Positions 1 to 37,310 of a stretch of DNA of 37,310 nt are shown piece by piece; position 1 is the stretch's first letter, and each line of letters begins with the position of its first letter. The translations under genes were made by a program, and so were the position numbers. Below the pieces are notes generated by a model. The model was given only the letters and a program-made list of their open reading frames with translations. It did no database searches and was not told where the DNA came from. Origin of the DNA: Eubacteriales bacterium. GTDB taxonomy: Bacteria; Bacillota; Clostridia; Lachnospirales; Lachnospiraceae. The stretch is taken from the NCBI GenBank assembly GCA_030524175.1, contig JAUNHC010000048.1, positions 1 through 37,310 of the forward strand, in the 5' to 3' direction.

Positions 1-21
1 ATATAGAAACTTATTAACCAA

Positions 22-52
22 GTAGTCTTACTGACTACACCATTATTATACT
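22..52 (+). promoter_or_regulatory. Candidate promoter/operator upstream of surface protein
   Basis: A perfect inverted repeat, GTAGTC (22-27) and GACTAC (33-38) around a 5-base spacer, lies just before a good -10-like box, TATACT (47-52). No good -35 box is visible at the expected distance. This could mean the promoter is activator dependent or that the dyad is an operator covering the -35 position. The surface-protein start is about 110 bases downstream. The call rests on pattern only. Confidence 0.3.
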
Positions 53-160
53 AGGGAGTGATGCCTATGTCTGCGGATAAATGAAATGTTTCAGCCTGTA
101 AACAAGTCAGTATACAGCTGTTGTGCAGAAATGCAGATGGCTGGGAAAAAGGAGAGAATC

Positions 161-2038
161 ATGAAAAACAGAATATGGAATGGAATCAAAGGGCTTGGCA
201 TCACAGCCTTTCTTTTGGTGGGAACAGTATTAGGAAACTGGGGACAACTTTCAGAGATTAGAGCCCAAGGTGTGGAAAACACAGGAATCACGTTAACCCA
301 GGAGGCTGTGTGGACAGACAGGGAGAACTGCCGTGCACAGATAACGATAGAGGCTGAAGGACTTAAAAATTATCTGAAAGAACAGACAGCAGCGGAACCG
401 GCGGTGTTTCTGGATTACGAAGAAGCTTCCTATGAAGAAACCCTATCCGAAGAAGCTTCTTATAAAGAGGACGGTGTATGTCAGCAGGAGGAACCACAAA
501 ATGAGGTGATGAATGAGGCAGCAAATGAGGTAGCAAATGAGCTGGAAATTGAGGCGGCAAATGAAGGGGTAAATGAAGAAACGAATGAGGCCGCAGATAA
601 AGGGGATGCAGAAAACAGCGATGCCGGAGAATGGAACGGAGATATGGAAGTGTTTCAGGAGCAGGATGCAAACGAGGGTATCCGGCAGACCTTGGAAGAA
701 GGGACACCCCTTTATCTCATTGGTTATATTTCCGAATATTTTGAGCCGGACATTCAGGCAATGCCGCAAGGCTGTACCTGGGAATCTGTGCCAGTAAACA
801 GCCAGAAGGGCTCTCAGACGATAGTGACGAAAATCATGTACCTCATTGATGCAGCCAAAGCAGGAGAGGGGACTTTATCTCTGGTAATTCCTGTTACCCT
901 GCGTCAGGAATACAGAATATCCGGTACGGCAGTAAGTTATCCGGTATGCCAGGATGCTCCTCTTTCCAAAGACTGTACAGTTGCTTCCGGTGTTTTTATA
1001 CAGCAGAGCGGGACTGGGGACCAGGGACAGGCTGTGATTTTGGCAGAGACTGCTTCACCGGCCTTAGAGGTGCCGGCATCCAAAGGGGATTTTACGCTTG
1101 ATTTGGAGAACATGACAGACAGCCCAAAGGCGGGCAATGACCTTGTGTTTAAAGTGACTGTGACAAACACAGGGAGTCTCCCGCTTTCGCAAATTCATCT
1201 GGCAGGTATATTTTCCCGTAAAGATTTATCTGCGCAGTGGGAGTCTGCCCAGGGAACAGAATCTTCTGAAAGCGGGGCGGTGATAGATTTGCTGGGCGCA
1301 GGGGAATCCGTGACATTAATGATCCATGCCATGCTTAAAGAGGAACAGGATGGAGATATAGGCCTGACAGTCTCTGTAGACGTTGGGAATCCTTTAAACA
1401 CCCAGGAAAAAATAACCCGTAAACAGTCTGTGAATGTCTATGTAAGCCCTCTTAAAACAGATTATACAGTAGAAAAAACTGCTGACCGTACTATAGCAGT
1501 ACCAGGTGATACCATAACTTATCAGATTTGTATCCGCAATACAGGCGAGAGGACTCTGCATTCGGTTGTAAGTACAGAGCGTCTGATCGGGGCAGGGATA
1601 CAGGCTGAGTTTACTGAACGCACAGGTGTTACTTTAAACAGCACCAGGACACAGGCGTTGATCCCTCAGATTTCTCCAGGTGAAGCCTTTGCGTTGGAGG
1701 CGTCGGTTACACTGCCCCTTAACTTTACAAGCCGGGAACTGATCAACCAGGTGACAGTGGTGACAAAGGAGACCGGGAACAGAACCATACAGTCTCAGTC
1801 AAATGTAACAGTACAGGTGCCTGAATTCACAGCCACTCCCACCCCCATGATCACGGGCCAGGGATTTTATCAGTCAGGCAGCGGGACGAAGAGCGGCGGT
1901 CTTAACGCTTATTCAGCATCCAGTCATCCAAAAACAGCAGATGCATCCGGAACAGGCTTTTTTGCAGTGCTTCTCCTTGGGTCATTGGTGGCGTCAGCAG
2001 GGGTTTTTTGGCATGTGAAAGCGAAAAGGAAACATTGA
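161..2038 (+). CDS. Wall-anchored DUF11-type surface protein
   Basis: A secreted protein of 625 residues. The chosen ATG has the site AAAGGAGAG just upstream. An ATG at 86 would add 25 residues ahead of the signal peptide. Order of parts: a signal peptide (about 1-36, hydrophobic core AFLLVGTVLG); a stretch rich in Glu, Asn and Ala with many short ANE/NEAA-like units near residues 105-150; a middle region; and two DUF11-like beta domains (about 308-428 and 433-545), the second opening with TVEKTADRTIAVPGDTITY. The C-terminus has the layout of a sortase signal: a PKTAD motif at 590-594, a hydrophobic segment (about 598-618) and a basic tail ending KAKRKH. This suggests covalent attachment to peptidoglycan with the acidic part exposed. 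DUF11 domains are typical of bacterial surface proteins. The ligand is unknown. No sortase gene is nearby. Confidence 0.8.
   Translation: MKNRIWNGIKGLGITAFLLVGTVLGNWGQLSEIRAQGVENTGITLTQEAVWTDRENCRAQITIEAEGLKNYLKEQTAAEPAVFLDYEEASYEETLSEEASYKEDGVCQQEEPQNEVMNEAANEVANELEIEAANEGVNEETNEAADKGDAENSDAGEWNGDMEVFQEQDANEGIRQTLEEGTPLYLIGYISEYFEPDIQAMPQGCTWESVPVNSQKGSQTIVTKIMYLIDAAKAGEGTLSLVIPVTLRQEYRISGTAVSYPVCQDAPLSKDCTVASGVFIQQSGTGDQGQAVILAETASPALEVPASKGDFTLDLENMTDSPKAGNDLVFKVTVTNTGSLPLSQIHLAGIFSRKDLSAQWESAQGTESSESGAVIDLLGAGESVTLMIHAMLKEEQDGDIGLTVSVDVGNPLNTQEKITRKQSVNVYVSPLKTDYTVEKTADRTIAVPGDTITYQICIRNTGERTLHSVVSTERLIGAGIQAEFTERTGVTLNSTRTQALIPQISPGEAFALEASVTLPLNFTSRELINQVTVVTKETGNRTIQSQSNVTVQVPEFTATPTPMITGQGFYQSGSGTKSGGLNAYSASSHPKTADASGTGFFAVLLLGSLVASAGVFWHVKAKRKH
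470..605 (+). repeat. Degenerate short repeats encoding NE-rich segment
   Basis: Within the surface-protein gene, near-repeats of about 12 bases (variants of AATGAGGCAGCA and AATGAGGTAGCA) encode units such as NEAA, NEVA, NEGV and NEET. The segment is strongly acidic and probably disordered. Such tracts can change length by slipped replication. Boundaries are approximate. Confidence 0.6.
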
Positions 2039-2063
2039 AATGGCAGGTTAGGTGTGATATCCT
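2035..2063 (+). promoter_or_regulatory. Candidate promoter for the murE operon
   Basis: TTGAAA (2035-2040), overlapping the end of the surface-protein gene, is followed after 17 bases by TATCCT (2058-2063), which has a TGA just before it (extended -10 form). It would start transcription near 2070 and place the 2081-2104 hairpin in the 5' leader of murE. The -10 match is only moderate. Confidence 0.3.
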
Positions 2064-2080
2064 ATAAAAGAGTCAGTATG

Positions 2081-2104
2081 CCTGCCGCCTGAACAGGCGG
2101 CAGG
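2081..2104 (+). other. GC-rich stem-loop just before murE
   Basis: A perfect 9-bp stem, CCTGCCGCC with GGCGGCAGG, around a 6-base loop. It ends eight bases before the AGGAGG-like murE ribosome site. No T-run follows, so it is not a standard intrinsic terminator. It may end transcripts of the surface-protein gene inefficiently, or be a leader structure of the murE mRNA. Confidence 0.5.
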
Positions 2105-2125
2105 ACAGAACATGGAGGAAGTAAT

Positions 2126-3583
2126 ATGAAGTTATCATCCTTATTAGAACGTTTGGAATATACTCTTTTACAGGGCAGCGCAGAGCAGGAAGTGACAACA
2201 GTGGCTTATGACTCCAGAAAAGCGGAGCAAGGTTCTCTGTTTGTCTGTGTGCGCGGCGCAGTGGCGGACGGACATAAATTCATTCCTGATGTGGTGGCAA
2301 AAGGTGCAAAGACCCTTGTTGTGGAGGAGACTGTGGAAGCTCCGGAGGATGTCACTGTGATTTTGGTGGAGGATACACGTTATGCCATGGCCTTCATTTC
2401 GGCGGCATATTTCGGCTATCCGGCTGAAAGGCTGAAAACCATAGGGATCACCGGCACAAAAGGCAAAACCACCACTACATATATGGTAAAATCAATTCTT
2501 GAAAACGCAGGCTATAAGGTTGGTCTGATCGGTACAATAGAAGCTGTTATCGGGGATAAGGTGATACCGGCCGCTAATACGACCCCTGAATCCTATGTGA
2601 TCCAGGAATATTTCCGGGAAATGGCAGATGCAGGGTGTGACTGTGTGGTTATGGAGGTTTCCTCCCAGGGACTGATGCTGCACCGGACCCAGGGTTTTGT
2701 CTTTGACTTTGGGATTTTTACCAACATTGAGCCGGACCATATCGGGCCAAATGAGCACAGGGATTTTGAACATTATCTTTCCTGTAAGGCTATGCTGCTG
2801 AAGCAGTGCCGCATAGGTATTGTCAACCGGGATGATGAGCATTTTGAACAGATCATAGAGGGCCATACCTGCAGGCTTGAGACATATGGGTTCTCACCTG
2901 AAGCGGATTTGCGGGCGGAGGATGCACAACTGGTGGGCGGAAAGGGATACCTTGGGATTTCCTATCAGCTAAAGGGACTTCTTGATTTTCCGGTTGAGAT
3001 AGATATACCGGGCAAATTCAGTATTTACAATTCCCTGACGGCAATAGCCATCTGCCGTCATTTCGATGTTTCAGAAGAAAATATCATAAAGGCTCTTAAG
3101 GTGGCGAAGGTGAAAGGCCGGATCGAGATGGTGAAGGTTTCTGAGGACTTTACGCTGATGATAGACTATGCACATAACGCCATGGCATTGGAGAGTCTGC
3201 TGACTACCCTTAAGGAATATCATCCTCACAGGCTTGTATGTGTGTTTGGCTGCGGCGGAAACCGATCCAGGCTGCGCCGTTATGAGATGGGAGAAGTGTC
3301 CGGGCGTCTGGCGGATCTGACTGTGATCACTTCTGACAATCCGCGGAATGAAGAACCCCAGGCCATCATAGACGATATCAAAGTGGGAATGGCAAAGACA
3401 GAGGGAAAATATGTGGAGATTATTGACCGGAAGGAAGCCATTGCATATGCAATCCACAACGGGGAGCCGGGAGATATTATTGTCCTTGCAGGTAAGGGCC
3501 ATGAAGATTACCAGGAGATCAAAGGGAAGAAATACCCTATGGATGAGCGGGTTCTTATCGCTGATATCCTGGCCGGAAGATAA
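2126..3583 (+). CDS. murE: UDP-MurNAc-tripeptide synthetase MurE (meso-DAP type)
   Basis: A cytoplasmic ATP-dependent ligase that adds the third residue to UDP-MurNAc-L-Ala-D-Glu. At 485 residues it is normal length for the family. Visible signs: the N-terminal YDSRK segment that contacts the nucleotide substrate; the ATP loop GITGTKGKTTTTY (about 110-122); the central TNIEPDHIG motif; the likely carbamylated lysine in LSCKAMLL; DYAHN; and FGCGGNRSRLRR. The C-terminal DNPRNEEP carries the DNPR box that marks meso-diaminopimelate-adding enzymes, as opposed to lysine-adding ones. The start follows a strong GGAGGA site. In many Firmicutes murE lies inside the dcw cluster. Here it heads the priA-def-fmt run about 16 kb upstream. 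Confidence 0.95.
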   Translation: MKLSSLLERLEYTLLQGSAEQEVTTVAYDSRKAEQGSLFVCVRGAVADGHKFIPDVVAKGAKTLVVEETVEAPEDVTVILVEDTRYAMAFISAAYFGYPAERLKTIGITGTKGKTTTTYMVKSILENAGYKVGLIGTIEAVIGDKVIPAANTTPESYVIQEYFREMADAGCDCVVMEVSSQGLMLHRTQGFVFDFGIFTNIEPDHIGPNEHRDFEHYLSCKAMLLKQCRIGIVNRDDEHFEQIIEGHTCRLETYGFSPEADLRAEDAQLVGGKGYLGISYQLKGLLDFPVEIDIPGKFSIYNSLTAIAICRHFDVSEENIIKALKVAKVKGRIEMVKVSEDFTLMIDYAHNAMALESLLTTLKEYHPHRLVCVFGCGGNRSRLRRYEMGEVSGRLADLTVITSDNPRNEEPQAIIDDIKVGMAKTEGKYVEIIDRKEAIAYAIHNGEPGDIIVLAGKGHEDYQEIKGKKYPMDERVLIADILAGR

Positions 3584-3598
3584 AGAAAGAGTAAATGG

Positions 3599-5818
3599 AT
3601 GATTTATGCTGATATTATTATTGACATTTCCCACGAAAAGGTGGACCGGAGCTTCCAGTATATAGTCCCCCGGGATCTGGAGGAGGAAATACAAGTGGGA
3701 ATGGTTGCTTCAGTCCCCTTCGGAAACGGAAATCATGTCCGCAAGGGATATGTGGTGGGGCTCTCAGAGGAACCCAGGTTTGAGACTGGTAAAATGAAGA
3801 AGATCCAGGGTCTGATAAGCGATGAGGAGACTACAGAGTCAAGGCTTATCGCCCTGGCGTCCTGGATGCGTAAAAATTATGGTTCTACTATGATCCAGGC
3901 TTTGAAGACTGTACTTCCTATCCAGGAGAAGATTAAGGCAAAAGAGAAAAGATATATCTGCCTTAATGTTCCAAGGGAGGAGGCTGAAAAGCTGCTGGCG
4001 CGCCTGCAGGGAGGCAGGTGCAAGGCAAGGGCAAGGCTTTTGGAAGCACTGCTGGGGTCAGAGAGAATTGATTACACCCAGGCATCCAGGGAATTGGGAA
4101 CCACAAGCACAGTGATCAAGAAATTTGCGGATCAGGGTGTCATCAGGTTAGAGTACAGTGAAATTTACCGTATGCCGGTGGACGGCAGTGCAGTTCCGAA
4201 AGATGAGGATACGGTGCTGAACCGGGAACAGCAGGAAGCTGTGGACGGCATCCTTAAGGAATGGGAAAAACCTTCTCCCAGGCCAATGCTCATAAGCGGA
4301 GTTACCGGCAGCGGAAAGACTCAGGTTTACATGAAGCTCATAGAGCACGTGCTTTCCCAGGGCAGGCAGGCTATTGTGCTTATTCCTGAGATCGCCCTTA
4401 CATATCAGACCGTAAAGCGGTTCTGCGGACGCTTCGGGGAAAAAGTCTCTGTGCTGAATTCAAGGCTTTCCCAGGGGGAACGCTATGATCAGTTTAAGAG
4501 AGCAAAGCGGGGAGAGATTCAGGTTATGGTTGGACCTCGTTCTGCTCTTTTCACACCATTTTCACAACTGGGTATTATTATTATTGATGAAGAGCATGAG
4601 CCCACCTATAAAAGCGAGAACAGTCCCCGCTATCATGCCAGAGAGACAGCTGTAAAGCGTGCAGAAATGGAAGGCGCTTATGTGGTGATGGGTTCTGCCA
4701 CACCGTCGCTGGAATCCTACAGCAGGGCGATGTCAGGGGAATATGGTCTTATAAAGCTTAATGCACGATATGGAGAACGTCCTCTTCCGCAGGTATCAAT
4801 TGTGGATTTAAGGGAAGAATTAAAAGCAGGGAACCGCTCTGTTTTAAGCGGAAAGCTTAAGGATGCTCTCAGTCTCCGCCTTGAAAAAGGTGAGCAGTCC
4901 ATGGTGTTCCTTAACCGCAGAGGGTATGCTGGGTTTGTGTCCTGCCGTTCCTGCGGAAATGTGATGAAATGTCCCCATTGTGATGTGTCTCTTTCTGAGC
5001 ACAACAACGGACGTCTTGTCTGTCACTACTGCGGGTACGAGATACGAAAGCCTGATCAATGTCCGGTCTGCAGTTCGCCTTACATCGGCGGATTCAAGGC
5101 AGGGACACAGCAGATAGAGCAGGTGATACTGAAGAATTTCCCTAAAGCCAGGGTACTGCGCATGGATTATGACACCACCAGAAATAAGGGAAGCTACGAA
5201 AACATACTGGCTGCATTTGCGGCACATGAGGCAGATGTGCTCATTGGAACCCAGATGATCGTGAAAGGGCATGATTTCCCCCATGTAACTCTTGTGGGAG
5301 TGATCGCTGCAGACCTTTCCCTTAATGCGGAGGATTACCGTTGCGCTGAGAGGACCTACCAACTGTTGGCTCAGGCAGTTGGGCGCTCAGGAAGAGGCAG
5401 GACAGCCGGGGAGGCGGTGATCCAGACTTACCAGCCGGATCATTACAGCATCAAGGCCGCTGCCGTCCAGGATTATGATGCTTTTTACCAGGAGGAAATG
5501 AGTTACCGCACATTATTGGACTATCCGCCTGCGTCCCATATGCTAGCCATATTGGGAGCCTGTCCGGAAGAAGGGATTCTCGCACAGGCTATGCATTATA
5601 TCGGTCTGTTTGTCCGCAAGATCCACCCTGAAAAGGATCTGCATCTTATCGGACCGGCCTCTGCGGCAGTGGGCAAGGTAAAAGACATATATAAACAGGT
5701 GATCTACCTGAAGCATGAGGATTACAGTTTCCTTATATCAGTAAAAGATAAATTAGAGAAATATATAGAGATAAATTCCGGATTCAAAAAAATATACATA
5801 CAGTTTGATTTTACGTGA
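3599..5818 (+). CDS. priA: Primosomal replication restart helicase PriA
   Basis: A 3'-to-5' DNA helicase that recognises stalled forks and loads the replicative helicase. The 739 residues match full-length PriA. Order: an N-terminal 3'-OH-binding domain (about 1-105), a winged-helix region (about 110-190), helicase lobe 1 with Walker A GVTGSGKT (about 233-240) and the DEEH box IIIDEEHEPTYK (about 327-338), then the SATPSLES motif. Next comes a zinc-binding insert with eight cysteines, beginning CRSCGNVMKCPHC and ending CPVC, then helicase lobe 2 with QMIVKGHDFP and QAVGRSGRG. The start is 15 bases after the murE stop and has only a weak purine-rich site, which suggests coupling to murE translation. 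Confidence 0.95.
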   Translation: MIYADIIIDISHEKVDRSFQYIVPRDLEEEIQVGMVASVPFGNGNHVRKGYVVGLSEEPRFETGKMKKIQGLISDEETTESRLIALASWMRKNYGSTMIQALKTVLPIQEKIKAKEKRYICLNVPREEAEKLLARLQGGRCKARARLLEALLGSERIDYTQASRELGTTSTVIKKFADQGVIRLEYSEIYRMPVDGSAVPKDEDTVLNREQQEAVDGILKEWEKPSPRPMLISGVTGSGKTQVYMKLIEHVLSQGRQAIVLIPEIALTYQTVKRFCGRFGEKVSVLNSRLSQGERYDQFKRAKRGEIQVMVGPRSALFTPFSQLGIIIIDEEHEPTYKSENSPRYHARETAVKRAEMEGAYVVMGSATPSLESYSRAMSGEYGLIKLNARYGERPLPQVSIVDLREELKAGNRSVLSGKLKDALSLRLEKGEQSMVFLNRRGYAGFVSCRSCGNVMKCPHCDVSLSEHNNGRLVCHYCGYEIRKPDQCPVCSSPYIGGFKAGTQQIEQVILKNFPKARVLRMDYDTTRNKGSYENILAAFAAHEADVLIGTQMIVKGHDFPHVTLVGVIAADLSLNAEDYRCAERTYQLLAQAVGRSGRGRTAGEAVIQTYQPDHYSIKAAAVQDYDAFYQEEMSYRTLLDYPPASHMLAILGACPEEGILAQAMHYIGLFVRKIHPEKDLHLIGPASAAVGKVKDIYKQVIYLKHEDYSFLISVKDKLEKYIEINSGFKKIYIQFDFT

Positions 5819-5891
5819 CGATTGGGACGTTTAAAAGAAGGAGAAAATCCCAAACAGCTTGCATACCAGTAAAAGAAAGGGAGAAAGAAAA

Positions 5892-6368
5892 ATGGCACTT
5901 AGAACTATCAGAACAGAGGGAGACCCCGTATTAAAGAAAACAAGCAGGCCGGTGCAGGAAATGACACCGCGCATCAGAGAATTGATCGTGGACATGCTGG
6001 ACACTATGTATGACGCCATGGGTGTGGGATTAGCGGCACCTCAGGTGGGCATACTTAAAAGAATTGTGACAATTGATGTGGGAGAAGGCCCCATTGTTTT
6101 GATCAATCCGGAAATTCTGGAATCATCCGGAGAACAGACTGGTGATGAGGGATGTTTAAGTGTACCCGGAATGGCAGGCCAGGTCACTCGTCCAAATCAT
6201 GTAAAGGTTAAGGCGCTGGATATTAATATGGAAGAGGTTATTTATGAAGGGGAGGAACTTCTGGCACGTGCCTTCTGTCATGAAATCGACCACTTGGACG
6301 GAAAAATGTACACAGAGCTGGTGGAGGGAGAGCTTCACCAGGTAACCTATGACGATGATGAAGAATAG
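5892..6368 (+). CDS. def: Peptide deformylase
   Basis: A metal-dependent hydrolase that removes the formyl group from the N-terminal methionine of new proteins. It has 158 residues. All three active-site motifs are present: GVGLAAPQVG (44-53), EGCLS (86-90, metal-ligand Cys88) and HEIDH (130-134, metal-ligand histidines and catalytic Glu131). The ATG at 5892 was chosen because the protein then begins MALRTIRTEGDPVL, the usual family N-terminus, and the purine-rich AAAGGGAG lies just upstream. It is followed at once by fmt, which adds the same formyl group to initiator tRNA, a conserved bacterial pairing. The 73-base gap before it holds no clear promoter. Confidence 0.95.
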   Translation: MALRTIRTEGDPVLKKTSRPVQEMTPRIRELIVDMLDTMYDAMGVGLAAPQVGILKRIVTIDVGEGPIVLINPEILESSGEQTGDEGCLSVPGMAGQVTRPNHVKVKALDINMEEVIYEGEELLARAFCHEIDHLDGKMYTELVEGELHQVTYDDDEE

Positions 6369-6389
6369 GTGAAGATTGGAGGAATCTGC

Positions 6390-7334
6390 ATGAAAATTGT
6401 ATATATGGGGACACCCGATTTTGCAGTGGCGCCTTTGCGTGCCATGGTGGAGGCAGGTTACGAAGTGGCCGGAGTTGTGACACAGCCGGATAAGCCGAAA
6501 GGCAGAGGAAAGACACTTACGCCTACGCCGGTGAAGGAAGAGGCTTTGAAGCATGGCATTACTGTATACCAGCCTGAGAAGGTACGGGATCCGGAATTTC
6601 TTGAAACTCTAAAGAGTATTGGGCCGGATATTATTGTGGTGGCTGCTTTTGGACAGATCATACCCAAAGTAATCCTTGAAATGCCGGAGTTTGGATGTAT
6701 CAATATTCATGCTTCGCTCCTTCCAAAATACCGGGGGGCAGCTCCGATCCAGCAGGCAGTCATTGACGGAGAGAAAGAATCAGGAGTAACGGTCATGAAG
6801 ATGGAAACAGGTCTTGATACAGGAGATATGATTTCCAGAACTGTGGTTGAACTGTCACCTGAGGAGACAGGCGGAACTTTGTTTGATAAATTGTCAGAAG
6901 CCGGGGCACAATTATTAGTACGGACATTGCCCTCAATCTTTGACAGGACTGCTGTGTATGAGAAGCAGCCCCAGGACAGCCCCACACCGTATGCAGCCAT
7001 GATAACGAAACAGATGGGACTTATGGACTTTAACAAAAGTGCAGAAGAATTGGAGCGTCTTGTACGAGGTTTGAATCCTTGGCCCAGTGCTTACACCTTC
7101 CTGAAAGGTAAGACATTGAAAGTCTGGAAAAGTCGGATCGGCAGCGGTGAGAGCAGTGCGGAGCCGGGTACTGTCATCCAGGCTGATAAAGAAGGAATCC
7201 ATGTGGCCTGCGGCAGCGGAATCCTGATTCTCACAGAGATTCAGCTGGAGGGAAAGAAGCGTATGGGAGCAGAAGCGTTTCTCCGTGGGTTCAAAATGGA
7301 AAACGGAATAAGATTCACTGATCATAAGGAGTGA
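6390..7334 (+). CDS. fmt: Methionyl-tRNA formyltransferase
   Basis: Transfers a formyl group from 10-formyl-tetrahydrofolate to Met-tRNA(fMet), which is needed for normal initiation. It has 314 residues, typical length. The N-terminal formyltransferase domain starts KIVYMGTPDFAV and contains the catalytic region INIHASLLPKYRGAAPIQ (Asn105, His107) and GLDTGDM. The C-terminal tRNA-binding domain begins near residue 205 (DFNKSAEELERLVRGLNPWP). The ATG at 6390 has TTGGAGGA upstream and gives the usual short N-terminus. A GTG at 6369 in the same frame lacks a comparable site. The gene lies 21 bases after def. Confidence 0.95.
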   Translation: MKIVYMGTPDFAVAPLRAMVEAGYEVAGVVTQPDKPKGRGKTLTPTPVKEEALKHGITVYQPEKVRDPEFLETLKSIGPDIIVVAAFGQIIPKVILEMPEFGCINIHASLLPKYRGAAPIQQAVIDGEKESGVTVMKMETGLDTGDMISRTVVELSPEETGGTLFDKLSEAGAQLLVRTLPSIFDRTAVYEKQPQDSPTPYAAMITKQMGLMDFNKSAEELERLVRGLNPWPSAYTFLKGKTLKVWKSRIGSGESSAEPGTVIQADKEGIHVACGSGILILTEIQLEGKKRMGAEAFLRGFKMENGIRFTDHKE

Positions 7335-7338
7335 TAGT

Positions 7339-8046
7339 ATGTACGGATATCGTTATGGCTTTTTTGGGTTTGACCCCACTTATTTTCTTTTGATTATTGG
7401 TATGCTGCTGTCACTGGCAGCATCTGCAAAGTTAAAGAGCACCTTTTCTGTTTATAAAAAGGTACGCAGTGCATCTGGCCTTACCGGGGCAGAAACAGCA
7501 CAGAGAGTTCTGCGTTCAGCTGGTATCACGGATGTACAGGTGGTTCCCATTTCAGGAAGCCTGACAGACCATTACGATCCCAGGACAAAGAAAGTATGTC
7601 TCTCCGAGGATGTTTATAACCGTACTTCCCTTGCAGCTGTAGGGGTGGCCGCCCACGAATGCGGTCATGCTGTACAGCATGCTACGAATTATGCACCTCT
7701 GAATCTGCGTTCAGCTATTGTACCTGTGGCAAATATCGGTTCAACTCTATCCTGGCCGTTATTTTTGGCGGGATTGATTTTTTCCATACGTCCATTGCTC
7801 ACGGTGGGCATTGTGCTGTTTTCCCTGGCTGTATTATTTCAGCTTGTGACCCTCCCGGTGGAGTTTAATGCTTCCTCCAGGGCTTTGAAGATGCTGGAGA
7901 GCACAGGGATCCTGGGAGTGGAAGAGGTGGCAGGCTCGAGGAAGGTTCTGACTGCGGCTGCCCTTACCTATGTTGCAGCGCTGGCATCTTCCATTTTGCA
8001 GCTTTTAAGACTTATCATACTGGCCGGAGGAAGAAACCGTGATTAA
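7339..8046 (+). CDS. Membrane zinc metallopeptidase, YugP/DUF-type Zn_peptidase_2
   Basis: A membrane protein of 235 residues. An N-terminal hydrophobic segment (about 12-30, FDPTYFLLIIGMLLSLAASA) is followed by a soluble part with the zinc motif HECGH (His106, Glu107, His110) in AAHECGHAVQHATNY. Two or three further membrane segments follow (about 130-178 and 205-228). This layout matches the YugP family of putative neutral zinc metallopeptidases, whose substrates are not established. It sits between fmt and rsmB, a position known in Clostridia, and its last bases overlap the rsmB start, so the two are probably co-translated. The start has AAGGAGTGAT upstream. Confidence 0.88.
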   Translation: MYGYRYGFFGFDPTYFLLIIGMLLSLAASAKLKSTFSVYKKVRSASGLTGAETAQRVLRSAGITDVQVVPISGSLTDHYDPRTKKVCLSEDVYNRTSLAAVGVAAHECGHAVQHATNYAPLNLRSAIVPVANIGSTLSWPLFLAGLIFSIRPLLTVGIVLFSLAVLFQLVTLPVEFNASSRALKMLESTGILGVEEVAGSRKVLTAAALTYVAALASSILQLLRLIILAGGRNRD

Positions 8047-9391
8047 TGGAATTAATACCAGGGAAATGATCCTGGAAATATTGCTGGAAATCGAAGAGGA
8101 AGGGCAGCATAGCCATATTGCTATACGGAATGCCCTTTCCAAGCATCAGTTCCTGCCAAAGCAGGAACGTGCTTTTATCACCAGGGTGTGTGAGGGCACA
8201 CTGGAATACAGGATTCTGATTGATTATATCATTGATTCTTTTTCCAAGATCACAGTGGATAAGATGAAGCCTACTATCCGGGAAATACTGAGAAGCGCTG
8301 TGTATCAGCTGAAATTCATGGACAGTGTTCCGGACAGCGCGGTGTGCAATGAGGCGGTGAAACTGGCCCAGAGAAAAGGCTTCTATAATCTGAAGCCTTT
8401 TGTCAACGGTGTTCTGCGCACAATAGCAAGAGAGATTGACGGCTTTACATATCCTTCCCGGGAAGAGAACCTGGTAAGGCATTTTTCGGTAAAATATTCT
8501 ATGCCTGAACAGTTGGTTATCAGGTGGCTTGGAGATTACGGAGAAGAAAAAACAGAGATAATGCTTAAGGATTTTCTGACTGAAAAGCCTTTGACAGTGC
8601 GGTGCCGCACCTACAGAAGTTCCCAGGAGGAAATTTATCAAAGTCTTATTGACCAAGGCGTGGAAGTGTCTCCTGCGCCTTATCTGCCCTATGCCTATCA
8701 GATTTCAGGTTTTAACCATATTCTGACACTGGACGCTTTTATCCAGGGGAAAATCCAGGTACAGGATGTAAGCTCTATGCTGGTGGCAGAGGCGGCAGCC
8801 CCTAAAAGAGGGGATTACGTCATTGATCTCTGCGCAGCACCGGGAGGAAAGAGCCTGCATATGGGAGATAAGATGGAAGGCTACGGGACCGTGGATGCCA
8901 GGGATGTAAGCCAGTATAAGGTGGATCTCATTGAGGAGAATATCCAGCGTACCGGTTCCATCAATGTCCAGGCAAAAGTTCAGGATGCCACAGTATTTGA
9001 TGTGGACTCGGAGTACAAGGCAGATATTGTTCTGGCAGACGTGCCCTGTTCCGGGTATGGAGTGATCGGCAAAAAACCTGAGATCAAATACCGGGCAGCA
9101 CCTCAGAAACAGGATGAACTTGTGATTCTCCAGAGGACCATACTGGACAGGGCTTCCGAGTATGTGAAGCCGAGAGGAGCTTTGGTGTTCAGTACCTGCA
9201 CCATAGCCAAAGAAGAAAATGAAGAAAATATGATGTGGTTTTTAAATAACTATCCTTTCCGTCTGGAGAGTCTGGATCCCTATCTTCCGGAAGAACTGCA
9301 TTCGGAAACTACCAGGCTTGGATATCTGCAGCTGCTTCCCGGTGTCCACAAAACAGACGGGTTCTTTCTCGCGAAATTCAGGAGAAAATAG
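8039..9391 (+). CDS. rsmB: 16S rRNA m5C967 methyltransferase RsmB
   Basis: An S-adenosylmethionine-dependent enzyme that makes 5-methylcytosine in the small-subunit rRNA. It has 450 residues. The first ~135 form a NusB-like RNA-binding domain, and the rest is a Rossmann methyltransferase with DLCAAPGGKSLHM as the SAM loop. Both expected cysteines are visible: Cys337 in DVPCSG and Cys387 in STCT, the two-cysteine mechanism of RNA m5C methyltransferases. The start is GTG. The site GGAGGA sits at good spacing inside the end of the upstream peptidase gene, and the two genes overlap by 8 bases. Confidence 0.93.
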   Translation: MINGINTREMILEILLEIEEEGQHSHIAIRNALSKHQFLPKQERAFITRVCEGTLEYRILIDYIIDSFSKITVDKMKPTIREILRSAVYQLKFMDSVPDSAVCNEAVKLAQRKGFYNLKPFVNGVLRTIAREIDGFTYPSREENLVRHFSVKYSMPEQLVIRWLGDYGEEKTEIMLKDFLTEKPLTVRCRTYRSSQEEIYQSLIDQGVEVSPAPYLPYAYQISGFNHILTLDAFIQGKIQVQDVSSMLVAEAAAPKRGDYVIDLCAAPGGKSLHMGDKMEGYGTVDARDVSQYKVDLIEENIQRTGSINVQAKVQDATVFDVDSEYKADIVLADVPCSGYGVIGKKPEIKYRAAPQKQDELVILQRTILDRASEYVKPRGALVFSTCTIAKEENEENMMWFLNNYPFRLESLDPYLPEELHSETTRLGYLQLLPGVHKTDGFFLAKFRRK

Positions 9392-9453
9392 GGGGCAGGG
9401 AAGCCCTGGGAATCCTGGGTATGGTTTTGGGAAGAAGTTACAGAGGAGAGAAT

Positions 9454-10494
9454 ATGACAGATATTAAGTCGATGACAATAGAAGAATTAAAGACCTTGAT
9501 GACAGAACTTGGGGACAAGCCCTTTCGGGCAAAACAGATATATAGCTGGCTTCACGAGCACCTGGTGACTTCTTATGACGAGATGACAAATCTGCCTAAG
9601 GGCCTGAGAGAGAAGCTTAAGGCATATCCTATTACAGCGTTGGAGACGGCAGATGTACAGATATCCGAAATAGACGGCACAAGAAAATATCTCTTCCGCT
9701 TAAGTGACGGAAATGTGATAGAGAGCGTATTGATGGGATATAAGCATGGAAATTCTGTCTGCATTTCTTCTCAGGCAGGCTGCCGTATGGGCTGCCGTTT
9801 CTGTGCATCCACAATAGGGGGGCTTACCAGGAATCTTCTGGCATCAGAGATGCTTGACCAGATTTACAGGATCCAGGCACAGACAGGAGAGCGGGTGTCC
9901 AATGTTGTGGTTATGGGTACAGGAGAACCCCTGGATAATTATGATAATTTTCTACGTTTTGTCCATATCCTCACGGAAGATGGGGGACTTCATATCAGCC
10001 AGCGAAATGTCACAGTGTCCACCTGCGGACTTGTGCCCAGGATGAACGATCTGGCAGAGGAGAAACTGCAGATCACACTGGCTCTGTCCCTTCATGCCCC
10101 CAATGACATAAAACGGCAGGAACTCATGCCTATTGCCAGGAAATACAGTATGGACGAAGTTTTGCAGGCATGCAGGAATTATTTTGAGAAGACGGGCAGG
10201 AGGATCACATTTGAATACAGCCTTGTGGCAGGTGTCAACGATACGGACGAGGATGCAGAAGAATTGGCGGGCAGAATCCGCGGCATAAACTGTCATGTCA
10301 ATCTCATTCCTGTAAACCCCATAAAAGAACGTTCTTTTGCACGTTCCACACGCCAGGCTGTGGAGAATTTTAAAATAAAACTTGAAAAATGCGGAATAAA
10401 TGTTACTATTAGAAGGGAAATGGGCAGCGATATTGACGGTGCCTGTGGGCAACTGAGAAAGAGTTATTTGGAAAAAACAGAAAGCGAGAAGTGA
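9454..10494 (+). CDS. rlmN: Dual-specificity 23S rRNA/tRNA adenine C2-methyltransferase RlmN
   Basis: A radical-SAM enzyme that methylates C2 of A2503 in 23S rRNA and of some tRNAs. It has 346 residues. The iron-sulfur cluster motif CRMGCRFC (Cys110, Cys114, Cys117) is present with the GTGEPLDNYDNF and LALSLHAPND motifs. The near-C-terminal Cys331 in DIDGACGQLR is the second mechanistic cysteine of the family. The ATG at 9454 was preferred because GAGGAGAG lies just upstream. An in-frame start at 9421 would add 11 residues not typical of RlmN. The PP2C gene begins one base after its stop. Confidence 0.94.
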   Translation: MTDIKSMTIEELKTLMTELGDKPFRAKQIYSWLHEHLVTSYDEMTNLPKGLREKLKAYPITALETADVQISEIDGTRKYLFRLSDGNVIESVLMGYKHGNSVCISSQAGCRMGCRFCASTIGGLTRNLLASEMLDQIYRIQAQTGERVSNVVVMGTGEPLDNYDNFLRFVHILTEDGGLHISQRNVTVSTCGLVPRMNDLAEEKLQITLALSLHAPNDIKRQELMPIARKYSMDEVLQACRNYFEKTGRRITFEYSLVAGVNDTDEDAEELAGRIRGINCHVNLIPVNPIKERSFARSTRQAVENFKIKLEKCGINVTIRREMGSDIDGACGQLRKSYLEKTESEK

Positions 10495-10495
10495 C

Positions 10496-11242
10496 ATGAG
10501 GATATATTCAGCTACTGATGTAGGACAGAAGCGGAAGATGAATCAGGACTATGTATTTGTCTCTGAGAGCCCTGTGGGAAATCTTCCTAACCTGTTTGTC
10601 GTTGCGGATGGAATGGGCGGCCATAATGCCGGTGATTTTGCATCCTCCCATGCTGTCGAGATTCTGGTAGACGAAATTCGGGAAGATGCGGATTTTAATC
10701 CTATTAAGGTAATCCGTCATGCCATAGAGACTGCAAATACGGAAATCATAGACCAGGCACAGAGCGATGAAGGCCTGCGGGGTATGGGTACCACGATCGT
10801 TGTGGCTACCGTAGTGGGGCATTACGCTTATGTTGCTAATGTGGGGGACAGTCGCCTCTACGTGGTACAAGAGCAGATTCATCAGGTAACAAAAGACCAC
10901 TCATTAGTGCAGGAGATGGTAAGGATGGGAGAGATCAATGCAAACGAAGCGAAAAACCATCCGGATAAAAATATCATCACAAGAGCGCTGGGAGCTGAGA
11001 GAACAGTAGATATTGATTTCTTTGACCTGAAGCTTGAACAGAAATGCATTATCCTGATGTGTTCCGATGGTTTGAGCAACATGGTAGAGGACCATAAAAT
11101 GGAAGAAATCATATTGAACCCGGATACAGACCTGACCCAGAAGGGTGAGGCTCTCATGCGGGAAGCGAACCAAAACGGCGGCAAGGATAACATTGCAATT
11201 GTATTGATAGAACCATTCACAAATGAGGTGGAAAAATGTTGA
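10496..11242 (+). CDS. prpC: PP2C-type Ser/Thr protein phosphatase (PrpC/Stp)
   Basis: A metal-dependent phosphatase that reverses phosphorylation by the PASTA kinase encoded next to it. It has 248 residues, cytoplasmic, with no membrane segment. PP2C motifs occur in order: MNQDY near residue 17, VADGMGGHNAGDFAS (about 36-50) with metal-binding Asp and Gly, GMGTTIV, NVGDSRLYV, ITRALG, MCSDGLSNMV and GGKDNIAIVLI near the C-terminus. It starts one base after rlmN and overlaps the kinase gene by 7 bases, so phosphatase and kinase are likely made together. Confidence 0.93.
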   Translation: MRIYSATDVGQKRKMNQDYVFVSESPVGNLPNLFVVADGMGGHNAGDFASSHAVEILVDEIREDADFNPIKVIRHAIETANTEIIDQAQSDEGLRGMGTTIVVATVVGHYAYVANVGDSRLYVVQEQIHQVTKDHSLVQEMVRMGEINANEAKNHPDKNIITRALGAERTVDIDFFDLKLEQKCIILMCSDGLSNMVEDHKMEEIILNPDTDLTQKGEALMREANQNGGKDNIAIVLIEPFTNEVEKC

Positions 11243-13434
11243 AGACGGGAATGATTATAGCGGAACGCTATGAGATATTAGGAAAAATCGGTACCGGCGG
11301 AATGGCTGATGTCTATAAGGCAAAGGATCACAAGCTGAACCGGTATGTCGCAGTCAAGGTCTTAAAACCGGAATTCCGGGAGGACACAACCTTTATCCGG
11401 AAATTCAGAAGCGAGGCTCAGGCTGCAGCAGGGCTTACACATCCCAACATTGTCAATGTGTTTGATGTAGGGGATGACGAGGGCGTCTATTATATTGTCA
11501 TGGAGCTGATCGAAGGCATTACCCTGAAGGAATATATTACCAAGAAGGGTAGGCTGTCCATCAAAGAAGCTACCAGCATCGCCATCCAGGTATCTATGGG
11601 ACTGGAAGCAGCCCACAGTCATGGAATTGTTCATCGTGATGTAAAACCCCAGAATATTATTATCTCTACAGACGGAAAAGTAAAGGTTACAGATTTCGGT
11701 ATCGCAAGGGCTGCTTCGTCAAATACGATCAGCTCCAATGTGATGGGATCTGTCCATTACAGTTCACCGGAACAGGTGCGGGGCGGTTACAGTGATGAGA
11801 AGAGTGATATCTATTCACTGGGGATCACCCTGTATGAGATGGTCACAGGGAAGGTTCCTTTTGACGGCGACACAACTGTGGCGATCGCTATCAAGCATCT
11901 TCAGGAAGAAATGGTGCCTCCAAGTGTGTTCGCACCTGAATTGCCTTACAGTCTGGAGCAGATCATATTTAAATGTACACAGAAAAGCGTAGACAGGCGT
12001 TATGTGCGTATGGAAGAGGTGATCGCAGATCTGAAGCATTCCCTTATCGACCCTCAGGGCGATTTTGTGAAGCACTCCTCCCTTGACAATGATGCTAAAA
12101 CAGTAGTGATCTCGGACGAGGAATTAGGGGAGATCAAGCATTCCCCCAAGCAGCCGGCAAAGCCAAAGGTGGAGGATCTGGAGGAAGAGGTTTACGATAC
12201 GGATTATGATGACTCAGATGACGATGAGTCTTATAAGCGCAGGAAACAAAAACAGACGAAAAATAAACGGCGGAAGAAGAACAGGAGCGCAGGCAGGGCG
12301 CTGACCATCGCTGCTCTTGTGGCAGGGGCTATCCTTCTTATTGTGCTGATCATATTTATCGGGCGTGCTTCCGGATTGATCGGAGGAAGTTCAGAGCCGG
12401 ATACGGAACAGAACCAGCCACAGGATGAGCAGAACACGGAAGACGACAGCATGGTGGTTGTGCCTAACATTGTAGGAAAAACAGAAGAAGAGGCAAGGAC
12501 TATCACAAATGAGATGCATATCGGAATCCAGCCTATGGGTGAAGAGGCATCTGTGCAGGAAAAAGGAAGAATATCATCACAGGATATCCCGGAGGGAACA
12601 AAGGTACAGGCTTATTCCACATTGAAATATTATGTGAGCAAGGGCGCCCAGGAGGTCACCATTCCTGAACTGGACGGCCGCACTGGTGTTGAAGCCCAGC
12701 AAATGCTTGAGGACATGGGCCTTAACGTGACTGTACAGAAGGAGTACAGCGAACTGGATGAGGAGGGTTATCCTATCGTTGACCCTGGTTATGTTTACTA
12801 TACGACCCCAGAATCAGGCACTACAGCTAAATCCGGGGATACTGTCACCCTGGTGGTCAGCCGCGGGGTTTATTACGAAGACAGTGCCGAGGTTCCAAGC
12901 GTTGTGGGGATGACTAAGAATGATGCCCTCACTACATTGGGCAAATTTATAGATATTAATATCGTAGAAGAGAGAAACCCGGACGTGGCAGTGGATGAAG
13001 TTATTTCCCAGGATCCGGAGGCTTATTCCTATGCTGATCCAGACCTGCCTATTACCATTACGGTAAGCACAGGAAACCAGGAGCCGGGGGCAGCAGGCAA
13101 TACGGAAGAGGCTGAGAATGCACAGAACACACAGGCTCAGAATACAGACACCAATGCAGCAGCGGCTGCCGGAGAGATTTGGAAATGTACTCAGCGTCTG
13201 AACACGCCTACAGGATATCAGGGCGGTCTTGTACGCCTGGAGCTGGTCCAGGATGTGAACGGACAGCCTACAGCTACCAGAGTGGTGGACGGACAGCAGC
13301 TTCAGTTCCCGTATCAGCTTGACATAACAGGGGCCCCGGGTGTCAGTGAGGGAACCTTATACCTGTCAGAGCAGAGAGACGGTCAATATGAGGAACTGGG
13401 ACACTATCCGGTACAATTTGAAAAGGCAGAGTAA
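11236..13434 (+). CDS. prkC: PASTA-domain Ser/Thr kinase PrkC (Stk)
   Basis: A membrane eukaryotic-like kinase thought to sense muropeptides or lipid II and to control growth, division and, in spore formers, germination. It has 732 residues. Kinase domain (about 10-270): glycine loop GTGGMADVYKA, Lys41 in AVKVL, HRDVKPQN (His133, Asp135) and DFGIARA. A charged linker with a Lys/Arg-rich run precedes a single membrane segment (about 355-376). Three PASTA domains follow outside the cell (about 408-475, 476-550, 551-617). After an Asn/Ala/Gln-rich linker comes an extra C-terminal domain (about 640-732, starting GEIWKCTQRLN) with no motif I recognise. The kinase-phosphatase-rsgA order is the usual Firmicutes arrangement. 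Confidence 0.94.
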   Translation: MLKTGMIIAERYEILGKIGTGGMADVYKAKDHKLNRYVAVKVLKPEFREDTTFIRKFRSEAQAAAGLTHPNIVNVFDVGDDEGVYYIVMELIEGITLKEYITKKGRLSIKEATSIAIQVSMGLEAAHSHGIVHRDVKPQNIIISTDGKVKVTDFGIARAASSNTISSNVMGSVHYSSPEQVRGGYSDEKSDIYSLGITLYEMVTGKVPFDGDTTVAIAIKHLQEEMVPPSVFAPELPYSLEQIIFKCTQKSVDRRYVRMEEVIADLKHSLIDPQGDFVKHSSLDNDAKTVVISDEELGEIKHSPKQPAKPKVEDLEEEVYDTDYDDSDDDESYKRRKQKQTKNKRRKKNRSAGRALTIAALVAGAILLIVLIIFIGRASGLIGGSSEPDTEQNQPQDEQNTEDDSMVVVPNIVGKTEEEARTITNEMHIGIQPMGEEASVQEKGRISSQDIPEGTKVQAYSTLKYYVSKGAQEVTIPELDGRTGVEAQQMLEDMGLNVTVQKEYSELDEEGYPIVDPGYVYYTTPESGTTAKSGDTVTLVVSRGVYYEDSAEVPSVVGMTKNDALTTLGKFIDINIVEERNPDVAVDEVISQDPEAYSYADPDLPITITVSTGNQEPGAAGNTEEAENAQNTQAQNTDTNAAAAAGEIWKCTQRLNTPTGYQGGLVRLELVQDVNGQPTATRVVDGQQLQFPYQLDITGAPGVSEGTLYLSEQRDGQYEELGHYPVQFEKAE

Positions 13435-13437
13435 TGC

Positions 13438-14316
13438 ATGCAAGGTAAAATCATAAAGGGAATTGCCGGATTCTATTATGTTTACGCAGAAGACGGTGAT
13501 ATATATGAATGTAAGGCAAAAGGGATTTTCCGGAAGGATAACCAGAAACCTCTGGTTGGAGACAACGTGGAAATAACGGTGCTGGATGAGAAAGAGAAAG
13601 AGGGAAGTCTTACGGAAATACTTCCCAGAAGAAATGCTCTTATCAGACCGGCAGTTGCCAATGTTGACCAGGCTCTTGTTATATTCGCTATGGAGAATCC
13701 CAAACCTAATTTCCTGCTCCTTGACCGGTTTCTTATTATGATGGAGCAGCAGGGAGTTCCGGCGGTGGTATGTTTTAATAAAAAGGATCTTGCTGCTGAA
13801 GGGGAACTTGAGTATTTATATGAGACTTATAATAACTGTGGATATCAGGTAGTCCTTTCCAGTGCCCTAAACGAAGACGGACTGGAGGAGATCAGGGAGA
13901 TCCTTAAAGGGAAGACCACAGTGGTGGCCGGTCCGTCCGGAGTGGGGAAATCCTCACTTACCAACTGTCTTCAGGGAGAAATCCTGATGGAGACCGGGGA
14001 AATCAGCAGAAAGCTGAAGCGGGGACGTCATACCACCCGCCATTCCCAGGTGATTCCCATAGAGAAGGATACCTTTCTCATGGACACGCCTGGCTTTTCC
14101 TCCTTATCCCTTACAGATATGGAGGAGCAGGAACTGAAAGGGTATTTCCGTGAATTCCGGAAATATGAGGGCCAATGCCGTTTTAATGAATGCAGGCATA
14201 TCCATGAACCGGGATGTGCAGTAAAGGAAGCATTGGAGAAACATGAGATCAGCAGACTTAGATATGAGGATTACCTGGGCCTGCATGAAGAATTAAAAGA
14301 GAAAAGGAGATACTAA
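13438..14316 (+). CDS. rsgA: Ribosome small subunit-dependent GTPase RsgA
   Basis: A circularly permuted GTPase that helps late 30S subunit maturation (YloQ/CpgA in Bacillus). It has 292 residues. The N-terminal OB fold covers about 1-65. In the permuted G domain, the G4 box FNKKDL comes before the P-loop GPSGVGKS (165-172), followed by DTPGFSS as G3. The C-terminal zinc finger carries Cys247, Cys252, His254 and Cys260 in the pattern CRFNECRHIHEPGC. It starts three bases after prkC, whose Bacillus counterpart phosphorylates this GTPase, so the pairing makes functional sense. Confidence 0.94.
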   Translation: MQGKIIKGIAGFYYVYAEDGDIYECKAKGIFRKDNQKPLVGDNVEITVLDEKEKEGSLTEILPRRNALIRPAVANVDQALVIFAMENPKPNFLLLDRFLIMMEQQGVPAVVCFNKKDLAAEGELEYLYETYNNCGYQVVLSSALNEDGLEEIREILKGKTTVVAGPSGVGKSSLTNCLQGEILMETGEISRKLKRGRHTTRHSQVIPIEKDTFLMDTPGFSSLSLTDMEEQELKGYFREFRKYEGQCRFNECRHIHEPGCAVKEALEKHEISRLRYEDYLGLHEELKEKRRY

Positions 14317-14318
14317 TT

Positions 14319-14990
14319 ATGTATCAGTTATGCCCTTCCATCTTATCGGCGGATTTTAACCGCCTGGGCGATCAGATAAAGATTTTGGAAAATGAGGGAA
14401 TAGAGTGGCTGCATATTGATGTGATGGATGGTGATTTTGTGCCCAGTATTTCTTTTGGGATGCCGGTCATCAAATCTATCCGCAAGGAATCTAAAATGTT
14501 TTTCGATGTGCACCTGATGGTTTCAGCCCCTGAGAGATATATCCAGGATTTTGTTGACTGTGGGGCAGATTCCATTACTGTCCATGCCGAAGCATGTGAG
14601 GATTTGGAGCGGACGATTGAACAGATACGGGATGCAGGCGTTCAGGCTGGCGTATCCATCAAGCCGGCCACACCGGTGAATGATATCAGCCATCTTCTCA
14701 GGGATGTGGACACTGTACTTGTGATGACCGTGCAGCCGGGGTTTGGCGGTCAGAAGTATATAGATGATTGTACGGAAAAAATTTCTGAGCTTCGTGAGCT
14801 TATTGAGGAAGAAGGACTTGATGTAAATATCCAGGTAGACGGCGGAATCAATGATGAGACTCTGGAGACTGTCATAAAAGCAGGTGCCAATCTTCTTGTT
14901 GCCGGTTCTTGTGTGTTCAACGGTGACCTTAAGGGCAGTGTGAGACGCATCAAAAAGAAAATCGAAGATATCAGTAAGACGATCGAATGA
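14319..14990 (+). CDS. rpe: Ribulose-phosphate 3-epimerase
   Basis: Interconverts ribulose-5-phosphate and xylulose-5-phosphate in the non-oxidative pentose phosphate pathway. It has 223 residues, full length. TIM-barrel landmarks: CPSILSADF at the N-terminus, HIDVMDGDFVPSISFG (metal and catalytic Asp), FDVHLMV, VLVMTVQPGFGGQKYI and VDGGIN followed by AGANLLVAGS at the phosphate site. The start is two bases after rsgA, and AAAAGGAGA lies upstream. Its place between rsgA and thiN is conserved in Firmicutes. Confidence 0.95.
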   Translation: MYQLCPSILSADFNRLGDQIKILENEGIEWLHIDVMDGDFVPSISFGMPVIKSIRKESKMFFDVHLMVSAPERYIQDFVDCGADSITVHAEACEDLERTIEQIRDAGVQAGVSIKPATPVNDISHLLRDVDTVLVMTVQPGFGGQKYIDDCTEKISELRELIEEEGLDVNIQVDGGINDETLETVIKAGANLLVAGSCVFNGDLKGSVRRIKKKIEDISKTIE

Positions 14991-14998
14991 GGAACAAA

Positions 14999-15670
14999 AT
15001 GATAGATACAGTGATTGTAAGCGGGGGCAATATCCAGGAAGATTTTGCCCTCGATTTTTTGGAGAAATTACAGGAAAAAGCAGGAAAAGGTAATTTGAGA
15101 CTTATTGCTGCAGACAAGGGTCTGGAATTTTTTATGAAAACGGGAATAAAGCCTGATATTGCTGTAGGAGATTTCGACAGCCTTTCCCGGGAGGGACGGG
15201 AATACCTGGACAAGGCAGCAGATATGGAAATAAAGCGTCTGAAGCCGGAGAAGGATGATTCAGATACACAATCTGCAGTGAATCTTGCCATTGACAGAGG
15301 GGCACAAGGGATAGCTCTTCTGGGTACAATGGGAAGCCGTCTGGACCATATGCTTGCCAATTTGGGCCTTTTATCCTTCGGACAGAAAAAGGGCGTAAAT
15401 ATTGTGATGGCAGATGCGCACAATTACGTGACGCTGATCCAAAGCGGTACTGTTCTCCATAAGTCCGGGCAATTCGGCAGGTTTGTATCATTTTTTCCTG
15501 TTGGCGGAGATGTGCCCGGGGTTGTTCTGGAGGGATTCAAGTATCCGCTGAACGGCCACTATCTTACTGTGTCGGACAGCGGCCTGACAGTGAGCAACGA
15601 GATCATTCAGGATGAGGCAAGGGTGACGTTTGAGAAGGGAAGTCTTCTTATGATCATGTCCAGGGATTAG
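14999..15670 (+). CDS. thiN: Thiamine pyrophosphokinase
   Basis: Transfers pyrophosphate from ATP to thiamine to make the cofactor thiamine diphosphate. It has 223 residues from this start. Signature segments are DIAVGDFDSLS, RLKPEKDDSDTQSAVNLA and LLGTMGSRLDHMLANL. The ATG at 14999 was chosen because TGAGGA sits five bases upstream and the family usually begins directly before the first strand (MIDTVIVSGG). An ATG at 14987 overlapping the rpe stop (ATGA) would add four residues and is a fair alternative. No TPP riboswitch is seen, which fits its place inside a housekeeping operon. Confidence 0.92.
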   Translation: MIDTVIVSGGNIQEDFALDFLEKLQEKAGKGNLRLIAADKGLEFFMKTGIKPDIAVGDFDSLSREGREYLDKAADMEIKRLKPEKDDSDTQSAVNLAIDRGAQGIALLGTMGSRLDHMLANLGLLSFGQKKGVNIVMADAHNYVTLIQSGTVLHKSGQFGRFVSFFPVGGDVPGVVLEGFKYPLNGHYLTVSDSGLTVSNEIIQDEARVTFEKGSLLMIMSRD

Positions 15671-15689
15671 GAGACCCGTTACGGCGGTC

Positions 15690-15718
15690 TTGCTTATAAA
15701 GTTTTGATATGGTAAAAT
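15690..15718 (+). promoter_or_regulatory. Candidate ychF promoter
   Basis: TTGCTT (15690-15695), a 17-base spacer, then TAAAAT (15713-15718, five of six matches to consensus). Transcription would begin near 15725, giving a leader of about 125 bases. The leader contains short possible hairpins (AATATCT/AGATATT at 15716-15732; CTGTG/CACAG further on) that match no riboswitch class I recognise. The rest of the 178-base gap after thiN shows no convincing terminator. Confidence 0.45.
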
Positions 15719-15848
15719 ATCTGGAAGATATTGTAGAATTGTAACAGTTAAGGCAGGGTACGGCTGTTGCGCAGGATTACACATAGCTGTGAGGATAAAG
15801 CACAGTCAGCAATAAGGTTAATATTATGTAGAAGGAAAGGGACTTGCT

Positions 15849-16946
15849 ATGAAGCTCGGTATTGTAGGTTTACCAAATGTAGGAAAGAGTACATTATTCA
15901 ATTCACTGACAAAGGCAGGGGCTGAATCAGCCAATTATCCGTTTTGCACCATCGACCCTAACGTGGGTGTGGTGACGGTGCCTGATGAAAGGCTTAAGCT
16001 TCTGGGGGATTTTTACCAGTCTAAGAAGGTGACTCCGGCAGTGATAGAATTTGTAGATATTGCGGGACTTGTAAAGGGTGCGTCTAAAGGAGAAGGCCTG
16101 GGAAACCAATTTCTGGCCAACATCCGTGAAGTTGATGCGATTGTGCATGTAGTGCGCTGTTTTGAGGATTCCAATGTGGTGCATGTGGACGGAAATATTG
16201 ATCCTCTCCGTGATATAGAGACTATTAATCTGGAATTGATCTTCTCTGATCTGGAAATCCTGGAAAGAAGGATAGCCAAGGTGACAAAGACAGCACGTAT
16301 GGATAAAGATGCTGCCAAAGAACTGGATTTTCTGGGTAAGATCAAGGCTTACCTGGAGGACGGCAAGATGGCTATCACTATGGAACTGGAGAATGAGGAT
16401 GAGGAAACCTGGATGGGAACCTACAATCTCCTGACCTGGAAACCTGTGATCTATGCTGCAAATGTGGCAGAAGATGATCTGGGGGATGACGGTGCTTCCA
16501 ATGAATACGTGCAGGCAGTACGTAAATATGCCCAGGAGCAGAATAGCGAAATCTTTGTGATCTGCGCCCAGATCGAGCAGGAGATCGCTGAGCTGGACGA
16601 GGAAGAGAAGAAGATGTTCCTGGAGGATTTAGGACTGGAAGAGTCCGGACTTGAGAAACTGGTGAGAGCCAGCTATCGTCTTCTGGGGCTTATGAGCTTT
16701 CTTACATCAGGGGAGGACGAGACAAGGGCATGGACCATCAGGATTGGAACGAAAGCGCCCCAGGCAGCAGGGAAAATCCACACAGATTTTGAGAGAGGCT
16801 TTATCAAGGCGGAAGTTGTCAATTATCAGGACCTTCTGGACTGCGGTTCTTATGCCGGAGCCAGGGAAAAGGGCCTGGTGCGTATGGAAGGAAAGGAATA
16901 CGTTGTTCAGGACGGCGATGTAATTTTATTCCGGTTCAACGTATAA
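15849..16946 (+). CDS. ychF: Redox-regulated ATPase YchF (OLA1/Obg-like family)
   Basis: A universally conserved P-loop NTPase that binds ribosomes and, unlike most relatives, prefers ATP. It has 365 residues, normal length. G1 is GLPNVGKSTLFNSL near the N-terminus, G3 is FVDIAGLVKGASKGEGLGNQ, and a helical arm follows at about 130-200. The C-terminal TGS domain (about 280-365) ends VVQDGDVILFRFNV. The start has AAGGAAAGGG upstream. lgt follows after 12 bases, so the two are probably co-transcribed. Confidence 0.95.
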   Translation: MKLGIVGLPNVGKSTLFNSLTKAGAESANYPFCTIDPNVGVVTVPDERLKLLGDFYQSKKVTPAVIEFVDIAGLVKGASKGEGLGNQFLANIREVDAIVHVVRCFEDSNVVHVDGNIDPLRDIETINLELIFSDLEILERRIAKVTKTARMDKDAAKELDFLGKIKAYLEDGKMAITMELENEDEETWMGTYNLLTWKPVIYAANVAEDDLGDDGASNEYVQAVRKYAQEQNSEIFVICAQIEQEIAELDEEEKKMFLEDLGLEESGLEKLVRASYRLLGLMSFLTSGEDETRAWTIRIGTKAPQAAGKIHTDFERGFIKAEVVNYQDLLDCGSYAGAREKGLVRMEGKEYVVQDGDVILFRFNV

Positions 16947-16958
16947 TTAAGGTGCTGT

Positions 16959-18107
16959 ATGGATATGTCAATTCGTTTCCCGCATTTGGGACTGGAACTG
17001 GATTATGTAGGGAAATCCCTCCACATTTTTGGTTTTGAAATCACAATATATGGAATCCTGATTGCAGTGGGAATGCTTCTTGGCATAGCCTTTGTGGTGC
17101 TGGAGGCGAAACGCAGCAATGAGAATCAGGACATGTATCTTGACATGGTGATAATTTCCCTGATCGCGGCTGTAGCAGGCGCCCGCCTGTATTATGTATG
17201 CTTTTCCTGGAACCTTTATAAAGGGAATATTCTTGAGATTTTTAATACCCGAAGCGGAGGGATGGCTATCTATGGGGGACTTCTGGGAGGATTGCTTGCC
17301 GCTGCTTTATTCTGCCGCATACGTAAGCTTCCTTTCTGGAAGATGGCAGATACTGCCAGTATGGGAATTCTCATCGGTCAGATAATAGGAAGATGGGGAA
17401 ACTTTTTTAACCGGGAATCCTTCGGGGAATATACCGACAGCAGTCTGGCCATGCAGCTGCCTTTATCCGCCGTCAGAGCCAGTGAAGTGACATCGCAGAT
17501 GCGGGAAAATCTTATTACAGACAATGGGATTTCTTACATTCAGGTACACCCTGTATTTCTTTACGAGAGCATTTGGTGTCTTGTTCTTCTCCTGTTTTTA
17601 ATGTTTTGGAGAAGAAAAAAGCTGTTTCAGGGTGAACTTATCATGGAGTATCTTGCTGGCTATGGGTTCGGGCGCTTTTTCATTGAATGGCTCAGGACTG
17701 ACCAGCTTTTGTTTCCCGGAACGAAAATTGCAGTTTCCCAAATAGTGTCTGCCTTCCTGTTTTTCTTTTTCGGCATAATTGTGATCGTGCGCCGTATCAT
17801 GGTGAAAAAGCGGGCGGCAGTACGTAAGCGCAGGAGAGAAAAAGCTCATGAAGCAAGAGAAGAGGCAGAGGAAACGCAGAACGATGCTGAGGAAAACCAT
17901 GAGAGCTCAGAGGAAGTACAAGGTGATGCCCACAAAGCCCCTGGGGAACCGGAGGAAACACAGGGCAGAGTTGAGACGATCCAGGAGACTTCAGAGGAAG
18001 CGCAGGAGATTACTTCTGAAGATCAGGAGACTTCAGAGGAAACTCAATGGAAGGATATCCAGCCGGAAGGATATTCAGAAGAATCTGAGGATAAGCCAGA
18101 AGCTTGA
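16959..18107 (+). CDS. lgt: Prolipoprotein diacylglyceryl transferase with long acidic tail
   Basis: A membrane enzyme that moves diacylglycerol from phosphatidylglycerol to the lipobox cysteine of prolipoproteins, such as the solute-binding lipoprotein at 32890. Core residues (about 1-275) have seven predicted membrane segments, the signature GRWGNFFNRESFGEYTD and HPVFLYES. After a basic stretch (about 272-292, VRRIMVKKRAAVRKRRREK), about 90 extra residues form a tail rich in Glu, Thr, Ser and Gln with repeated EETQ, ETSEE and SEEVQ-like units. Typical Lgt proteins are about 260-330 residues, and this is 382. AAGGTG precedes the start. Confidence 0.93.
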   Translation: MDMSIRFPHLGLELDYVGKSLHIFGFEITIYGILIAVGMLLGIAFVVLEAKRSNENQDMYLDMVIISLIAAVAGARLYYVCFSWNLYKGNILEIFNTRSGGMAIYGGLLGGLLAAALFCRIRKLPFWKMADTASMGILIGQIIGRWGNFFNRESFGEYTDSSLAMQLPLSAVRASEVTSQMRENLITDNGISYIQVHPVFLYESIWCLVLLLFLMFWRRKKLFQGELIMEYLAGYGFGRFFIEWLRTDQLLFPGTKIAVSQIVSAFLFFFFGIIVIVRRIMVKKRAAVRKRRREKAHEAREEAEETQNDAEENHESSEEVQGDAHKAPGEPEETQGRVETIQETSEEAQEITSEDQETSEETQWKDIQPEGYSEESEDKPEA

Positions 18108-18244
18108 TAAACTGATCGCAGGATATCAGGAAATGGGATGAGTCACCACTTTTCAGATTGAAAGCAGATGAAGAAGATAAGTTCAGAGTGCTTTTGATCT
18201 GAACAGTGGTATAAATTACCAATTAAAACCGGAAGGTATAAAAG

Positions 18245-18287
18245 AGCAGGAAATACTGTGCACAAGCATGGGATTTCCTGCTTTTTT
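18245..18287 (+). terminator. Intrinsic terminator after ychF-lgt
   Basis: A perfect 10-bp stem, AGCAGGAAAT (18245-18254) with ATTTCCTGCT (18273-18282), followed by six T (18282-18287). A small GGGC/GCCC hairpin lies just beyond. This separates lgt from the dcw cluster. The rest of the 18108-18365 gap holds only short dyads (GTTCAGA/TCTGAAC at 18181-18204) and AT-rich sequence with no ORF I would support. Confidence 0.9.
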
Positions 18288-18365
18288 GGGCCTTTTTGCC
18301 CATCATTACGCTGTATTTCAAAATTGTTAACATTCTTCTAAATAAAAAAAATCTCTGATTGCCAC

Positions 18366-18394
18366 TTGTATTTTCAGCCTAAATGGTTTAGAAT
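18366..18394 (+). promoter_or_regulatory. dcw cluster promoter (PmraZ)
   Basis: TTGTAT (18366-18371), a 17-base spacer, then TAGAAT (18389-18394, five of six matches). The predicted start near 18401 lies at the first MraZ box. The same two hexamers at the same spacing recur at 22766-22794. Confidence 0.6.
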
Positions 18395-18403
18395 AAGCAC
18401 ATA

Positions 18404-18449
18404 AGTGGTAGAAAGTGGAGAATAGTGGTGGCGAATGGAGGGAAAGTGG
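18404..18449 (+). promoter_or_regulatory. MraZ operator: five AGTGG repeats at helical spacing
   Basis: Direct repeats AGTGG at 18404, 18414 and 18424, a variant AATGG at 18434, and AGTGG at 18445. The spacing is 10, 10, 10 and 11 bases. MraZ is known to bind tandem G-rich repeats at about 10-bp spacing upstream of its own gene and repress the dcw operon. The position just after the -10 box and before mraZ fits autoregulation. Confidence 0.8.
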
Positions 18450-18472
18450 CAGACAAAACCATTTGCGCCCAG

Positions 18473-18499
18473 GAAGTACGAAGGGGAGATTCGTACTTC
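18473..18499 (+). other. Stem-loop in mraZ leader
   Basis: A perfect 10-bp stem, GAAGTACGAA with TTCGTACTTC, and a 7-base loop GGGGAGA, nine bases before the real AGGTGAG ribosome site. The loop itself resembles a ribosome site. There is no T-run, so it is not a terminator. It may affect mRNA stability or ribosome standby. Confidence 0.6.
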
Positions 18500-18518
18500 A
18501 TGAGAGTAGGTGAGTCAC

Positions 18519-18950
18519 ATGTTCATGGGAGAATACAATCACACAATCGACGCTAAGGGGCGTATGATTATCCCGTCTAAGTTCAGGGAACTCTTAGGGG
18601 AAGAGTTTGTACTGACCAAAGGACTGGATGGTTGTCTTTCCATTTATCCTATGGATGAATGGGGAGCCTTTGAAGAGAAGCTCAGAGCATTACCACTTAC
18701 AAATAAAAACGCAAGAACCTTCTCACGATTCTTTGTGGCAGGCGCTACAACCTGTGAGCTGGACAAGCAGGGGAGAATTCTCGTACCTCAGACGTTACGG
18801 GAGTTCGCTGGTCTGGATAAGGATGTGGTACTGACGGGAAATCTGAACCGTATAGAAGTCTGGAGCAAAGAGAAGTGGAGCGAGAATTGTAATTATGACG
18901 ATATGGATAGTATTGCAGAGGGTATGCAGGAAATGGGTATTGTCATTTGA
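18519..18950 (+). CDS. mraZ: Transcriptional regulator MraZ
   Basis: A DNA-binding protein with two AbrB/SpoVT-like swapped-hairpin units that forms rings and represses the dcw operon. It has 143 residues from the ATG at 18519, the usual size, and begins [19 protein letters not shown]. The second copy of the motif, [20 protein letters not shown], lies at about 75-95. AGGTGAG (18509-18515) supports this start. A GTG at 18510 lies inside that site. Its operator is directly upstream, and rsmH follows. Confidence 0.95.
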
Positions 18951-18985
18951 GCATTACGCAAAGTCAAATCCAACAGGAGACGGAA

Positions 18986-19921
18986 ATGGAATTTAATCAC
19001 AAATCTGTATTGCTGGAAGAAACCATTGAGGGCTTAAGGGTAAAGCCTGAGGGAATCTACGTGGATGGAACTTTAGGAGGAGCGGGACATGCCCTGGAGG
19101 TATGTAAAAGACTTTCTGCCAAGGGGAGATTTATTGGCATAGATCAGGACCAAGATGCAATAATTGCTGCGAGTGAAAGGCTGGCCGCCTACAGACAGGC
19201 GACGATCATTCGCAGCAATTATTGTTACATGGTACATGAGTTGGAAGCCCGAGGAATCCATAAAGTAGACGGGATTCTCCTTGATTTGGGAGTATCTTCC
19301 TATCAGCTTGACAATGAGCTGCGCGGTTTTACCTACCGCACAGATGCACCGCTGGATATGAGAATGGACCAGAGGCAGTCACTGACAGCCGGAGACATTA
19401 TCAACGGCTACGAAGAAAAAGAATTGTACCGTATCATTCGTGATTACGGAGAAGATAAATTTGCAAAGAATATAGCGAAACATATTGTGGCTGCCAGAGC
19501 GCAGTCACCCATTAAGACAACAGGGGAACTGACAGAGATCATACGAAGGGCCATACCCATGAAAATACAGGTCAGCGGCGGTCATCCGGCTAAGCGGACG
19601 TTTCAGGCTATCCGCATAGAGCTGAACCGGGAGCTTGACGTATTACGGGAATCCCTGGACGGAATGATCGATATGCTGGATGACGGCGGCAGGATCTGCA
19701 TTATTACTTTCCATTCACTGGAAGACCGGATCGTGAAGACGATTTTTCGGAAAAATGAGAATCCTTGTACCTGTCCGTCTGATTTTCCGGTTTGTGTGTG
19801 CGGGAAGAAGCCAAAGGGCAAAGTGATCACCAGGAAACCAATTCTTCCGGGTTCACAGGAAATGGAGGAGAATCCACGCTCCAAGAGCGCAAAACTGAGA
19901 ATATTTGAGAGAACATTATAA
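18986..19921 (+). CDS. rsmH: 16S rRNA m4C1402 N4-methyltransferase RsmH (MraW)
   Basis: A SAM-dependent enzyme that methylates N4 of C1402 in the ribosomal P site. It has 311 residues. Family landmarks: [17 protein letters not shown] at the N-terminus, [12 protein letters not shown] as the SAM loop, [53 protein letters not shown] and [23 protein letters not shown] lies six bases before the ATG at 18986. An in-frame upstream start overlapping mraZ (18947) would add 13 residues not typical of the family. Confidence 0.95.
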
Positions 19922-19949
19922 TTTGCAGGAGTAGTTAAAGGGGCATAAA

Positions 19950-20516
19950 ATGGCGAAGACAAACAGGACGACAACAGCCAGAAGAAATTCAAATACCGCC
20001 AGAACCAATAAGGGAGTGTATGTAGAAGGAAATACCGCCAGAAGACTTCAGGAAATACCCGCAAGAAGGAATTATCCTGAACAGGTACCTGCTCAGAGAA
20101 ACCGCAGGCCGGCGGCCCGGCCTGTACAGGAAGTGCGGCAGCAGAAGCCGGCTCTTAGCAAGCAGGCTGTGAAAAACCGTCAGAAGGCTATGACGATGAG
20201 CCGGGGTTTTGTTGTATTTCTTGCTGCAGTATCAGTGGCAATCCTCTTTTTCTGTATTAACTATCTCCAGCTTAAATCAGAGATTACAGGGAGGATGAAG
20301 ACTGCAGCCACTTTGGAAGCAGAGCTTACACAGTTAAAAGAGGACAATGATGCTTATTACAGCCAGGTTACCTCAAATGTGGATTTAAGAACGATCAAGA
20401 AAATCGCAATCGGACGTTTAGGTATGAAATATCCGTCTGATGAGCAGGTTATGACATACCGGACAGAAGGAAACAGTTATGTGAGACAGTACCAGGATGT
20501 ACCTGATTCAAAGTAG
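19950..20516 (+). CDS. ftsL: Cell division protein FtsL-like
   Basis: A small single-pass division protein assigned by layout and position between rsmH and the first PBP, since FtsL sequences diverge strongly. It has 188 residues. A long N-terminal cytoplasmic region (about 1-80) is very rich in Arg, Asn, Gln and Pro and strongly basic, with repeated NTARR-like units. A membrane segment (about 86-106, FVVFLAAVSVAILFFCINYL) is followed by a short coiled coil (about 108-140, AATLEAELTQLKEDNDAYY) and IGRLGMKYPSDEQV, which resembles the family's C-terminal end. FtsL normally bridges FtsQ/DivIB and FtsB/DivIC to activate FtsWI. The basic tail is longer than in Bacillus FtsL. Confidence 0.8.
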   Translation: MAKTNRTTTARRNSNTARTNKGVYVEGNTARRLQEIPARRNYPEQVPAQRNRRPAARPVQEVRQQKPALSKQAVKNRQKAMTMSRGFVVFLAAVSVAILFFCINYLQLKSEITGRMKTAATLEAELTQLKEDNDAYYSQVTSNVDLRTIKKIAIGRLGMKYPSDEQVMTYRTEGNSYVRQYQDVPDSK

Positions 20517-20524
20517 GTGATTGA

Positions 20525-22762
20525 TTGAGCAATAAAAGAGATCGAACGAAAAGAAAACCAAAGAGAAAAATAAATTATCAAATGAGAAGGAAGCTAGTAA
20601 TGCTGTTTGGAGTGGTGTTACTAGCTTTAGTAGGTTTGACGGCCAGAATTACGTATATCAATGCCACCAGCGGCAGTAAGTACAAGAAGCAGGTTCTAAG
20701 TCAGGCCCAGCAGAAGTATGAGAGCCGTGTGCTGCCGGCAAAGAGAGGTGACATTTACGATAAGAACGGAAACCTTCTGGCAACCAGCAATAAGGTTTAC
20801 AATGTCATCCTTGACTGTAAGGCAGTGAATTCCGATGAGGATTATGTGGAGCCTACAGTTCGGGCCCTTACAGAAGTATTGGGGCTGGATGAGGAGGATG
20901 TCCGTTCCAGGCTTACCTCCGAAAAGACGAAGAACAGCCAGTACCAGATCCTTAAGAAGCAGCTCTCTATGGATGAGAAAAAAGCTTTTGAGGAATATAC
21001 CACTGTTCCGGAAGAAACAGTACTGACAGCTGAGCAGATAAAAGAAAGGAACAATGTTAAGGGGATATGGTTCGAGGAGGATTATCTTCGTATTTATCCG
21101 TTTAATGAGACAGCCTGCGATACCATCGGATTTACTTTTGAACGTGACGTGGCTGACTGGGGCCTGGAGGGATACTATAACAGTACCCTTACAGGAATTG
21201 ACGGCAGGCAGTACGGTTATTTCAACAACAATTCTGATGTGGAGCAGACTATTATTGAACCTACAAACGGAAAAAGTATTGAGACGACCATTGATATCGG
21301 AGCACAGCAGATCGTAGAGAAGTATGTCAACGGCTTCAATGAACTGATGGGGGCAAAGAATGTGGGTGTGATCGTGGAAAATCCTTCCACTGGTGAGATC
21401 ATTGCCATGGACGGAGGCGACCGCTATGACCTCAATACTCCCAGAGATTTGTCAAATGTTTATACGGAAGAAGAAATTAAGAAAATGAATGATGCTGAGA
21501 CTGTGGATGCACTTAATTCTATGTGGAGCAATTACTGCATCACAGATGCTTATGAGCCGGGTTCCACTGTGAAGCCTATTGTAATGGCATCAGCCCTTGA
21601 AAAAGGAGCAATCTCTTCCAATGACAGTTTTGTGTGCGATGGATTCCAGAACTTCGGCGCTGAGGGAAGCATCACCACCATCAAGTGTGCTGCCTATCCG
21701 GGAGCTCATGGAACAGAGAGTTTATCAGAGGTTATAGCTAATTCCTGTAATGACGGAATGATGCAGATAGCCGCCAAGATGGGGAACGAACAGTTTATCA
21801 AAGCACAGAGCCTGTTTAATTTCGGGACAAGGACAGGTATTGACCTTCCAAATGAAGGTGCAGGCATTATCCATACCACTGAGACCATGGGCGAGACTGA
21901 GCTTGCCTGCTCGGCTTTCGGACAGGGATTTACCTGTACTATGATCCAGGAGATCAACGCCATGTGCGCTGCCATCAACGGAGGTTATTATTACCAGCCT
22001 CATCTTGTCACAAGGATTAAAGACAGCAACGGCGGTGTGATCAAAAACATTACGCCTACGCTTCTCAAGCAGACAATATCCTCCAATATATCCGCAGATA
22101 TCCGCAGCTACATGCAGGCCAGCGTGGAGAGCGGTACCAGCCATTACTCCAAAGTGGAGGGCTACAGCTCAGGGGGTAAGACAGGAACAGCGGAGAAGCT
22201 TCCCCGGGGAAATAAGAAATATCTTGTATCCTTTATCGGGTTTGCGCCGGTGGATAACCCGGCAGTAGTTATCTATGTGGTAGTGGATGAACCTAACGCA
22301 GAGGATCAGGCAACCAGTACTTATCCCCAGTATATCGCTCAGGGGATACTTTCTGAATTGCTTCCTTACCTGAATGTTGCCCCTGATGAAGCATCTGACG
22401 GTTATGTACCTGAGACAGAGATTTGGGAAGGCTTTAACGGTCACCTGAAGAGTACCTCAGGAGCCGATGTTGATGAATATGGAAACCTGGTGGACGGTGA
22501 GGGCAACCGAATTGACCTTGAAGGAAACCGCATTGACGAAAATGGTTATCTTCTGGATGAAAACGGAGATTACCGGCTGGATGACAACGGAGAGTACATT
22601 ATGTCCCAGAATGTGGGAACTTCGGGCAGTACGGAGGGCAATCTTCCTGAAGCCGTATCCGACACCAGTGTGCCGGGGCCGCTGGAGGACGATTCAGACC
22701 CCATCCAGGGAAATGACATGGAAAGCGAAGGTCTGACCAACGAGGAAGCCGGTCTGGAGTAA
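20525..22762 (+). CDS. ftsI: Class B penicillin-binding protein (FtsI/PBP2B type) with repeat tail
   Basis: The septal peptidoglycan transpeptidase partner of FtsW. It has 745 residues. A basic cytoplasmic N-terminus and a membrane anchor (about 26-46) precede the dimerisation domain, which contains KRGDIYDKNGNLLA. The transpeptidase domain has all three motifs: STVK (Ser347), SCN (407-409) and KTGT (552-555). There are no PASTA domains. Instead an acidic extracellular tail (about 620-745) contains six D-x-x-G-type repeats (650-692). The start is TTG. AGGTGA (20515-20520) overlaps the ftsL stop and sits four bases upstream, while the first in-frame ATG at 20582 has no comparable site and would cut off the basic N-terminus. 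Confidence 0.92.
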   Translation: MSNKRDRTKRKPKRKINYQMRRKLVMLFGVVLLALVGLTARITYINATSGSKYKKQVLSQAQQKYESRVLPAKRGDIYDKNGNLLATSNKVYNVILDCKAVNSDEDYVEPTVRALTEVLGLDEEDVRSRLTSEKTKNSQYQILKKQLSMDEKKAFEEYTTVPEETVLTAEQIKERNNVKGIWFEEDYLRIYPFNETACDTIGFTFERDVADWGLEGYYNSTLTGIDGRQYGYFNNNSDVEQTIIEPTNGKSIETTIDIGAQQIVEKYVNGFNELMGAKNVGVIVENPSTGEIIAMDGGDRYDLNTPRDLSNVYTEEEIKKMNDAETVDALNSMWSNYCITDAYEPGSTVKPIVMASALEKGAISSNDSFVCDGFQNFGAEGSITTIKCAAYPGAHGTESLSEVIANSCNDGMMQIAAKMGNEQFIKAQSLFNFGTRTGIDLPNEGAGIIHTTETMGETELACSAFGQGFTCTMIQEINAMCAAINGGYYYQPHLVTRIKDSNGGVIKNITPTLLKQTISSNISADIRSYMQASVESGTSHYSKVEGYSSGGKTGTAEKLPRGNKKYLVSFIGFAPVDNPAVVIYVVVDEPNAEDQATSTYPQYIAQGILSELLPYLNVAPDEASDGYVPETEIWEGFNGHLKSTSGADVDEYGNLVDGEGNRIDLEGNRIDENGYLLDENGDYRLDDNGEYIMSQNVGTSGSTEGNLPEAVSDTSVPGPLEDDSDPIQGNDMESEGLTNEEAGLE
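22472..22600 (+). repeat. Six tandem D-x-x-G repeats in FtsI tail
   Basis: This segment encodes residues 650-692 of the FtsI-type PBP: DEYGNLV, DGEGNRI, DLEGNRI, DENGYLL, DENGDYRL, DDNGEYI. The unit is seven residues (one unit eight): Asp, two variable residues, Gly, two variable residues, then an aliphatic. The repeats lie outside the cell, after the catalytic domain. Confidence 0.85.
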
Positions 22763-22765
22763 CTG

Positions 22766-22794
22766 TTGTATGACAGTAACCAGAAACTTAGAAT
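22766..22794 (+). promoter_or_regulatory. Candidate promoter for second PBP
   Basis: TTGTAT (22766-22771), 17 bases, TAGAAT (22789-22794). It begins four bases after the ftsI stop, and both hexamers and spacing are identical to the mraZ promoter at 18366. Transcription would start near 22801, at the foot of the hairpin that leads into the second PBP gene. Confidence 0.5.
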
Positions 22795-22795
22795 A

Positions 22796-22848
22796 CCCCT
22801 GCAGAGACGAGTCATATATTACTATGACAATCTCTGCGGGGGTTTTTT
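22796..22848 (+). terminator. Terminator-shaped hairpin abutting PBP start codon
   Basis: CCCC-T-GCAGAGA (22796-22807) pairs with TCTCTGC-GGGG (22831-22841) with one bulged T. An inner helix GTCATA/TATGAC (22811-22816, 22823-22828) extends it. Six T (22843-22848) follow, and the next base begins the ATG of the downstream PBP. It has every feature of an intrinsic terminator, yet leaves no room for a normal ribosome site. The only G-rich stretch (22838-22842) is within or beside the 3' arm. Confidence 0.75.
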
Positions 22849-24615
22849 ATGAAAAAAAATAAAACATTCCACAAGAAAAAGGTGTGGGTGGTTTTTCTCT
22901 GCTGTACACTGCTTTTGCTGGGACTGATAGGAAGACTGGTTTACCTTATGGGCTTCCGCTCAGATTACTATTACGAAAAAGCTCAGGACCTTCATGAAAG
23001 AGAGCGTGATATCAAGGCTGCCAGAGGGCAGATCCTGGATGCGAAAGGTAAGGTTCTGGCAGCCAATAAGACAGTATGTACCATTTCTGTCATCCACAGT
23101 CAGATCAAAGATCCGGAAAAGGTGATATCCATACTTTCCAAGGAGTTATCCATGGATGAGGCTGCCATCCGCAAGAGGGTTGAGAAAGTTTCCTCTATTG
23201 AGAGGATCAAGACAAATGTGGAGAAAACTGTGGGAGATACCATACGTGACTATGAACTTCCGGGGGTGAAGGTAGACGAAGATTACAAGAGATATTATCC
23301 TTATTCCTCACTGGCATCCAAGGTGCTGGGATTCACAGGAGGAGACAACCAGGGGATTATTGGCCTGGAAGTAAAATATGAGGAAATCTTAAGCGGTACG
23401 CCTGGAAAAATTCTTACCACTACAGATGCAAGAGGGGTGGAAATTGATGAAATCGGAGAAAGCCGTATTGACCCGGTTGCGGGAGACAACCTTCAGATCA
23501 GCCTGGATGCCAATATTCAGGAATTTGTCCAGCAGGCGGCTCTTAAAGTAATGGAAGAAAAGCAGGCAGACAGGGTTTCAATCCTTCTCATGAATCCTCA
23601 GAACGGGGAGATTTATGCCTGTGTCAATGTTCCGGAATTTGACTTAAATGAGCCTTTTACATTGAATACTGACACAGATACTTCCGGCCTCAGCCAGAAT
23701 GAGAAACAGGACCTGCTGAATCAGATGTGGAGAAATCCTTGCCTTAATGATACCTATGAACCAGGCTCCACCTTTAAAATCATCACCATGTCCGCAGGAC
23801 TTGAGGAAGGCGTGGTATCGCTTAACGATTCTTTCTACTGTCCCGGATATAAGGTGGTGGATGACAGAAGGATCCACTGTGCAAACAGAAACGGTCACGG
23901 GGCAGAAGACTTTCTTAAGGGGGCAGAGAATTCCTGCAACCCTGTATTTATTGAGGTGGGACTACGTTTGGGTGTGGACAATTATTACAAATATTTCCAG
24001 CAGTTTGGCCTGCTGAAAAAGACAGGAGTGGATCTGCCCGGGGAAGCAGGGACCATCATGCATAAAAAGGAAAACATGGGCGATGTGGAGCTGGCAACGG
24101 TAGCTTTCGGACAGTCATTCCAGATCACCCCCATACAGCTTGCCACTACAGTCAGTTCCCTCATAAACGGCGGAAACAGAGTAACTCCCCATTTCGGAGT
24201 TACAGTACAAAGCCCTGACGGTACTTATGTGAAAAAGATTGAATATCCTGTGGAGTCAGGCATTGTATCGGAAAAAACCTCTGAGACAGTGCGGTATATT
24301 CTGGAACATGTGGTATCAGAGGGATCAGGTAAAAATGCTAAGATTGAAGGTTATACCATCGGAGGCAAGACTGCCACCTCACAGACACTGCCCAGAAGTG
24401 CAAACCGCTATATTTCTTCCTTTTTAGGATTTGCTCCGGCGGAAAATCCCCAGGTACTGGCACTTTGTATCATCCACAATCCTCAAGGTGTGTATTACGG
24501 AGGGACCATTGCCGCTCCTGTTGTCAGAAGTATCTTTGACAATGTGCTGCCTTATCTGGGAATTGAGAAAACAGCACCTGTAGAAAATGTGACGCCTACG
24601 CCCACTGAGGGTTGA
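22849..24615 (+). CDS. Second class B penicillin-binding protein (SpoVD/FtsI-like), KTA variant
   Basis: A membrane-anchored transpeptidase of 588 residues that follows ftsI directly, as spoVD follows pbpB in Bacillus. Membrane anchor about 12-32, then a dimerisation domain with RGQILDAKGKVLA. Motif 1 is STFK (Ser307) in YEPGSTFKIITMS, motif 2 is SCN (362-364), and the third motif reads KTAT (Lys507, Thr508, Ala509) in place of the usual KTGT. It has no C-terminal PASTA domain, unlike Bacillus SpoVD, and ends in a short Thr/Pro-rich segment. No good ribosome site is visible because a terminator-like hairpin touches the ATG. A sporulation role is plausible by position but not shown. Confidence 0.88.
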   Translation: MKKNKTFHKKKVWVVFLCCTLLLLGLIGRLVYLMGFRSDYYYEKAQDLHERERDIKAARGQILDAKGKVLAANKTVCTISVIHSQIKDPEKVISILSKELSMDEAAIRKRVEKVSSIERIKTNVEKTVGDTIRDYELPGVKVDEDYKRYYPYSSLASKVLGFTGGDNQGIIGLEVKYEEILSGTPGKILTTTDARGVEIDEIGESRIDPVAGDNLQISLDANIQEFVQQAALKVMEEKQADRVSILLMNPQNGEIYACVNVPEFDLNEPFTLNTDTDTSGLSQNEKQDLLNQMWRNPCLNDTYEPGSTFKIITMSAGLEEGVVSLNDSFYCPGYKVVDDRRIHCANRNGHGAEDFLKGAENSCNPVFIEVGLRLGVDNYYKYFQQFGLLKKTGVDLPGEAGTIMHKKENMGDVELATVAFGQSFQITPIQLATTVSSLINGGNRVTPHFGVTVQSPDGTYVKKIEYPVESGIVSEKTSETVRYILEHVVSEGSGKNAKIEGYTIGGKTATSQTLPRSANRYISSFLGFAPAENPQVLALCIIHNPQGVYYGGTIAAPVVRSIFDNVLPYLGIEKTAPVENVTPTPTEG

Positions 24616-24692
24616 TAAATCAGCAAAAAAGCCTTATACTAGAAGATGCTAAAAAATTAATAAAAAACGAAAGAATTATGAGAGGTGTGAGG

Positions 24693-25649
24693 ATGGAGTT
24701 TCAAATTGTAATCCCGGTGCTGATTTCTTTTGCGATCAGTGTTGTATTAGGACCAATCATCATTCCGTTTCTGAGGAAACTGAAGATGGGACAGACAGAG
24801 AGAGTAGAAGGGGTACAGTCCCATTTGAAAAAGGCTGGTACGCCTACAATGGGCGGTATGATTTTTTTAATCGCCACGGTTATTACTGCTCTGTTCTATA
24901 TTAAAGATTACCCGAAAATCATTCCGGTGCTGTTTCTGACTTTGGGATTCGGTATCATCGGCTTTTTAGATGACTATCTGAAAGTGGTGCTGAAGCGTTC
25001 AGACGGACTGCTGGCATGGCAGAAATTTCTTCTTCAGGTAGTTGTGACGGCAGTTTTTGCTTTTTATATCATTAACTATACAGATGTTTCACTGGCAATG
25101 CGCATTCCCTTCTGGAGCGGTCATTACTTAAATGCAGGGTGGCTGGCAATTCCCATACTGTTTTTGGCAGTGATCGGAACTGTGAACGGGGTGAACTTTA
25201 CAGACGGACTTGACGGGCTGGCATCCAGTGTGACCTTGATCGTTGCAGTGTTTTTCAGTGTTGTCTCAATCGGCACGAAATCAGGCATTGAGCCGATCAC
25301 CTGTGCGGTTGTGGGGGGGCTTATGGGCTTTTTGCTCTTTAATGTTTATCCTGCAAAGGTGTTTATGGGAGATACAGGCTCTCTGGCACTTGGGGGATTC
25401 GTGGCGGGAACAGCGTATATGATGCAGATGCCCTGGTTTCTTTTGATCGTTGGATTTATCTATTTGGCTGAGGTACTTTCAGTTATGATACAAGTAACAT
25501 ATTTTAAAGCCACCCATGGGAAAAGATTTTTCAAGATGGCGCCTATTCATCACCATTTTGAACTTTGCGGCTGGTCTGAGACACGGGTGGTAGCTGTATT
25601 TTCCATTGTCACTGCCATCCTGTGCCTTATTGCCCTTCTGGCATTATAA
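24693..25649 (+). CDS. mraY: Phospho-MurNAc-pentapeptide transferase MraY
   Basis: A membrane enzyme that joins phospho-MurNAc-pentapeptide to undecaprenyl phosphate to give lipid I. It has 318 residues and about ten membrane segments. Motifs: KKAGTPTMGGMIF near residue 45, GFLDDYLKV (aspartate-rich), VNGVNFTDGLDGLASS, FMGDTGSLALGG and the histidine-rich KMAPIHHHFELCGW. The ATG at 24693 gives the usual short N-terminus, and AGAGGTG sits five bases upstream. In-frame starts at 24612 and 24678 would add residues unlike the family. The usual murF/murE neighbours are missing here. Confidence 0.94.
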   Translation: MEFQIVIPVLISFAISVVLGPIIIPFLRKLKMGQTERVEGVQSHLKKAGTPTMGGMIFLIATVITALFYIKDYPKIIPVLFLTLGFGIIGFLDDYLKVVLKRSDGLLAWQKFLLQVVVTAVFAFYIINYTDVSLAMRIPFWSGHYLNAGWLAIPILFLAVIGTVNGVNFTDGLDGLASSVTLIVAVFFSVVSIGTKSGIEPITCAVVGGLMGFLLFNVYPAKVFMGDTGSLALGGFVAGTAYMMQMPWFLLIVGFIYLAEVLSVMIQVTYFKATHGKRFFKMAPIHHHFELCGWSETRVVAVFSIVTAILCLIALLAL

Positions 25650-25661
25650 GGAGGTAAGGTT

Positions 25662-27017
25662 ATGGAGTTAAAAGGAAAAAAGGTCCTGGTATTCGGCTCC
25701 GGAAAGAGCGGTATCGGTGCTGCCGACCTGCTTGGAGCAGTTGGTGCCCATCCTGTTATTTACGATGGCAACAGTGAGACTGACAAAGAGGCAGTGGTAC
25801 ATAAAACCGATGGGACTTACGGCTTAGAAGTATATACAGGAGAACTTCCGTCAGAGGTGCAGAAGAGCCTGGATTTAGTGGTGCTAAGTCCGGGAGTGCC
25901 CACGGACCTTCCCCTGGTAAAGAGTTTTTATGAACAGGGACTTCCTGTCTGGGGAGAAGTGGAGCTGGCTTACCGCACAGGTAAGGGGCAGGTTCTTGCC
26001 ATCACAGGAACCAATGGCAAAACAACAACAACAGCCCTTCTGGGCAAAATTATGAAAGACGCCCGGGATTCCGTTTTTGTAGTGGGAAACATCGGAACGC
26101 CCTACACTTCCAAAGCCCTGGAAATGAAGGAGGATACAGTCACCGTGGCGGAGATCAGCAGCTTTCAGCTGGAGACGATCGAACAATTTGCTCCCAGGGT
26201 GAGTGCGATCCTGAATATCACAGAGGATCATTTGAACCGTCATCATACAATGGAAGAATACATACGTGTGAAGGAACTGATCACAAAGAATCAGGGGCCG
26301 GAGGATACCTGTGTACTCAACTATGAAGATGAAACCCTGAGGGAATTTGGAAAAAATGTGGTCTCTAAGGTAGTATATTTCTCAAGTGTACGAAAGCTTG
26401 ACCAGGGAATTTACCTGGACGGGGACAATATTGTGCTGAAGACAGAGGAGGAAGAGATTCCGGTGGTAAACACAAGGGATCTGAAACTTCTGGGACAGCA
26501 CAATTATGAGAATATTATGGCGGCAGTGGCTATGGCCTATCATGCCGGAGTGGACATGGAGAGTATCCGCAGAAGTATCTGCGAATTTACTGCTGTGGAG
26601 CACAGGATCGAATATGTCACTGAGAAGAACGGTGTTGTATACTATAATGACTCAAAAGGGACAAATCCTGATGCAGCTATCAAAGGGATCCAGGCCATGA
26701 TCCGTCCCACCCTTCTGATCGGCGGAGGATATGACAAGGAGTCAAGCTATGACCAGTGGATTGAGGCTTTTGACGGAAAAGTCCGCTGTCTGGTGCTCAT
26801 AGGACAGACAAAGGAAAAGATTAAAGCAGCGGCAGAGCGTCACGGTTTCACGGATATTATTCTCTGTGAAGATCTTAAGGAGGCTGTAAAGGTTTGTGCG
26901 GCCAAAGCTAACCCGGGAGATGCAGTGCTTCTCTCACCAGCCTGTGCAAGCTGGGGACAGTTTGACAACTATGAACAGCGGGGAGATAAGTTCAAGGAAT
27001 ATGTAAGAAATTTATAA
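25662..27017 (+). CDS. murD: UDP-MurNAc-L-Ala:D-Glu ligase MurD
   Basis: A cytoplasmic ATP-dependent ligase that adds D-glutamate to UDP-MurNAc-L-alanine. It has 451 residues. The N-terminal Rossmann domain starts KKVLVFGSGKSGIGAADLL. The ATP loop is AITGTNGKTTTTALL (about 112-126). AEISSFQLE, ILNITEDHLNRH and HRIEYV are followed by YNDSKGTNPDAA in the linker to the third domain, and LLSPACASWGQFDNYEQRG is close to the C-terminus. AAGGAGGTAAG precedes the start. It ends just before a terminator. Confidence 0.95.
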   Translation: MELKGKKVLVFGSGKSGIGAADLLGAVGAHPVIYDGNSETDKEAVVHKTDGTYGLEVYTGELPSEVQKSLDLVVLSPGVPTDLPLVKSFYEQGLPVWGEVELAYRTGKGQVLAITGTNGKTTTTALLGKIMKDARDSVFVVGNIGTPYTSKALEMKEDTVTVAEISSFQLETIEQFAPRVSAILNITEDHLNRHHTMEEYIRVKELITKNQGPEDTCVLNYEDETLREFGKNVVSKVVYFSSVRKLDQGIYLDGDNIVLKTEEEEIPVVNTRDLKLLGQHNYENIMAAVAMAYHAGVDMESIRRSICEFTAVEHRIEYVTEKNGVVYYNDSKGTNPDAAIKGIQAMIRPTLLIGGGYDKESSYDQWIEAFDGKVRCLVLIGQTKEKIKAAAERHGFTDIILCEDLKEAVKVCAAKANPGDAVLLSPACASWGQFDNYEQRGDKFKEYVRNL

Positions 27018-27026
27018 TGAGATTTC

Positions 27027-27054
27027 AGGGACTGCCGGCAGGCAGTCTCTTTTT
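27027..27054 (+). terminator. Intrinsic terminator between murD and ftsW
   Basis: A 10-bp stem, AGGGACTGCC (27027-27036) with GGCAGTCTCT (27041-27050, one G-T pair), loop GGCA, then a five-T run to 27054. It should reduce read-through from murD into ftsW. The remaining gap holds a palindrome ACAAATTTGT (27077-27086) flanked by GCAAA and TTGC, possibly an operator, but no promoter I trust. Confidence 0.8.
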
Positions 27055-27158
27055 CGGCTGCAATGGAGATGCAAAAACAAATTTGTTTGCAAAACCACGC
27101 ATAGATCATATCTCAGGATTCATATTTATAGATGATGATATATTCCGGAGGCATGGCC

Positions 27159-28274
27159 ATGTCGGTGGATGAAAAAAAGCAGATTTCGAAAATAGATATG
27201 ACCTTACTGGTGCTGGTACTGCTGCTTGTGGTATTCGGCCTGGTTATGCTGTTCAGTACCAGTGAATATAACGGCAGAGTGCGTTTCCACGACTCTGCCT
27301 ATTATTTTAAAAAGCAGCTGTTTGCCACGGCCTTGGGATTGATGGCCATGTATCTTGTTTCACGTATGGATTACCGCTTTTTTACAAGGCTGGCTCCGGC
27401 TGCATACCTTTTAGCCATGGGACTTTCCACAGCAGTTCTTCTGTTTGGGCAGGAAATTAACGGTTCCAAAAGATGGCTGAATCTGGGGCCTTTGTCTTTC
27501 CAGCCTTCGGAATTTGCGAAAGTGGCAGTCATTCTTTTTCTGGCCTGGCAGATCGACAAATCCCGGAAAGACACGTCAGGCTTCTGGTTTATGTGCCGTA
27601 CCATGCTCACGCTGCTGCCGATCGTGGGTCTGGTGGGCTCTAATAACCTGAGTACAGCTATCATTATTCTGGGGATCGGCGTAATACTTATTTTTGTGTC
27701 AAACCCTAAATATATGCAGTTTATAGGGCTTGGTTCTGCAGGCATTGCTTTTGTGGCTGTCTTTTTGGCTGCGGAGAGCTACCGTCTGGAGCGTCTGGCC
27801 ATCTGGAGGAATCCGGAGAAATATGAGAAAGGTTTTCAGACCATACAGGGCTTGTATGCCATTGGCAGCGGAGGGCTTTTCGGAAGGGGGCTTGGGAGCA
27901 GTCTCCAGAAGCTGGGATTCGTACCTGAGGCCCAGAATGATATGATTTTCTCCATTATATGTGAGGAGCTGGGACTGGTGGGGGCGGCTGTGCTTATCAT
28001 TATTTTCGGGCTTCTTATGTGGCGGCTTTGTGTCATATCCATGCACAGCCGTGACCTTCAGGGAACTCTTATTTGTGCCGGTATCATGGGGCATATGGCA
28101 ATCCAGGTGATCCTTAATATTGCTGTTGTGACAAATACGATCCCAAATACAGGCATCACCTTGCCCTTTGTAAGTTACGGCGGAACATCGGTTGTTTTTC
28201 TTTTAGGGGAAATGGGGCTGGCCCTGAGCGTAAGCAGTCACACAAGGGCGCCCTCTGCATACAATAAAAAGTAA
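27159..28274 (+). CDS. ftsW: SEDS peptidoglycan polymerase FtsW (SpoVE-like)
   Basis: A membrane glycosyltransferase of the SEDS family that polymerises lipid II at the septum with its class B PBP partner. It has 371 residues and ten or so membrane segments. Motifs: GLVMLFSTSEY in the first segment, GSKRWLNLGPLSFQPSEFAK with the catalytic-region residues, NLSTAIIILG, SLQKLGFVPEAQNDMIFS and the C-terminal TLPFVSYGGTS. The ATG at 27159 was chosen because GGAGG (27147-27151) lies seven bases upstream. ATGs at 27132 and 27153 are worse placed. FtsW and sporulation SpoVE cannot be told apart by sequence reading alone. Confidence 0.92.
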   Translation: MSVDEKKQISKIDMTLLVLVLLLVVFGLVMLFSTSEYNGRVRFHDSAYYFKKQLFATALGLMAMYLVSRMDYRFFTRLAPAAYLLAMGLSTAVLLFGQEINGSKRWLNLGPLSFQPSEFAKVAVILFLAWQIDKSRKDTSGFWFMCRTMLTLLPIVGLVGSNNLSTAIIILGIGVILIFVSNPKYMQFIGLGSAGIAFVAVFLAAESYRLERLAIWRNPEKYEKGFQTIQGLYAIGSGGLFGRGLGSSLQKLGFVPEAQNDMIFSIICEELGLVGAAVLIIIFGLLMWRLCVISMHSRDLQGTLICAGIMGHMAIQVILNIAVVTNTIPNTGITLPFVSYGGTSVVFLLGEMGLALSVSSHTRAPSAYNKK

Positions 28275-28297
28275 GAGGCCCTTTAGGAGTGAAAGGC

Positions 28298-29599
28298 TTG
28301 AGAGACATTCGCATTGTAGGTGGAAGGCCCCTTCACGGGAGCATTTCCATACAAGGCTCCAAAAATGCCGCACTGCCCATGATGGCAGCATCGCTTTTGC
28401 ACAGGGGAGTCAGCGTTCTTAAGGGCTGTCCCAGGATTGCAGATGTTTTTTGTATGGAGGAAATTCTCCGGGAACTGGGTGCGGTGACCTGGTGGGAGGA
28501 CCATGATTTATATATGGATTGCACGTTGGCGGATAAAACGGAAATCTCGGGCATTTATACGGGAAAAATGCGTTCATCAGTCATACTTTTGGGCGCAATG
28601 CTTGGAAGAAGCAGAAAAGGCAGACTGGGTTATCCCGGAGGCTGTGTGATCGGGGAGCGTCCTATTGATCTGCATCTCTATGCCTTACGGCAGCTGGGTG
28701 CAGATATTGAGGAAGGACCCTTTCTTATTTCCGCATCCTGTGACAGGCTGACGGGCGGGGAAATATCCTTTGCCAAATGCAGCGTGGGCGCAACAGAACA
28801 GGGAATCCTGGCTGCCGTGCTGGCCAGGGGGGATACTTGCCTTAAGAACTGTGCCAGGGAGCCGGAGATCCAGTGGCTTTGCCGCTATCTCAGGACTATG
28901 GGGGCGTGCATTGAGGGAGAGGGAAGTGACTGCATCAGGATCACGGGTGTGGAAGGACTGGAACACGGAGAGATGGAGGTGCCGCCGGACCGTATTGTGG
29001 CAGGAACTTATATTTGTGCGGCAGCTGCCACACGCGGAACGATCATCATTGAAAATCCGCCGGTGGATGAATTGGATGCCTTCCTGGAAGTATATCGGAA
29101 AATGGGTGGACAATATAAACTAAAGAGTGGTAAACTAATAGCTGACAGCAGCGGTATAGGTTATCCGCTTTCGTTTCTGGAAACAGAGGTGTATCCTGGT
29201 TTTCCCACAGATTTACAGTCCCCTGTAATGGCTGTATTGACTACCATTTCCGGGGAAAGCTATATCCGGGAGCAGATATTTGAGGACCGTTACAAGGCTG
29301 CTGTTGAATTGAACCGCATGGGTGCTGATATTACGGTGGAAGGCCGTGATGCCAGGATTATAGGCGGCAGTTCTCTGCGGGGGTGTACTGTGACGGCACA
29401 GGAACTGCGGGGAGGTGCGGCCCTTGTGCTGGCGGCTTTGGCGGCTGAGGGAGTTACCCGTGTGCAGGGATATCAGTATATCCGCCGGGGCTATGAGCAC
29501 ATTTGCGAAGACTTGAATACTTTAGGCGGTATGTTAGAAAAGGACACAGGAATCAGACTATATGAGAGCATCCAATTACCGAAAAAACTTATTAATTAA
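28298..29599 (+). CDS. murA: UDP-GlcNAc 1-carboxyvinyltransferase MurA
   Basis: Transfers enolpyruvate from PEP to UDP-GlcNAc, the first committed step of peptidoglycan synthesis. It has 433 residues. The TTG at 28298 is preferred: AGGAG (28285-28289) is eight bases upstream, and the numbering then gives Lys22-Asn23 in GSKNAALP and catalytic Cys116 in GGCVIGERPIDLH, almost exactly the E. coli positions (22-23 and 115). A GTG at 28289 would add three residues. Other motifs: EVYPGFPTDLQSPVMA and ELRGGAALVLAALAA. It lies between ftsW and ftsQ, where murG and other mur genes are common. The cysteine predicts fosfomycin sensitivity of this copy. Confidence 0.92.
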   Translation: MRDIRIVGGRPLHGSISIQGSKNAALPMMAASLLHRGVSVLKGCPRIADVFCMEEILRELGAVTWWEDHDLYMDCTLADKTEISGIYTGKMRSSVILLGAMLGRSRKGRLGYPGGCVIGERPIDLHLYALRQLGADIEEGPFLISASCDRLTGGEISFAKCSVGATEQGILAAVLARGDTCLKNCAREPEIQWLCRYLRTMGACIEGEGSDCIRITGVEGLEHGEMEVPPDRIVAGTYICAAAATRGTIIIENPPVDELDAFLEVYRKMGGQYKLKSGKLIADSSGIGYPLSFLETEVYPGFPTDLQSPVMAVLTTISGESYIREQIFEDRYKAAVELNRMGADITVEGRDARIIGGSSLRGCTVTAQELRGGAALVLAALAAEGVTRVQGYQYIRRGYEHICEDLNTLGGMLEKDTGIRLYESIQLPKKLIN

Positions 29600-30836
29600 T
29601 AAAAACACTTGGAAATTTATCTGGGGCGGCCTGGCGGCAGTGATCGTGGCAGGAGTAATCTTCTTTTTTACCTATTATAAGGTAGATTCCGTGGAAGTGA
29701 TGGGCAGCAGCCATTACAGTGAGGAAGAAGTAAAGGAGATGATCCTGCGGGGGCCCTTGGCCTCCAATTCTGTCCTGGCTCCTTTGCTGTACAGTAAAAA
29801 TTCATCGGAAGGCATTCCCTTTGTTGATGGATTTTCAGTGACACAGATCAACAGAAGCACCATATGCATCAGTGTAAAGGAGAAGAAGCCGGTAGGCTGC
29901 ATCCCGTATCTTGACAGCTTTGTATATTTTGACCGGAACGGAATATTTATTGAAGGTTCCAAAACCAGGGATGAGTCGGTTCCCTATTTTGACGGAATAC
30001 AGGTCAACCATGTCATAATGAATGAAAAACTGCCCATCAAGGGGACTACAGTTCTCAATACGGCAGTGGCGCTTTCCACTATATTCCAGAAGAATCAGAT
30101 GATACCTGACCACATCCAGTTTGATGACAATTACCAGATAAGCCTTCTGTACGGGGATATCACTGTGCTTCTTGGCAAGGACAAGTATCTGGAGGACAAA
30201 ATGACACGTGTTCTGGCCATTCTTCCCATGCTTACAGGGGAGAAGGGAATCCTGCATCTTGAGAACATTTCGGAAAACTCCACAAACATTAACTTTGAAC
30301 GTGAAGTATCAGAGGTGACGGCAGAGACCTGGACAGGCGGTTACGATGAAAACGGAGAATTCACCGGGGATGGTGAATATGACGAAAACGGCCGGCATGT
30401 AGGCCCCAAGCCAAAGACAGAGCTGGATTATGCACTGGAAAATTGGGTGGGAGGCTACGATGAGGAAGGTGACTATACCGGTGCAGGAGAGTATGATTCC
30501 GCCGGAAATTATGTAGGTCCCGCACCTACACAGGAGACTCTGGATGCAAACGGCGACTGGAAAGGCGGCTATGAAGAAGACGGAACCTACACAGGAACAG
30601 GCCTATATGACAGAGAAGGAAACTATGCAGGGGAAAAGCCCGGCGGTGAGGTGAGCGGAGAAGGCCAGCCTGAAGGTGAAGATGCCGATGATCCCCAAAG
30701 TGAGGATTCCTGGGAAAATCAGGAAAACAGCGGTGAGGAATACGGAGGCTATGAGGAAGAAGATGGAAACTATGATGCTGAAGGCAATGGTTACACCCCT
30801 GAAGATTCCTATGAAAGCCAGGACGACAGCTATTAA
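29562..30836 (+). CDS. ftsQ: Cell division protein FtsQ/DivIB with triple repeat tail
   Basis: A bitopic membrane protein that scaffolds the FtsL/FtsB complex at the septum. It has 424 residues. Short cytoplasmic N-terminus, membrane segment about 18-38 (FIWGGLAAVIVAGVIFFFTYY), then a POTRA domain (about 40-115, starting VDSVEVMGSSHYSEEEV) and a beta domain (about 115-255). From residue 257 the protein continues with three 38-residue repeats whose tryptophans fall at 257, 295 and 333, then an E/G/D/Y-rich tail to the end. Bacillus DivIB is about 263 residues, so roughly 165 residues are extra. The start overlaps murA by 38 bases with no strong ribosome site, which suggests translational coupling. 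Confidence 0.88.
   Translation: MRASNYRKNLLINKNTWKFIWGGLAAVIVAGVIFFFTYYKVDSVEVMGSSHYSEEEVKEMILRGPLASNSVLAPLLYSKNSSEGIPFVDGFSVTQINRSTICISVKEKKPVGCIPYLDSFVYFDRNGIFIEGSKTRDESVPYFDGIQVNHVIMNEKLPIKGTTVLNTAVALSTIFQKNQMIPDHIQFDDNYQISLLYGDITVLLGKDKYLEDKMTRVLAILPMLTGEKGILHLENISENSTNINFEREVSEVTAETWTGGYDENGEFTGDGEYDENGRHVGPKPKTELDYALENWVGGYDEEGDYTGAGEYDSAGNYVGPAPTQETLDANGDWKGGYEEDGTYTGTGLYDREGNYAGEKPGGEVSGEGQPEGEDADDPQSEDSWENQENSGEEYGGYEEEDGNYDAEGNGYTPEDSYESQDDSY
30330..30641 (+). repeat. Three 114-bp repeats in ftsQ
   Basis: Units start at 30330, 30444 and 30558, exactly 114 bases apart. Each encodes a core of about 28 residues: W-x-G-G-Y-[DE]-E-x-G-x-[FY]-T-G-x-G-x-Y-D-x-x-G-x-x-x-G-x-x-P. Examples are GGYDENGEFTGDGEYDENG and GGYDEEGDYTGAGEYDSAG. 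The pattern faintly recalls MORN repeats, but I do not assign it to that family. Confidence 0.9.
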
Positions 30837-30891
30837 TATCACGAATATGACGAAATTTAGTGAAAAAAGTATAAAAAAACAAAATTAGTAG

Positions 30892-30920
30892 TTGATTAAT
30901 TCTCGAAAAAAATATATGAT
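30892..30920 (+). promoter_or_regulatory. ftsZ promoter
   Basis: TTGATT (30892-30897), 17 bases, TATGAT (30915-30920, five of six matches) in a very AT-rich gap. Transcription would start near 30927, about 63 bases before ftsZ. It gives ftsZ its own promoter, independent of the upstream division genes. No terminator is seen after ftsQ, so read-through is also likely. Confidence 0.6.
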
Positions 30921-30974
30921 ATATCTATATGTAGCTTGATATAAATACACTGAAGTTGGATATCAGGTAGAAAT

Positions 30975-30982
30975 AAAGGAGG
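30975..30982 (+). promoter_or_regulatory. Strong ribosome site that fixes the ftsZ TTG start
   Basis: AAAGGAGG lies seven bases before TTG at 30990. The first in-frame ATG (31002) is 19 bases away, too far. This supports initiation at TTG. Confidence 0.85.
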
Positions 30983-30989
30983 AAGTACA

Positions 30990-32150
30990 TTGTTAGAGAT
31001 TATGACAAATGAGGCTGAGTCATCTGCGAAGATAATTGTCATTGGCGTAGGTGGAGCCGGAAATAATGCAGTAAACAGAATGGTGGAAGAAGCCATTGGC
31101 GGAGTAGAGTTTGTAGGTGTCAACACTGATAAGCAGGCTTTGACTCTGTGTAAAGCTCCGACTGTACTTCAGATTGGTGAAAAAATAACCAAAGGCCTTG
31201 GTGCGGGGGCACAGCCCGAAGTTGGACAGAAGGCTGCTGAGGAGAGCATAGAGGAAGTAAAACAGTTGATAGAAGGCGCAGATATGGTATTCGTCACTTG
31301 TGGAATGGGCGGCGGAACCGGAACCGGTGCCGCACCTGTAATCGCAGCAGCTGCGAAAGAGATGGGTATCCTTACTGTCGGTGTTGTTACCAAGCCTTTC
31401 CGTTTTGAAGCAAAAACCCGTATGAACAATGCCCTTGCAGGGATTGAAAATCTGAAGAAATCGGTGGATACATTAATTGTGATCCCCAATGATAAATTAC
31501 TGGAAATCGTTGACCGCCGGACAACAATGCCCGAGGCTTTAAGAAAAGCAGATGAAGTTCTGCAGCAGGCAGTACAGGGTATCACAGACCTGATCAACCT
31601 GCCGGCACTGATCAACCTTGACTTTGCAGACGTACAGACTGTGATGACGGACAAGGGTATCGCCCATATCGGAATCGGCGAAGCAAGAGGGGACGACAAG
31701 GCTATGGAAGCTGTTCAGCAGGCTGTATCCTCACCGCTTCTGGAAACTACGATCAAAGGTGCAACACACGTTATCATCAATATTTCCGGAGATATCTCAC
31801 TCATGGATGCCAACGATGCGGCCAGCTATGTTCAGGAACTTACTGGAGAAGATGCAAACATTATCTTTGGTGCTATGTATGATGATTCTGTTGCAGATTA
31901 TGCGAGAATCACTGTCATTGCAACAGGACTTACAGATTCTGTCCAGAGCACAAGCCCCTTCGGCGGAAGAAGTACAACCTCTCCTTTCGCAGCGAAGAGA
32001 AGCAATCCGGGCGCAGGACAGACCGGCGGCGTAAATATGCCAAGCTTCAACCTTCCTACAATGAATGCAACTCCATTCACCCCGAAGGCTCCGTCCAGTA
32101 CAGTACAGAAGAAAGATATCCAGATTCCGGATTTCCTGAGAAACAGATAG
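30990..32150 (+). CDS. ftsZ: Cell division tubulin homologue FtsZ
   Basis: A GTPase that polymerises into the Z ring and recruits the division machinery. It has 386 residues. GTP-binding motifs: [18 protein letters not shown] near the N-terminus and the tubulin signature [10 protein letters not shown] (about 109-118). The T7 synergy loop is [12 protein letters not shown] variable Ser/Thr/Pro-rich linker (about 320-375) leads to the conserved C-terminal tail [11 protein letters not shown], the docking site for partners such as SepF or FtsA. ftsA does not occur upstream as in many dcw clusters, so anchoring may rely on SepF or an FtsA elsewhere. The start codon is TTG. Confidence 0.97.
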
Positions 32151-32236
32151 TTTCTTTACGTCACTAAGTGTTTTTGTCAGTCGCGCACTTGACAGATAAC
32201 ACTGACGGAAATTGGAGTATTTTGAAGGAAAATGAA

Positions 32237-32273
32237 TTGACGATACCTTCCATAAATTATACAATTAAGGTAT
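32237..32273 (+). promoter_or_regulatory. Promoter and operator-like dyad before DUF1508 gene
   Basis: TTGACG (32237-32242), 17 bases, TACAAT (32260-32265): five of six matches in each box, the best promoter in the window. An inverted repeat ATACCTT (32243-32249) and AAGGTAT (32267-32273) brackets the -10 box, well placed for repressor binding. The preceding stretch (32151-32236) has only overlapping weak dyads and no clear ftsZ terminator. Confidence 0.65.
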
Positions 32274-32294
32274 AAATTATGGGAGGTATTTTGT

Positions 32295-32669
32295 ATGGGT
32301 AAATTTATAATGAAAGCGACAAAAACAGGCTTTGTATTTGAACTGAAAGCAGGAAACGGGGAAACCATTGCCACCTCACAGGTCTATAGCACCAAGGAGT
32401 CCTGCAAAACAGGGATTGAAAGTGTGAAGGCAAATGCTGCCGCCGAAATTGAGGATCAGACTGTGGAGGGGTATGTCAGCCTGAAGCATCCTAAGTTTGA
32501 GGTATACACAGATAAGGCAGGGGAAACAAGGTTCCATCTGAAAGCCAGAAATGGGGAGATTATCGCTGTATCCCAGGCATATAAGGAGAAATCCGGGGCA
32601 CTCAAAGGAATTGACAGTGTGAGGAATAATGCGCCGGAGGCATTGGTGGAAGAAGAGAAAGAAGAATAA
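32295..32669 (+). CDS. Tandem DUF1508 (YegP-like) protein
   Basis: A small cytoplasmic protein of 124 residues built from two DUF1508 units. Unit 1 (about 3-55) contains FELKAGNGETIATSQVY and GIESVKANA. Unit 2 (about 62-118) contains FHLKARNGEIIAVSQAY and GIDSVRNNA. Each repeats the pattern F-x-L-K-A-x-N-G-E-x-I-A-x-S-Q-x-Y found in E. coli YegP. The function of the family is not known. It has its own promoter, a GGAGGT site seven bases upstream and a terminator just after, so it is a single-gene unit. Confidence 0.9.
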   Translation: MGKFIMKATKTGFVFELKAGNGETIATSQVYSTKESCKTGIESVKANAAAEIEDQTVEGYVSLKHPKFEVYTDKAGETRFHLKARNGEIIAVSQAYKEKSGALKGIDSVRNNAPEALVEEEKEE

Positions 32670-32700
32670 GGGATAAAGAATTAATAAAGAATATTTGTTG

Positions 32701-32735
32701 AAAACCGTTGCCGGAAGGCCGCGGTTTTTCTTTTT
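32701..32735 (+). terminator. Intrinsic terminator after DUF1508 gene
   Basis: AAAACCG (32701-32707) pairs with CGGTTTT (32722-32728), with an inner GCC/GGC pairing. The T-rich tail TTTTTCTTTTT runs to 32735. Confidence 0.8.
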
Positions 32736-32786
32736 CGCCAGAGTACACCGCTTTATTCTGTATGACTTTATAGGGAAATCCTGTAT

Positions 32787-32815
32787 TTTAGAGATTACTT
32801 AGAGAATACTATGAT
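32787..32815 (+). promoter_or_regulatory. Candidate promoter with tandem 11-bp repeats
   Basis: TTTAGA (32787-32792), 17 bases, TATGAT (32810-32815). Two adjacent 11-base direct repeats, TTAGAGATTAC (32788-32798) and TTAGAGAATAC (32799-32809), fill the -35 and spacer and end at the -10 box. Direct repeats at 10-11 bp spacing are typical for OmpR/PhoB-type response regulators. Which factor binds is unknown. Confidence 0.45.
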
Positions 32816-32889
32816 ATTTTTAAAGTATATTAGGGATTTTGTAGCTTTAAATATTGCAGGAGATTCAAAAGTATGGAGGAGGTTTGCTG

Positions 32890-35214
32890 ATGAAGAGAGA
32901 AAGTACCAAAAAAAGTTCCGCTTTTATTGTGGCTGTGTTCATTTTTGTTCTGGCAGGAATCATGTCAGGCTGCGGAGAAAAGAAAGAGGCGGAAGCAACT
33001 TCAAATAGTTCAGATAAAGCAATGGGGAGGTATGTGGAAGAAAAGCTGGACTTCCCTGATGATGTTGGGCAGATTCTGGATGTAGAGGTTATGGAGGACG
33101 GAGCCATTTGGGCAGCCACACCATATTATGTACTTTCATCTGAGGATTCAGGTAAGACTTGGGAGGAAGTATATAGTCTGGATGAAGTGTTTCCGGAACT
33201 GCAGACACGTACGGAGGAACAATTTAACAGCGTGCTGAATATCAAGCTTGGCAAGAAGAAAGACATTGCTATAACACTTACAAAGTATTTTGACTATCAA
33301 GACACAAACAAAGAATACTGGTTTGGTTCAGTATGGTACAGAGACAGTGAAGGCAATGTCCGGGAAATTCTTGAAGACCAGGATAACAGAAATAAGAATA
33401 TGGTATCAAATATCTCGTTCGACTCTGAGGGCAATATCCTGGCACAAGTGACCATGAAGGGAATCCTTCATTTTTCAACAGAAACAGGAGAGCTTTTGCA
33501 CACATTTCAGGAAGGTGAAGATAACTATGGCTTTGGAGTATGCGGCAACATTCTCATTTCTTTTTTTAATGCAAATGAGGTGAGGTATTTTGATCTGGAA
33601 ACGGGAAAGCCGTTGGAAGATGATGCAGTTCTGACAAAACAGATGGTTCCTAATTTAATGTGGGGAAATGCGTCTCCCCTAGTTTTTGCTGAAGACAGCG
33701 GCCAAGCGGGGATGCTGATATGTGACAGAGAAGGTATTTACAGCCATACTTTCGGCGGAAATGTAATGGAACAGCTGGTGGATTCCACGTTATGTACTTT
33801 GGGTGATACCAGCTCGGGATATATGGGGTTTACCAGAGACAAGGACAACAGCTTCTATGTTGTGAAAACCGTAGACGGCGGAGACAGAAGAATATTATTT
33901 GAGCTTTACAGGTATTATTACGATGCTAACATGCCCACAGTACCCGATGAGGAGTTAAAGGTGTATGCTTTAGATGATTATCCAGAGCTAAAGCAGGCTG
34001 CTCTTTTGTATCAGAAAGAGCACCCGGAGGTCCGTGTGAAAGTGGAATCATTGATGGACGAGATAGGAGAGAACAGCAGTTCTTCAGACGGATATCTGGA
34101 TATGCGCCGTGTAGATGCGCTTAAGACATTGAACACTGAGATCCTTGCAGGAAAAGGGCCGGATGTTCTGGTATTGGATCAAATGCCAGTGAAAGCATAT
34201 ATGGAAAAGGGCATACTGGAGGATATTTCCGGAATCCTCAAGGAGAGCGGCATTCTTCCTAATATAGCGGAGGCCTATACACAACAGGACGGAAAGATTT
34301 ACAGTATGCCTGCCCGTATTCGTATTCCGATCATCTTCGGGGATAAACTTCTGCTGGAAAAAGGAACAGACTTAGGGCAGCTGTCGGATATGATTGCAGA
34401 AGTAGGAGAAGGACTGGGCAGCAACGAGACTGTTTATCCGTATTTTTCCGATGGAGAGCTGAGTGAAATCTTGATTTATGCTTATTCATTCCAGTGGATG
34501 AATGAAGACGGAACCTTGAAGGAGGAAAATGTCAGGGATTTCATAGAACAGTTAGGCATTATCAAAAACAGCGATGTGGAGGAGAAGAACAGTGAACGGG
34601 GAACATATGGCGGTAACTCACCCTATGAAAAGGGGATTGGTTTAAGCCTGATACCTGTCTATACGAAACAGTCAAAGCTTACATTTGGGGAACTTTGTTC
34701 TCCTTCTCTGCTGGAGCAGATAGAGAGTATGGTCCGTGACATGCCGGAACTAAAATGGGAGACGATAGAGCCGGATACCTTCCGTCCCTGGATGACCATT
34801 GGAATAAGTACAAAAGCCAATAATAAAGAGCGGGCAGAAGAGTTTCTGACTTATATGTTTGGAGCAGACGCCCAAGGGATACAGCAGGGGAACGGATTTT
34901 CTGTCAATGAAAGTGTTGTTGACTCTGAAGACTACTGGGGGATAAATAAGCAGGAAGATGCTTCACTTCCAAAGAACAGTATATCATATGAGATGTTTGA
35001 AGGAGGAAAAAGGTTAGAGTTCTATTCCATAACAGATGAACAGTTTGCTCATATACGAGAAATACTGCGGGCTGTGAGCGCTCCGTATAATTTGGATGTA
35101 CAGGTGAAATTGCTGATCAAAGATGAGGCACAGTCCTATTTGAGAGAGAAAGAAACCTTGGATGAAGCCATGAGTAGTCTTATGGATAAGATAAACCTGT
35201 ATTTGTCTGAATAA
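32890..35214 (+). CDS. Lipoprotein: Asp-box propeller-like half fused to solute-binding half
   Basis: An exported lipoprotein of 774 residues. A signal peptide with lipobox MSGC (Cys28) means it is lipidated by Lgt and held on the outer face of the membrane. Residues about 45-345 are beta-rich and contain one clear Asp-box, SEDSGKTW (about 84-91), and repeat-like strands such as SFDSEGNILAQV, suggesting a beta-propeller. From about residue 354 (LKVYALDDYPELKQAALLY) the rest resembles a family 1 extracellular solute-binding protein, with EILAGKGPDVLVLD and GKIYSMPARI. No permease or ATPase gene is adjacent, so the transport partner, if any, is elsewhere. Start: ATG at 32890 with GGAGGAGG upstream. 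The ligand cannot be told from sequence. Confidence 0.82.
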   Translation: MKRESTKKSSAFIVAVFIFVLAGIMSGCGEKKEAEATSNSSDKAMGRYVEEKLDFPDDVGQILDVEVMEDGAIWAATPYYVLSSEDSGKTWEEVYSLDEVFPELQTRTEEQFNSVLNIKLGKKKDIAITLTKYFDYQDTNKEYWFGSVWYRDSEGNVREILEDQDNRNKNMVSNISFDSEGNILAQVTMKGILHFSTETGELLHTFQEGEDNYGFGVCGNILISFFNANEVRYFDLETGKPLEDDAVLTKQMVPNLMWGNASPLVFAEDSGQAGMLICDREGIYSHTFGGNVMEQLVDSTLCTLGDTSSGYMGFTRDKDNSFYVVKTVDGGDRRILFELYRYYYDANMPTVPDEELKVYALDDYPELKQAALLYQKEHPEVRVKVESLMDEIGENSSSSDGYLDMRRVDALKTLNTEILAGKGPDVLVLDQMPVKAYMEKGILEDISGILKESGILPNIAEAYTQQDGKIYSMPARIRIPIIFGDKLLLEKGTDLGQLSDMIAEVGEGLGSNETVYPYFSDGELSEILIYAYSFQWMNEDGTLKEENVRDFIEQLGIIKNSDVEEKNSERGTYGGNSPYEKGIGLSLIPVYTKQSKLTFGELCSPSLLEQIESMVRDMPELKWETIEPDTFRPWMTIGISTKANNKERAEEFLTYMFGADAQGIQQGNGFSVNESVVDSEDYWGINKQEDASLPKNSISYEMFEGGKRLEFYSITDEQFAHIREILRAVSAPYNLDVQVKLLIKDEAQSYLREKETLDEAMSSLMDKINLYLSE

Positions 35215-35235
35215 ATCAAAATAATCTGTGAACAA

Positions 35236-35270
35236 TAAAATGCCGGGAGAATCAAGCTCCCGGCATTTTA
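35236..35270. terminator. Shared bidirectional terminator
   Basis: A perfect 14-bp stem, TAAAATGCCGGGAG (35236-35249) with CTCCCGGCATTTTA (35257-35270), loop AATCAAG. T-rich ends on both strands let it stop the lipoprotein gene (+) and the converging DUF1540 gene (-). Confidence 0.85.
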
Positions 35271-35328
35271 TACATTCCACATAGGCTGTATACTCTGTGA
35301 TTGTCAAAATACCTCATTCCGAAGAATT

Positions 35329-35652
35329 TTAGCACTGGCACTCAAAAGTAGTACATTTTGTTTCACGGCAGTCTGTAGCTCCGCTGCCTCCGATATCAAT
35401 TCCTGCTGCTGTACATTTACAATTTTCATTGTAGGTACAATTCTGAGCCTTACATCCGACAGCGATTTTTTCGCATCCGCATCCGGAAGCACAGCTGCTT
35501 TTTACACCTGTGTCATTACGGTCACAGAAACTTCCGCAGCTTGTCTCGTCTGCGTAACGTGCATTTTCTCCGATTACATTAATTTCACCTTTGGAGCAAA
35601 GCTGCTCTTTGTTATAAATGCATGTAGTTGCTGAACATTTAAGAATAGTCAT
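35329..35652 (-). CDS. Cysteine-rich DUF1540 tandem protein
   Basis: The only minus-strand gene in the window. It has 107 residues, 16 of them cysteine, and no signal peptide. Two related units (about 4-43 and 65-107) share the pattern LKCSATTCIYN / VGCKAQNCTYN, then a cysteine, and end in a Cys-rich cluster (CGSFC, CTTFEC), as in DUF1540 proteins. The cysteine spacing suggests metal binding, but this is inference. AGGAGG on the minus strand (35661-35665 region) is well placed before the ATG. It converges on the lipoprotein gene and diverges from the transporter gene. Confidence 0.88.
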   Translation of the reverse strand: MTILKCSATTCIYNKEQLCSKGEINVIGENARYADETSCGSFCDRNDTGVKSSCASGCGCEKIAVGCKAQNCTYNENCKCTAAGIDIGGSGATDCRETKCTTFECQC

Positions 35653-35713
35653 AGTTTTGTCCTCCTTTTTTTCGATATACGAATATTATGCTCAGAAAAA
35701 GTGAGAATATGTA

Positions 35714-35743
35714 TTGTCTTTAAAATTAAAATAATGGTATAAT
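35714..35743 (+). promoter_or_regulatory. Promoter for NSS transporter
   Basis: TTGTCT (35714-35719), 18 bases, and a perfect TATAAT (35738-35743). Transcription would start near 35750, leaving a leader of about 108 bases before the transporter gene. Confidence 0.65.
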
Positions 35744-35784
35744 GAGAACACTTACACTTAACGAGTCCGAAGCCAAAGGTAAAG

Positions 35785-35835
35785 GGTGAGGTTAGTGAGA
35801 ATTAAAAGATCATACGAGCTGCAGGGCGGCTCACC
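35785..35835 (+). other. Possibly switching leader structure before transporter
   Basis: GAGCTGC (35816-35822) can pair with GCGGCTC (35826-35832) around a 3-base loop. Alternatively GGTGAG (35785-35790) can pair with CTCACC (35830-35835). The two pairings share 35830-35832 and so compete. The ribosome site (GAAGGGAGAG) follows ten bases later. I recognise no known riboswitch or T-box core. Confidence 0.3.
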
Positions 35836-35858
35836 GGAAAAGCGAAGGGAGAGATACG

Positions 35859-37214
35859 ATGGAGAAACAGAGAGGCAGCTTTACCAATAAGCTGGGCTTC
35901 GTCCTGGCAGCGGCAGGTTCGGCTGTAGGACTTGGAAACTTATGGAGATTTCCATATCTGGCAGCAAAATACGGCGGAGGCATTTTCTTATTGGTATATC
36001 TTGTCCTTGCGGTAACATTCGGTTTTGCACTGATGGTTACGGAGATTGCGTTGGGAAGAAAAACCCGCTTAAGTGCAGTGGGCGCTTATGAAGCATTGAA
36101 CAAGAAATTCAAATTTTTAGGATATTTGTCCAGTCTGGTGCCGTTTATAATCACACCGTATTACTGTGTGATCGGCGGTTGGGTTGTAAAGTATTTTACA
36201 GTTTTTGTGACAAATAATGTGGCAAGTGCCGCATCTGATGACTTTTTTACTGGTTTCATCACCCAGCCGGCAGCGCCGGTAATTTTCTTTGTCATATATG
36301 TACTGCTGACAGTAGGTGTGGTAATGCTGGGCGTGGAAGGCGGAATTGAGAAGGCAAGCCGTATTATGATGCCGATCCTTATAGTTATGACGGTGTTTAT
36401 TGCTGTTTTCGGCCTGTTTCAGCCGGGAGCCATTGACGGCCTCATTTATTATCTGAAGCCTGATTTCAGCAGGTTCAGCGCCACCACTGTGCTGGCAGCC
36501 ATGGGACAGCTGTTTTATTCAATGTCTCTGGCCATGGGAATTATGATAACATATGGCTCTTATATGAAAAAAGATGCACATTTGGAGCAGTCTGTGCGCC
36601 AGATTGAACTTTTTGATACCGGAATCGCATTTATGGCAGGGCTTATGATCATCCCGGCAGTATTTGCATTTTCAGGAGGGAGCGAGGAAGCACTGGGAAA
36701 AGGGCCAAGCCTGATGTTTGTAACGCTGCCAAAGGTGTTTGACAACATGAACATGGGAACTTTGGTGGGGGCTGTATTTTTCCTGCTGGTACTTTTTGCA
36801 GCGTTGACTTCATCTATTTCCCTTACAGAGACACTTGTTTCTATTGTCAGGGATAAGTTCGGCTGGAGCCGTATGAAAGCCAGTCTGATTATTTTGTTAT
36901 TCCTTCTTGCAGTTGGGATTCCTGTGTCTCTTGGATTTGGAGTGTGGAGTTTTATCGCACCTCTTGGAATGAGCCTTTTGGATTTCTTCGACTTTATCAG
37001 CAATAGTGTGCTTATGCCGATCGTGGCATTCCTAACCTGTATTTTTGTAGGATTTGTCCTGAAGCCAAAGACTATTATTGATGAGGTGGAAGTGAACGGT
37101 ACGTTTAAAAGCAAGAAATTCTATACAGTTATCATTAAATATATTGCCCCTGTGTGCCTGGTAGCTATTTTGATTTTTGCTGTCATGGAAGCAATGGGCG
37201 TTATCGTAGTATAA
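35859..37214 (+). CDS. Sodium-dependent NSS (SNF/LeuT-like) transporter
   Basis: An integral membrane symporter that uses the sodium gradient to import a small substrate, in bacteria usually an amino acid. It has 451 residues and about 11 membrane segments. The first segment holds the family signature AAAGSAVGLGNLWRFPY (about 17-33), with the unwound Gly-Leu-Gly and the Asn of the sodium site, and GGGIFLLVYL follows. TM8-region ALTSSISLTETLVS fits the second sodium site. Eukaryotic members and LeuT have 12 segments, and many bacterial relatives have 11. The substrate cannot be assigned. It has its own promoter, and a strong terminator directly follows. Confidence 0.9.
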   Translation: MEKQRGSFTNKLGFVLAAAGSAVGLGNLWRFPYLAAKYGGGIFLLVYLVLAVTFGFALMVTEIALGRKTRLSAVGAYEALNKKFKFLGYLSSLVPFIITPYYCVIGGWVVKYFTVFVTNNVASAASDDFFTGFITQPAAPVIFFVIYVLLTVGVVMLGVEGGIEKASRIMMPILIVMTVFIAVFGLFQPGAIDGLIYYLKPDFSRFSATTVLAAMGQLFYSMSLAMGIMITYGSYMKKDAHLEQSVRQIELFDTGIAFMAGLMIIPAVFAFSGGSEEALGKGPSLMFVTLPKVFDNMNMGTLVGAVFFLLVLFAALTSSISLTETLVSIVRDKFGWSRMKASLIILLFLLAVGIPVSLGFGVWSFIAPLGMSLLDFFDFISNSVLMPIVAFLTCIFVGFVLKPKTIIDEVEVNGTFKSKKFYTVIIKYIAPVCLVAILIFAVMEAMGVIVV

Positions 37215-37218
37215 TAAG

Positions 37219-37254
37219 AAGAAAAAGAGTTCGGAAAGCCGGACTCTTTTTCTT
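37219..37254 (+). terminator. Intrinsic terminator after transporter gene
   Basis: A 16-bp stem from AAGAAAAAGAGTTCGG (37219-37234) and CCGGACTCTTTTTCTT (37239-37254) with one G-T pair, loop AAAG. The 3' arm supplies the T-run. It is symmetrical enough to work on both strands. Confidence 0.9.
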
Positions 37255-37258
37255 ATCT

Positions 37259-37310
37259 GTGCGCCTGGCGGCGCACGTTTCTAATAGGTGAAAGTCCTTA
37301 ATTCGCCCTG
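37259..37310 (+). mobile_element. 5' end of a class C (IIC) group II intron, cut by window end
   Basis: Starting four bases after a terminator stem, the sequence reads GTGCG, the group II intron 5' consensus (GUGYG). GTGCGCC (37259-37265) pairs perfectly with GGCGCAC (37270-37276). CTAATAGGTGAAAGTCCT (37281-37298) follows. This resembles the domain I start of bacterial class C introns, which begin GUGYGCCCGGC and then carry AUAGGGUGAGAGUCCC-like sequence. Class C introns are known to insert just downstream of intrinsic terminators, exactly the context here. The remaining ribozyme and any reverse-transcriptase gene lie beyond 37310. Confidence 0.75.

Follow-up and report, generated by a model that had tools for sequence, protein, structure and literature searches.

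In a Blautia, the dcw-cluster open reading frame (ORF) 29562–30836 encodes an FtsQ/DivIB homologue whose C-terminal end carries a genus-wide repeat domain that is real, strongly constrained and apparently undescribed. It lies in a stretch of 37,310 nucleotides, hereafter the window, and searches of the open-access literature yielded no description of the repeat. What we observe is the place of the array in the protein, the modules of which it is made and the constraint that acts on them. The finding goes beyond a single-strain curiosity but stops short of a demonstrated new mechanism.

The ORF is flanked by a murA-like gene (28289–29599), which it overlaps by 38 bp, and by ftsZ (30990–32150). 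The Pfam model FtsQ_DivIB_C gives it 18.4 bits, the cut-off being 21, and FtsQ matches were obtained in 290 of 299 family genomes. In the full-length AlphaFold model, a helix at residues 14–38 is followed by strands and helices that alternate up to residue 247, a region that we take to be the POTRA-like and beta domains, and elsewhere in the family the majority of the listed FtsQ matches end near residue 248. Since the model has a single N-terminal membrane helix, the array would lie outside the membrane. The proposal of a sequence-only reading of this DNA, namely an FtsQ/DivIB with a repeat domain behind a normal one, is supported by the place in the dcw cluster, by the model and by the positions of the units (Table 1).

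Table 1 Coordinates of the ftsQ ORF and its parts, of the class B PBP of the same cluster (all in the window) and of two NusA ORFs from other genera
Feature	Position	Strand	Basis or remark
ftsQ/divIB ORF, 424 aa	29562..30836	+	Place in dcw cluster; Pfam FtsQ_DivIB_C, 18.4 bits; predicted model
Membrane helix, residues 14–38	29601..29675	+	Helix H14–38 in AlphaFold model
Unit 1, W257–P284, 28 aa	30330..30413	+	56.9 bits (unit profile)
Linker 1, 10 aa	30414..30443	+	Short helix 287–293 in model
Unit 2, W295–P322, 28 aa	30444..30527	+	55.9 bits (unit profile)
Linker 2, 10 aa	30528..30557	+	Short helix 324–329 in model
Unit 3, W333–P360, 28 aa	30558..30641	+	51.2 bits (unit profile)
Distal tail, 64 aa, acidic, Tyr-rich, fast-evolving	30642..30833	+	Composition; predicted disorder
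Class B PBP (PBP_dimer and Transpeptidase)	20525..22762	+	Candidate partner
PBP tail residues 650–694, D-x-x-G-N/Y repeats of 7–8 residues	22472..22606	+	DUF3659 just under cut-off
Conserved C-terminal PBP peptide NDMESEGLTNEEAGLE	22712..22759	+	
NusA with repeat tails	L126:337-1695, L127:379-1947		

The units begin at Trp257, Trp295 and Trp333 (positions 30330, 30444 and 30558), with a spacing of 38 and again 38 residues, equivalent to 114 bp. At a lag of 38, 39 of the 87 compared pairs in the first 125 tail residues are identical, whereas 5000 shuffles that preserved the composition gave no more than 25 matches, each taken at its best lag between 10 and 62; coordinates and lag test thus agree with the exact period that had been read from the letters. 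The core pattern put forward at the same time, W-x-G-G-Y-[DE]-E-x-G-x-[FY]-T-G-x-G-x-Y-D-x-x-G, fits all three units. Tandem Repeats Finder reported no 114-bp array at the FtsQ repeat region and, between units, 8 to 14 of 28 third codon positions match, as against 19 to 21 of 28 first and second positions. The poor agreement at third positions rules against a recent DNA duplication and, combined with the better agreement at the first two, indicates that it is the protein, and not the DNA, that has been kept. The unit has, in addition, an internal period of 12 residues, and also of 6, which had gone unmentioned in the earlier reading: within-unit identity over 130 units reaches 0.47 at lag 12 and 0.35 at lag 6, and is 0.02 to 0.03 at lags 7 and 13. 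The unit is made of four hexads G-x-Y-x-x-x behind W-x, that is, of two 12-residue half-units with the consensus sequences GGYDEEGDYTGD and GEYDENGNYVGP.

Structure prediction, which had been suggested for this C-terminal region, gives ordered units and a disordered end. The best of five AlphaFold models of the array alone, built on an alignment of only 15 close sequences, has a mean pLDDT of 85.7 and a pTM of 0.65 (mean pLDDT of the others 84.6, 81.3, 72.1 and 68.1), values that, like the conservation described below, may be inflated by the low-complexity composition. In the predicted array, bridge residues recur at intervals of about six, and each linker forms a short helix. In the model of the whole protein (mean pLDDT 71.3, pTM 0.41), pLDDT lies between 82 and 87 in the ten-residue blocks that cover 261 to 360 and remains below 50 for residues 363–424. 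The last 64 residues hold 24 Asp and Glu and neither Lys nor Arg, which bears out the acidic tail of the earlier reading. Foldseek found no match of the model in the PDB at E up to 10.

The array is a property of the genus. An FtsQ match was obtained in 63 of 64 genus genomes, and 55 of the 63 ORFs bear units, counted at 30 bits or more: none in 8, one in 13, two in 7, three in 34 and five in 1 (in G343, where FtsQ is split across two contigs, the tail-bearing fragment was used). The first unit stands 3 to 10 residues past the equivalent of residue 250 in 50 of the 55 unit-bearing ORFs, and neighbouring units are spaced by 38 residues in 78 of 79 pairs. The sole break, of 105 residues, occurs in the FtsQ of G315 (L082), where five units are arranged as 3+2 with a Glu-rich insert between them. 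The copy-number comparison that had been called for accordingly yields 0 to 5 units across the genus, with conserved copies in other species. Tails of other kinds are also found. In two zero-unit ORFs (L096 and L099) the FtsQ tail is a nearly perfect (SYDDG)n run, which likely changes fast in length, and four zero- or one-unit ORFs (L101, L106, L108 and L110) have DxDxDGxxD-like tail stretches, e.g., YLDxDGDGFNDFTG, presumably a cation-binding pattern. FtsQ tails from other Lachnospiraceae genera (L115, L116, L117, L141 and L147) end in a common element, DGYGYIDPYTGxYI; with this different ending in five of them, the way in which DivIB tails end seems to be specific to the clade.

Outside the genus the unit is hardly encountered. 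The 130 units reduce to 50 that are non-redundant; 49 of these, a truncated one being omitted, went into a profile (A3). In the genome of origin, the next match after the three FtsQ copies has an E of 0.6. Among 397 family genomes, 9 were matched at E up to 0.01, comprising two Blautia FtsQ, two NusA and five weak matches (E 8e-4 to 9e-3), some of which looked unrelated; among 398 phylum genomes, the 5 matched at the same threshold are the genome of origin and four borderline cases (E 0.0045 to 0.0076). The profile search across Lachnospiraceae proposed beforehand thus finds conserved copies in the genus.

None of the Pfam and NCBIfam models matches the unit. MORN (PF02493), named in the sequence-only reading as a known domain that the repeat might turn out to be, is likewise a short Gly/Tyr-rich repeat, and the likeness does not extend to the profiles: it has no Pfam match here, and hhalign gives a probability of 2.3% against a Lachnospiraceae MORN stretch that is itself recognised as MORN at 2.1e-7. 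No choline/cell-wall-binding repeat, EF-hand or dockerin was found among the FtsQ Pfam hits (E up to 10 and up to 1), in searches whose HMMER filters discard most weak matches. The hits to PUA_3, EFTUD2 (best E 0.0013, in 3 of 15 members), TruB-C_2 and DUF7483 are weak and concern few members, and were taken as effects of composition. With conserved copies in other species and no match to MORN or to another described domain, the repeat is neither an old acquaintance nor restricted to one strain, the two outcomes that the earlier reading had named as its undoing.

A quick tree of the FtsQ core with 65 rows (62 from the genus and 3 from other genera) gathers all unit-bearing species in one group of 57 rows (SH-aLRT 94). 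Zero-unit rows outside this group are L096/L099, L104/L105 and L102, the last beside L003 from another genus, and three more lie inside. By parsimony, presence changed 4 times and copy number 18 times with profile counts, or 19 times with a looser pattern, figures that are estimates because 19 of the 62 inner branches are open. In 30 three-copy species, units at the same position have between-species identities of 0.79, 0.78 and 0.71; for units at different positions, the values are 0.68, 0.62 and 0.61 between species and 0.68, 0.61 and 0.62 within species. As likeness at the same position exceeds that across positions, and copies from one species are not closer to each other, the positions appear to be old, kept and not homogenised, and gene conversion between units is ruled against on the same grounds.

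Constraint was measured on 32 of the 34 three-copy ORFs, those in which both spacings are 38 residues (496 pairs). Identity averages 0.614 in the FtsQ core, 0.752 in the units and 0.571 in the linkers, and the distal tail, with gaps in 43% of its columns, reaches 0.420 in its aligned part (465 pairs). Median dN/dS, obtained from pairs with a core dS below 1.5 and descriptive in view of shared ancestry and near-saturated synonymous sites, is 0.063 for the core (12 pairs), 0.012 for the units (9), 0.038 for the linkers (11) and 0.226 for the tail (5). Conservation is higher in the units, which show signs of purifying selection, than in the FtsQ core, whereas the distal tail drifts.

In the same cluster, one class B PBP ends in a tail of D-x-x-G-N repeats with a conserved end peptide, which is unusual for a divisome protein even taken by itself. 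The core of the terminal peptide (the NDMESEGLTNEEAGLE motif) is present in all 61 genus PBP tails compared, out of 64 genus genomes in all, and at least four D-x-x-G-N/Y repeats are found by pattern in 56 of the 61, two unit-like ones included. When 299 family genomes were queried with the PBP tail, 15 were matched at E up to 0.01, 13 of them outside the genus; four of these 13 weak matches were recognised by eye as PBPs and have the terminal peptide only and no repeats, so that the repeats may be confined to the genus. Another of the 13, an ORF without PBP motif (L244, in G084), ends in DEWGNRID-type (DxxGN) repeats that resemble the Blautia PBP tail. Pfam PASTA matches neither of the two cluster PBPs (E up to 0.001). 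The best NCBIfam match of both class B PBPs is SpoVD, under the cut-off, and therefore the division enzyme could be either; in C. difficile, dcw-encoded synthases are reported to have sporulation roles (PMC10693644). Elsewhere in the window, the prolipoprotein transferase Lgt (16959–18107) ends in a long tail that is rich in Glu, Gln and Thr and contains tandem repeats.

The relation between the two tails is not simple. By profile, the PBP tail and the FtsQ unit are not alike (hhalign probability 19%), and in four genomes a three-unit FtsQ coexists with a PBP that lacks the repeats. In two genomes whose FtsQ is devoid of units (G308 and G310), a unit-like stretch is found in the PBP tail (E 2.6e-8 and 2.8e-5), and both of these tails fall among the 7 compared genomes without an FtsQ unit. 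The idea that the unit alternates between the two proteins was rejected, as the two unit-like tails among 61 come from sister species and represent one event. In G340, it is the FtsQ tail that consists of 12-residue half-units, read separately on two contig ends. In the FtsQ-core tree, G308, G310 and G340 all fall outside the group with units, which suggests that the half-unit predates the full unit and has been carried by either protein, these cases being a handful of events and not a statistical association.

Half-units are also present away from the divisome. The NusA C-termini of two other Lachnospiraceae genera (G427 and G295) have 12-residue repeats of the YDENGNYIG type, and a stretch of the G295 tail is 65% identical to the FtsQ unit over 23 columns. 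These tails (L126 and L127) share with FtsQ the half-units YDENGNYIG and GGYDENGVYTGDG; they differ in having no Trp in the repeats and, in L126, in being a head-to-tail, 12-residue, linker-free array. A NusA-tail query matched 9 of 397 family genomes, Gly/Tyr/Gln-rich and MORN proteins among them. NusA is cytoplasmic, which makes a ligand found only outside the cell less likely, as the module needs none as such, and indicates that the module is not specific to the divisome. The NusA half-units may be convergent or transplanted.

From these observations we infer, tentatively, that the array is a Blautia-specific gamma domain of DivIB acting as a protein-docking arm, with the tail of the cluster's class B PBP as its most likely partner. 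The array would be the form that the extracytoplasmic C-terminal (gamma) domain of DivIB takes in this genus. The arm would start about 10 residues past the last beta-domain strand, each 28-residue unit forming a small module and each 10-residue linker holding the constant 38-residue spacing, with the disordered acidic tail at the end. It would contact members of the septal synthase complex, most probably the C-terminal extension of the PBP, in a manner resembling the contact that is predicted for the beta and gamma domains of S. aureus DivIB with the PASTA domains of PBP1 (PMC10994846). More copies would add avidity or reach, which would explain why any number from 1 to 5 is tolerated. Among the ligands suggested by the earlier reading, namely wall polymer, calcium or another division protein, a protein is preferred, since the array occupies the position of the gamma domain, the loss of which disturbs DivIB in S. 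aureus: without residues 373–439, directional movement is reported to be abolished and the protein mislocalised (PMC10994846). In B. subtilis, the C-terminal domain of DivIB is reported to be critical for the interaction with PBP2B (PMC11988411).

The docking arm is consistent with the constraint on the units, their position-specific identity, the 38-residue spacing, the predicted order and the gamma-like position, as well as with the repeat tail on the cluster PBP, with the unit-like PBP tail in two species without an FtsQ unit and with the apparent part of the EAGR box, discussed below, in protein interactions. Against it stand the half-units of NusA, the unlike profile of the PBP tail, the repeat-less PBPs beside three-unit FtsQ, the common origin of the two unit-like PBP tails, the lack of a Foldseek match in the PDB and the caveat of low complexity. 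Since 8 of 63 FtsQ ORFs are without a full unit, the unit is dispensable for division in some species.

A plain spacer and wall binding are the main rivals of docking. The units might be a tandem-expanded form of the acidic, Gly/Tyr/Asn-rich and fast-changing tails of Lachnospiraceae, a spacer or solubility bristle that adds length and charge, as could be expected from the unrelated acidic tails of zero-unit species, (SYDDG)n runs included, from the acidic tails on Lgt and on the two NusA, and from the 18 or so copy-number changes estimated by parsimony (19 by the looser pattern). We consider this unlikely, as the selection data speak against it: the W, G and Y positions are kept at a dN/dS near 0.01, compared with 0.226 in the tail (few pairs), and the 38-residue spacing in 78 of 79 pairs and the position-specific sequence of the units have been retained.

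In the other main rival, which we judge rather improbable, the units would bind peptidoglycan, or an anionic wall polymer via Mg2+ or Ca2+, and so hold FtsQ at the septal wall. The units and linkers are rich in Tyr and Trp, with a mean net charge of about -19 (32 species), and the DxDxDGxxD-like stretches of L101, L106, L108 and L110 recall a cation-binding pattern; the strong negative charge would, on the other hand, disfavour direct contact with teichoic acid. S. aureus DivIB is reported to bind peptidoglycan through its extracytoplasmic domain (PMC9652317). The close half-units in NusA, and the absence of any wall-binding, EF-hand or dockerin family among the Pfam hits, argue against a wall-binding arm.

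A genus-specific mutual clasp, in which similar turn-module tails of FtsQ and of the class B PBP would grip each other and replace the gamma–PASTA contact, appears highly doubtful; the module would have arisen from a 12-residue half-unit that is still present in early-branching species on either of the two proteins (the PBP in G308 and G310, FtsQ in G340).

The role of the DivIB gamma domain in Gram-positive bacteria is not settled, and Blautia provides a natural series of copy numbers (0, 1, 2, 3 and 5). Together with the position-specific conservation, and in a common gut genus, this series opens gamma function to experiment. Moreover, the array defines a repeat that Pfam and NCBIfam do not match, with a candidate second half on a PBP of the same cluster.

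As regards solved structures, the top match of profile A2 among 177,635 PDB sequences was 4dcz (E 0.04, gap-free over 36 residues), the EAGR box of Mycoplasma genitalium MG200, a segment that Pfam confirms as EAGR. Like the FtsQ unit, the EAGR box (PF16713) is aromatic and glycine rich, with 24 residues in four G-x-aromatic hexads and D-E in hexads 1 and 3; unlike it, the box occurs in intracellular gliding proteins, has more Trp and forms no 38-residue array in the segment seen. Judged by sequence, it is the nearest solved look-alike of the unit, with kinship unproven. True homology, i.e., a Firmicute/Mollicute protein-interaction fold shared through common ancestry by FtsQ, NusA and gliding proteins, is very unlikely, for although 4dcz came first without gaps, with the four-hexad layout and D-E at the same two places, although hhalign gives probabilities of 86.7% (A3) and 58.4% (A2) for this pair picked after a search, and although A2 gives 4dcz 17.7 bits where none of 1979 scored shuffles exceeds 10.2, the 28-residue A3 yields 17.4 bits, close to the 15.9 reached by shuffles and the 16.6 of an unrelated ORF, 4dcz is missing from the A3 matches, Pfam EAGR_box matches nothing in the genome of origin at E up to 10 and is absent from the FtsQ Pfam hits, and the Foldseek search of the PDB returned nothing. 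The EAGR box itself is described as apparently taking part in protein interactions (PMC9262362).

Among divisome components, the closest counterparts of the array, read as a docking arm, are two. The PASTA domains of division PBPs are also repeat modules on extracytoplasmic divisome tails, with the difference that they sit on the PBP and not on DivIB. The DivIB gamma domain is a flexible tail. In S. aureus and B. subtilis it is, like the Blautia array, an extracytoplasmic C-terminal region that directly follows the beta domain; unlike the array, it is not described, in the excerpts available, as a succession of conserved modules.
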